Under the pieces are notes generated by a model. It made no database searches, was not told where the DNA came from, and saw nothing but the letters and a program-made list of their open reading frames with translations. From Clostridiales bacterium (GTDB lineage: Bacteria; Bacillota; Clostridia; Christensenellales; Aristaeellaceae): DNA of 42,312 nucleotides. Below are positions 1-42,312 of the stretch, piece after piece; within the stretch, counting starts at the first letter, position 1; each line of letters starts with the position of its first letter. Made by a program: the position numbers and the translations under genes. The stretch covers positions 1 through 42,312 of the forward strand of contig JAAYDR010000011.1 in the NCBI GenBank assembly GCA_012729115.1. The letters run 5' to 3'.

Positions 1-100
1 TACCAAGGTGTCCTACCAACTGAGCCATGCGACCTTGAGCGTTCTGGTAACCTTACCGGTGCGGCCTACCAACTGAGCCAACAGACCGTGCCATAGCGGC
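1..100 (-). repeat. Two tandem tRNA-like 5' halves (degenerate, possibly tRNA-Thr derived)
   Basis: On the minus strand the D-arm-like string TGGCTCAGTTGGTAGG occurs twice, about 53 nt apart (plus-strand 12-27 and 65-80). Each copy follows a GGTC-type acceptor-like start and is followed by a GGTA-containing anticodon-like segment; the second reads like the GGT (Thr) anticodon loop. Neither copy has a recognisable T-arm (GGTTCGA) or 3' acceptor strand, and the D-stem pairing is broken (GCTC against GGAC). The left copy runs off the window, so it could be the 5' part of a real gene. They are best described as tRNA-derived repeats or pseudo-tRNAs; an assembly artefact at a contig end is also possible. 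Confidence 0.4.
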
Positions 101-129
101 GAAAATTATCTTAGCACACCCCTTCCATT

Positions 130-235
130 TTGTCAATTCCAAAAATGCAAAAAATATAACGGAAGCAAAACCTTCCCCTTGAAAGTTTTTCCATTAATCT
201 TTCGCGTTGTTTTCCAGGAGCCGATATGGTATCCT
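130..235 (+). promoter_or_regulatory. Weak promoter candidates before the metallophosphoesterase gene
   Basis: The spacer between the tRNA-like repeats and the first gene is A/T-rich. Two weak sigma-A-like pairs are visible: TTGTCA (130-135) with TATAAC (155-160) at 19 nt, and TTGTTT (207-212) with TATCCT (230-235) at 17 nt. A small inverted repeat TCCTC...GAGGA lies just after the second. Neither match is strong, so this only marks where a promoter most likely sits. Confidence 0.25.
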
Positions 236-285
236 CCTGTCAGAGGACAACCCCCTCATGAATACCGGAAAGCGAGTGAATCCCT

Positions 286-1599
286 ATGCACTTGTCCAAG
301 AAATCACCGCGTTTATTTCTTGTTTGCATGCTGCTATGCCTTTTGCTTGAACAAAGCGGCCTTACTGCCGCAGGCGCAGAGTCCCCCAGTGTACCCAAGG
401 ATTCCCTGACCATATTCATTGCTTCGGATCTTCATTACCTCTCCCCCAGCCTGGGCACACAGGGAGCAGCCTATGAGCAGGCCTCGGTGCCCCAGGATGG
501 TAAGACCATCCGAGACATTGACACCATCATCGACGCCTTTGTGGACGAGATCATTGCAGAACAACCCGATATGGTGTTGCTTACCGGAGACCTCACCTTC
601 AACGGGGAGAAGGCCAGCCATCAGGGTTTGGCCGAAAAACTGGCCCGCATCGACCCCGGCGTTACAAAAGTGTATGTGCTTCCCGGCAATCATGATATCA
701 ACAATCCGTATGCTGTACGGTTTGAGGGCGACCGGACGATCCCGGCGGATTCCGTCACCGCCCAGGAGTTTGCGGAAATCTACGCGGACTATGGCATGTC
801 CCTGATCCGGGAGGAAAAGGATCATTCCCTGGACTATGTGGTTCAATCCCCTGTGGGGCCATGGATCATGATGCTGGATACCAACCAGTATGAGCAAAAT
901 ATTGAATTCGGCTATCCCGTATCGGAGGGAAAGGTGGACGAGGGCCTCTTTCCCTGGATCAAACACATGGGTGAGAAAGCGAAAAAGGAAGGACATCCGC
1001 TGATCACTGTGACCCACCAAAACCTCTACCGCCACCACCCGCGCCTGACCACGGGTTATGTGCTGACCAACAACACAAAGTTTTTTGAATTGGTTTTTTC
1101 TCTTGGGGTAAAGCTCCATTTCAGCGGACACATTCACTTCCAGGACATTGTCACCTATGAGGGCGTATCCGAGGTGACCTCCCAGGCCCTCTGCCTGTAT
1201 CCCCACCAGTACGGGGTTGTGCAATACAAAAACGGCGTCATGGAATATACAACCCGCCGCGTGGATCTATCCGGATGGGCAAGGGCAAAGGGAATATCCG
1301 ATTCCAGCCTTCTGGAATATGATGCCTATGCCCGCGCCAGGCTGGATGCCGCGCTCAGCGCCCTGGCTGACCAGATTGACACCGAGCGGTTCACACCACA
1401 GCAGCGGGAACAGATGCTGGCTTTGGTTCAACAAATGAGTTACCACTACATTTGCGGCGAAAATGTGGACACGGCCACGGTAAAGGAATTGGAGGCCTAC
1501 AAATTGCTGATACAAAACGGAGGCGATTTGGCAGCCCATCTCCAGTTCATCGTGGAGGATGACCGGATGGACGATACCTATCTGGTGGTGACTCCCTAG
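286..1599 (+). CDS. Secreted calcineurin-like metallophosphoesterase
   Basis: Predicted exported phosphoesterase of the calcineurin-like superfamily, 437 aa. A positively charged start and hydrophobic stretch (about residues 9-30) look like a Sec signal peptide. The five metal-binding blocks are in order: D48-x-H50 in ASDLH, GD at 101-102, GNHD at 134-137, H244 in a THQ context and GHIH at 281-284. All expected metal ligands are therefore present. The C-terminal ~120 residues are helical and have no motif I know. The family covers cyclic-nucleotide phosphodiesterases, nucleotidases and Ser/Thr phosphatases, and the substrate cannot be read from sequence. The ribosome binding site is weak. The gene stands alone and converges on an aldo/keto reductase gene, the two stop codons sharing a CTAG. 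Confidence 0.85.
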   Translation: MHLSKKSPRLFLVCMLLCLLLEQSGLTAAGAESPSVPKDSLTIFIASDLHYLSPSLGTQGAAYEQASVPQDGKTIRDIDTIIDAFVDEIIAEQPDMVLLTGDLTFNGEKASHQGLAEKLARIDPGVTKVYVLPGNHDINNPYAVRFEGDRTIPADSVTAQEFAEIYADYGMSLIREEKDHSLDYVVQSPVGPWIMMLDTNQYEQNIEFGYPVSEGKVDEGLFPWIKHMGEKAKKEGHPLITVTHQNLYRHHPRLTTGYVLTNNTKFFELVFSLGVKLHFSGHIHFQDIVTYEGVSEVTSQALCLYPHQYGVVQYKNGVMEYTTRRVDLSGWARAKGISDSSLLEYDAYARARLDAALSALADQIDTERFTPQQREQMLALVQQMSYHYICGENVDTATVKELEAYKLLIQNGGDLAAHLQFIVEDDRMDDTYLVVTP

Positions 1600-2801
1600 G
1601 AGGAATGCTCCTCCTTGCGTTCCGACCCCTGGTCACCCTGCCCCTTCTCCCACCTCAGCCACCGGCCAATCAAGGCTTGGGCAGGTTTGTAAGGGAAACC
1701 CTCCAGCGACCTGGCCGCCTCAGCCAGCTTCTCCCGGATGGGGATGCTCTGGGGACAATGTTCCTCGCACTTACCGCATTGCTTGCACCGGGAGGCCCCA
1801 TGTGCGCCCACATAGGTGATATACTTCATCTGGGAGCGGAACTTGCTTTTCACCGCCGTTTCATTATAGCAACTGAAGCACAAGGGAATTTCCACCCCAT
1901 AAGGACAGGGCATGCAATAGCCGCAGCCTGTACAGGGTACCTTTGTCTTCTCCAGGATGATCTTCCTGGCCCGGTCAATGAGGGCCAGCTCCTCCTCCGA
2001 TAGACTGTCGGGCTTAGCATCGCAGGCCACCCGGATGTTTTCTTCCAGCACCAAGGAGGTGTTCATGCCCGACAGGGCCAGCGTCACCTGAGGATGATTC
2101 CATACCCACCGCAGGCCCCATTCCGCGGGATTGCGCTCCGGCCAGGCATGGCTGAAAATATCCTGGACCTCCCGGGGCAAACCCATGGCCAGCCTGCCAC
2201 CCCGCAAGGGTTCCATCACCATCACCGCCATTCCCTTATCGGCGGCATACAACAGGCCGTCCTTCCCCGCCTGGTTGTACTCATCCAGGTAGTTGTATTG
2301 TATCATGCAGAACTCCCATGGGTAGGCATCCACGATCCTTCGGAACTCCTCCCTGCTGCCATGGAAGGAGAAGCCGATGTTTTTAATCTGACCTGCCGCT
2401 TTCTTCGCCGCAATCCATTCCATGACGCCAAAGCCCACCAGGCGCTGCCACTGGTCCAGGCTGTTGAGGGTGTGCATCAGGTAATAATCCACAAAATCAG
2501 TTTGCAAATGCTCCAGCTCGATGTTGAAAAACCGGTCCAGATCAGCCGGTTTTTTTACAAAGTACTGGGGCATTTTGGTAGCCAGCTTCACCCTGTCCCT
2601 CAGCCCCGTACGCTGAAGAATCCGCCCCAGCATGGCCTCGTTTCCCGCATAAAAGTAGGCGGTGTCCAGGTAGTTGACCCCCTGCTCCACTGCGGACACC
2701 AATAGCTTTTCCGCTTCTTTCTCGTTCCTTCCCAGGCGCATGCAACCGTATCCCAGTACCGAGAGCTGATCGCCGTTCCTTGGATTCGTGCGGTATTGCA
2801 T
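1596..2801 (-). CDS. Aldo/keto reductase with C-terminal 4Fe-4S ferredoxin-like domain
   Basis: NAD(P)H-type oxidoreductase of 401 aa with two parts. Residues 1-280 form the aldo/keto reductase barrel with the catalytic tetrad D46, Y51, K76 and H110 in the expected contexts (LDTA, ATK, YLMH). Residues 290-350 hold two cysteine clusters, C290/C293/C296/C299 and C339/C342/C345/C349, the second followed by proline as in ferredoxin-type 4Fe-4S sites. This architecture is common in anaerobic Clostridia; physiological substrates are mostly unknown. It lies 76 bp downstream of the FAD/Rieske gene on the same strand, so the two may be co-transcribed. The stop codon overlaps that of the convergent metallophosphoesterase gene. 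The family call is secure; the role is not. Confidence 0.9.
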   Translation of the reverse strand: MQYRTNPRNGDQLSVLGYGCMRLGRNEKEAEKLLVSAVEQGVNYLDTAYFYAGNEAMLGRILQRTGLRDRVKLATKMPQYFVKKPADLDRFFNIELEHLQTDFVDYYLMHTLNSLDQWQRLVGFGVMEWIAAKKAAGQIKNIGFSFHGSREEFRRIVDAYPWEFCMIQYNYLDEYNQAGKDGLLYAADKGMAVMVMEPLRGGRLAMGLPREVQDIFSHAWPERNPAEWGLRWVWNHPQVTLALSGMNTSLVLEENIRVACDAKPDSLSEEELALIDRARKIILEKTKVPCTGCGYCMPCPYGVEIPLCFSCYNETAVKSKFRSQMKYITYVGAHGASRCKQCGKCEEHCPQSIPIREKLAEAARSLEGFPYKPAQALIGRWLRWEKGQGDQGSERKEEHSS

Positions 2802-2877
2802 AGGCGTACCCCGCTTTCCTGAGTGCTTTCATGGGTTTCCCCGGCGCCTTCCATCATACTCCATAGACAGGCTCAAT

Positions 2878-4224
2878 TCAACTGCCCCGGCTTTGACCCG
2901 CATCCCCCGTTGGAACCTTGCCCTTCTCCCCAAAGATTCCCCCTGTGGCGGGGTTATCAATCAGGCTTCCCTTTTGCGTAAAGCGGGAGCCATGGCAGGG
3001 GCAGTCCCAGGTATGCTCGATGGGATTCCACCGAAGGCCGCAACCCAAGTGAGGGCAGCGCTTTGCCGTGGGATAGGCCATACCCGCCAGGGCGGAGCCC
3101 ACATTCAGGAGCAGCTGTCCCAGGGCCATGCTTCGGGAGGGATCAAAGACCGGTGCGAACTCATTGCGCTTTCCGTTGATCAGATCGGTGAGTAGCATGG
3201 CCGAAATCATGCTGCCGGTCATGCCCCATTTATTAAACCCCGTGGCCACATAAAGCCCCGGTGTTCTGGGGGAGTAGGGGCCGATGTAGGGGATTTCGTC
3301 CAGCGTCATGCAATCCTGGGTGGCCCAGGCGTATTGTTCCTGGGCCTGGGGATAGGCCTCCCTGGCCAGTTCCCGAAGCACCTGCCAGTTGCCCCCCTGC
3401 TTTCCGGTGCGGTGATCCCCACCTCCCAGCAACAACATCCCCCTGGCATTGCGAAAATACAGACCGTCCATGGTCTCTTCCAGATACATACCCTCCAGAT
3501 CCGGTGCTGCTTTTATGGCAATTACATAGGAGCGATGCTGGTACATTTTCAGGAAATAAGTCCCGTGGGTATTGAGAAAGGGAAAATGAGTCGCAACAAT
3601 GATCCGCTTGGCGCGGATGCGTGCCCGATCCGTGTAGGCTGTGGTTCCCTCCAGCCCTTTCACAAATGTGTTTTCATATATCCGAAGGTTCCTGCTGATC
3701 CCCTCCAGAAAGCGCAGGGGATGGAACTGTGCCTGGCTGGGAAAGCGAACCGCACCGGCGATGGGCACGGGCAGCGGCAACTCCTCCAGAAATTCCGCTT
3801 TAATTCCCAGGCTTTGCAGGGCCTGTACCTCCTCCTCCAACCCCTGCCGATCTGTTCTGGAAAACAGGTGGGCATCTTTATCCTCCAGATCGCAATCGAT
3901 GGTGCGGGACAGCGCCCTGAACACCTCAATTGCCTGTTGATTGGCCTGGATGAACAGGGAGGTTTTCTCCCTCCCCATGGCCTTGATGAATTTGCTGAAA
4001 ATCAGCCCTTGCTGGGTGTTCAGCTGCGCCGTCGTGTTTTGGGTAACACCACCTCCCACCCGACGGCCCTCCGCCACCACCACCTGCCTGCCCGCGTTTT
4101 GAAGCGCATGGGCGCAGAGTATGCCCGCCATGCCACCCCCGATCACCAGCACATCCGTTTGAATATCCTCCCGCAAGGGATCCCATTGTTTCAGGGATGC
4201 CGTGGCGCTCCAAATGGATTCCAA
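2878..4224 (-). CDS. FAD-dependent oxidoreductase with C-terminal Rieske [2Fe-2S] domain (YhfW-like)
   Basis: Flavoprotein of the D-amino-acid-oxidase (DAO) type, 448 aa from the chosen start, resembling Bacillus YhfW. The N-terminus has a Rossmann GGGMAG (about residues 29-34) for FAD. The C-terminal ~60 residues form a Rieske domain with ligands C390-x-H392 and C408-x-x-H411 (CPH...CPCH). The substrate is unknown. I chose a TTG start at 4224 because GGGAGG lies 8 nt upstream; the longer GTG start at 4233 would abut that ribosome binding site directly. The downstream neighbour is an Fe-S aldo/keto reductase, so this two-gene unit carries flavin, [2Fe-2S] and 4Fe-4S centres. Domain calls are firm, function is open. 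Confidence 0.88.
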   Translation of the reverse strand: MESIWSATASLKQWDPLREDIQTDVLVIGGGMAGILCAHALQNAGRQVVVAEGRRVGGGVTQNTTAQLNTQQGLIFSKFIKAMGREKTSLFIQANQQAIEVFRALSRTIDCDLEDKDAHLFSRTDRQGLEEEVQALQSLGIKAEFLEELPLPVPIAGAVRFPSQAQFHPLRFLEGISRNLRIYENTFVKGLEGTTAYTDRARIRAKRIIVATHFPFLNTHGTYFLKMYQHRSYVIAIKAAPDLEGMYLEETMDGLYFRNARGMLLLGGGDHRTGKQGGNWQVLRELAREAYPQAQEQYAWATQDCMTLDEIPYIGPYSPRTPGLYVATGFNKWGMTGSMISAMLLTDLINGKRNEFAPVFDPSRSMALGQLLLNVGSALAGMAYPTAKRCPHLGCGLRWNPIEHTWDCPCHGSRFTQKGSLIDNPATGGIFGEKGKVPTGDAGQSRGS

Positions 4225-4303
4225 AGAAAACACCTCCCCCAGCAGTATGAGCCGGGAGAGGGTTTTTCCTGCATGAAAATAAAATTTTCATCATGCGGCC
4301 GCG

Positions 4304-4327
4304 GCCGACAAACGCCTGTCTGTCGGC
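4304..4327 (-). terminator. Hairpin downstream of the mgtC-like gene
   Basis: A 7-bp inverted repeat (GCCGACA...TGTCGGC, 10-nt loop) starts a few bases after the stop codon of the mgtC-like gene. There is no clean U-run directly after it on the minus strand, so it is at best a weak terminator or processing signal. Confidence 0.3.
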
Positions 4328-4334
4328 GGCTTAT

Positions 4335-5042
4335 TTATATCTCCTCCAGGGCCAGCAGGCCCGGACATGCCCCAAGGCGCTTGATGGCATCCGCATGGGC
4401 AAGGTTTTTGGGCAAAGTCAGCGTGATGATCGCTGCGCTGCGGGTGTCCTCCTCCCCGGAGTATCCGTGAGGCTCAATGACCTCCAATCTTATGACAACA
4501 ATCCCGTCCTCACCTGCCAAGGCCACCAGGCGGTTGATGTCGCTATACACCTGGAACTCGGCATAAATTACCATTCCCCTGGACTTTCCCAGCACGGTGG
4601 TTTCCAGCTTGTTCAGAGCAGAGATGGTAATGAGGATGAACAACCAAGCACATATAGCCCCTGTATAAAAACCGATCCCCAAGGCAAGCCCCATGCAGGC
4701 GCAGCTCCACAAGCCTGCTGCCGTGGTCAGGCCCCTCACCTGGCGGTACCTGTCCACCACAATCGTGCCCACACCCAGAAAACCAATACCGCTGATGACC
4801 TGGGCGCCCAGCCGGGTGGGATCGGAAGCCCCTAAAAAGGTAAAGATATATTGGTTTGTGAGCATCACCAGGGCCGCGCCCATGCAGACCAAAGCATGGG
4901 TACGCATCCCGGCGGCCCGCCGCCGGTAGCGCCGCTCCATGCCGATGGTGCCGCCGAATAAAACCGCCAGAAAGAGCCGTATAAAAGTGGATATCATCGT
5001 GACTTCCGTCAATTGTGTCTGAAGCCATGTCCAAGAAAACAA
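4335..5042 (-). CDS. MgtC/SapB family membrane protein
   Basis: Inner-membrane protein of the MgtC family, 235 aa. Residues from about 16 to 140 contain several hydrophobic helices and the family signature: GGTIGMERRYR at the end of helix 1, then AGMRTHALVCMGAAL and a GIGFLGVG segment. The last ~80 residues form a soluble, ACT-like tail. Family members are linked to magnesium limitation or virulence in some bacteria; SapB members have less clear roles. The listed start is TTG; an internal ATG (MIST..., codon 16) just before helix 1 is an alternative. A TTGCTT-17 nt-TAGCAT promoter lies upstream. I see no M-box-like magnesium riboswitch in the short leader. Confidence 0.88.
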   Translation of the reverse strand: MFSWTWLQTQLTEVTMISTFIRLFLAVLFGGTIGMERRYRRRAAGMRTHALVCMGAALVMLTNQYIFTFLGASDPTRLGAQVISGIGFLGVGTIVVDRYRQVRGLTTAAGLWSCACMGLALGIGFYTGAICAWLFILITISALNKLETTVLGKSRGMVIYAEFQVYSDINRLVALAGEDGIVVIRLEVIEPHGYSGEEDTRSAAIITLTLPKNLAHADAIKRLGACPGLLALEEI

Positions 5043-5083
5043 GTCCTTCCGCCTCCCCTTTGTGTGCTTGGATATTTGGACCT

Positions 5084-5112
5084 ATGCTACCTCATCCATA
5101 CCTAAAAAGCAA
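5084..5112 (-). promoter_or_regulatory. Sigma-A-type promoter of the mgtC-like gene
   Basis: Minus strand: -35 TTGCTT (5112-5107), 17-nt spacer, -10 TAGCAT (5089-5084), about 40 nt before the start codon. It diverges from the amylase promoter. Confidence 0.5.
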
Positions 5113-5150
5113 GTCCATTATGACCCGGCCCACCCTGCTTCTTGCATCAA

Positions 5151-5179
5151 TTGACATGCTTCTCCTTGGATGTTACCAT
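5151..5179 (+). promoter_or_regulatory. Sigma-A-type promoter of the GH13 gene
   Basis: Perfect -35 TTGACA (5151-5156), 17-nt spacer, -10 TACCAT (5174-5179), about 75 nt before the start codon. Confidence 0.55.
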
Positions 5180-5253
5180 GAAGATACAAACTATACAATA
5201 CCACTCGTGCCGACCCTGATATCACATGGACGCCGCTGAAGGAGAAAAAGCCT

Positions 5254-7008
5254 ATGATCAAAAGGGAAGCAGTTTTACACATTCCCCTCTCCCAGTATGC
5301 CTACGCCACCGGTGTTGGCTGTATCACAGTCCGCCTGCGGGCTGCCCAGGGCAACCTTTCTTCCTGCTCCGTCCTGTATGCGGACAGGGCCCTGTCAGGA
5401 GCGGAAGCGGCGGTGTTTTCCCAGAAAATGAACCTCATTGCTTCCGATGGCCTCCATGACTATTTTGAGGTGGAGATCGACGCAGGCTTTGACCGCATCT
5501 GTTACTGCTTCCATCTGGAAGAGGAGGAGGAATCCCTGTACTACTATGCCGACCTGTTTTTCGACGTCCTTCCTGAGAAGCCGGAAAACGGGGTTCTTCA
5601 CCCTATCCTGGGCGAGGGCTATCAATACCCCGTCACGCTGCACACGGAGCTTACCGCTGTGCCCCGCTGGCTGCAAGAGGCTGTGGTCTACCAAATCTTC
5701 CCTGACAGTTTCGCCACCGGCAAAGAGATTCTCAGGGAGGAAGCCCGGGCCATCCCCCTGACGGCCGGGCACATCAGCCGCTCCAGGCTGGGCGGCACCC
5801 TGGAAGGCATCCGGCAAAACCTGGACTATCTGCAGGACCTGGGCGTGACCTGCCTTTACCTGAACCCCATCTTTACCGCAAAGGCCTACCACAAGTACGA
5901 CACCCTGGATTATTTCCACATTGATCCTTGCATGGGCAGTTCGGAGGATTTTGACGCCCTGGTAGCCGATCTGCACCGGCGGGGCATGCGCATTCTCCTG
6001 GATGGTGTGTTCAATCATTGCAGCAGCGATTTTTTCGCCTTTCAGGATGTGGTGAAAAACGGTCCCGCCTCTGTATACGCAGATTGGTTTTACCATCTGG
6101 AATATCCTGTACGGGAGCCCCAAAGCCCTGATGAACAGCCCAATTACGCCTGTTTTGCCTATGTGGGTTCCATGCCCAAGCTAAACACTGCCAACCCACA
6201 GGTCCAGGCCTATTTCGCACGGGTGGGCCGGTATTGGGTGGAGGAGAGAGGCATCGACGGTTGGCGTCTGGACGTAGCCAACGAGGTCGCCCGGGATTTC
6301 TGGCGGCTGTTTCGCAAGGAGATCCGCGCCGCCAACCCGGAGGCTGTACTGATTGGCGAGGTGTGGGAAAACGCGGAAACCTGGCTGAGGGGCGATGCCT
6401 TTGATTCCGCCATAAACTACGACTTTCTGCGCCACTGCAGGGAGTTCTTCGCAGTGGAAGCCATCGACGCCGCCGCTTTTGACAGCCGCGTAACCCAACT
6501 GCGCCTGCGCTACCCCACCCCGATGGTGCGAGGTCAGATGAACCTGCTGGACAGCCATGACGTACCCCGCTTCTTGACCCTTTGCGATGGCAACCGAAGC
6601 AAGCATATGCTGGCGGTGCTGTTTCTGATGCTATTCCCAGGCGTACCCAGCATCTATTACGGCGATGAGCAGGCCATGACCGGCCTCACGGAGGAGGAGT
6701 TTCGGGCAGCCATGCCCTGGGCCCACCGGGACGCTGAATATGAGGCATTCTTCCGGCAAGCATTGGCCCTGCGCAAAAACCCGGTCATCCTCCTGGGGGA
6801 CTATCGGACGGTATCTGCTCAAAAAGGCGGCCGTATGTATGCATTTTCCCGCTGCCTGGAGGGAGAATGCCTGATAGCATACCTGAATGCGGGCACCGAG
6901 GCCATCCCCCTTACGCCGCCTGCAGGCACGGTTACACTGCTTGCCTCCGGTTGGCAGGAAGGCAGGCTGGAAGGCTACGGCCATCTGCTGGTTCAAGAAA
7001 GAAAATAA
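5254..7008 (+). CDS. Neopullulanase/cyclomaltodextrinase-type glycoside hydrolase (GH13)
   Basis: Cytoplasmic alpha-glucan hydrolase of 584 aa without signal peptide, predicted to cleave maltodextrins, cyclodextrins or pullulan. An N-terminal beta domain (about 1-125, CBM34-like) precedes the (beta/alpha)8 catalytic domain. The four conserved GH13 regions are intact: region I D250-GVFNH, region II GWRLD with nucleophile D340, region III GEVW with acid/base E369, and region IV with H435-D436. The C-terminal ~80 residues form the usual beta domain. AAGGAG lies 9 nt before the ATG. It is monocistronic between a divergent mgtC-like gene and the tRNA cluster, with no transporter nearby, so oligosaccharide uptake must be encoded elsewhere. 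The exact specificity within this GH13 group cannot be told by eye. Confidence 0.92.
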   Translation: MIKREAVLHIPLSQYAYATGVGCITVRLRAAQGNLSSCSVLYADRALSGAEAAVFSQKMNLIASDGLHDYFEVEIDAGFDRICYCFHLEEEEESLYYYADLFFDVLPEKPENGVLHPILGEGYQYPVTLHTELTAVPRWLQEAVVYQIFPDSFATGKEILREEARAIPLTAGHISRSRLGGTLEGIRQNLDYLQDLGVTCLYLNPIFTAKAYHKYDTLDYFHIDPCMGSSEDFDALVADLHRRGMRILLDGVFNHCSSDFFAFQDVVKNGPASVYADWFYHLEYPVREPQSPDEQPNYACFAYVGSMPKLNTANPQVQAYFARVGRYWVEERGIDGWRLDVANEVARDFWRLFRKEIRAANPEAVLIGEVWENAETWLRGDAFDSAINYDFLRHCREFFAVEAIDAAAFDSRVTQLRLRYPTPMVRGQMNLLDSHDVPRFLTLCDGNRSKHMLAVLFLMLFPGVPSIYYGDEQAMTGLTEEEFRAAMPWAHRDAEYEAFFRQALALRKNPVILLGDYRTVSAQKGGRMYAFSRCLEGECLIAYLNAGTEAIPLTPPAGTVTLLASGWQEGRLEGYGHLLVQERK

Positions 7009-7079
7009 GCATAACGCAAGAGCCCAAAACCAGAGTTCAGCGCCGATACACTTGGATTTGCCACTTGTGAAGGAAGTGG

Positions 7080-7108
7080 TTGACATCCTGTCTGGAGGAT
7101 GGTATAAT
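7080..7108 (+). promoter_or_regulatory. Full-consensus sigma-A promoter of the tRNA cluster
   Basis: TTGACA (7080-7085), exactly 17 nt, TATAAT (7103-7108): a perfect vegetative promoter 54 bp before the first tRNA, as expected for strongly expressed stable RNA. Confidence 0.9.
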
Positions 7109-7162
7109 TCCTAATCGTCAGCGGGTTCGCTGAAGGATGTTCCCTGGAGCTGGAACGGCCAT

Positions 7163-7239
<77 letters not shown>

Positions 7240-7244
7240 TCTGT

Positions 7245-7320
7245 GGTGGGCATAGTTCAGTGGTAGAGCGCCAGATTGTGGCTCTGGATGTCGTGGGTTC
7301 GAACCCCACTGCTCACCCCA
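7245..7320 (+). tRNA. tRNA-His (anticodon GTG)
   Basis: Acceptor GTGGGCA/TGCTCAC plus the tRNA-His-specific extra G at -1 facing discriminator C73. Anticodon stem CCAGA/TCTGG with loop TTGTGGC (anticodon GTG), T-arm GGGTTCGAACCCC, encoded CCA. Confidence 0.97.
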
Positions 7321-7327
7321 TTTTTCT

Positions 7328-7402
7328 TGGGGTATCGCCAAGCGGTAAGGCACGGGACTTTGACTCCCGCATTCGTAGGTTCAAATCCTGCTACCCCAGC
7401 CA
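7328..7402 (+). tRNA. tRNA-Gln (anticodon TTG)
   Basis: Acceptor TGGGGTA/TACCCCA, anticodon stem CGGGA/TCCCG with loop CTTTGAC (anticodon TTG), T-arm AGGTTCAAATCCT, encoded CCA. Last tRNA before the terminator. Confidence 0.97.
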
Positions 7403-7433
7403 AGCTGCCCCTTGAGGATCAACACAATGGAGC

Positions 7434-7465
7434 CTCCGCCGAAAGGCGGGGTTTTATTGTTTTAT
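7434..7465 (+). terminator. Rho-independent terminator of the tRNA cluster
   Basis: 7-bp GC-rich stem (CTCCGCC/GGCGGGG) with a stable GAAA tetraloop, followed by TTTTATTGTTTT on the plus strand. No U-run on the minus strand, so it does not serve the convergent ABC-transporter operon. Confidence 0.85.
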
Positions 7466-7483
7466 ACGCATGTTTTCGCGCTC

Positions 7484-8251
7484 TTACTCGGCAACTTCTT
7501 CCCACCGTCGCAGGGTGTCCAGCATATACCCGGCCACATCGGCCTGAAATACCTGCCGCAGGGCGGAGCGGGTCAGGGTTTCAGCTGTGGGGCCCAGAGC
7601 GACGGCTTGACCCTCCCGCATCAGCATCACCCGGTCGGCCAGGCTCAGGGCCAGATTGACGTCGTGGAGCACGCCAATCACGCTCCTGCCCTCTTGCTTG
7701 CGCCACCGGCGCAAATAGTGTATCAGCTCCGCCTGGTACTTGAAGTCCAGATGATTGGTGGGCTCATCCAGCAAAATGATCTCCGGGTCCTGGGCCAATG
7801 TTCTGGCCAGAAACACCCGCTGAAGCTGCCCGCCAGACAGACGGGAGATTTCCCTGCTTTTTTCCGGAAGCAAATCCACAGCCGCCAGGCAACGCTCCAC
7901 CACCTCCCGGTCCTGCCTTGAAGGCTGTCCCCACAGCCCCGTCCGGTGAGCGTAACGGCCCATCATCACGGTTTCCTCCACGCTGTAGGAAAAGTACACG
8001 CCGGAGGACTGGCTGAGCAGAGCGACGCTTCTGGCGATGGCCTGAGGGTTCATGCTCCGCAGCGGCTTTCCGTGCAGCAAAATATCCCCCCGGAAGGGAA
8101 GGAGATTGGCAATCGCCTTCAGCAGGGTTGTTTTCCCGCAACCGTTGGGCCCGATGATGCACAGGGTTTCATTGGCGGCCAATGTAAGGGACACGCCGCG
8201 GACCACATCCCCCTCCCCGTATCCAGCGCTGACATCTCTCAGCTCCAGCAT
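7484..8251 (-). CDS. ABC transporter ATP-binding protein, FecE/BtuD type
   Basis: Nucleotide-binding subunit of a metal-chelate/cobalamin-type importer, 255 aa. Motifs in order: Walker A GPNGCGKT (34-41), Q-loop near LLSQSSG (79-84), signature LSGGQ (138-142), Walker B LLDEP (160-164) and switch H196. The reading frame stays open far upstream into the permease gene, but the true start is the ATG at 8251: GGAGGG sits 8 nt before it and the conserved N-terminus MLELRDVS begins there. It lies 14 bp after the permease stop and is the last gene of the SBP-permease-ATPase unit. It would power import across the cytoplasmic membrane. Substrate is unresolved (iron siderophore, haem or corrinoid). Confidence 0.92.
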
Positions 8252-8265
8252 CCGCTTTCCCTCCC

Positions 8266-9294
8266 CTATGCCGACCGGCCGGTCCTGCGCCTGAAGTATA
8301 CGTAGGCGAAAAAGGGCCCGCCAATCAATGCCGTTACCACACCCACAGGCAGTTCCTGGGGAGAGAGGACCGTGCGGGCCAAAAGATCGCAGAGTACCAT
8401 AAACAGACCGCCTATCATCGCAGCCATGGGCACCATCCGCCTGTGGCTGGAGCCAAAAAGCTTGCGAGCCACATGGGGGGCGATCAGGTCGACAAACCCG
8501 ATGATGCCCGCGAAGGCCACAGCACTGCCGGTCAGCGCTGCGGTAAGGATCAGCATGAACCATTTCATGCGTTTGAGCGGCACACCCATGGACTGGGCCT
8601 GCTCCTCCCCAAAGGTCATCATGTCCAGCTCCCGGTGGCAGCGCACCATCAGCACAATACCTGTCATCGTGATGGGAGCCAGAATCAGCACTGCTGACCA
8701 ATCCTTCATGGAGAAGCTGCCCATCTGCCAGAAGATCAGCTGCTGCATCTGCTCCTTGGCCAGGGCAGACATCAGCATGGTCACCGCGTTGGTAAACAGC
8801 GAGAACACAATCCCTATCAGGATCACGGTGTTGTTTTCCATCCTGCCGTCCAGCCTGGAGGCCACCGCCATGGCCAGCAAAATGGTGCCCAGGCCAAAGA
8901 CAAACCCCATCACAGGAAGGGTGAACAGGGAGAGCCCCGGCAGGCTGATTCCCAGGAAAATTACCAAAGCAGCTCCCAGAGACGCACCGGAAGACACTCC
9001 CAGCGTATAGGAGGACGCCAAAGGGTTCTTCAGGACGCTTTGCATCACCGCTCCGCTGGCGGACAGACCGGCGCCCACAAGAAAGGCCAGCAGAGCCCTG
9101 GGCATACGCAGCTTCCAAAGAATGTTTACGGAAATATCGGTAATGCCCCCGGGGAGAGCGGTGTGAAAGAGCTTATGCCCCAGGATGCCCACCACATCCC
9201 CCGGCGGAATCCATACGCTCCCCACGCCCACGCCCAACAGCAGCGCGGCGGCGCTCAGGCCAACCGCAAGCCATTCCTTTGCGCGAAGCGTCAT
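8266..9294 (-). CDS. FecCD/BtuC-family ABC transporter permease
   Basis: Integral-membrane subunit, 342 aa, hydrophobic throughout with about ten predicted helices. Family landmarks include the GAxLSASGAVMQSVLKNPLA-type segment in the first third and a GIIGFVDLIAPHVAR segment followed by a G...R...P cytoplasmic loop near the end, typical of FecCD permeases. The start at 9294 is supported by AAGGAG 5 nt upstream and overlaps the stop codon of the substrate-binding gene by one base (TGATG), implying translational coupling. A longer frame exists but would extend into the binding-protein gene. Works with the adjacent lipoprotein and ATPase. Confidence 0.92.
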   Translation of the reverse strand: MTLRAKEWLAVGLSAAALLLGVGVGSVWIPPGDVVGILGHKLFHTALPGGITDISVNILWKLRMPRALLAFLVGAGLSASGAVMQSVLKNPLASSYTLGVSSGASLGAALVIFLGISLPGLSLFTLPVMGFVFGLGTILLAMAVASRLDGRMENNTVILIGIVFSLFTNAVTMLMSALAKEQMQQLIFWQMGSFSMKDWSAVLILAPITMTGIVLMVRCHRELDMMTFGEEQAQSMGVPLKRMKWFMLILTAALTGSAVAFAGIIGFVDLIAPHVARKLFGSSHRRMVPMAAMIGGLFMVLCDLLARTVLSPQELPVGVVTALIGGPFFAYVYFRRRTGRSA

Positions 9295-10259
9295 CAGCGC
9301 TCCTTGGGCAAACCTGCCTGCCCGTACAACTCCGGGTATACCGCAAGGGCCATCTCCCACAGTGCTTTTACAATGTTCTGGCTGGGGCGGTTGCTGGCGT
9401 CGGTGTCGATGGAATAAACCTGATCGTTCTTAACTGCGTTCATAGCGTCCCAACTGGGCCGGGCCTTGATTTCCTCCGTGGGATTGTCGATGTAGTTGAC
9501 GCAGGTGAGAATCACATCAGGATTGGCAGCCAGCAGGGTCTCGTCGGTGACCGAGATCCAGGAGTTGTGATCTGCCAGCACATTGACGGCTCCAATCAGC
9601 TCAATCATTTCATGGAGAAACACGCCGCTGCCGAAGCTGTACAGATAAGGTGCTGCGGAAATCTCGAAATACACGGATTTCTTCTGGGTGACGGTATCGC
9701 CGACGGCCCTCACAGCGGCGATTTCCGCTTCCATTCCCCTTACCACCTCGTCACCCTTCCATACCGTGCCTAATACTGCCGCGATAAAGCGAATATCTTC
9801 CTTGATCCCCTGAATGCTGTTGCTGGTAGGGATATAAATGACGCATACCCCTGCATCTTTCACAGGCTTGTAGGGATCCTCGCCGCCCACCTGGCTCATC
9901 CCGCTCACCAGGAGCACGTCCGGCTGGAGAGCCAGAATTTGCTCTGCGTCTGGTGCCAGCATGTCCAGCAGGGGCAGGTTCTCCGGGATGCCCTCCACCT
10001 GGGCAGAGTAGGTATCCGCTGCCACCAGCTTCTTGCCTGCACCCAGGGCAACCAGAATTTCTACATTGGAAGGGCCGAATGCTATGATGCGTTTTATGGT
10101 TTCAGGCAGTGTGATAGGCGTGCCCTGCCGGTCCGTGGTCACAGCGGCGGCCTTTTCATCGGTTATACGCGCCGGTATCAGGCAGCAGGCAGCCACCGCA
10201 TCGGCCATACCCGCCACCAGCAGGCAGCAGACGGCAACCCATGAGATCAGTTTCTTCAT
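9294..10259 (-). CDS. Periplasmic-binding-protein-like lipoprotein of iron/cobalamin ABC transporter
   Basis: Extracellular substrate-binding lipoprotein, 321 aa, of the TroA/BtuF fold. The N-terminus (MKK, hydrophobic core, VAAC) fits a lipoprotein signal with the lipidated cysteine near residue 24. The mature part has the two-lobe pattern of this family: RIIAFGPSNVEILVALG (lobe 1 entry), PDVLLVSG, a long linking helix, and NPDVILTCVN in lobe 2. An AGGAG lies 10 nt before the chosen ATG; another ATG two codons upstream is possible. It is the first transport gene, 56 bp after the iron-alcohol-dehydrogenase stop. Iron chelate, haem or corrinoid are all plausible ligands and none can be chosen from sequence alone. 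Confidence 0.88.
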   Translation of the reverse strand: MKKLISWVAVCCLLVAGMADAVAACCLIPARITDEKAAAVTTDRQGTPITLPETIKRIIAFGPSNVEILVALGAGKKLVAADTYSAQVEGIPENLPLLDMLAPDAEQILALQPDVLLVSGMSQVGGEDPYKPVKDAGVCVIYIPTSNSIQGIKEDIRFIAAVLGTVWKGDEVVRGMEAEIAAVRAVGDTVTQKKSVYFEISAAPYLYSFGSGVFLHEMIELIGAVNVLADHNSWISVTDETLLAANPDVILTCVNYIDNPTEEIKARPSWDAMNAVKNDQVYSIDTDASNRPSQNIVKALWEMALAVYPELYGQAGLPKER

Positions 10260-10315
10260 GCACATATCTCTCCTTTGGATCGGATCCATGGAAAATCCGC
10301 AGGCAAACGATCCCC

Positions 10316-11494
10316 TTACTTCACCCGCTTGTAGATTTCCAGCACATCCTGCCAATACAGTTTTTTGAGCCCGCCGATGGGGTTCTCACTGCCAAAAGCC
10401 GCGGATGTGGCCTTTTTGGCCATTTCCTCCAGCCGGTCACCAGGGATACCCAGCTCCGTCAGGGTGGCGGGCAGGCCCATCCGACTGTAGAACCGGCGCA
10501 GGCGGTCAATGCCCTCCTGAATCAGCGCTTCCGGGTCCCGATAGCTGCCCTGGACACCCATCACATTCACCGCGAATTGCACAAACATATTGGGGTTGTC
10601 CCCATGGACATATTCCATCCAGCCCGGCGTCAGGACGGCCAAGCCCGTGCCATGGGTCACATCGTAAATCGCCGACAACTCATGCTCCATGACGTGGCAG
10701 GCCCAGTCCTGCTCCCGGCCCATGCCCACCAGGCCATTGTGGGCCACAGTACCACCAAACCCCAGCTCGCACCAGGCCTCGTAATTCTGCGGGTCCTCCA
10801 GCACAATGGGCGCATTCTTCATCAGCGTTCGCAGCACCGTCTCGCACAGGCCGTCCGTTAGGTCTGTGTGGGTGGTGTTGGTGAAGTAGCGCTCAAAGAC
10901 ATGACTCATCATGTCCGCCACCCCAGCCGCCACCTGAGCCTTGGGCAAAGTGAAAAATAGCTCCGGATTCATGATGCTCAGCAGCGGGCGAAGGCGAGGG
11001 CTGCCGTAGCCGTATTTCAGCTGCTTTTGTTCGTTGGTGATCACCGTGTCACCGCTGGATTCACTTCCCGCTGCGGGGATGGTGAGGATGGTGGCCACAG
11101 GCAGCGCCTTTTCGATCTCCCTGTTGTGTTCATACAGATCCCAGACGTCCCCCTCATAGTATACGCCCATGGCAATGGCCTTGGCGGAATCGATGGTGCT
11201 TCCGCCGCCCGCCGCCAAAATCAGGTCCACCTTCTCCTTCTTGCACAGGGCAATCCCCTCATGGACCAAGGACAGCCGGGGATTGGGCAGTACGCCGCCC
11301 AACTCTACAAAAGCCAGGCCGTTTTCCTGCAGGGATGCGATCACCCTGTCATACAGGCCGCTGCGCTTGATGCTGCCGCCGCCATAATGCACCAGCACCT
11401 TGGAGGCGTGAGGCTTAAGCAGCTCGCCGATCCGGTTTTCCGAGCCTTTTCCAAATATAATCCTGGCAGGAGAATAAAAATCAAAATTCAACAT
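10316..11494 (-). CDS. Iron-containing alcohol dehydrogenase (YqhD/butanol dehydrogenase type)
   Basis: Cytoplasmic NAD(P)H-dependent alcohol/aldehyde oxidoreductase of the group III (iron) family, 392 aa, close to the usual ~385-390 aa. It shows the N-terminal NFDFYSPARIIFGKG motif typical of the YqhD/Bdh branch, the dinucleotide-binding GGGSTIDSAKAIA segment, and metal-ligand regions with conserved D/H: GVADMMSHVFE and a later HVMEHELSAIYDVTHG. It probably reduces aldehydes in fermentation. Transcription likely starts from a good sigma-A promoter at 11532-11560. The ABC importer genes follow closely and may be read from the same promoter. Chain-length preference is unknown. Confidence 0.93.
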   Translation of the reverse strand: MLNFDFYSPARIIFGKGSENRIGELLKPHASKVLVHYGGGSIKRSGLYDRVIASLQENGLAFVELGGVLPNPRLSLVHEGIALCKKEKVDLILAAGGGSTIDSAKAIAMGVYYEGDVWDLYEHNREIEKALPVATILTIPAAGSESSGDTVITNEQKQLKYGYGSPRLRPLLSIMNPELFFTLPKAQVAAGVADMMSHVFERYFTNTTHTDLTDGLCETVLRTLMKNAPIVLEDPQNYEAWCELGFGGTVAHNGLVGMGREQDWACHVMEHELSAIYDVTHGTGLAVLTPGWMEYVHGDNPNMFVQFAVNVMGVQGSYRDPEALIQEGIDRLRRFYSRMGLPATLTELGIPGDRLEEMAKKATSAAFGSENPIGGLKKLYWQDVLEIYKRVK

Positions 11495-11531
11495 CCCAAC
11501 GCACCTTCCTTATGATGTTCGTTCTTTCCTG

Positions 11532-11560
11532 ATTGTAAGGCCAAAGCAAAGAATTGGCAA
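11532..11560 (-). promoter_or_regulatory. Sigma-A-type promoter of the alcohol dehydrogenase gene
   Basis: Minus strand: -35 TTGCCA (11560-11555), 17-nt spacer, -10 TACAAT (11537-11532), about 38 nt before the ATG and just downstream of the preceding terminator. Confidence 0.65.
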
Positions 11561-11562
11561 CC

Positions 11563-11590
11563 ACAAAAAAGCCCAGGCTTCTGCCTGGAC
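11563..11590 (-). terminator. Rho-independent terminator after the FUSC-type gene
   Basis: Minus strand: CCAGGC-AGAA-GCCTGG stem, then GC and six T. It closes the panT-coaX-hom-FUSC transcription unit. Confidence 0.85.
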
Positions 11591-11615
11591 CCTCCCTTTA
11601 TTCCAGAAAAACCCC

Positions 11616-12185
11616 TCATTCCAACTCAGGCAAGGCCGAAGCGTCATCTTCCATAAGCTTGGGAGGAAAGATCAACGCATTGATCGCCAGGCCGATCAGT
11701 GTGCCGATGAAGGTGCCGATGATCCGCTTGACGCCGTAGACCCACGCCTCGCTCATGGTATTGAGGTACGCTACGGCAAAATATACGATGGCCCCGGGAA
11801 CAATGCTCTCCTTTTTGTCCAGCAGATTGTCCACACATATCATAGGGATCAACCCCAGGGAGATCAGCAGCACGTTTTCTGTAAAAGAGGAGATGGCGAT
11901 CCCCACCACACCGCCGGTCAGGGTGCCGATGTTGCGAATCAGCGCCGCACGCAAGGAGGTGGACAGCGTTCTTTCCACCGCCACCACAGCGCCGATGCAG
12001 GCAAAGAAGGGCGACTGATTGAGTACATATTTCATAAACAGGGCGGATACAAAAACAGCCGCCACGGTTTTCATGGTGCGCAGCCCAAGGAAGGGAATGA
12101 CAGGGAACAGGGAGGAGCGCTGCTGTGGGGACAAAGGGATACGCCTCTTTCTGGTGGTGACTGGACGCCAAACGCATACCATCAT
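11616..12185 (-). CDS. FUSC/aromatic-acid-exporter (ArAE_1) family membrane protein
   Basis: Small membrane protein, up to 189 aa, with four to five hydrophobic helices and the family-like beginning GLRTMKTVAAVF followed by FFACIGAVVAVERT. It resembles the membrane half of YqjA/YgaE-type aromatic acid exporter proteins, which in Bacillus carry an additional soluble C-terminal domain missing here. The start is uncertain: the first ATG pair (12185/12182) has GAGG close by, but conserved sequence only begins around the internal Met at codon ~38, so the true protein may be shorter. It lies 73 bp after hom and before a terminator, so it is the last gene of that unit. Transport substrate unknown. 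Confidence 0.7.
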   Translation of the reverse strand: MMVCVWRPVTTRKRRIPLSPQQRSSLFPVIPFLGLRTMKTVAAVFVSALFMKYVLNQSPFFACIGAVVAVERTLSTSLRAALIRNIGTLTGGVVGIAISSFTENVLLISLGLIPMICVDNLLDKKESIVPGAIVYFAVAYLNTMSEAWVYGVKRIIGTFIGTLIGLAINALIFPPKLMEDDASALPELE

Positions 12186-12258
12186 ACGCCTCAGGGCCTA
12201 CCATAGACAATATCGGATTCATCCATACAATGGACAGATTCTCCATCCCAAAACCCTG

Positions 12259-13539
12259 TTACTCCTCCTCCACCCGGATCATACTTTCCATGGTGGCAAT
12301 CTCCCGGGGGATTCCATGGATCGCCTGCTGCATGGCCTTTTCATGGGCACTGTGGGTGATAAACACCAGCGGTACCCTTCCATCCCTTTGCCCGCCCTTT
12401 TGCTGCATGGCGGCGATACTTACCCCCTGGTCGGCGAAGGCCTTGGCGATCTGGCTCAGCACCCCCGGCGTGTCCTTGGCCAGCAGCCGGATGTAATAGG
12501 GGCAGCTCCAATCCATGTTCTTCTTCAGGGCGACGGCAGGAATGGGTTCATTGTCAAAGGTGGGATACAGGTGCTTCTGGGCAGAAGCCGCCCGCACCAG
12601 GTCGCTGACAATAGCGCTGGCGGTAGGCATGTCCCCCGCCCCACGGCCCAGAAACATCATCTCCTGGCAGGCATGGCCTTTCAAATACACCGCGTTAAAG
12701 GAGCCCGAGACATTGGCCAGGGGATGGTCGCAACGAATAAAGGTGGGGTGCACTCTGGTTTCCACGCTCATCCCGTCCCGTTTGGCGATTGCCAGAAGCT
12801 TCAGCGTATAGCCAAGCTCCAGACCGCAGCGCACATCCTCGGCCTGGATTCCCGTGATCCCCTCCACATAGATATTCTCAAAGGGCACCCGGCCATGAAA
12901 GGCAAGACTGGCCAAAATACTGAGTTTGTAAGCGGCATCCAGGCCCTCCACGTCGGCTGCCGGGTCCGGCTCCGCCAGACCCAGACGCTGAGCCTCGCAA
13001 AGTACATCGTCATAGCTCTCGTTGTTCTTGCTCATGCGGGTGAGGATGTAATTGGTGGTGCCGTTTACGATGCCAAAAATCTTATCGATCCGGTTGGCCT
13101 GGAGACTGTCCTCCAGCGCATGGATGATGGGAATGGCCCCGCAGACCGCCGCTTCATAATAAAGCCCAGACGCATGCTCCTTGGCGGTTTTTTGCAGGGT
13201 ATGCCAATGGAGGGCAAAAGCCACCTTGTTGGCGGTTATCACGGTTTTGCCGCTTTCCAAAGCCCGGTGCAGCCAAGTGAAAGCCGGTTCCTCGCCCCCC
13301 AAAAATTCCACCACAATGGAGATTTCCGGATCCTCCAGCACATCCTCCACCTTCCGGGTCAGCACTCCCTCCGGAAAGGCTATGCCACGGGATTTGTTGA
13401 TGTCTCGTACCAGCACCTTCTTCACATGAAAGGACAAATCCGTCCTGTGCTGGATATCCTTTCCAAAGCTCTCCAGCAACCGCCAGACGCCGCTGCCTAC
13501 ATTGCCGCATCCCAGAAAGCCTATGTGAACAACTTTCAT
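12259..13539 (-). CDS. hom: Homoserine dehydrogenase
   Basis: NAD(P)-dependent enzyme converting aspartate semialdehyde to homoserine, the branch towards threonine and methionine. 426 aa, the usual length for the monofunctional form with a regulatory tail. The N-terminus carries the Rossmann motif GFLGCGNVGSG (7-17). The catalytic core includes TANK, GIVNGTTNYILT and an EGLDAAYKL segment bearing the conserved acidic and lysine residues. The last ~80 residues (from PYYIRLLAKDTPGVL) are an ACT domain, which usually mediates threonine feedback inhibition. The ATG at 13539 is preferred over one three codons upstream because AAGGA lies 8 nt before it. It follows coaX by 49 bp and is likely part of the panT-coaX operon. 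Confidence 0.95.
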   Translation of the reverse strand: MKVVHIGFLGCGNVGSGVWRLLESFGKDIQHRTDLSFHVKKVLVRDINKSRGIAFPEGVLTRKVEDVLEDPEISIVVEFLGGEEPAFTWLHRALESGKTVITANKVAFALHWHTLQKTAKEHASGLYYEAAVCGAIPIIHALEDSLQANRIDKIFGIVNGTTNYILTRMSKNNESYDDVLCEAQRLGLAEPDPAADVEGLDAAYKLSILASLAFHGRVPFENIYVEGITGIQAEDVRCGLELGYTLKLLAIAKRDGMSVETRVHPTFIRCDHPLANVSGSFNAVYLKGHACQEMMFLGRGAGDMPTASAIVSDLVRAASAQKHLYPTFDNEPIPAVALKKNMDWSCPYYIRLLAKDTPGVLSQIAKAFADQGVSIAAMQQKGGQRDGRVPLVFITHSAHEKAMQQAIHGIPREIATMESMIRVEEE

Positions 13540-13588
13540 CCCGGTCATCCTTTCGCCGCCTGCGCCTATCCCTGCGGCAGCTCACTTC

Positions 13589-14353
13589 TCACTCATTGCG
13601 CTCATACAGGATCCGCAGGCCCTTGAGAGTCAGCAAGCCATCCCGCTTGTCGATGCCCGCATCCTCCCCCACAAGCACCGCCATGCCTCCCGTGGCCACC
13701 ACATAGGCATCCGGGGTACCCAGCTCTTTCTTCATCTGCCTGATCAGGTATTCCACCTGGCCGATGTATCCGTAGATGAGGCCGGACTGGAGGTTGGTTA
13801 CCGTGGTTTTGCCAATGACATGATCAGGCCTTACCAGCTCAAAATGAGGCAGCTTGGCCGTGTCCCGAACCAGGGCCTCGCTGGCCAGCTTGATACCGGG
13901 GCAGATGCAGCCCCCCAGAAAGGAGCCGCCCGCATCCACCGCTCCAAAGGTAGTGGCCGTGCCAAAATCAATAAAGATGCAGGGCCCGCCATAAATCTCG
14001 TAAGCGGCCACGGCGTTGGCGATACGGTCGCTGCCCAACTCCCGTGGGTTTTCGTACTTGATGTTGATGCCCGTTTTAATCCCCGGCGCCACCATCATGG
14101 GAGCCTTGTGAAAGTAGTTCTTGCACATGTGCTCCAGGGTGAAGTTGATGGTGGGGACCACACTGGACATGGCAATGCCCTCCACCGCCTTCATGTCGAT
14201 CCCCTGATGGGCGAAAAGGCCCGACAGGATCAGGCCGTACTCATCGGAGGTATAGGTTTTGCTGGTGGATATCCGCCAATACTGCCGCAGGCGACTTCCT
14301 TCAAACAGCGCAGTCTTGATATTGGTATTTCCCACGTCCATGGTCAAAATCAT
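13589..14353 (-). CDS. coaX: Type III pantothenate kinase
   Basis: First step of coenzyme A synthesis: phosphorylation of pantothenate. 254 aa, normal for CoaX. It has the ASKHA-fold nucleotide-binding start MDVGNTNIK (residues 5-13), the GSDRIANAVAAYE segment that binds pantothenate, and the second phosphate motif DFGTATTF with a following GG...PG(I/L) loop. Type III kinases need a monovalent cation and are not inhibited by CoA. Its ATG overlaps the stop of the upstream panT-like gene by 4 nt (ATGA), so translation is coupled; uptake and activation of pantothenate would thus be made together. Confidence 0.96.
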   Translation of the reverse strand: MILTMDVGNTNIKTALFEGSRLRQYWRISTSKTYTSDEYGLILSGLFAHQGIDMKAVEGIAMSSVVPTINFTLEHMCKNYFHKAPMMVAPGIKTGINIKYENPRELGSDRIANAVAAYEIYGGPCIFIDFGTATTFGAVDAGGSFLGGCICPGIKLASEALVRDTAKLPHFELVRPDHVIGKTTVTNLQSGLIYGYIGQVEYLIRQMKKELGTPDAYVVATGGMAVLVGEDAGIDKRDGLLTLKGLRILYERNE

Positions 14354-15057
14354 TTGCTACGCTCCTTTTGTGCAAATCCCGCGGTTTTGCGTCCGGAACG
14401 CCTCTGCAGGGCATCCACCGCAGCTTTGAGGACAGGTACCAGAATGGCCGCCACAATCATCTCTGCAATGCCGTTTGGCAAGCCCACCGCTGCCACCAGC
14501 CAGGCAGCGGCGCGGTCGGAATAGGCGCTGTCGGCACCGCCTGCGGCAATGATACCATTCAGCAGCTCATTCAAGTCCTTCCCATACAACAGCAAAATCA
14601 TCCCCAGGCAGCCCACGGTATTGGTGAGCGTGCCAAAGGCCGCCGCCACCCCTGCCCCGATCTGGCTTACAATGGAGCGGGATCGAAAGAGCTTTTTCCA
14701 AAGCAGATAGATCCCCAGGGCCGTCAGGGGAATCAGCAGCCGCGGCAAAACACTGACCAGGGGATTGCGGAAAAACAGCGTCAGTCCCACCATGCCGCTT
14801 TCCCAGGCCCGGATCAGGCTGCAAAGCCCAAACACCAGGCCCACCGTCATGCCCACCACAGGCCCTTCCACCAGGGCAGCCAAAATGACCGGGATATGCA
14901 CCGTGGTAACAGCGGGAAGTGGCGGAGGCAAAAGAATCATTCCGATGGGCGTAAAAACCAGCACCGCCGTGATGGCGCTGAGCATGGCAGCCACCACCAT
15001 CCTGCGGGTGGACTCGCTCCTTTTTCTCCGTTTCCCATGCAAATCATTGATTGTCAT
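14350..15057 (-). CDS. ECF transporter S component, probable pantothenate transporter (PanT-like)
   Basis: Integral membrane substrate-binding (S) subunit of an energy-coupling-factor transporter, 235 aa with about six hydrophobic helices. A short basic N-terminus leads to RRMVVAAMLSAITAVLVFTPIG, the usual S-component opening, followed by a long ligand-facing loop with PPPLPAVTTVHIP. Pantothenate is inferred mainly from the 4-nt overlap with coaX, a pairing seen with PanT in other Firmicutes; no ligand residue proves it. The ATG at 15057 has GGAGG 7 nt upstream; a longer frame to 15246 would run through the promoter and leader and is rejected. The shared ECF ATPases and T subunit are not in this window. 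Confidence 0.8.
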   Translation of the reverse strand: MTINDLHGKRRKRSESTRRMVVAAMLSAITAVLVFTPIGMILLPPPLPAVTTVHIPVILAALVEGPVVGMTVGLVFGLCSLIRAWESGMVGLTLFFRNPLVSVLPRLLIPLTALGIYLLWKKLFRSRSIVSQIGAGVAAAFGTLTNTVGCLGMILLLYGKDLNELLNGIIAAGGADSAYSDRAAAWLVAAVGLPNGIAEMIVAAILVPVLKAAVDALQRRSGRKTAGFAQKERSK

Positions 15058-15060
15058 GTT

Positions 15061-15170
15061 TGATCCTCCGTTCGAGTTCCTGTGAGATACCCGACGTGGG
15101 CCCAGGAGGGTACAAGCCTGTGTATACCGGAGGCACGCGTCCGGCTCCCGGAGATGCCGGCACGGCCTCT
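15061..15170 (-). promoter_or_regulatory. GC-rich structured leader of the panT-like/coaX/hom operon
   Basis: About 110 nt of untranslated leader lie between the predicted transcription start and the panT-like ATG. It can form at least two stem-loops: CCGGC...GCCGG (15160-15141) and TACCC...GGGTA (15112-15088, with GGGCCC inside), plus a weaker GCCT...AGGC (15134-15116). The ribosome binding site GGAGG follows the last stem. I see no match to T-box, TPP, SAM or other riboswitch consensus. A cis-regulatory RNA is possible but unproven. Confidence 0.3.
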
Positions 15171-15177
15171 TGCTGCC

Positions 15178-15206
15178 ATTATAAATCCTTGTTATTGGAA
15201 TGTAAA
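15178..15206 (-). promoter_or_regulatory. Sigma-A promoter of the panT-like/coaX/hom operon
   Basis: Minus strand: -35 TTTACA (15206-15201), 17-nt spacer, -10 TATAAT (15183-15178). Confidence 0.75.
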
Positions 15207-15233
15207 GGAAAGGAGAAAGAACCTGGGGCAGGT
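15207..15233 (-). terminator. Possible weak terminator after the secreted SxGC protein gene
   Basis: Minus strand: ACCTG-CCC-CAGGT hairpin right after the stop codon, followed by TTCTTTCTCCTTT. Short stem and interrupted T-run make it weak. Confidence 0.4.
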
Positions 15234-15235
15234 CC

Positions 15236-16084
15236 CTACTTCCCATTGAGAATTTTTACCCGGCCCTTCTTGCCGTATAACATGTCCAGGTACCGGAGGG
15301 CACATTTCCGGTCCACGATGACCACCCCCATGGGAACGCCTGTCTCCTCCAGAGGCGTATCAAGATTTCCTTCAGCGCGAATCACTCCTACCGCGCGTAA
15401 AAATCGTACATAGGCATCATATTTTTTGGCAATGGGGCCGATCAGGAAACAGCCGGCGGAGTTGGCATAACCCTCCCCCAGGCCATTGACAACCCGATGA
15501 TGGATATGAATGCTCCTGCAGGTGCTCACTCGTCCACTACTAGCATCATCCTCATTAAAGCGAATCACCGGTACACTGCCATCTTCCGCCTGGGACGTTA
15601 CCTCCAAAGCCGGGTATCCCTTATGGTTGACCGTCACCAGGTGATACAGACCGTCCCGTACGATCGGCATATCCCTTCCGTCGTTAAAGTCCGTATCCTT
15701 GGGATAATCAGGTACCGTGCTGCAGAAGTTATCCTCAAATACGATGGCTGGCTTGCTGCCTATGTTTTTTACCACCACGCACAGGGCATTTTGGCGCACT
15801 GTAACCTTTGATGTTTTCCCCGAGCCTTCAAACAAAAAAACAGCTGCTTTCCCCTGCTCCAGCACCAAACGTCCGACGCGTTCATCATCCAGGAACTTGT
15901 TGATCGTTTGATCCACATAGTCGCTTGTGGCAGCGGAAGCCGCTGTGGAGTGAAGGGGCAGAAACTTCTGATCCGCGGGTCCGGGAAGGACAACTTCGCC
16001 AGCAAAGCCGCTGGTTGGCAGAACTGATACCGCCAATGTCACAGCAAACGCCAATGCAAGAATACGGCAAGTATTCAGCTTCAT
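15236..16084 (-). CDS. Secreted protein with HxH...SxGC motif (L,D-transpeptidase-like, uncertain)
   Basis: Exported protein of 282 aa with a clear signal peptide (MKLN, hydrophobic core, cleavage near GFAG, residues ~1-29). No family is recognised with certainty. Near residues 190-220 it carries SIHIHHR and, about 20 residues later, NSAGCFLIG. This His...Ser-x-Gly-Cys arrangement recalls the active site of YkuD-type L,D-transpeptidases and of related murein-modifying proteins, where the Cys is the nucleophile. If so it would act on peptidoglycan outside the membrane. The N-terminal ~160 residues look beta-rich and are unassigned. It has its own strong promoter and GGGAGG before the ATG. The alternative is an unrelated secreted protein. 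Confidence 0.6.
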   Translation of the reverse strand: MKLNTCRILALAFAVTLAVSVLPTSGFAGEVVLPGPADQKFLPLHSTAASAATSDYVDQTINKFLDDERVGRLVLEQGKAAVFLFEGSGKTSKVTVRQNALCVVVKNIGSKPAIVFEDNFCSTVPDYPKDTDFNDGRDMPIVRDGLYHLVTVNHKGYPALEVTSQAEDGSVPVIRFNEDDASSGRVSTCRSIHIHHRVVNGLGEGYANSAGCFLIGPIAKKYDAYVRFLRAVGVIRAEGNLDTPLEETGVPMGVVIVDRKCALRYLDMLYGKKGRVKILNGK

Positions 16085-16134
16085 GCCAGCGTCCTCCCGA
16101 GGATGAATGACGAAACGATAGATTTAATACCGCA

Positions 16135-16163
16135 ATGATACCATCGATAAAAAAGGGTGTCAA
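16135..16163 (-). promoter_or_regulatory. Sigma-A promoter of the secreted SxGC protein gene
   Basis: Minus strand: perfect -35 TTGACA (16163-16158), 17-nt spacer, -10 TATCAT (16140-16135), about 50 nt before the ATG. Confidence 0.75.
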
Positions 16164-16188
16164 CATGATCCGGGGAAGACCGAATACG

Positions 16189-16233
16189 TAAAAACAGCAC
16201 CAGAATCGTTTGTGAACGACTCCGGTGCTGTTT
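16189..16233 (-). terminator. Strong rho-independent terminator after the zinc-ribbon gene
   Basis: Minus strand: long stem AACAGCACC...GGTGCTGTT with nearly continuous inner pairing (TCGTT/AACGA) and a run of five T. Ends the capA-LUD-pepP-efp-zinc-ribbon unit. Confidence 0.88.
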
Positions 16234-16247
16234 CAGCCAGGCAAGTC

Positions 16248-16682
16248 TTACTCCTCGTCTTCCCCTTCCATCACATCGGGAAAAAACGGCTTGTTGCACT
16301 TGGGGCAGACAGGGCTCTGGTCAAAATCGATGTCCGCTGCCTTCAGGCGCATGGGATTGCCGCAGTGGGGGCACTCAAAGGACAACTCCTCGTTCTCGTT
16401 GAAGGCCGACTCGTCGTCCTCCTCATCATAGTCCTCGTAATCGTCCTCGTCCTCTTCGTCTCCAAAGAGCACCTCTTCCATGTCACTGAGATCCTCATCG
16501 ATGGACTCCACGTACTCATCCAGCTCCGCCATGCCGTTCTCCAGCTCTGCCAGCTTCTGCGCCATTTCATCCATGACGGACAGCATTTCCAGCATAAGCT
16601 TGTTCTCGTTCTGGTCCTTGGAAAGGTTCATGCCTTCAGCCAAACCCCTCAGGTATGCCGTGCGGTCTGTCAGATTGCCCAT
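16248..16682 (-). CDS. CD1247-like acidic zinc-ribbon protein
   Basis: Small cytoplasmic protein of 144 aa. The N-terminus (MGNLTDRTAYLRGLAEGMNL) matches the domain known from Clostridioides CD1247-type proteins. A helical, probably coiled-coil segment (about 20-65) and a very acidic D/E-rich linker (about 65-100) follow, then a zinc ribbon with CPHC and CPKC pairs (about 108-135). Function unknown in the family; a regulatory or RNA/protein-binding role is often guessed. The start at 16682 has AAGGAG 6 nt upstream; a longer frame would intrude on the efp-proximal spacer. It is 57 bp after efp and ends at a strong terminator, so it is probably co-transcribed with pepP-efp. Confidence 0.82.
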   Translation of the reverse strand: MGNLTDRTAYLRGLAEGMNLSKDQNENKLMLEMLSVMDEMAQKLAELENGMAELDEYVESIDEDLSDMEEVLFGDEEDEDDYEDYDEEDDESAFNENEELSFECPHCGNPMRLKAADIDFDQSPVCPKCNKPFFPDVMEGEDEE

Positions 16683-16739
16683 AGGGTCTCCTTTCGCGGC
16701 TTCCCATTGCCTGGGATAGCAACACACTCTATTTTATTG

Positions 16740-17300
16740 TTACTTGCACCGCTCCATGTATTCACCGGAACGGGTATCCACGCGTATGCGGTCCCCCGTG
16801 TTGATGAACAGGGGCACCTGGAGGCTGTATCCGGTTTCCAGCTTGGCCGGCTTGTAGGTATTGCTGGCGGTGTCGCCCTTGAAGCCCGGCTCGGTATCAA
16901 TGATCTCAAGCTCCACAAAGTTGGGAGCCTCCACACTGAAGGCGCTGCCCTTGAAGAACTTCACGGTCACGTTGGTTCCCTCTTTCACGAAGGGGATGGC
17001 ATCCTCCACCGACTCCTTGCTCAGGGGAACCTGCTCGTAGGTCTCAACATCCATAAAGTAGTACAGATCGCCGTCCGCGTAGACATACTGCATTTCCTTG
17101 GTTTCCACCACAGCGCGGGGCATTTTGTCCGTGGGGTTGAAGCTGCGCTCCACCACCGCTCCGGTCATGATGTTCTTGATCTTGGTGCGGACAAAGGCGG
17201 CGCCTTTGCCGGGCTTCACATGCTGAAAATCTACGATATTCCAAACGCCGCCATCCCACTCTATGGTTATTCCCTTGCGAAAGTCCCCTGCCGTAATCAT
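16740..17300 (-). CDS. efp: Translation elongation factor P
   Basis: Relieves ribosome stalling at consecutive prolines by binding between the P and E sites. 186 aa, the standard length, with the KOW-like N-domain and two OB domains. The tip of domain I is [14 protein letters not shown], placing the modifiable residue as K32, the lysine type rather than the arginine type. The C-terminal signature ([17 protein letters not shown]) is intact. It lies 33 bp after the Xaa-Pro peptidase gene, a pairing also found in Bacillus and many Clostridia. The modifying enzyme is not encoded here. Confidence 0.97.
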
Positions 17301-17333
17301 TCATTTTCCTCCGTTCGCAGTTGATGATGAATC

Positions 17334-18404
17334 CTATAGGATAATCAGGTCCCGGGTTGGCGTGGTAAGCGCCATGCATCCGTTCTTGGTGACAACCACA
17401 GTATTTTCAATCCGCACCCCCCCTATGCCGGGGAGATAGATGCCGGGCTCCACGGTCATGAGCATGCCCTCCTCCAGGACATCCTCAGAGATGTCATTGC
17501 AACGAGGAGCTTCATGGATGTCGATCCCCAGACTGTGCCCCAGGCCATGGCCAAAGCGGCCTTTATAACCCTGGGCATGGATGTAATCCCGCGCCACCCG
17601 GTCGACCTCCCGGCAAGCCTTGCCTGCCGCAACGGCCTCCTGAGCCAGCCTTTGAGCTTCCTGTACCACCCGGTAAACTTTTTTCATCTCGTCACCGGGA
17701 TCGCCCAAAGCAAACGTACGGGTCATGTCGGCGCAGTAGCCGCCCACCTTCGCGCCAAAGTCCAGGGTGATCATATCGCCCCTTTTCAGCTTCGTGTCGC
17801 TGGGAACCGCATGAGGCAGGGAACCGTTCGCCCCGGAGGCCACAATGGTGGAAAAAGCGATGCCGTCGGCTCCATGGCTGCGCATGTCATACTCCAGCAG
17901 GGCGGCCAGTTCCTTCTCTGTCATGCCTTCCCTGATCTGGGGCAGCAAGCGCTCAAAGGTTTCACCGGTAATCCGGCAGGCTTCCCGGATCAGGGCCAGT
18001 TCTCCCTCGTCCTTGATGCGACGCATCTTCTCCAGGGAACTGTCCAGAGGCTTCCAGCGGACCTTGGGCAGGGCATCCTTCAACTTGTCAAAGGCGCAGA
18101 CCGTCAGGCCGTCATCCTCAAAGAGAATCTCTTCCACGCCCCACCGGTCACAAAGAGATCCCAGCACATCCTCCTGACTTACGCCCTTTTGGGTCATGTG
18201 GATGTCAAAGCCGGGAGCCTGTTTTTCCGCCTGTTCGGTGTAGCGGAAATCCGTTATCAGGGCCAGCCCTTTGTCCGACAACAACAGACATCCTTCCCCG
18301 GAGTACCCGGAGAGATAAAACATATTGGAGGGTTTATGAATCAGGACTCCCTGTCCAGGCCCCGCCTGGATCATTTCCAAAAACCGGTACGCGCGTTTGC
18401 TCAT
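17334..18404 (-). CDS. Xaa-Pro aminopeptidase/dipeptidase, M24B family
   Basis: Cytosolic metallopeptidase that removes residues preceding proline, 356 aa (YqhT/PepQ-like). Residues 1-125 form the creatinase N-domain. The pita-bread catalytic domain carries all five metal ligands: D215 and D226 (LDFGAKVGGYCADMTR), H290 (GHGLGHSLG), E319 (VEPGIY) and E333 (RIENT). An H...E pair (HEAPR) adds the usual substrate contacts. Located directly before efp, which fits a theme of handling proline-containing sequences. Start at 18404 is an ATG. A TGG-TACACT extended -10 element lies ~60 nt upstream but lacks a convincing -35. Confidence 0.93.
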   Translation of the reverse strand: MSKRAYRFLEMIQAGPGQGVLIHKPSNMFYLSGYSGEGCLLLSDKGLALITDFRYTEQAEKQAPGFDIHMTQKGVSQEDVLGSLCDRWGVEEILFEDDGLTVCAFDKLKDALPKVRWKPLDSSLEKMRRIKDEGELALIREACRITGETFERLLPQIREGMTEKELAALLEYDMRSHGADGIAFSTIVASGANGSLPHAVPSDTKLKRGDMITLDFGAKVGGYCADMTRTFALGDPGDEMKKVYRVVQEAQRLAQEAVAAGKACREVDRVARDYIHAQGYKGRFGHGLGHSLGIDIHEAPRCNDISEDVLEEGMLMTVEPGIYLPGIGGVRIENTVVVTKNGCMALTTPTRDLIIL

Positions 18405-18538
18405 ACAACCATTCCCTTGTGGAGACGCTGAACGGCTCCTGTATTTGCATCCAATACCATCTATCAGTGTACCACAAACCCAATGGGCGCGCTACTTATT
18501 TTTCCTAATTCTGTGATTTTTTCATCCAGCATGGCCCC

Positions 18539-19153
18539 TCAGTATCCCAGAGGCTCCTCCACCAGAAGCACACGCATCTCCCGGCCCCTGGGCACCCGGT
18601 CCAACACCAGCGTCAGGCGGCACATGCTGTCCGCACAGGTTTCTCCCTCACACAGCCCTGTGAGGGCACAACCGGTTTTCAAGCCCAGCCTGCGGGCGTT
18701 CTGGGGGCAGGCAATCTTCTTGATCCTGGCAATGGCTGTGTTGATGCCTCCATCCACCACTTTGGAATGGCTCACCACGAAAAATACTTTCTTCGGGCCG
18801 AAAGAAACGGCACCCACCCTGTTGCCAATACCGTCCACCAACACCAGCTGCCCTTGCTTGGTAATGGCATTGGCGGAGGTCAGGTACACGTCGGCTCTCA
18901 TGCTCTGCTCGCGGATTCTGGCATGATCCTGAGGGGGAGCCCCGGCGGTGCTGAGAACTGTACAGCCTTTAAGCGCCAGCTCCTCCAGCACATTGGTGTC
19001 CCGAATACTCACCGAACCACCCGCTCCCACCACGGCTCCCTGGGGAATGTGGGAGAGCAGATACTTACAGGCCTCCTTCCCCGTGCGAAGAGGAATGACC
19101 TCAAACCCGCCCGCTTCCAATCCCCGGACGACCTTCTCCATCGTCTCTTCCAT
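18539..19153 (-). CDS. LUD-domain protein (LutC/YkgG-like)
   Basis: 204-aa protein of the LUD (lactate utilisation, DUF162) family. It has the family features VVGAGGSVSIRDT near residues 40-52, DVYLTSANAITKQGQLVLVDGIGNRVG in the middle and a C-terminal stretch with several cysteines (GLCEGETCADSMC). LutC acts with LutA and LutB in L-lactate oxidation, but neither is in this window, so lactate use cannot be assumed; stand-alone LUD proteins are common in Clostridia and poorly understood. GGAGAGG precedes the ATG, which lies only 2 nt after the capA-like stop, suggesting coupled translation. A 134-bp spacer before pepP shows no clear terminator. Confidence 0.85.
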   Translation of the reverse strand: MEETMEKVVRGLEAGGFEVIPLRTGKEACKYLLSHIPQGAVVGAGGSVSIRDTNVLEELALKGCTVLSTAGAPPQDHARIREQSMRADVYLTSANAITKQGQLVLVDGIGNRVGAVSFGPKKVFFVVSHSKVVDGGINTAIARIKKIACPQNARRLGLKTGCALTGLCEGETCADSMCRLTLVLDRVPRGREMRVLLVEEPLGY

Positions 19154-19155
19154 GA

Positions 19156-20292
19156 TTACCTCTCCCTTCGTCCTTCGTACCGGATCATGGGCTGCAGCGC
19201 GCCCTGACCCTCCACATACGGCTTGAGTTCGACCCCAGACGACTTCTGCAGCTTGTCCATCACCCTCCGGGCATCCTTTCCGGCAGCCAGCACAGGCTGA
19301 TAATTATTGCTCCCCTTGTCTCCGCTGATTCGGATAGGCCAAAGGGTCAACCCCATGCTTTGCAGCTCTCCTTCTTTAAAAGAAAGCTCCGCCCTCAGGA
19401 TGCAGGCGTCCATGTCTCTGGGCCTCAGATTTCCCCCAAAGCAGCAGTTTCCCAGGCTGTACAACACCGGGACACCCTGTAGCAGCTCCATTCCCTGCAC
19501 CACATGAGGATGATGGCCCACCACCAGATCCGCCCCATTCTCCACGGCAAAGGCCGCCGCGGCGCGCTGCCTGGCAGAGGGCTGTGCATCATATTCCACA
19601 CCGCCATGAATGGTATGGACAATCCACTGGCAGCCCACACTGCGCAGAACCTCCATCTGACGGGCCAGGGCCTCCCTGCGGCGCTCGCTCAGATTGGCAG
19701 TGCTTCCTGTGAATCCCACACGCATCCCATTTTTCTCCGCAACGGTGACCATTTCCTCCCCGAAATAAGCCACCTGTTCCGCATTCAGGGCACGAAGCGT
19801 GTCCTTATACCCCCGGCGGCCAAAGTCCATTACATGATTGTTGGCCAGATTGACGCATTCCACACTGCCCAGGGAGAGGATGGCTGCATAGCGCGTTTCT
19901 CCAATAAAATGAAATGTCTTGCCAGGGGCGGGGTCCTTCCGATTGTCCGATAGCACACCCTCCAGGTTCACCACCGTGACATCATCCGTGGCAAATAGGC
20001 TCTCAAGCCCGGAAAAGGGATAACTGAGTCCATGTTTGCGGACAACGCCGCCAAAACCTTTGGCCCCGTTCACACCGGAAGGCTCGCCGCCCAGGGTGCA
20101 ATCCCCCCCGAAGGTCAGGAGCATGCTCACATTCTGGGTGTGCACCTGCATGGCGGTGGTGAGGAGCGCCGGTGGTACCTCCTCCGCAGAGAATGTATAA
20201 AACGCAACCGCCTGCTCCGCCCAGGCCGGTTTGGCAAAGCACCCGGCCCAGCATAGCAGGCATACAAGCATCGCTACGCCCCATCGTTTCAT
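19156..20292 (-). CDS. CapA family metallophosphatase-like secreted protein
   Basis: 378-aa exported protein of the CapA (poly-gamma-glutamate synthesis) family, related to calcineurin-like phosphoesterases. Signal peptide at residues ~1-26. Motif order fits the family: LTFGGDCTLG, VVNLEGVLSD, NLANNHVMDFG, a VHTIHGGVEYD segment, GHHPHVVQGME and LYSLGNCCFGG. Without capB/capC next to it, polyglutamate synthesis is not supported; many CapA-like proteins of Firmicutes have unknown cell-surface roles. The ATG at 20292 is chosen for its signal peptide and a GGTGA ribosome binding site. A TTGCGC-17-TATACT promoter with extended -10 lies just upstream, inside the hairpin that follows the noc-like gene. 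Confidence 0.88.
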   Translation of the reverse strand: MKRWGVAMLVCLLCWAGCFAKPAWAEQAVAFYTFSAEEVPPALLTTAMQVHTQNVSMLLTFGGDCTLGGEPSGVNGAKGFGGVVRKHGLSYPFSGLESLFATDDVTVVNLEGVLSDNRKDPAPGKTFHFIGETRYAAILSLGSVECVNLANNHVMDFGRRGYKDTLRALNAEQVAYFGEEMVTVAEKNGMRVGFTGSTANLSERRREALARQMEVLRSVGCQWIVHTIHGGVEYDAQPSARQRAAAAFAVENGADLVVGHHPHVVQGMELLQGVPVLYSLGNCCFGGNLRPRDMDACILRAELSFKEGELQSMGLTLWPIRISGDKGSNNYQPVLAAGKDARRVMDKLQKSSGVELKPYVEGQGALQPMIRYEGRRER

Positions 20293-20311
20293 GCTCTCAC
20301 CCCATAACATC

Positions 20312-20340
20312 AGTATATCACAGGCTGAAAGAACGCGCAA
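20312..20340 (-). promoter_or_regulatory. Sigma-A promoter (extended -10) of the capA-like gene
   Basis: Minus strand: -35 TTGCGC (20340-20335), 17-nt spacer ending in TGA, -10 TATACT (20317-20312). The -35 box is the 3' arm of the adjacent hairpin. Confidence 0.55.
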
Positions 20341-20358
20341 AGCCATACGGCCTTGCGC
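20335..20358 (-). terminator. 10-bp hairpin downstream of the noc-like gene
   Basis: Minus strand: GCGCAAGGCC-GTAT-GGCTTTGCGC, 10 bp (one G-U pair), then GTTCTTTC. The U-tract is poor, so termination efficiency is doubtful; it also overlaps the capA-like promoter. Confidence 0.5.
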
Positions 20359-20384
20359 ATAGGATGGGCGAATTCCTTTGCCGG

Positions 20385-21185
20385 CTACCCTCTGCCGCCC
20401 TGTCTTCTGGGCTGGGAGAAACAGGGGATGGATAAGCGGACCTCCACCAGAGCGGTCCCGGTTCGCACCTGCATGTCGGCCTGGAGTCCGGCGTCCTGCA
20501 TTTGCTCTACAATGCCTCGTATCGCGTTGATGTAGAGCCTGTGGTCCCGCATCAAGGGAATCATCCGGCGGTCCCTGGGTACGGGAATGGGCATCCGGGA
20601 CAGGGTTTCTTCCACCAAATCCTCGGTATCCCTGAGAGAAAGGCCGTTCTTGCCCACATGCTCGACCATGCGCTTGCGGCCCTGCTCTCCGGGAATGCGC
20701 AGAATCGCCTGAGCCTGCTGTTCAGAAAGCTGATGCCGGCGCAGCAGCTTTCGGGTCTCCTCTGCAAAGCTGAGCAGGCGCAGTTTTCGCTGGAGGGTAG
20801 CCTGGGAACGGCCCAGACGCTGCGCCAGTTCCTGACGGCTGATCAAGCCTGTTTTAAGAAGCAGGTCGTATTCCTCCGCCTCCTCCAGGTAATGAACGGT
20901 CCCTTTGAGCAGCCGGTTGAGGAGGCCGGAGATTCTTTCCTCCAGATTCCACCGGGGGCTGATCACCGCATCCACGCAATTCTGCCCCAGTGCTTTGAGT
21001 TCCAACAGGCGCTCGCGGCCTGCCAGAAGTATGTATCCGCCTTCCTCCCGCAGTTCCAGAAGCACGCTGGCGCCGCCCTCCCAGACATCCGCCCCGGGGA
21101 GGCCTCTGCAGCCGACTTCCCCATCCTTCCAGCCCGCGATCTCGCTGATGGGTACCCAGCACACTTGTTCCGCAAGCATCTGCAT
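20385..21185 (-). CDS. ParB/Noc-family nucleoid occlusion-like DNA-binding protein
   Basis: 266-aa member of the ParB superfamily placed next to rsmG, the position of noc in Bacillus. The N-domain has the usual VPISEI opening and an LAGRERLLELKALG segment where ParB/Noc carry the GERR-type CTP-binding box; this box and the preceding NPxxPR-like region are divergent. The central helix-turn-helix is clear (SRQELAQRLGRSQATLQRKLRLL, about 125-148), followed by LSEQQAQAILRI. The C-terminal ~60 residues could dimerise. It probably binds a specific DNA site and acts in chromosome organisation or division control. No parS or Noc-box palindrome is seen nearby. The start at 21185 is preferred because GAGGGGG precedes it. 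Confidence 0.82.
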   Translation of the reverse strand: MQMLAEQVCWVPISEIAGWKDGEVGCRGLPGADVWEGGASVLLELREEGGYILLAGRERLLELKALGQNCVDAVISPRWNLEERISGLLNRLLKGTVHYLEEAEEYDLLLKTGLISRQELAQRLGRSQATLQRKLRLLSFAEETRKLLRRHQLSEQQAQAILRIPGEQGRKRMVEHVGKNGLSLRDTEDLVEETLSRMPIPVPRDRRMIPLMRDHRLYINAIRGIVEQMQDAGLQADMQVRTGTALVEVRLSIPCFSQPRRQGGRG

Positions 21186-21323
21186 GGCCCCGCCCCCTCG
21201 TCGCCAGCTTCCCGTCATGGGTCTGAGCGCGCCGAGCGGCTACGCATACCCTCCCCCTTGGCATACGCGGCTGTCCGGCGCGCCCATACAAAGCAAATTC
21301 CTTCTCTTGCTCTTTTTTCCTGC

Positions 21324-21352
21324 TATAAAAGGGACAGAATCGTTCGTCACAA
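21324..21352 (-). promoter_or_regulatory. Possible promoter of the noc-like gene
   Basis: Minus strand: TTGTGA (21352-21347), 17-nt spacer, TTTATA (21329-21324) in the 224-bp gap between rsmG and the noc-like gene. Nothing else in this gap is recognisable. Confidence 0.4.
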
Positions 21353-21409
21353 ACGGACAAGCCTCTGTGTCGCATCCTTGTCCTTTAATGTATTCTGCCC
21401 TTGCTTGTG

Positions 21410-22201
21410 TCACCTCTTGTCGACATCTCCCAGGGGTTTACGCACCGGTACCCCGGCTTTTCGGGGATACTGTCGAAAGGTTTTTTGCATTTTCTCACAT
21501 ACCACCGCATGATGCCGCCAATCCGGCTGGCTGGGCAAGGTCACGGGATAGGAAAGCAGGGCGCCTCCCCCCAGCATCATGGCTGCCCGGTTTCCCACGT
21601 CCCATTCCTCCCCGACGGAGGGGCCCTTGTAGCAGATCATACGGCCTCCCACCCGCACCAGGGGAAGCATCAGTTCGCAAAGCACTGCCAGGGGAGCTAC
21701 CGCCCGGGCTACGGCCACGTCAAAGCTTTCCCTTAGCTGTGGTGTTTGCCCGGCATCCTCCGCGCGGCTATGAAGGGTTTGCACCCGGGCAAGGCCCAGG
21801 GCATCTGCCACCGTGTCCAGAAAACCGATCCGCTTCGCCTGGGAATCCAACAGCAACACCTGCATATCCGGCCTGACTATGGCCAGGGGCAGGCCGGGAA
21901 AACCCGCGCCGCTGCCCACATCCACCAGCTTTGCTTCCTGGGGAAAAAGCCCCGCAATGGCCAGAGGGGCCAGAGAATCCATATACAGGCGATCCAATGC
22001 GGTATCAAAGTCCGTTTCTCCGGTGAGGTTCATGTTTTGGTTCCATTGGCTCAGCAGGACGTGGTAGTCCCAAAGTCTGTCGGGAGCATGGGGATCATAG
22101 GCAATGCCCAGCCCATCCAGGCGGCCCGTCAGCAGGGACACTCCCTGCTCCCTGGTCAAAGGCGTAACCCCAGATGCTTGATGCCCCAATATTTCACCCA
22201 T
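21410..22201 (-). CDS. rsmG: 16S rRNA (guanine527-N7)-methyltransferase
   Basis: Methylates G527 of 16S rRNA with S-adenosylmethionine. 263 aa from this start; typical length is ~240. Key blocks: LLSQWNQNMNLT, SAM-binding VDVGSGAGFPGLPLAIVRP, LLDSQAKRIGFLD and VARAVAPLAVLCELMLPLV, with a basic C-terminus (PRKAGVPVRKPLG). The ATG at 22201 has GGGAGG 7 nt upstream but overlaps ydcF by 46 bp. A TTG at 22161 and a GTG at 22141 just after the ydcF stop would give lengths nearer the family norm, so the true start is open. The ydcF-rsmG-noc order suggests one operon from radC. Confidence 0.95.
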   Translation of the reverse strand: MGEILGHQASGVTPLTREQGVSLLTGRLDGLGIAYDPHAPDRLWDYHVLLSQWNQNMNLTGETDFDTALDRLYMDSLAPLAIAGLFPQEAKLVDVGSGAGFPGLPLAIVRPDMQVLLLDSQAKRIGFLDTVADALGLARVQTLHSRAEDAGQTPQLRESFDVAVARAVAPLAVLCELMLPLVRVGGRMICYKGPSVGEEWDVGNRAAMMLGGGALLSYPVTLPSQPDWRHHAVVCEKMQKTFRQYPRKAGVPVRKPLGDVDKR

Positions 22202-22818
22202 GCCAAGGCCTCCCGGAAGTGGTTCTTCGCCCAATATTCAAGCCCATTCCTGCACAGGCTTCCGATGCCCTGGGTGGGGACATCCAGGTCTGCCGCAATA
22301 GCCAGAGCTCTGGGCAGATGATAGTCGCTGGTGACGATGAGAGGCCTTTCGCGGCCTAGTTTTGACAGGATCGACCAGGCATTGCGAATGTTATCCCGGG
22401 TATCCTCAGAGCCGGTCTCCGCGATGATCTGATCCGGCGGCAGACCGTCTTTGATGAGCAGTTCCCTCATGACCTTGCCTTCGGCATCCGGTTCGTTCCC
22501 CCCCCTGGCCCCGCAGGTTACGATGGGGCAGGGGTGCCGCCCGTACATTACAAGCGCCTTGTCCAGCCGCCAGCGCAGCTGAACCGAAGGTTCCCCGGAG
22601 GGCAGCACCTGGGCACCCAACACAATCATGGAATCATAGTCCGAAGGGGGCGGCACATGGACTTCCTGGTAACAGACATAACCCACCAGGCCGGCAAAAG
22701 AGACCACACCCATGCAAAGCAAAAGGATCGCCAACCGTACCAGCCTCCCCAGGGATTTTCTATTTCCGGCCGCCATCTCCTGATTCAGGCTTTCCGCTTG
22801 CTGGTTCTTCGCTCCCAT
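22156..22818 (-). CDS. YdcF/SanA-like DUF218 membrane protein
   Basis: 220-aa protein with one transmembrane helix (about residues 25-48) anchoring an extracellular DUF218 domain. The domain shows SMIVLGAQVLPSGEPS, VTCGARGGNEPDAEG, an ET.SEDTRDNIRNAW segment and VTSDYHLPRA, the pattern of the YdcF/SanA group. Related proteins affect envelope integrity or vancomycin sensitivity, but no enzyme activity is settled. The ATG at 22818 has GGAGG 5 nt upstream; a GTG at 22848 overlapping the radC stop (GTGA) would add ten residues. It sits between radC and rsmG in an apparent operon. Confidence 0.82.
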   Translation of the reverse strand: MGAKNQQAESLNQEMAAGNRKSLGRLVRLAILLLCMGVVSFAGLVGYVCYQEVHVPPPSDYDSMIVLGAQVLPSGEPSVQLRWRLDKALVMYGRHPCPIVTCGARGGNEPDAEGKVMRELLIKDGLPPDQIIAETGSEDTRDNIRNAWSILSKLGRERPLIVTSDYHLPRALAIAADLDVPTQGIGSLCRNGLEYWAKNHFREALAWVKYWGIKHLGLRL

Positions 22819-22844
22819 TTTTCCTCCAACACGTTGTCTTTTGC

Positions 22845-23615
22845 TCACTCCGCCTTCTGCTCCCCCATGGGCAGCTTACTGCAGGAGCGGATGCCTCCGG
22901 ATGAATCCGCCGCCCGGTTGGATAAACCCTCCGGAGAACTCTCCTGCCGGATCAAACGGCTGGCAACCATACTCAAGGCTTTCCCGTCCGCCACGATCAT
23001 ATGATCAATCAGCGTGATATCCATTCCCTGGAGCACAGCACCCAGCCTTCGGGTCACCTCCACATCTTCCTGGGAAGGAATGAGGGAACCTCCGGGATGG
23101 TTATGGCACAGCATCACACTGTGGGCATTATGAAGCAGGGCCGCCTCAACGACCAGCCTGGGGTAAGCAGGTACGTTGGTGAGGGAACCCCTGGCAATCA
23201 TCGCGCTATAAAGCACCTGCATTTGCCCATTCAGGCAAATGGCATAAAAAACCTCCCTGCGCTCGCCCTCCAGAAGCTTGACGCAATAATCCTCCGCCTT
23301 TTGGCGGGTGGCAAGTGTCACCCGCTCCCCAGCCTTTTCCATCTGGGCATAACGGGCTACAGGGGCAAATAGGCTAAGAAAGGCTGCGGCATACTCACCG
23401 ATGCCCTTAACCTGGCACAGCCGGCGAGGTTCAGCCTCCAGCACGCTGTGAAGCGACCCGAATTTTTCCAGCAGATCGTGGGCCAAGGGATTCACGTTCT
23501 TCTGCGGAATTGCATAAAACAACATCAACTCCAGCACCTCATGAGGCGCGAATCCTTCCAACCCCTGCTTTAAAAACCGGTCTCTCATGCGCTGCCTGTG
23601 TCCCTCGTGCTCCAT
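22845..23615 (-). CDS. radC: RadC-family JAMM/MPN-domain protein
   Basis: 256-aa UPF0758 protein. The N-terminus has the MEHEGHRQRMRDRF opening and a helix-hairpin-helix (VKGIGEYAAAF, about 69-79). The C-terminal JAMM domain carries H171-N-H173-PGG...SQED184, so the zinc ligands are complete. Despite the name, a role in DNA repair is not established; a metal-dependent nuclease or peptidase activity has been suggested for the fold. The C-terminal ~45 residues after the domain look unstructured. The ATG at 23615 begins the conserved N-terminus though its ribosome binding site is weak. A TATACT extended -10 at 23666-23671 is upstream. First gene of the radC-ydcF-rsmG-noc run. Confidence 0.9.
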   Translation of the reverse strand: MEHEGHRQRMRDRFLKQGLEGFAPHEVLELMLFYAIPQKNVNPLAHDLLEKFGSLHSVLEAEPRRLCQVKGIGEYAAAFLSLFAPVARYAQMEKAGERVTLATRQKAEDYCVKLLEGERREVFYAICLNGQMQVLYSAMIARGSLTNVPAYPRLVVEAALLHNAHSVMLCHNHPGGSLIPSQEDVEVTRRLGAVLQGMDITLIDHMIVADGKALSMVASRLIRQESSPEGLSNRAADSSGGIRSCSKLPMGEQKAE

Positions 23616-23665
23616 GCCGCTGCCACGCTCCACCCTGTATCCGTTGCTTTTCCGGAATATTCCAT

Positions 23666-23671
23666 AGTATA
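23666..23671 (-). promoter_or_regulatory. Extended -10 element of the radC operon
   Basis: Minus strand TGTGA-TATACT, about 50 nt before the radC ATG. The -35 region (TTTTCC) is poor; a TG-extended promoter is plausible. Confidence 0.4.
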
Positions 23672-23815
23672 TCACAATTCCCAGGAAAGGAAAACCAGTC
23701 CTAAAGGATGGTTCGGCTGCGCTTTTTCGTTTAATTGGCTGTAGCCCATCCCCGGCAGGGCCGGAATCATCGCACTTTTTACCGCGCAGGTCTTTCCCAC
23801 GCCTGTAAAATGATG

Positions 23816-23821
23816 TATAAT
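23816..23821 (+). promoter_or_regulatory. -10 box of the cdaA operon
   Basis: TATAAT 47 nt before the cdaA ATG. No good -35 at 16-18 nt (TTTCCC at 17 nt), so an activator or a sigma-A variant may be involved. Confidence 0.45.
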
Positions 23822-23867
23822 AAAAGATGGGCTTTTATCAGCTATACGAAGGTGGGGACGAGAACGC

Positions 23868-24725
23868 ATGCAAACGCTTTGGACGCAGATCAAGACCGTT
23901 CTTTGGAATGTGTTCAACCGCCCTACCATCACCGACATTCTTGACATCTTCATTGTAGCCTTTTTGCTGTATGAACTGCTGATGCTCACCAAGGAAACCC
24001 GAGCCAGCGCGGTGCTCAAGGGCCTGGCCATGCTGCTTTTAGCCAGTTGGGTCAGCGATCTGTTGGGTTTGACGGCCCTGAACTGGGTTTTGCTTAATGT
24101 GGTAAACAACGGCGCACTGGTGCTGGTAATCCTCTTTCAGCCTGAACTGCGCAAAGCACTGGAACAGATCGGCAGGGGAGCCCTGCGGGACAGTTCTCAC
24201 CCCACCGATCAGGAGGAAAGCGCCCGCATTATCCGGGAAGTTACCAACAGCATCCTATCCTTAAGCCGCCGCCGGGTAGGCGCGCTCATCGTGTTTGAAC
24301 AGCGCATTGGTCTCAAGGACGTGATTGAAACCGGCACCCGCATCGATTCACGAATTTCGGGCGCACTGCTGGAAAACATCTTTGAGCCCAACACGCCCCT
24401 GCATGACGGCGCGGTGGTAATCCGCTCTACCCAAATCATGGCAGCCGCCTGTATCCTCTCCCTCAGTGAGGGCAAGGCGATCAGCCGGGAGCTGGGCACC
24501 CGCCACCGGGCTGCCCTGGGCATCACGGAGACCACCGATGCCGTCACGCTGATCGTCAGCGAGGAGACCGGCATCATTTCCCTTGCCCGTGAGGGCAGGC
24601 TCACCCGCCATTTGGACCGCACTGCCCTGGAGGCGGTGTTAAGCGGCATGTACCATCAAAGGGACACCAGTCTGTGGGCTACCCTTTTGGAAAAAACCAA
24701 ACGGCGAAAGGGAGGTGCAGTATGA
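23868..24725 (+). CDS. cdaA: Diadenylate cyclase CdaA
   Basis: Membrane-bound synthase of the second messenger c-di-AMP from two ATP, 285 aa. Three transmembrane helices (about 22-40, 48-68, 72-92) precede the DAC (DisA_N) domain, which carries the catalytic DGA (180-182) and RHR (212-214) motifs, both intact. c-di-AMP controls potassium and osmolyte transport and cell-wall homeostasis in Firmicutes. It is followed by cdaR with a 4-nt ATGA overlap, the usual order. The third partner glmM is absent from the expected position. A TATAAT lies upstream; GGTGGGG serves as a distant ribosome binding site. Confidence 0.97.
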   Translation: MQTLWTQIKTVLWNVFNRPTITDILDIFIVAFLLYELLMLTKETRASAVLKGLAMLLLASWVSDLLGLTALNWVLLNVVNNGALVLVILFQPELRKALEQIGRGALRDSSHPTDQEESARIIREVTNSILSLSRRRVGALIVFEQRIGLKDVIETGTRIDSRISGALLENIFEPNTPLHDGAVVIRSTQIMAAACILSLSEGKAISRELGTRHRAALGITETTDAVTLIVSEETGIISLAREGRLTRHLDRTALEAVLSGMYHQRDTSLWATLLEKTKRRKGGAV

Positions 24726-26083
24726 ACTTGGAGCCTGAGATGAACGAAAAGAAAGGCGCGTACCCTGAAAAAAACACTCTGCACACCGCGCTGAAGGGGC
24801 TTCCCCTCAGGCTGTGGAAGATGCTGATGCACCGCCTGCCCTGGAAGCTATTGGCTTTGTTTTTGGCTGTCTGCCTTTGGGCAGGCCTGATCACCCAGGA
24901 CCCCTCCCTTACCCGGGAGCGGACCTTTGCCGATGTGCCCGTTACCGTAACCGGCAAGGATACCTTGCAGCGCAACGGACTGATCGTGCTGACCAATTTT
25001 GATGTCACTCCACTGACCGTGCGGCTCAGCGCGGATGTTCCCCAGCGGGAATACAACACCGTGACAGCCGCCAACTATAACCCCCGCATAGATTTAAGCA
25101 AAATCACCTCGACCGGCCTGCAGAAGCTCCGCATCAGTACCTCCTCCACCACCACCTATGGAAGTGTGAGCCAGGTCTTCCCGGATAGCGTGGAAGTGAT
25201 GGTGGACGAGTATATCACCAGTTACCGGGTACCGGTGTCCGTGGAGCGCAAGGGGCAGTTTCCCAAGGGATTCTATGGCACGGTTCCCGCATTGGACCCA
25301 GCCAGTGTCTCTGTCAGCGGCCCCAAAAGCATCGTTACCCGAATTGCCCGGGTGATGGTGGACTTTGATGTGTCCCAACTTCCCCCCCAGGTGGGTCTGG
25401 TTCGCACCGCGCTCCCCATGCGCTTTGAGGACGCTTTGGGTGATGAGATTCGAAGCGATTTTATCGATGTCACCAGCGCAGGGGTGTTGCTGCGCTCCAT
25501 CGTAGTGGAGCAATCCCTGTACGCCACCAAAACCCTGCCCATCTCCTCCCTGTCCCTCACCCAGGGATCCCCTGCCCAGGGGTATGAGATCAAAAGCGTC
25601 AGCGCTACACCCAACATCCTGGTGGCCGCCGGGGAGGAAACGGGGCTGGAGGCTCTGGATTCCCTCTTTTTAGAGCAGCCCGTGGATGTGGCGGGCCGTA
25701 GTGAGCCCTTTTCCGTTCAGGTCAAGATTCGCAAGCCTTCGGAACTTGTTTACCTCAGCGCGGACAGCATCACCCTGTATGTGGAGATCACCCCGGTGAT
25801 GAGTACCAGGGAATTTGATAAGGTCAAACTCAGCTTTACGGACCGCTCCACCCATCGCAAAGTGACGTGCGATCTGGAAAACGTCTCACTGACTCTCACG
25901 GGCCCTGCCATGATCCTGAACAATTTGAAAGCCACGGCATTTGTTGCCTATGTGGATGCCAGTGATTTGCCTGCCGGAGACTATGAACTGCCCATCCTGC
26001 TGAAGATCAGCGGCGTGGACGAAAGAAATTTCACCTATGCCATAACTCCCAAAAATGCCGCCTTCCATGTGGAGGTGGAGTGA
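24722..26083 (+). CDS. cdaR: CdaA regulatory protein CdaR (YbbR-domain)
   Basis: Membrane-anchored regulator of CdaA, 453 aa. A cytoplasmic segment (about 1-38) leads to one transmembrane helix (LALFLAVCLWAGLI, about 41-58) with an extracellular series of YbbR repeats, the first beginning RTFADVPVTVTG. Internal repeats such as PVSVERKGQFPKGF and VSVSGPKSIVTRIARV mark successive YbbR units; about four fit the length. CdaR interacts with CdaA and tunes c-di-AMP production. GGAGG lies 7 nt before the ATG, inside the end of cdaA. The next gene starts 46 bp downstream with its own AAAGGAG. Confidence 0.93.
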   Translation: MNLEPEMNEKKGAYPEKNTLHTALKGLPLRLWKMLMHRLPWKLLALFLAVCLWAGLITQDPSLTRERTFADVPVTVTGKDTLQRNGLIVLTNFDVTPLTVRLSADVPQREYNTVTAANYNPRIDLSKITSTGLQKLRISTSSTTTYGSVSQVFPDSVEVMVDEYITSYRVPVSVERKGQFPKGFYGTVPALDPASVSVSGPKSIVTRIARVMVDFDVSQLPPQVGLVRTALPMRFEDALGDEIRSDFIDVTSAGVLLRSIVVEQSLYATKTLPISSLSLTQGSPAQGYEIKSVSATPNILVAAGEETGLEALDSLFLEQPVDVAGRSEPFSVQVKIRKPSELVYLSADSITLYVEITPVMSTREFDKVKLSFTDRSTHRKVTCDLENVSLTLTGPAMILNNLKATAFVAYVDASDLPAGDYELPILLKISGVDERNFTYAITPKNAAFHVEVE

Positions 26084-26129
26084 CAGAATCCTTGTTCCCA
26101 ATCAGTGAGCGAAAGAAAGGAGATCCTGC

Positions 26130-27128
26130 ATGAACGGCTTTTCCAGCGCCATTCTTACCCTTCTGCTGGGATGGCTTCGCGCTCTGTTTAGCAGCCTCTG
26201 GCGTGTACTAAGCAGCGAGAGCGGCTCAAGCTTCCTCTCCTTTTTACGGCTCCATTGGAAAACAGTGTTTATTATCCTCTGTGTGGGCGGCTTTGTGCTG
26301 GATCGGATCATCTATTTTTTTCGCTGGCGCCCCGACTATGTGTGGAGCAGCCGCTGGGGCAGGTTGAAGCGCAGCCTGTCCCAGCGCAAGCCATATTCCA
26401 GGGAGGCCGCCCCTCAACAACGAAGGCAAGCCACCCAAGTGGAAGAGGTGAGGGATGACTGGATGTATGATCCCCTGCCCGTCAGTACCCGGGATTTCGC
26501 ACCTCTGGCGACCCAGGATCCGGAAGTTGCCTATGGCGCGCCGCCACTGGCGGACATACAGCCGGTGTTTGACGATCCCACGGAGGTATGGACTCCCGTC
26601 GCTGCCCATGGACTATCGATGGAATCCTACCAGCAACCCTATGAAAACCCGGCTGAGCATCTGATCCCCGGCTTTGGCCTCTCCACGTCCGAACCCTCTG
26701 CCTATCTGCGGGAGAATCAGGAGGGTTATGCCATGGCCCCAACATCTGAAATCCCCTATCCAAGCCGCGAGATCCTCCCCCAAAGCGAACCCATACACCC
26801 AGGCCTTGATCTGGAAACCTTCCAGCAGAACATAGGGCTGAATGAGCCCCAGGAACCCTCTTCCCGGGAGAAGCCGTTGCTCCGGCCCGTGGTTGCGTTT
26901 CCCAATCCCTCCTATGTGTCCTTTTACCGGGAGGCAGACAAGCCCGAAACCCCAGTACGGTCCAAAGGCAGCCTGTCCTCCCTGGCCAAAAAGGCGCGGG
27001 AACTGGTCCGCGTCAGCGACGAGGACAACCCGCCTTCCATACGTGATCTCCAGCCTACCGCCGACTTCAAGACCGCTTTTCATGCTCCGGTATTGCCAAA
27101 AAAGCCAGGGGAGGCCGATGAGGAATGA
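26130..27128 (+). CDS. Unknown membrane-anchored protein with long disordered tail
   Basis: 332-aa protein that I do not recognise. Residues 1-25 are amphipathic or membrane-associated (SSAILTLLLGWLRALFSSLW) and about 43-65 form a clear transmembrane helix (TVFIILCVGGFVLDRIIYFF). A basic patch (RWRPDYVWSSRWGRLKRSLSQRK) follows, then about 230 residues rich in Pro, Glu, Ser and Gln with no obvious fold. The last ~60 residues contain a more ordered, basic segment (SLSSLAKKARELVRVSDED). GAAAGGAG precedes the ATG. It sits between cdaR and a P-loop ATPase whose ATG overlaps its stop codon, so it should be co-expressed with the c-di-AMP genes. A scaffold at the membrane is one guess. Confidence 0.75.
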   Translation: MNGFSSAILTLLLGWLRALFSSLWRVLSSESGSSFLSFLRLHWKTVFIILCVGGFVLDRIIYFFRWRPDYVWSSRWGRLKRSLSQRKPYSREAAPQQRRQATQVEEVRDDWMYDPLPVSTRDFAPLATQDPEVAYGAPPLADIQPVFDDPTEVWTPVAAHGLSMESYQQPYENPAEHLIPGFGLSTSEPSAYLRENQEGYAMAPTSEIPYPSREILPQSEPIHPGLDLETFQQNIGLNEPQEPSSREKPLLRPVVAFPNPSYVSFYREADKPETPVRSKGSLSSLAKKARELVRVSDEDNPPSIRDLQPTADFKTAFHAPVLPKKPGEADEE

Positions 27129-27823
27129 TGCTGCCCCTCCAGGGAAAATATACGCTGCTGTTGGGCCACTATGGCAGCGGTAAAACCGAGCTGGCCTTGG
27201 CCCTGGCCATGGAGCAGCGCCACAGTTCCGGCGGACGGGTGGCGTTGGTGGATCTGGATATGGTGAACCCCTATTTTCGCAGCGCGGAGCAGAAAGCTTT
27301 GCTGGAACAGGAGGGCATCGAAGTGATGATGCCTTCTTTTGCGCTGTCCTCCGTAGACGTGCCCTCTCTCCCGGCCCAGATCCAGTCTGTGTTTGAATCG
27401 GACTTCGACCATGTAGTGATCGATGTGGGCGGAGATGATACCGGAGCTGTAGCCCTGGGCCGGTATGCGGCGCATCTGGCAGCCCGCCGGGAACAGGTGG
27501 TTGCCCTTTATGTGGTGAACCCCCTCAGGCCTTTTTCAGATACGGTGGAGGATATCACGGCCCTGTTTGCCATGATTGAAAGCCGCGCCCGGATTCGCCC
27601 GGACTATCTGGTAAACAATGCCAACCTGCAGGAGGAAACCACTGCCAGGGACCTGATTCAGGCCCAGGATTTGCTTGCCAGGGTTGCCCGGCGATTGAAC
27701 GTGCCCGTGGGTCTGGTGGTGGGTGCGCAGCACTTGCGCAAAGAGCTTCCTCCTGAGATGCAAGCCCTCTACTTTCCCCTAAGTCCTGTGATGAAGCCCG
27801 AGTGGCTGCGGGAGGACAGATGA
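27125..27823 (+). CDS. P-loop ATPase of MinD/ParA-like (SIMIBI) type
   Basis: 232-aa nucleotide-binding protein. Walker A is GHYGSGKT (14-21), lacking the signature deviant lysine of true ParA/MinD. A conserved DLDMVNPYFR (43-52) acts as the A'-like motif, and VIDVGGDDTGAVALG in the middle resembles Walker B. The DLDxVNPYFR motif is typical of a clostridial family often annotated loosely as ParA-like or cobyrinate synthase-like; its job is unknown. It overlaps the stop of the preceding membrane protein and the start of the methyltransferase gene, both by ATGA, so the three are tightly coupled. No membrane-targeting helix is evident at the C-terminus. Confidence 0.82.
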   Translation: MMLPLQGKYTLLLGHYGSGKTELALALAMEQRHSSGGRVALVDLDMVNPYFRSAEQKALLEQEGIEVMMPSFALSSVDVPSLPAQIQSVFESDFDHVVIDVGGDDTGAVALGRYAAHLAARREQVVALYVVNPLRPFSDTVEDITALFAMIESRARIRPDYLVNNANLQEETTARDLIQAQDLLARVARRLNVPVGLVVGAQHLRKELPPEMQALYFPLSPVMKPEWLREDR

Positions 27824-29184
27824 ACGCATTCCCCCCTTTGCCTAAAGCTTTTGTGGAACGGATGAGAGTTCAGCTCGGCGGGGAATCGGAGGCGTTTTTT
27901 GCTGCCCTGGAGGCCTCCTCCCAACGTGGCATTCATATGAATCCCCGAAAGCCGCTGCCCCTGGGGGATGAACCCGACGGCCTGCTAGAGCCCATCCCCT
28001 GGGAACCAAATGGTTATTGGCTCTCCGCCGAAAGCCAGGCAGGAAGCCATCCCATCCATGAAGCAGGAGCCTATTATCTGCAGGAGCCCAGCGCCATGAT
28101 TCCCACCCGCATCCTTGCGCCCCAGCCGGGGGAACGGGTGCTGGATTTGTGTGCTGCTCCCGGGGGGAAATCCATCCAACTGGCGGACATGCTGATGGGA
28201 CAGGGGTTGCTGGTATGCAACGAGCCTGTATCGTCAAGAGCTGCGGTTCTCAGCCGCAATGTGGAGAGAATGGGTCTTTGGGGGACCCTGGTGGTCTGTG
28301 CTGACCCGGACCAGCTGGCCAGGGTTTGGTCCCAGGCTTTTGACGCGATACTGGTGGATGCCCCATGCAGCGGTGAGGGCATGTTTCGCCGTCATCCAGA
28401 AACTCGCCTGCAGTGGCAGGAAAACAGCCCAGCCGGTTGCGGGTCGCGTCAGAGACGCATTCTTGCCTCTGCCCATCAGTTGCTAAGGCCGGGAGGCCGA
28501 TTGGTATACAGCACATGCACCTTTTCTCCTGAGGAAAACGGAGAGATGATTGCCTGGTTCCGCGGCGAGTATCCGGACATGAAGCCGATGGAGTTTTCCG
28601 TTCCTATGGGGGATGATTGCTTCGAGTTCTCAAAGGACGGCTTGCTCCAGGTGTATCCCCATCGCATCCGGGGAGAAGGGCATTTTGTCGCGATGCTGGG
28701 CAAGGAGAATCTTCCGTCCGATTCTGCCCCATTTCTCCCGCCTGGCCAAGCTCTAAGGCCGCCCTCTCCCTTGCAATTGGATGCCTTCCGGGGGTTCCTG
28801 GGTCGGGCCGATGAAAACGCGGGAGAGCCGCTCCTGCCCCTCCCCAATGCCCTGCTGGGGGAAACCTTGCTTTATGCTCCCCCTTTGCCTCCCCTTGGCG
28901 GCATCAAGGTATTGAGGGCCGGATTGCATCTGGGGAGCCTTAAGGGTAAATCCTTCGTCCCGGATCATGCCTTGGCCCTGGGCTTGGATGCCCCCTATTC
29001 GTTCCCGACCGTTTCTTTATTCCATGCAAGCGCAAGGGCCTATCAGCGGGGAGAAACCCTCCCGATGGAAGACGCGCCCGGCGGCTTTGTGCTCATGACT
29101 TATCATGGAATTGCCCTGGGATGGGCCAAGGGGAATGACGGTCAACTGAAAAACCATTATCCCAAGGGGCTTCGCCGGCCCTAG
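27820..29184 (+). CDS. RsmF/NOL1-NOP2-sun family rRNA m5C methyltransferase
   Basis: 454-aa SAM-dependent RNA cytosine-C5 methyltransferase. The N-terminal ~100 residues give the family lead-in (FVERMRVQLG, YYLQEPSAMIP). SAM motif I is VLDLCAAPGGKS (107-118), motif IV VDAPCSGEGMF (C183) and motif VI VYSTCTFSPEEN (C233); both cysteines needed for catalysis and product release are present. The C-terminal ~130 residues match the RsmF/PUA-like RNA-binding extension (GLHLGSLKGKSFVPDHALAL). Target is probably 16S rRNA. The ATG at 27820 overlaps the ATPase stop by 4 nt and has GGAGG 4 nt upstream; a longer frame exists but lacks such support. Confidence 0.92.
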   Translation: MNAFPPLPKAFVERMRVQLGGESEAFFAALEASSQRGIHMNPRKPLPLGDEPDGLLEPIPWEPNGYWLSAESQAGSHPIHEAGAYYLQEPSAMIPTRILAPQPGERVLDLCAAPGGKSIQLADMLMGQGLLVCNEPVSSRAAVLSRNVERMGLWGTLVVCADPDQLARVWSQAFDAILVDAPCSGEGMFRRHPETRLQWQENSPAGCGSRQRRILASAHQLLRPGGRLVYSTCTFSPEENGEMIAWFRGEYPDMKPMEFSVPMGDDCFEFSKDGLLQVYPHRIRGEGHFVAMLGKENLPSDSAPFLPPGQALRPPSPLQLDAFRGFLGRADENAGEPLLPLPNALLGETLLYAPPLPPLGGIKVLRAGLHLGSLKGKSFVPDHALALGLDAPYSFPTVSLFHASARAYQRGETLPMEDAPGGFVLMTYHGIALGWAKGNDGQLKNHYPKGLRRP

Positions 29185-29199
29185 TACAAAGGAGAGTTT

Positions 29200-30135
29200 A
29201 TGGAATTTGTTCAGCTGAAAGGCCTGGCACAGAAGGCCAGCCGTCTGTGTATGGGCGGCTGCCCAGCAGGAGAATACGGATGGGGCCATGTCAGCCGCCA
29301 AGAGGTCGAGGCTGCCATCCTCCACGCTGTGGATCTTGGCGTCAACTTTTTTGACACCGCGGATACCTACGGTCTGGGCCGCTCGGAGGAAACCCTGGGC
29401 GAAGTGCTGCGGGGGCGCCGGGAGAAGGTGATCCTGGCGACAAAATTTGGCGTCCGCATGGAACAGGGCCGGACCTTTTATGATAACAGCCCCACCTACA
29501 TCGATTCTGCGCTCAAGGCCAGCCTGGCCCGTATGCGAACGGATTATATTGATCTGTACCAGGTGCATTATCTGGACGGAGTAACTCCCATTTCCCAAAT
29601 GATGGAGACACTGCTGAAGCATAAGCGCCAGGGAGCAATTCGCGGAATCGGCCTGAGCAACATCAATCCTGCCGACCTGCCCGCTTTTAAGCCCTATGCG
29701 TCGGAACTGGCCGGCTTCCAAAACCATTACAGCCTGGCCCATCGCAACGACGAAGTCTCCATCCTCCAGATCGCAGAGACCCTGGACATCATCCCCATGA
29801 CCTGGGGCAGTCTGGGACAGGGCATCCTGACAGGCAAGTACGGCAAAAACGTGAGCTTTGAATCCGATGACCGCCGAAGCCGTCCGGTCTATGACAATTT
29901 TTACGGAGAGAAGCTGGAAAAAAACCTGCGCATCGTGGAAACCATGGAATCCATGGCTGAGAAATACAAGGTGCCGGTGTCCAGTGTCGCCATCCGCTGG
30001 ATTCTGGAGACCCTGCCCCACAGCGTGGTGATCACGGGGGTAAAAAGCCCAGGGCAGATTGAAGACAACGCCAAGGCTTTCTCATTTGCTTTGTCGCCGG
30101 AGGAACGCGCGGAGCTAAACATTCGGTCCAGGTAA
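29200..30135 (+). CDS. Aldo/keto reductase
   Basis: 311-aa NADPH-dependent reductase of the aldo/keto reductase superfamily, without the Fe-S extension seen in the other family member in this window. The catalytic tetrad is present: D52 in FFDTADTYG with Y57, K87 in LATKFGV and H122 in YQVHYLD (numbers approximate). The C-terminal cofactor loop GVKSPGQIEDNAKA is typical. It resembles the YajO/general-stress GSP69 group. Substrate unknown. AAAGGAG lies 6 nt before the ATG, 15 bp after the methyltransferase gene, so it ends the cdaA operon just before a strong terminator. Confidence 0.93.
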   Translation: MEFVQLKGLAQKASRLCMGGCPAGEYGWGHVSRQEVEAAILHAVDLGVNFFDTADTYGLGRSEETLGEVLRGRREKVILATKFGVRMEQGRTFYDNSPTYIDSALKASLARMRTDYIDLYQVHYLDGVTPISQMMETLLKHKRQGAIRGIGLSNINPADLPAFKPYASELAGFQNHYSLAHRNDEVSILQIAETLDIIPMTWGSLGQGILTGKYGKNVSFESDDRRSRPVYDNFYGEKLEKNLRIVETMESMAEKYKVPVSSVAIRWILETLPHSVVITGVKSPGQIEDNAKAFSFALSPEERAELNIRSR

Positions 30136-30138
30136 ACG

Positions 30139-30168
30139 TCCAGGGGGCTACGCCCCCTGGATATTTTA
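30139..30168. terminator. Terminator at the convergent operon ends
   Basis: 10-bp stem TCCAGGGGGC/GCCCCCTGGA with a 3-nt loop, followed by TATTTTAT on the plus strand and by a weaker tract on the minus strand. Stops the cdaA operon and may act on the convergent acyl-CoA synthetase gene, whose stop codon it touches. Confidence 0.85.
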
Positions 30169-30582
30169 TCGGTTTCTCATCAGGTGGCTCTTGTCGTACT
30201 CCACCAAATCCCAAAGGTTCCCATACAGGTCCTTGAACACCGCCACCGTTCCATAAGGGGCCTGTTTGGGTTCCCGGACAAACTCGATGCCTCTGCCCAG
30301 CATCTTTCTGTAATCCCGCCAAAAGTCGTTGGTTTGCAGAAACAGGAATACCCTGCCGCCGGTCTGCTCGCCAATGAAGGCTTCCTGCTGGGCCTTGCTG
30401 GCACGGGCCAGTAAAATTCCGCTCTCCTTGGAGCCCGGTGGGGCCACCACCACCCAGCGCTTGTCCTGTTCCTGCTGATAGGTATCCTCCAGCAGGATAA
30501 AATCCAGCTTTTGGGTAAAGAAGGCAATGGCTTCGTCATAATCCCGTACAACAAGGGCCATCAGGGCAATGGACTGCTTCAC
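30166..30582 (-). CDS. Possible internally initiated VOC-domain protein
   Basis: In-frame GTG at 30582 with a perfect AGGAGG (30593-30588) at 5-nt spacing begins exactly where free-standing VOC proteins of this type begin (x-KQSIALMAL). It would give a 138-aa protein inside the synthetase reading frame. Either this is a second product or a relic of a separate gene fused by loss of the upstream stop codon. Needs protein evidence. Confidence 0.45.
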   Translation of the reverse strand: MKQSIALMALVVRDYDEAIAFFTQKLDFILLEDTYQQEQDKRWVVVAPPGSKESGILLARASKAQQEAFIGEQTGGRVFLFLQTNDFWRDYRKMLGRGIEFVREPKQAPYGTVAVFKDLYGNLWDLVEYDKSHLMRNR

Positions 30583-32259
30583 TGCGGCCTCCTGGTGCTC
30601 GGTGCGGCTTCCTTCATCCCGGGTGCGAATCAGCTTTCGCTGAATCTTCCCGCTGATGGTCTTGGGAAGCTCCTCCACGAACTCAATGATACGGGGATAT
30701 TTGTAGGGCGCAGTAACGGATTTCACATGCTTCTGAAGGGCCCTGACCAACTCGTCCCCGGCCTCGTACCCCCGGTTTTTCGCCAGTACCACGGTAGCCT
30801 TGACCACTTGCCCACGGTCCGGATCGGGCACGGCGGTAACTGCGCATTCCAGCACCGCCGGATGGGTTAGAAGCGCGCTTTCCACCTCAAAGGGCCCGAT
30901 GCGATATCCGCTGGACTTGATCACATCGTCACTGCGGCCGATGAAGTAATAGTATCCCTCTACATCACGCCAAGCCATGTCCCCGGTATGGTACAGCCCT
31001 CCCTGAAACACCTCGTCGGTCTGTTCCTGGTTATGATAATAGCCTGCGAAAAGCCCCGGCGGGTGACCCCGATCAAGACGGATGACGATCTCACCCTCCA
31101 CGCCGTCCTCCACCTCATTGCCCTGCGCGTCCACCAAAGCGATATGATAAGCGGGAGAGGGCTTGCCCGTAGAACCGGGCTTGGGTTCCATCCACTTGGT
31201 GGTCATCAGCAAGGGCGTGGTTTCGGTCTGCCCGAAGCCTTCGCGGATCTTCACCCCGGTGGCTTTGAGGAACTGCTCATATACCTCGGGGTTTAACGGC
31301 TCTCCGGCACAATTGGCCCACCGCAGGTGGCTGAAATCATACTTGCTGATGTCCTCCTTGATCATGAAGCGATAGACCGTGGGAGGCGCGCAGAAGCTGG
31401 TAACCCTGTGCCGTGTAATTACCTCCATCAGCTGGGAGGCCACAAGACGGTCAAAGTCATACACAAACAGGGTCGCGCCGCAGATCCACTGGCCGAACAT
31501 CTTGCCCCATCCTGCCTTGGCCCAACCGGTATCCGCCACGGCCATGTGAATGTCGTCGTCCCCCAGATTGTGCCAGTAATAACCGGTTACCGTCTGGGCG
31601 ATGGGATAGACCCAGTTGTGGGTTGACATCTTGGGCATCCCCGTGGTGCCGCTGGTAAAGTACATCAGCATCCTGTCCTCATTGGCGGGAAGATCCTTGG
31701 GTTTCTCCCAATGGGGGGAGGCTACCTCCAGCTCTTCGTTGAAGTTGAAAAAATGCTCGTCCTCACACAAGGTGAAAAGGGTGCGCACCGTTTTGCAATC
31801 GGGCTTTGCCGCCCATACATTGGCCCGAACCTCTGCCTCGTCCACACACAGGATGGCGCGGGCCTCCGCCGCGTTGGCCCGATAAACAATGTCCTTTTTT
31901 TGCAGCTGCGCTGTGGCCGGAATCAGTACGCAGCCGAGTTTGAGGAGCCCCAGAAATGCAATCCAGAATTGATAGCGGCGCTTGAGCATCACCATCACCG
32001 GTTCGCCCTTTTTCAGACCATGGGCGGCAAACACGTTGGCGGCCTGGTTGCTTAACCGGCTCATCTCGCCAAAGGTAAAGGTTCTCTCGTTGCCATGCAA
32101 ATCACACCAGATCAGCGCCCGCTTTCCCGGCTCAGTCCTGGCGTACTCGTCGATGATGTCATAGGCAAAATGAAAGTGCTCCGGTATCTGCAGGGAAAAA
32201 TACCGCTCAAACTCCTCTTGAGAAGTAAAATCCGTCCGAATATATCGATCCGCCAGCAT
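30166..32259 (-). CDS. Acyl-CoA synthetase (AMP-forming) fused to a VOC/glyoxalase-like domain
   Basis: 697-aa two-domain protein. Residues ~1-547 are an AMP-forming acyl-CoA synthetase of the medium-chain/acetoacetyl type: phosphate loop YFTSGTTGMPK (200-210), a GFGQTE motif, a GYRIGPFEVES hinge region and catalytic K538 in PKTISGK. It activates a carboxylic acid to its CoA thioester. After a short linker, residues 560-690 form a complete VOC domain (VVRDYDEAIAFFTQKLDF... YGNLWDLVE) of the kind normally encoded as a separate ~135-aa protein. At the junction lie AGGAGG and, 5 nt on, an in-frame GTG, so the VOC part may also be made alone. It is preceded by an XRE-cupin regulator on the same strand. 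The acid substrate is unknown. Confidence 0.9.
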   Translation of the reverse strand: MLADRYIRTDFTSQEEFERYFSLQIPEHFHFAYDIIDEYARTEPGKRALIWCDLHGNERTFTFGEMSRLSNQAANVFAAHGLKKGEPVMVMLKRRYQFWIAFLGLLKLGCVLIPATAQLQKKDIVYRANAAEARAILCVDEAEVRANVWAAKPDCKTVRTLFTLCEDEHFFNFNEELEVASPHWEKPKDLPANEDRMLMYFTSGTTGMPKMSTHNWVYPIAQTVTGYYWHNLGDDDIHMAVADTGWAKAGWGKMFGQWICGATLFVYDFDRLVASQLMEVITRHRVTSFCAPPTVYRFMIKEDISKYDFSHLRWANCAGEPLNPEVYEQFLKATGVKIREGFGQTETTPLLMTTKWMEPKPGSTGKPSPAYHIALVDAQGNEVEDGVEGEIVIRLDRGHPPGLFAGYYHNQEQTDEVFQGGLYHTGDMAWRDVEGYYYFIGRSDDVIKSSGYRIGPFEVESALLTHPAVLECAVTAVPDPDRGQVVKATVVLAKNRGYEAGDELVRALQKHVKSVTAPYKYPRIIEFVEELPKTISGKIQRKLIRTRDEGSRTEHQEAAVKQSIALMALVVRDYDEAIAFFTQKLDFILLEDTYQQEQDKRWVVVAPPGSKESGILLARASKAQQEAFIGEQTGGRVFLFLQTNDFWRDYRKMLGRGIEFVREPKQAPYGTVAVFKDLYGNLWDLVEYDKSHLMRNR

Positions 32260-32310
32260 ACTACCATACTCCTTCTCTACAGCGGGCGCGAACTCCCATC
32301 CTCACATTCC

Positions 32311-32865
32311 TTAGGGGATCACCATCGCCAAAAAATGCACCGGCTCCTCACCCACAGCCTGCATGGCGTGGGGGGTGCTGGAGTTGTAATACACACTGTC
32401 TCCAGGACGCAGCACAACTTCATTCTTTCCGATGACCATGCGCATCACGCCGGAGAGGATGTAATCAAACTCCTGTCCCTCATGGCTGTTGGGCACCATC
32501 TCCCGGTTTGTTCCCGGAGGAACGGTTACATACAGGGGCTCAATCTTCCGATGGGCAAAGTTATAGGCCAGGTTCTTATACGTGTATTGGTCATGACGGA
32601 CAATGTCCTGGCCTTTGCCTGCCCGGGTCACGCTGAGCACGCTGAGCCGGGGGGCCTCCCCTGTTAACAGCTCGGTCATATCCACATGAAAGACCTCGCC
32701 GATCTTCACCAAAAAACTGATGGGCATGTCCACTTCGCCGCTCTCATACTTCCGGTATTCCTCTACGGGTACGCAGAGTGCATCCGCCATCTGCTGGACT
32801 GTGTAGTCCGAAATTTCGCGAAGATCAAGAATGCGCATGGCAATCTGCTTCACCGGGTCGGACAT
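32311..32865 (-). CDS. XRE-family regulator with C-terminal cupin domain
   Basis: 184-aa transcriptional regulator. Residues ~7-62 form a helix-turn-helix of the XRE type (DYTVQQMADALCVPVEEYRKYESGEVDMP). Residues ~95-184 form a cupin_2 barrel with HEGQEFDYILSG and LRPGDSVYYNSSTPHAMQAVG, the two cupin motifs. Such regulators commonly sense a small metabolite and control the neighbouring catabolic or CoA-ligase genes; here the acyl-CoA synthetase-VOC gene follows after 51 bp and is the obvious target. AAAGGAGGGATCACC precedes the ATG. Only 16 bp separate it from holA, so it may also be transcribed with the comEC-holA genes. Confidence 0.88.
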   Translation of the reverse strand: MSDPVKQIAMRILDLREISDYTVQQMADALCVPVEEYRKYESGEVDMPISFLVKIGEVFHVDMTELLTGEAPRLSVLSVTRAGKGQDIVRHDQYTYKNLAYNFAHRKIEPLYVTVPPGTNREMVPNSHEGQEFDYILSGVMRMVIGKNEVVLRPGDSVYYNSSTPHAMQAVGEEPVHFLAMVIP

Positions 32866-32881
32866 GGTGATCCCTCCTTTT

Positions 32882-33904
32882 TCAAGTAGCCTTCAAAATT
32901 CCCTCTAAAGTCAACAGTGCGGTTTGGGCGCAACCCTCCTGCGGAAGCCGCCCGCTTTTTATGTTGTATTCCATTTGAAGCAGCGCATCATAGGCCGCCC
33001 CCAGGGTTTCCTGAGAATACCTGCGGGCCTGCAGCTGCGCCCTGGTTACGGCAAAGGGGGGCACACCCAGCAATGCCGCCTGGTTTTGCTGAGATACGCG
33101 CTCCTCCCCCAGCCGTCGGGCATGGTATAAAATCCTGTACTGGCGCAGCAGCATAGCCAGTATGCCCATACGGTCCTCCCCGCTGTGCTCCATGTCCGAC
33201 AGCAGGCGGAATGCCTCCTCCCTCCTGCCCTCAGCCTGGGCATCCACCATCTGAAACACCGTGCACTCCAGGGATTTGGTACAGATCGCCTCAATGTCCC
33301 GGGATGTAATTTCCTCCCGATCACCCGCGTAGTTTGCCAGTTTATCCATTTCCTGCCTGAGCAGCGCCGCATCCCGGCCTACAGTAAACACCAGGAGGGC
33401 AGCGGTGTCCCTGTCCATTTTCTTACCAAGGGCCTTCATACTGCGACAGACCCAGTCCTGGCTTTCCAGGTCGCTCATGGGTGAAAAATCCACAATGGCA
33501 TTGATTTTTTTAAGGTACGCATAAAGCTTTTTGCGGCCGTCGGCCTTCCCCTTCACGGTAAAGACCAGGCAGGTACTGGGGGATACATGGCCCAGGTAGT
33601 GAAGCAGGACTTCCGCCTTGCCCTCGTTTTCCTGTTTTCGCCCCGCCGTGAGCAAATCGCATTCCCGCACCACCACCACCCGCTTCTCCCCCATAAAGGG
33701 CAAGGTCTCGGCGGCTGCAATCAACGCATCGGCATCCGGGTTGTCCAGTTCCGCAAGGTTCATCTGCTCCAGGCCCTGGGGCAGCAGCTTTGCGCAGAGC
33801 CGGGCCAATGCCTGCTGCTTGATGTATTCCTCGCTCCCCTCCAGCAGATAGACCCCTGAAAGGGTTCTCTCCTTGATTGCAGTGAAAAAGCCCGTATGGT
33901 TCAC
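32882..33904 (-). CDS. holA: DNA polymerase III subunit delta
   Basis: Clamp-loader delta subunit that opens the sliding clamp, 340 aa, the normal size. It has the family start GVYLLEGSEEYIKQQAL, a FMGEKRVVVVRECDLL segment (beta-clamp interaction region) and the C-terminal all-helical collar domain. Delta lacks a functional Walker A, and none is seen here. The start is GTG at 33904 with AGGGG 5 nt upstream, 9 bp after the comEC stop. The comEC-holA order is widespread in Firmicutes; rpsT, which often follows, is absent. Confidence 0.92.
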   Translation of the reverse strand: MNHTGFFTAIKERTLSGVYLLEGSEEYIKQQALARLCAKLLPQGLEQMNLAELDNPDADALIAAAETLPFMGEKRVVVVRECDLLTAGRKQENEGKAEVLLHYLGHVSPSTCLVFTVKGKADGRKKLYAYLKKINAIVDFSPMSDLESQDWVCRSMKALGKKMDRDTAALLVFTVGRDAALLRQEMDKLANYAGDREEITSRDIEAICTKSLECTVFQMVDAQAEGRREEAFRLLSDMEHSGEDRMGILAMLLRQYRILYHARRLGEERVSQQNQAALLGVPPFAVTRAQLQARRYSQETLGAAYDALLQMEYNIKSGRLPQEGCAQTALLTLEGILKAT

Positions 33905-33913
33905 AAATACCCC

Positions 33914-36307
33914 TCACTTGTACGTGGTCAGCTCCAGTCGTCCATCGGCGACTGTCAAGGTGATGTCTCCCCGCTCATCGGTGCGATAAACCGGTATGCC
34001 CTGACCGGCCAGACGCTCCAGTGTTTCCATGGCAGGCAATGCAGCGTTCCCCACCGGGCAGGATATGAGGGCCATGGAAGGCGAGACAAAGTCCACAAAG
34101 GCTTTGGACGTGCTGTTTTTGCTGCCGTGATGAGCCACCTTCAGCACGTCACAGGGAATGGCTGCATAGGATTCATACGTTCCATTCAAATCGCTGGCGC
34201 TCAGGAGAACATATCCGTCCATGTTCACGGCCAGGGCCATGGACATATCATTGGCGGCCTGGCCACTGCGCAGCTTGTTACCTATCGGCCACAGGGATGT
34301 AATGGTCACCTTATTGTAACGCAATTCCTGCCCTGCCGCAAGCTCCGCGACGGGAACACCCCTTTGCAGCAGCATATCCACCAGGTCGATTGCCTGAGGG
34401 TCCACCAGCTGGCGGGTGGCCCCTGCCGGGAGATAGACCTGTTTGATGGCTATTCCTGCCTGCATCAGCTCGGGAATCCCACCCACATGGTCCAGATGCA
34501 GATGGGTTAGAAACAGCGCATCAATGTCCCTTCCCTCTGCCAACAGCGTGTCCGTCAGTTCCCTGCCATCCTCCCCCGTATCAATCCCCAGGGTAATCCT
34601 GCCATCCATCACCAGGGCCGCATCCCCATGCCCCACACTGAGCTGCAGATAGCGCAACTGAGGAGGCCGGGTGAGCCAAGCTCCGCCAAAGGCCAGGCCG
34701 GTCACCAGCATCAGGGCTACAAGCCGCCTTTTCCACCCCCCCGGAAAATATCTGGATATCAGTACCCCAGCCACCGCTGCTCCGCAGAGAACGAAGGCCG
34801 GCGCAGAAGGTACCCGAAGGGAGGCATAGGGCAGCTCCGCCAACAGCTTGACCAGCCACAAAAGACAGACACTGAGGGATTTGGCCACGAAGCCTACTGC
34901 AAGCCCAATCCAAGGTACAAAGGATAAGGCCAGGGCGATGAAATAGAGCGGCACCAGCACCCCCACCATGGGGACGATGAGCAGGTTGATGGCCACCCCA
35001 TAGGTGGGAAGCTGATGAAAATATACCGCCGTGGGAAGCAGTACCCCCAGCTGCGCCGCAAGGGAGAAACTAAGCAAAGAGAGCAGCTTGAGCTTTTGCG
35101 CTTTCAGCCAGGCCTTCATGCCCCGGGACTCCCTTTCCATGGCGTGCCTGCCGAAGGCCCGCTTTCGGCTCTCCTTACCGCTAAACCAATCCATAAACAC
35201 GGGCTGCAGAAGCAAAATCCCTGCCATAGCGGAATAAGAGAGTACCAGGCCTGCGGAAAACAGCTGCAAGGGGTTTATGATCAACACGACCACCAGGGAG
35301 GTTGCCAAGGTAATCAGTGGGTCGGGCTTTCTGCCCAGTTCCCGGCCCAGCAAGGCGGTAAGCATCATCACTGCCGAACGGACTGCAGCGGCAGAAAACC
35401 CTGTCAGACCACAGTACCCCATCAGCAGGACCGCCAGCACCGGCAACCGTAAACGTCGTCCAACTTTCAGCTTCTTTGCCAGCCACACCAGAAGCCCGCC
35501 TACAATGGCCACATGAAGCCCGGAAACCGACATCACATGGGCGATGCCTGTCCTTTGAAAGGCCAGGTTATCATCCTCCCCAAGCCCTTCCCTGTCGCTT
35601 ACCAGCATGGCCATTGCAAGCCTGGCCTCATCTCCCATAACCTTTGTCAAGGCCTCCCGCATAGCGGCCCGGATACGCGAGGCAATATCTTTCCAGGGTG
35701 CATCCTGGGGCGTATTGTGGATCTGCAGACCCTTTAGCGAGGTGATCCCATAATGGATGCGACTTTGCAAAAGCCACATCCGGAAATCAAAATCATGGAG
35801 TCCCCCCTTGCCCCGAGGATGATAGACACGGCCTGTGAAGGATATCCTGGCTCCGTCATAGAGCTGAGGCATGGGGTCATCCCCATAGACATACAGGGTA
35901 CAGTAGGCCCTGCCCCGCTGCCTTTGCCCATCCATCTCCACATCGCCTAAGAAAAAGGCAATCCGGTCTTGGGAATTTTGGGCAGGTTCCCCATAAACAT
36001 AACCCGTTATGGCATATTCCCCCGGGGCAGGCTGCAGGGGATGAAGCCAGGCCTGCGCCCACAGCACCCCCAGAGCAAATACCGCCACAGCCACCCCCAG
36101 GTGAGGACCCAGGCCCATCCGGTGCAGCGAAAAAAGCAGCAACGCCGCCAGGGGCAGCAACAGCCAGGGCCAGCCGCTTTCCTTCATGGCCGGGGCCATA
36201 AGCATTCCCATCAGAAGCGAAAAAGCAACCACCAGCATCAGGTGGTTGCGTTCAGGATCATCGTGGCGGCGGACCGTAGTCACCAGGCGGCCTCTTCTTT
36301 CGTGCAT
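33914..36307 (-). CDS. comEC: DNA uptake channel protein ComEC/Rec2
   Basis: Predicted inner-membrane channel for single-stranded DNA import during transformation, 797 aa, full length. N-terminal helices and a DUF4131-like OB region are followed by the Competence domain (from about residue 200; HVMSVSGLHVAIVGGLL) with many transmembrane helices. The C-terminal metallo-beta-lactamase domain carries THLHLDH (H602, H604, D606, H607) and AHHGS (about 726), so the nuclease-like site looks intact. The ATG at 36307 has AGGAG 6 nt upstream; a longer frame overlapping ispF is rejected. No other com genes are in the window, so competence itself is unproven. Confidence 0.93.
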   Translation of the reverse strand: MHERRGRLVTTVRRHDDPERNHLMLVVAFSLLMGMLMAPAMKESGWPWLLLPLAALLLFSLHRMGLGPHLGVAVAVFALGVLWAQAWLHPLQPAPGEYAITGYVYGEPAQNSQDRIAFFLGDVEMDGQRQRGRAYCTLYVYGDDPMPQLYDGARISFTGRVYHPRGKGGLHDFDFRMWLLQSRIHYGITSLKGLQIHNTPQDAPWKDIASRIRAAMREALTKVMGDEARLAMAMLVSDREGLGEDDNLAFQRTGIAHVMSVSGLHVAIVGGLLVWLAKKLKVGRRLRLPVLAVLLMGYCGLTGFSAAAVRSAVMMLTALLGRELGRKPDPLITLATSLVVVLIINPLQLFSAGLVLSYSAMAGILLLQPVFMDWFSGKESRKRAFGRHAMERESRGMKAWLKAQKLKLLSLLSFSLAAQLGVLLPTAVYFHQLPTYGVAINLLIVPMVGVLVPLYFIALALSFVPWIGLAVGFVAKSLSVCLLWLVKLLAELPYASLRVPSAPAFVLCGAAVAGVLISRYFPGGWKRRLVALMLVTGLAFGGAWLTRPPQLRYLQLSVGHGDAALVMDGRITLGIDTGEDGRELTDTLLAEGRDIDALFLTHLHLDHVGGIPELMQAGIAIKQVYLPAGATRQLVDPQAIDLVDMLLQRGVPVAELAAGQELRYNKVTITSLWPIGNKLRSGQAANDMSMALAVNMDGYVLLSASDLNGTYESYAAIPCDVLKVAHHGSKNSTSKAFVDFVSPSMALISCPVGNAALPAMETLERLAGQGIPVYRTDERGDITLTVADGRLELTTYK

Positions 36308-36329
36308 GACCCTCTCCTGTGCCTGCGAG

Positions 36330-36815
36330 TTATTTGCTTTGGATGCTCTCCACCAGGCAAACCGCCTGGGCAGAAATTCCCTTCTCTGCTCCCTCAAAGC
36401 CCAAATGTTCCGTAGTGGTGGCTTTCACGCTGACGCAGGTGACAAGCATGCCCATGGCTTGTGCCAGCATCCTCCGCATCTCGTCTATATGGGGTCGCAG
36501 CTTCGGGCGCTGGGCCACAATGGTCACATCCACGTTAACAGGCCGGTATCCAGCCTCATCAAGCTGCTGCATTACCCTCCCCAGAAGCTCCAGGGACCGG
36601 GCTCCACGGTACTCTTCGTCGGTGTCGGGAAACAGCTTCCCGATGTCCCCCAGGGCTGCAGCACCCAGCAGCGCGTCCATCAGGGCATGGGTGGCTACAT
36701 CCGCGTCGCTGTGGCCCAGCAGCCCTTTTTCATGGGGAATGGTCAAGCCGCACAGCACCAGCGGCCTTCCCTCCACCAATTGATGCACGTCCATTCCATG
36801 TCCGATCCGCATCAT
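36330..36815 (-). CDS. ispF: 2-C-methyl-D-erythritol 2,4-cyclodiphosphate synthase
   Basis: MEP-pathway enzyme forming the cyclic diphosphate intermediate of isoprenoid synthesis. 161 aa, the normal size. It contains GHGMDVH with metal ligands D9 and H11, H43 in LGHSDADVATHA, DIGKLFPDTD and KATTTEHLGF. Its ATG overlaps the ispD stop codon (ATGA), so the two consecutive-pathway enzymes are translationally coupled. Functions as a trimer in the cytosol. Confidence 0.97.
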   Translation of the reverse strand: MMRIGHGMDVHQLVEGRPLVLCGLTIPHEKGLLGHSDADVATHALMDALLGAAALGDIGKLFPDTDEEYRGARSLELLGRVMQQLDEAGYRPVNVDVTIVAQRPKLRPHIDEMRRMLAQAMGMLVTCVSVKATTTEHLGFEGAEKGISAQAVCLVESIQSK

Positions 36816-37513
36816 GCATCCGCTCCCCCCATCGCTCTGGTTTCCAGAATCCTCTCCGCCAGGGCCACATCCAACGGTGTGGTGAGCTTGATATTCTCAT
36901 GGTCCCCCCGGCATAGATAAACAGGCAGGCCCATGTGCTCCACAAGGGCCGCATCATCCGTGCCCAGATAGCCGGTTTCCAGGGCGTGGTTATGGGCCTG
37001 ACGCAGAAGCTCCACCCGAAAGCCCTGAGGCGTTTGCATCGCGAAGAGCTCCTCCCGGGGAAGGGTTTCCCGCACTCGCCCATCTCCCCCGGCCCGCTTG
37101 ATCGTATCCGTCACCGGAACGGAGGCGATTCCGCTGCCATGCTCCATGGCAGAATTGATGACCCGTTGGATAACTGCCTCCGTCACCAGGGCCCGGGCGC
37201 CATCATGGACCAGCACCACGTCCGCATCAGGGGGCAGGGCCATAAGCCCCGCCAGAACCGATGCCTGGCGATTGCTGCCTCCCGGCACCACCTTGTGAAC
37301 CAGATGGCTCATGCCATAGCGCTTCAGCAATTGTTCCATTGCCGCAAGCTCCTCTTGACGGGCTACCACCACCAGGTGACTGCACAGAGTGGAAAAAGGA
37401 GCAATGGCCCGCACAATGGCGGGAATGCCTCGCAATGGAACAAATACCTTGTTCTCTCCCCTGCCCATTCGCTCTCCCCGGCCGCCTGCCAGTACCACCG
37501 CAACGATACTCAT
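36812..37513 (-). CDS. ispD: 2-C-methyl-D-erythritol 4-phosphate cytidylyltransferase
   Basis: MEP-pathway enzyme joining CTP and methylerythritol phosphate. 233 aa, typical. The N-terminal nucleotidyltransferase motif is VVLAGGRGERMG...NKVF with K22; VHDGARALV, TDTIKRA and the QTPQGFR segment are conserved. The ATG at 37513 has GAGG 6 nt upstream and is one base beyond the rqcP stop; a longer frame running through rqcP is rejected. It overlaps ispF by 4 nt. Confidence 0.96.
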   Translation of the reverse strand: MSIVAVVLAGGRGERMGRGENKVFVPLRGIPAIVRAIAPFSTLCSHLVVVARQEELAAMEQLLKRYGMSHLVHKVVPGGSNRQASVLAGLMALPPDADVVLVHDGARALVTEAVIQRVINSAMEHGSGIASVPVTDTIKRAGGDGRVRETLPREELFAMQTPQGFRVELLRQAHNHALETGYLGTDDAALVEHMGLPVYLCRGDHENIKLTTPLDVALAERILETRAMGGADA

Positions 37514-37514
37514 C

Positions 37515-37793
37515 TCATTCCTCTCCCCGCTGAGACGCCACCTCCGGGCTTTCTTCAACCACCTGGTACAAATCCGCCGCGCCTTCCTTGCGCACATGCT
37601 CCGTGACGCTTGCGATCCGATACTTCCCCACCCGGTTGCCAAAGCGGATCTCCAGCAGATCTCCTTCCTTTACTTCTGCCCCGGGCTTGGCGACCCGACC
37701 ATTGACGCTTACACGCCCTCCCGAGCAGGCCTCGTTGGCCACCGTGCGTCGCTTGATGATTCGGGAAACCTTCAGATATTTATCCAGCCTCAT
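37515..37793 (-). CDS. rqcP: S4-domain RNA-binding protein RqcP (YabO-like)
   Basis: 92-aa S4-domain protein that, in Bacillus, binds stalled 50S subunits and helps RqcH add alanine tails in ribosome quality control. The S4 fold spans MRLDKYLKVSRIIKRRTVANEACSGGRVSVNG (written by position: residues 1-32) and EVKEGDLLEIRFG. The C-terminal tail is short and acidic. It lies next to mazG and hup near spoVT and the flippase, matching the spoVT-yabM-yabN-yabO order of Bacillus. yabP, yabQ and divIC, which follow there, are replaced here by ispD. A good promoter lies upstream. Confidence 0.92.
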   Translation of the reverse strand: MRLDKYLKVSRIIKRRTVANEACSGGRVSVNGRVAKPGAEVKEGDLLEIRFGNRVGKYRIASVTEHVRKEGAADLYQVVEESPEVASQRGEE

Positions 37794-37827
37794 TGTGCGC
37801 TCTCCGCCCTTCCATCCTTGTCCTGTG

Positions 37828-37856
37828 ATTGTACCCTGTCCCAGCCTCAGAGACAA
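37828..37856 (-). promoter_or_regulatory. Sigma-A promoter of the rqcP-ispDF operon
   Basis: Minus strand: -35 TTGTCT (37856-37851), 17-nt spacer, -10 TACAAT (37833-37828), about 35 nt before rqcP and just after the hup terminator. Confidence 0.7.
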
Positions 37857-37866
37857 GGCCTTGAAC

Positions 37867-37900
37867 AAAAAAACGGGGCGCTCCGTAGAACGCCCGCGTT
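37867..37900 (-). terminator. Rho-independent terminator after hup
   Basis: Minus strand: GGGCGTTC-TACG-GAGCGCCC, flanked by ACG/CGT, then seven T. Strong terminator separating hup from rqcP. Confidence 0.92.
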
Positions 37901-37939
37901 TGCATGAAAGCGTAAAAACCGCCTTCTCATTGTCGTTGC

Positions 37940-38215
37940 TTACTTGTTGACGCTGTCCTTGAGAGCCTTGCCGGCCTTGAAGACGGGAGCCTTGGAAGCC
38001 TTGATCTTGATCTGTTCGCCGGTACGGGGGTTGCGGGCAACACGGGCGGGACGATTGCGGACTTCGAAGGAGCCAAAGCCCACAACCTGAACCTTTTCAC
38101 CTTCCGCTAACGCTTCGGTGATCACTTCGGTCACAGCGCCCAGGGCCTTCTCAGCGTCCTTTTTGGTGAATCCGGTCTTCTTCACGAGAGCAGCAGTCAA
38201 TTCAGCCTTGTTCAT
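37940..38215 (-). CDS. hup: HU-family DNA-binding protein
   Basis: Histone-like nucleoid protein, 91 aa. It has the start MNKAELTAALVKKTGFTKKDAE, the hinge GFGSFEVRNRPARVARNPRTGE with the DNA-inserting proline, and a basic C-terminus. Works as a dimer that bends DNA. GGAGG precedes the ATG by about 9 nt. Located between mazG and rqcP, an arrangement found in many Clostridia. It is followed by a strong terminator and preceded by an inverted repeat, so it may be transcribed on its own. Confidence 0.97.
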   Translation of the reverse strand: MNKAELTAALVKKTGFTKKDAEKALGAVTEVITEALAEGEKVQVVGFGSFEVRNRPARVARNPRTGEQIKIKASKAPVFKAGKALKDSVNK

Positions 38216-38235
38216 AACGTAGTACCTCCTCAGTT

Positions 38236-38256
38236 TTAACCATCTGATCATGGTTT
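38236..38256. promoter_or_regulatory. Inverted repeat in the hup leader
   Basis: AACCAT-CTGATC-ATGGTT lies between the hup start and mazG, about 20 nt upstream of the ribosome binding site region. It could be an operator or an mRNA hairpin. No confident -35/-10 pair was found around it. Confidence 0.3.
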
Positions 38257-38286
38257 GAAATCGGGTTCCCCATTCGAAAGTCCCAC

Positions 38287-38308
38287 AAAACAACGCTTCT
38301 CGAGAAAA
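38287..38308 (-). terminator. Weak hairpin after mazG
   Basis: Minus strand AACACTTTTCTCGAGAAGCGTT, an imperfect palindrome centred on CTCGAG, followed by GTTTTGT, immediately after the mazG stop. Could be a weak terminator or attenuator. Confidence 0.4.
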
Positions 38309-38311
38309 GTG

Positions 38312-39751
38312 TTACTTTGCTTGCTTTCCTGAGCTCCAGTATACATCCATTTCAGATAAAGTCAAGTCCCCAACACATTTTCCTGCGCTTTTTATCGCGT
38401 TTTCCATAGAAACAAATCGATCGATGAATTTATCAGTAGCCGAAAACAGCGCTGTATCCGGATTTTTACCGCACAAACGGCACAGGTTGACAATGGAGAA
38501 CAGCAAATCCCCCAATTCCTCCTCCGGATCCACCTTCTCCTTCAAATTTGCCAAAACCTCCTCTGTCTCCTCGCGAACCTTATCCAGGGCTTCCATGGGG
38601 CCGGAAAAATCAAATCCCACTTTGGCGGCCTTGTGCTGCACCTTCCAGGCCCGAAGCATGGTGGAAAGACCGGTAGATACATCCCGCATGGCTTCCCCGG
38701 TGGAGGTGATGCCCCGCTTTTCTCTCTTGATGGCTTCCCAGTTGTCGAGCACCTGAGTCGCCGTTTCCGCCTTTACGTCGCCGAAGATATGGGTGTGGCG
38801 CTCAATCAGCTTCCGGCATATCGCAGTGGTGACGTCATTCATCTCAAACTCGCCGTGCTGACGGGCAATCTCCGCATGAAACACCACCTGAAGAAGCACA
38901 TCTCCCAGCTCATCGTACATATGATCGATGTCTGCCTCCCGCACAGCGGCAATGTACTCAAAGCTTTCCTCCAGCAGATTGGTCAGCAGGCTCTCATGGG
39001 TCTGCTCCCGGTCCCAGGGGCATCCCCCAGGGCCCCGAAGCCGGGCCATCACGGCCTTCAAATCCTCCATGTCATAGCGCTGCCGCTCAAGCATGGGCAT
39101 TGCGGGCACATATACCGCCGTCAGGTGATCGTAATGCTCCTGCCTGTCCATATCACAAAGGGGCAGGCATTTCCTTTGCAACCCACCCTGGGCTGTTCCT
39201 TCAAAAAAAGTGATTTCCATGTCCGGGGGCATCAGGTCCAGAAGCTTCAATTTACAGTCACCGGCGCATTCCCGGCTGTGGAGCTCACACAGCAACAGGG
39301 GCTCCGTTGGGATCACCTGAACCCCACGAAACTCCTCCGCCGCATGCAGCCGTACGGAAGCACTTTGCAGGCCCAACTGGGCGAGACATCGCTCCCAGTG
39401 GCTGACCCCAGGCAGGACCGTCACTTGAACATCGGAGGGCTTTAGCCTGTGCAAGGCCATCACCGTTGCATCCATAACAGGGTCCGCCACCCCATAGCAT
39501 ACCGGGGCCTGACGGCTCAACTCCAGCAGCTTTACCGCTGCAGCCCGGTTGAATACATCGAAATCTTCGCAGGATTCATAAAGAAAATCCAGGGATTGAT
39601 AAGGGATCCCCTTGCTATCCAGGTAGCGGACAAGGGGATGCCGCTGGGTACGCAGTACAACTTGCCCCGCTTCCTCCAATGCACGCAGAGCAGCCAGGGT
39701 CAGCAACTCCTCGGACCCGGTGCTGAGGGTCACCACCGTAATTTGGCTCAT
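38312..39751 (-). CDS. mazG: MazG nucleotide pyrophosphohydrolase with N-terminal tetrapyrrole-methylase-like domain (YabN)
   Basis: 479-aa fusion as in Bacillus YabN. Residues ~1-225 resemble a SAM-dependent tetrapyrrole methylase, though the usual GxGPG SAM loop reads LSTGSEEL and may be non-functional. The C-terminal part is MazG: GGCPWDREQTHESLLTNLLEES, DELGDVLLQVVFHA, and a second MazG repeat EETEEV...EELGDLLFSIVN with E/D metal ligands. MazG hydrolyses NTPs, including damaged or excess (d)NTPs, to NMP and pyrophosphate. It follows the flippase gene by 16 bp. No tetrapyrrole genes are nearby, so the first domain's role is unclear. Confidence 0.95.
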   Translation of the reverse strand: MSQITVVTLSTGSEELLTLAALRALEEAGQVVLRTQRHPLVRYLDSKGIPYQSLDFLYESCEDFDVFNRAAAVKLLELSRQAPVCYGVADPVMDATVMALHRLKPSDVQVTVLPGVSHWERCLAQLGLQSASVRLHAAEEFRGVQVIPTEPLLLCELHSRECAGDCKLKLLDLMPPDMEITFFEGTAQGGLQRKCLPLCDMDRQEHYDHLTAVYVPAMPMLERQRYDMEDLKAVMARLRGPGGCPWDREQTHESLLTNLLEESFEYIAAVREADIDHMYDELGDVLLQVVFHAEIARQHGEFEMNDVTTAICRKLIERHTHIFGDVKAETATQVLDNWEAIKREKRGITSTGEAMRDVSTGLSTMLRAWKVQHKAAKVGFDFSGPMEALDKVREETEEVLANLKEKVDPEEELGDLLFSIVNLCRLCGKNPDTALFSATDKFIDRFVSMENAIKSAGKCVGDLTLSEMDVYWSSGKQAK

Positions 39752-39767
39752 AAGCTTTCTCCTTTTG

Positions 39768-41351
39768 TTAAGCGTCGGTTCGCTTTCTCAGAGTACGCCT
39801 CAGGAAGGGCTTCAGATCCTCCCGGGTCATGGCCTTTGTTCCCAGGGCAAATACCCCATAGGCTACCACGGCCACAAGAAGCAGCAAAGCCGTCCACAAC
39901 CTGCCCTGGGGCAAGAAGCGGTTGCCCAGCCAGACCACCAGGCCCATGCCCGCAGTGGCCAGCAGCGGTCTTACCATGGTTCCCATAAAATCCGGCTTCA
40001 TCTTGGCATACTTGTAGGTGAAATACAGATTGGGGATCATCGCCACCGTGTAGCAGGCAATGGAGGCGATAGGCGCGCCATACATGTTGATGGAGGGAAT
40101 TCCGATGAGGACATAGTTTAAAACGATCTTTACAATCACCCCTGTGATCAGGGTGAACATGGGAACGCGCGGTCTGCGCATCCCCTGCAAAATACCCTCG
40201 GTGGACTGCACCACCGTAAAGAGGATAATGGTCAAGCTGGAGAGACTCAGCAACCCGGCGATGGTCTGAAGATTCTCCGCCGAGTCAAAGGGAAAGATCA
40301 TCGAAAGAAGACGGCTGCTCAGCAGGCTCATCCCCACGGAGCAGGGAAGCCCCAGCAGGAAGGCGTATCGGATGCCCATGGCGCACTGGCGCCGCATCCA
40401 GTCGTAATCTTCCCGGGCCATGGCGCTGGAAATGGCAGGCACAAGGCTCATGGCGATGGCGATGGACAGCGCCGTGGGCACGTTGATCAACGCGATCACA
40501 TAAGCCGAGTATTGGCCGTACAAAGCCCTGCCCACCTCCAGGGTCATACCGCTGTCCATAAGGCGATTGAGCAGCATGCCGCTGTCAATGAAGGAGGACA
40601 GGGGGATCACCAGACTGCCCAATGCCACAGGGATGGAGATGTTCAGGAGCTGGCGCGTCAATACCCTGCCGCTTTGTCTGGGCAGGGCGCCATTTTGAAA
40701 CCTTCCCGCAAGGGATTTTTGGTTGCGCTTGTACACGATACCCAGATACAGCAGCGCAGCGGCTTCCGAAAGTGTGGTCCCCAGCAGCACAAAGGCAGCC
40801 GCATGGATCACCGAAATTTTCATGCCAAAATAGGCCAGGGGCAAAATAATGACCACCTTGCCCACCTGTTCGATCAACTGGGAGATGGCAGTGGGTACCA
40901 TGTTCTGTTGGCCTTGCATCAAACCCCGGAAAGCGGACATGGAGCACACCAGCAGCACCGAGGGCGCAATGGCCATAAAGCCCCAGGTGGTGGAAGGATC
41001 TCCCACCCTGTTTGCCAGGCTTCCACTGAAGATGATCATGAGCAGGGTGGAAAGCAGCCCCAGGACAAAGAGCAGGCTTTGGGCAACCCGGAAAACCCTC
41101 CTGGCATTGCGGGGATCGTCCTGTGCCAGGCTGTAGCTCACCATGCGGCTGATGGCCACGGGAATTCCTGCCGAAGAAAGCGTCAGAAGCATGTTATAGG
41201 TGGGATAAACCAGCAGATACAAGGCCAGACCTGTTTTCCCGATAATCCAGGCAAGGGGGATGTTGTACAGCGCCCCCATCACTTTGCAAATCAGTCCGAC
41301 GCTGGTGAGCACCGTCATGCCGCCCACAATGGATTTCTGTTTTTCGCTCAA
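39768..41351 (-). CDS. SpoVB/YabM-like polysaccharide flippase (MATE/MOP superfamily)
   Basis: Polytopic membrane protein of 527 aa with about 14 transmembrane helices. It belongs to the MOP (polysaccharide export) group with SpoVB, YtgP and YabM; SpoVB-type members are thought to flip lipid-linked peptidoglycan or polysaccharide precursors. Sequences such as MLLTLSSAGIPVAISRMVSYSLAQ and LGTTLSEAAALLYLGIVYKRN are typical. The start is TTG at 41351: GGAGG lies 7 nt upstream and the conserved N-terminus (SEKQKSIVGG) begins there; the longer frame through the promoter is rejected. Position next to spoVT and mazG supports a YabM/SpoVB assignment. A promoter embedded in a hairpin lies 50 nt upstream. 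Confidence 0.92.
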   Translation of the reverse strand: MSEKQKSIVGGMTVLTSVGLICKVMGALYNIPLAWIIGKTGLALYLLVYPTYNMLLTLSSAGIPVAISRMVSYSLAQDDPRNARRVFRVAQSLLFVLGLLSTLLMIIFSGSLANRVGDPSTTWGFMAIAPSVLLVCSMSAFRGLMQGQQNMVPTAISQLIEQVGKVVIILPLAYFGMKISVIHAAAFVLLGTTLSEAAALLYLGIVYKRNQKSLAGRFQNGALPRQSGRVLTRQLLNISIPVALGSLVIPLSSFIDSGMLLNRLMDSGMTLEVGRALYGQYSAYVIALINVPTALSIAIAMSLVPAISSAMAREDYDWMRRQCAMGIRYAFLLGLPCSVGMSLLSSRLLSMIFPFDSAENLQTIAGLLSLSSLTIILFTVVQSTEGILQGMRRPRVPMFTLITGVIVKIVLNYVLIGIPSINMYGAPIASIACYTVAMIPNLYFTYKYAKMKPDFMGTMVRPLLATAGMGLVVWLGNRFLPQGRLWTALLLLVAVVAYGVFALGTKAMTREDLKPFLRRTLRKRTDA

Positions 41352-41380
41352 TGGGATGCCTCCAGCTTCCAGGATATGGC

Positions 41381-41427
41381 ATAAAAAGAAAACCGCAACA
41401 TGCCTATTATAAGCATTATGTTGCGGT
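41381..41427 (-). terminator. Terminator-like hairpin after spoVT
   Basis: Minus strand: perfect 10-bp inverted repeat ACCGCAACAT...ATGTTGCGGT, then TTTTCTTTTTAT. Fits a rho-independent terminator for spoVT. The stem contains the -10 box of the next gene. Confidence 0.65.
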
Positions 41428-41434
41428 AGTGCAA
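41406..41434 (-). promoter_or_regulatory. Sigma-A promoter of the flippase-mazG genes, inside a hairpin
   Basis: Minus strand: -35 TTGCAC (41434-41429), 17-nt spacer, -10 TATAAT (41411-41406). The -10 lies in the loop of the ACCGCAACAT inverted repeat. Confidence 0.65.
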
Positions 41435-41481
41435 GCCAATCTCGCGGGCGGCTGTGAGGCGGGCAAACCGGCAAGCCGCTG

Positions 41482-42036
41482 TTACTGCTCCATCTGTCGT
41501 CCCACGATGCCCGCAGCAGTCTCGGCCACCTTCAACTCCGTATCCCCCATGCGGGCTCCCTGCTCTTTGCTGAGCAGCAGCACGGCTCCAATGGCCTCGC
41601 CATCGGCGATGATAGGGGATACAACCTGGGCTGTGTAGCCGGTGATGTCTTCCTCGTTGGTTACCGCCACGATTTTACCGCCCACAGCCCGGTTGATGGC
41701 CACGGTCTGCCGGTTGGCAATGGCAGTTTCCAGGTCATGGCTGATGGGCTTGTCCGACAACTCTTTTTTATTGACGCCGCTGGCTGCCACCACCTGATCC
41801 CGGTCCACGATGCAGGCGATGTGTCCCATGGCCCGAAAGAGTGACTCCGTATAATCCTTGGCAAAGGCCGCCATTTCACCAATCGGTGAATACTTCTTCA
41901 GGATTACTTCCCCGTCCCGGTCGGTATAAATCTCCAGCGGGTCCCCCTCGCGGATGCGAAGTGTTCTGCGAATTTCCTTGGGAATCACCACCCGACCCAG
42001 TTCATCAATTCTCCGCACGATACCCGTTGCCCGCAT
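41482..42036 (-). CDS. spoVT: Stage V sporulation protein T
   Basis: Forespore transcription regulator, 184 aa, about the size of Bacillus SpoVT. Residues 1-50 form the AbrB-type swapped-hairpin DNA-binding domain (GIVRRIDELGRVVIPKEIRR). Residues ~56-180 form a GAF domain (LFRAMGHIACIVDRD..., ITGYTAQVVSPIIADGEAIGAVLLLS). SpoVT adjusts sigma-G-dependent genes during late sporulation. AAGGAGG precedes the ATG by 10 nt. A sequence matching the sigma-G consensus lies ~75 nt upstream, consistent with forespore expression. The presence of this gene is the best sign that the organism sporulates, although spoVT also occurs in some non-spore-formers. Confidence 0.95.
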   Translation of the reverse strand: MRATGIVRRIDELGRVVIPKEIRRTLRIREGDPLEIYTDRDGEVILKKYSPIGEMAAFAKDYTESLFRAMGHIACIVDRDQVVAASGVNKKELSDKPISHDLETAIANRQTVAINRAVGGKIVAVTNEEDITGYTAQVVSPIIADGEAIGAVLLLSKEQGARMGDTELKVAETAAGIVGRQMEQ

Positions 42037-42110
42037 GATGTGCCTGCCTCCTTGATAGCAAAATTGCGAAATGCTGGTTTGCACTGCCTTGCTGTTTGTC
42101 TTTGCATCCC

Positions 42111-42139
42111 TAGTATGGGATTTTGAGGGGCCTTTATGC
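42111..42139 (-). promoter_or_regulatory. Sigma-G-type (forespore) promoter of spoVT
   Basis: Minus strand: -35 GCATA (42139-42135), 17-nt spacer, -10 CATACTA (42117-42111). Both boxes and the spacing fit the Bacillus sigma-G consensus (GHATR, 17-18 nt, CATWMTA) as I recall it. Confidence 0.6.
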
Positions 42140-42225
42140 GAGGGAAAGATTTAACAGCGATGCTTTTGCGGCTTACAAGTAGCGTTCAAAAGGGGCTGTA
42201 GCAAAACAGCATCCCAACCCAAAGG

Positions 42226-42276
42226 AAAAAACAGAGCCGGTGCACTGCGAAAGCGGTGACACGGGCTCTGTTTTTT
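42226..42276. terminator. Bidirectional terminator hairpin near the right end
   Basis: AAAAAACAGAGCC...GGCTCTGTTTTTT with an inner stem (CTGC-GAAA-GCGG) is flanked by A- and T-runs, so it could act on both strands. In an IS context it would shield the transposase gene from outside transcription. Confidence 0.75.
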
Positions 42277-42290
42277 GGTAGAATCGATGT

Positions 42291-42312
42291 ATGAAAAACA
42301 ATAACTACCAGA
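42291..42312 (+). CDS. Truncated 5' end of a coding region (possible transposase)
   Basis: An ATG followed by seven open codons (MKNNNYQ) runs off the window. Its placement just inside the IS-like end suggests a transposase, but seven residues are not enough to identify it. Confidence 0.3.

Follow-up and report, generated by a model that had tools for sequence, protein, structure and literature searches.

What does a complete VOC (glyoxalase) domain contribute to the acyl-CoA synthetase (ACS) to which it is joined in frame, and how did the two come together? The gene that raises this question lies in the window, the whole stretch of 42,312 nucleotides analyzed here (contig JAAYDR010000011.1 of the Clostridiales bacterium assembly GCA_012729115.1). 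Synthetases fused to accessory domains are known in general, and the architecture of orthologous metabolic enzymes is normally kept within one genus. At this locus, a gene that keeps its position behind the same regulator gene differs among close relatives in its tail, for which at least six domains or states are seen. Such tail exchange on one orthologous enzyme is more surprising than the VOC fusion itself.

Architecture of the fused protein

The fusion is confirmed as real, complete and contained in one frame. A minus-strand open reading frame (30166..32259) encodes 697 amino acids from an ATG start, with 0 internal stops. The ACS part (residues 1-549; 30613..32259, minus strand), delineated by Pfam, a structure-database match and motifs, contains the AMP-binding (residues 37-408, E 1.5e-71) and AMP-binding_C (residues 458-538, E 5.7e-23) domains, both over the curated cut-offs, and so belongs to the AMP-forming acyl-CoA synthetases (ANL superfamily). 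A short linker (residues 550-559, GSRTEHQEAA; 30583..30612, minus strand) leads to the VOC domain, denoted VOC-A (residues 560-697; 30169..30582, minus strand, with the stop codon at 30166-30168), which is identified by Pfam, alignment, structural modeling and fold matches. The Pfam Glyoxalase domain (PF00903) covers residues 565-684 (E 1.2e-16, 61.6 bits vs a cut-off of 20.6). When the linker was checked by structure prediction, the AlphaFold model of the fusion consisted of two folded parts, with pLDDT <50 over residues 548-564 between them. The preliminary description of this locus had given the place, order and completeness of the two parts in a single frame, all of which the reading frame, Pfam and the motif check bear out, although it omitted the strand; the catalytic K538 that it named is indeed the lysine of PKTISGKI.

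The GC content of the two parts is equal (0.566 and 0.563), and so is GC3 (0.709 and 0.710), which speaks against a very recent arrival of the VOC domain from a source of foreign composition. Literature searches yielded no description of an ACS-VOC or any ACS-tail fusion, in line with the earlier statement that no described enzyme with this domain order was known. Pat-type enzymes combine a GNAT with an NDP-forming synthetase domain; the window protein has no GNAT match in Pfam and is not of this type, GNATs being found only in its relatives.

The synthetase and its regulator

The ACS part contains the ANL core motifs TSGTTGMPK, GFGQTE, HTGD and PKTISGKI (with K538), SGKI being the A10 motif. 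Among solved structures, its best relative is 3etc (residues 6-549, E 7e-201), with human ACSM2A next. 3etc is MacsMa, the medium-chain acyl-CoA synthetase of Methanosarcina acetivorans, for which a preference for 2-methylbutyrate is reported (PMC10455477). MacsMa shares the motifs of the window ACS but, unlike the window protein, has no VOC or other tail. Family membership suggests that the substrate of the ACS would be a short, branched or aromatic carboxylate. Among the 25 NCBIfam matches listed, none reaches its equivalog cut-off; the best, MbcS (NF047394), scores 464.4 bits vs a curated cut-off of 850, so that this name is rejected for the ACS, which works like an MbcS at most.

Directly upstream of the ACS-VOC gene, on the same strand, is a gene for a regulator with an XRE helix-turn-helix and a cupin domain (32311..32865, minus strand; Pfam), preceded by AGGAGG (32873-32878), 7 nt and then ATG. 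An XRE-cupin relative is present in 78 of the 81 loci tested, which were retrieved through matches to the ACS or to its VOC part and form overlapping sets rather than yielding 78 independent cases; the exceptions are L044, L046 and L047. In some ACS paralogues, the XRE helix-turn-helix and cupin are fused in front of the synthetase (L045:3341-5620 and L042:3284-5554 by Pfam, L034 by reading), which amounts to a DNA-binding synthetase. The common upstream location and the fused forms together mark regulator and enzyme as a lasting pair, and they make the upstream signal testable too. The window gene is a copy of this conserved Clostridia pair of an XRE-cupin regulator and a MacsMa-like ACS. The clusters of open reading frames on both sides of the fusion gene are also common to relatives.

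Exchangeable tails of orthologous synthetases

Orthologues located behind the same XRE-cupin gene carry, after PKT[IV]SGKI, a GNAT (of four sorts), another VOC or nothing. Orthologues were recovered at E 1e-200 from 13 of the 17 genomes of the genus; G013 adds another that is divided between two contigs. VOC-A is present in the window genome (G000) only. GNAT-A is the tail in G001, G002, G007, G009, G011 and G015, as well as in the split orthologue of G013; GNAT-B is found in G003 and GNAT-C in G014 and G016, and the GNAT tails of the genus orthologues pass Pfam. The orthologues of G005 and G012 are tail-less, with a stop 12 residues after the motif, and that of G008, whose linker resembles the one before GNAT-A, is truncated where its contig ends. 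Two further tails complete the picture: VOC-B, in G408, behind an ACS broken by a frame change, and GNAT-D (Pfam) in G535, a member of another genus, which is of the GNAT-B sort (34% over 134 residues). The ACS-GNAT forms have an orthologous ACS, the same upstream regulator and the same junction as the window protein, but their tail is an acetyltransferase rather than a VOC domain. The G408 locus (L039/L199) is the same sequence as JAJFVI010000009.1, and the frame change inside its ACS is either a sequencing error or real decay.

Across the wider family, 40 of 308 genomes have an ACS match (E 1e-205). Twelve of these are tailed, namely G000, the nine intact genus orthologues with GNAT tails, G408 and G535, with the split G013 as a thirteenth; 26 are tail-less, with frames of 547-596 aa (frame length being the sole basis for this state in at least G348, G434, G437, G438, G454 and G517); and 2 are cut by contig ends (G407 and G008). 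Thus, 11 family genomes other than that of the window have a same-junction tail in frame with the ACS C-terminus (in G408, the ACS is broken further upstream), and the split G013 comes in addition. In an even class-wide sample, 88 ACS matches were found in 72 of 291 genomes (E 1e-190), and without the window's own, 87 of 87 are tail-less with frame length (551-607 aa) as the sole criterion; these matches include paralogues, with at most four candidates scored per genome. Two contigs end shortly beyond the ACS match, at the tail junction, one in G407 (the end of C101, L197; 8 nt) and one in G008 (the start of C97, L117; 23 nt), perhaps because strains differ at the junction or perhaps by coincidence.

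The tree of 34 ACS parts, from which the split G013 was left out and in which G408 is represented by a portion of its broken ACS that retains one stop, contains one clade of 15 (100/100) that holds all tailed forms placed except G535, which groups with the tail-less G416 and G417 (98/91). Next to VOC-A lie VOC-B and the cut G407 (97/85). The bearers of GNAT-A are scattered in the tree and interspersed with those of GNAT-B and GNAT-C and with two tail-less genomes. A previous ACS tree with 24 rows agrees in the main, the forks near the window being open. This distribution of tails requires several joins or exchanges. The tail-less G005 and G012 may have lost a tail or may never have been tailed, the forks around them having 80-89% support or being open.

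Stand-alone relatives exist for VOC-B (57%), GNAT-C (46%), GNAT-B (32-39%) and also for VOC-A. The derivation of VOC-B from VOC-A by divergence is not favored, given 34% over 58 residues vs 57% to a stand-alone protein, and neither is that of GNAT-C and GNAT-B from GNAT-A, although the 23-32% similarity between the GNATs leaves room for it. The GNAT tails are under purifying selection, with dN/dS of 0.11-0.24 in six pairs vs 0.02-0.10 for the ACS (simple pairwise values, with dS up to 1.18).

We conclude that the ACS end just behind SGKI has been joined several times in one family lineage to different small domains, of four GNAT sorts and two VOC sorts, a layout comparable to that of proteins with variable C-termini. 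Across the 17 genus genomes, PF00583 (GNAT) has 17-64 matches per genome, a strong spread within one genus, and PF00903 (VOC) has 0-5, which makes VOC genes rare. A genome in this genus is estimated to hold some 2,500-3,500 genes. With GNAT and VOC together under about 3% of genes, it is unlikely that all six tail sorts would belong to these two families by chance, which is an argument rather than a test. Conversely, because GNAT genes are common in the genus, their chance capture is easier, and part of the tail pattern may be the capture of common genes. Provided that the tails are functional, they offer natural hints at the use of the ACS product and a ready-made series on how fused accessory domains redirect acyl-CoA.

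The VOC-A domain and its stand-alone relatives

By PF00903 and matches to VOC folds, VOC-A is a member of the VOC superfamily. It is 62-75% identical to small proteins (L049-L114) from Bacillota, Chloroflexota, Bacteroidota, Pseudomonadota and others. Judged by frame length, all 66 of these closer relatives are apparently encoded by small genes of their own, one of which is truncated by a contig end. The question whether homologues are always encoded as two proteins, which had been posed as a challenge to the fusion, is thus answered differently for the two parts: yes for the VOC relatives and no for the ACS orthologues, which have other tails in frame. VOC-A has no match in 59 other relatives at E 1e-3 or in 290 other class genomes at E 1e-30, so that inheritance of the VOC-A tail in the genus is rejected at these thresholds. 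Together with the close stand-alone relatives in many phyla, this makes an outside origin of VOC-A most likely. In the tree, VOC-A lies nearest to the Clostridiales record L049 (74%), although the support is weak (81/74), and its end branch is 0.44 vs a median of 0.10.

In the register of E. coli GloA, residues 566, 602, 638 and 684 are the presumed metal-ligand positions of metal-dependent VOC enzymes. At these positions, VOC-A has L566, W602, F638 and D684, and the stand-alone family has H, W, F and D. The latter three residues are the same in nearly all VOC-A relatives. At 566, His is found in 65 of the 65 readable close relatives vs Leu in the window protein (among the 68 aligned relatives, L114 has no residue there, and L046, with L, and L047, with S, are set apart). 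Hence the whole family appears to lack the usual ligand set, and the fused copy has one ligand fewer. The expectation of metal chemistry by the VOC part, voiced in the preliminary description, is not borne out under this register. A canonical metal glyoxalase I or methylmalonyl-CoA epimerase is rejected, His/Glu-type ligands being absent from the four positions as a set. A new role would account for the lost His and the long branch, but decay or drift would do so equally well.

The sole NCBIfam match of the VOC part is SMU1112c/YaeR, at 19.9 bits vs a cut-off of 140. The VOC-A domain model has a mean pLDDT of 91.3, and the solved structures nearest to it in fold are TnmS1, UcmS2 and TnmS2 (TM-score 0.75-0.77 by query), which are also the best profile matches, with 23-33% identity among the top 16 fold matches; VOC-A thus has a TnmS-type fold with significant similarity. 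Similarity to methylmalonyl-CoA epimerase is weak in the profile search (E 0.0046) and poor in structure (TM 0.37-0.39, rmsd over 12). As modeled, the TnmS-like fold and the poor epimerase match would support a binding pocket over metal chemistry. These three are described as antibiotic-binding and sequestering proteins, TnmS1 and TnmS2 in the titles of their structures, and a review reports that tiancimycin is sequestered (PMC9854587). Unlike the fused VOC-A, they are separate proteins in antibiotic gene clusters.

The junction and the origin of the fusion

VOC-A on this ACS is known from one genome, a draft assembly, and all evidence presented here comes from draft genomes. V560 is encoded by GTG (30580..30582, minus strand), and this codon aligns with the starts of the stand-alone relatives (M in 55, V in 6, L in 3 and a gap in 3; alignment of 68 rows). 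AGGAGG, a possible ribosome-binding site of the VOC part (30588..30593, minus strand), precedes it by 5 nt; this hexamer occurs 47 times in the window on both strands, about once per 1,800 nt, and is expected in a given 5-nt range in ~0.3% of cases. The two signals at the position of the stand-alone start make the fusion look like a joined downstream gene. VOC-B in G408 also retains an ATG at the aligned start.

Probably, a small separate VOC gene was placed behind the ACS gene, and the stop between them was then lost. Loss of a stop between neighbors would be the simplest history, with the VOC's own ribosome-binding site and start still present, and from this internal start, a free VOC may be made in addition to the fusion. 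In the alphaproteobacterial locus L047:3848-6112, a PRK07529-subfamily acyl-CoA synthetase (683 bits) ends with TAA, and immediately after it comes the GTG of a VOC relative that is 57.6% identical to VOC-A and has the Ser at the His position. By analogy, this layout may resemble the window gene before joining. In the window, the other two frames at the junction contain stops: a TGA in frame +1 that overlaps the GTG encoding residue 560, and another TGA near residue 547 in frame +2.

Possible functions of the VOC tail

Our leading explanation, put forward tentatively, is that the VOC tail is a ligand-binding accessory module without the usual metal site, carried by an ACS with repeatedly exchanged tails. 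The ACS, judged by its family, would convert its carboxylate to an acyl-adenylate and then to an acyl-CoA, and the VOC tail, on its flexible linker, would provide a small-molecule pocket for the substrate, product or inhibitor of the ACS, similar to ligand binding of the TnmS type. That 26 of the 40 family orthologues manage without a tail is a point against this explanation, and a binding role leaves the GNATs in the same place unexplained. In a broader proposal, which we consider conceivable but rather doubtful, the ACS would be a platform with an exchangeable C-terminal cassette behind a fixed motif, either a small-molecule-modifying GNAT or a small-molecule-binding VOC, such that one regulated activating enzyme would serve the species-specific handling of acids or toxic compounds.

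An unlikely alternative to the ligand-binding module is a follow-on enzyme, the role favored in the preliminary description: the VOC tail would act on the acyl-CoA made by the ACS (or on a reactive acid) as an isomerase or epimerase that lacks the standard metal site, and the GNAT tails would acylate amines. The position of the VOC on the ACS and the use of acyl-CoA donors by GNATs are consistent with such activities, as is the weak epimerase similarity seen in VOC-A and in the L047 protein (30.6 bits vs a cut-off of 114.95). The relationship of the ACS to ACSM2A points the same way; in the human glycine conjugation pathway, formed by ACSM2B and GLYAT, glycine N-acyltransferase (PMC8003330), a synthetase and an acyltransferase work together in this manner. 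L047, where a different acyl-CoA synthetase directly precedes a VOC relative, also fits, but it is a single case from a scan favoring loci with both parts. Against the follow-on enzyme stand the metal positions that are not kept, the lost conserved His and the poor structural match to epimerases.

Improbable is a regulatory role of the tails, with the GNAT acylating the active-site lysine in cis and the VOC sensing a ligand and altering activity or oligomer state. The lysine context PKT[IV]SGKI is kept in the GNAT-bearing relatives, the module is already regulated by the XRE-cupin protein, and there is a precedent for a GNAT paired with an AMP-forming synthetase, as in the ACS-GNAT relatives: AcuA forms a complex with AcsA and acetylates its K549 in trans (PMC11255334). 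These are, however, separate proteins with no VOC, and the regulation was demonstrated for AcuA/AcsA rather than for the window protein. Furthermore, GNAT-A is most similar to small-molecule acetyltransferases (ArsN1a, 50.6 bits, under the cut-off of 170).

No less improbable is a recent accident, in which stop loss ran a small gene into the ACS gene, leaving two independent parts, a useless link and a free VOC made from the retained ribosome-binding site. The kept start and AGGAGG, the single genome and the long branch agree with such an event, but 12 of the 40 family genomes have tails in this position, all of them GNAT or VOC, the GNAT tails are conserved in frame, and the two parts of the window gene have equal GC and GC3. 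That an assembly indel or chimera joined two separate genes is very improbable: with stops in both other frames, one wrong indel could create the fusion, and the contigs of G407 and G008 that end at the junction suggest difficult assembly there, but the TGA in frame +1 carries little weight, since it arises wherever a start codon precedes an A, the neighbors on both sides are common to relatives, and in-frame tails are present in 11 other genomes.

No conserved neighborhood points to the role of the stand-alone VOC proteins, the commonest neighbor cluster being near 5 of the 66 loci. VOC relatives are present in 109 plasmid records, and the 20 listed are labeled as VOC family protein or unlabeled; in the plasmid search with the whole protein, the 15 matches listed cover the ACS part alone. 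By reading, a GNAT-like gene lies within 4 kb of the stand-alone VOC gene in five loci (L050, L051, L066, L075 and L088).
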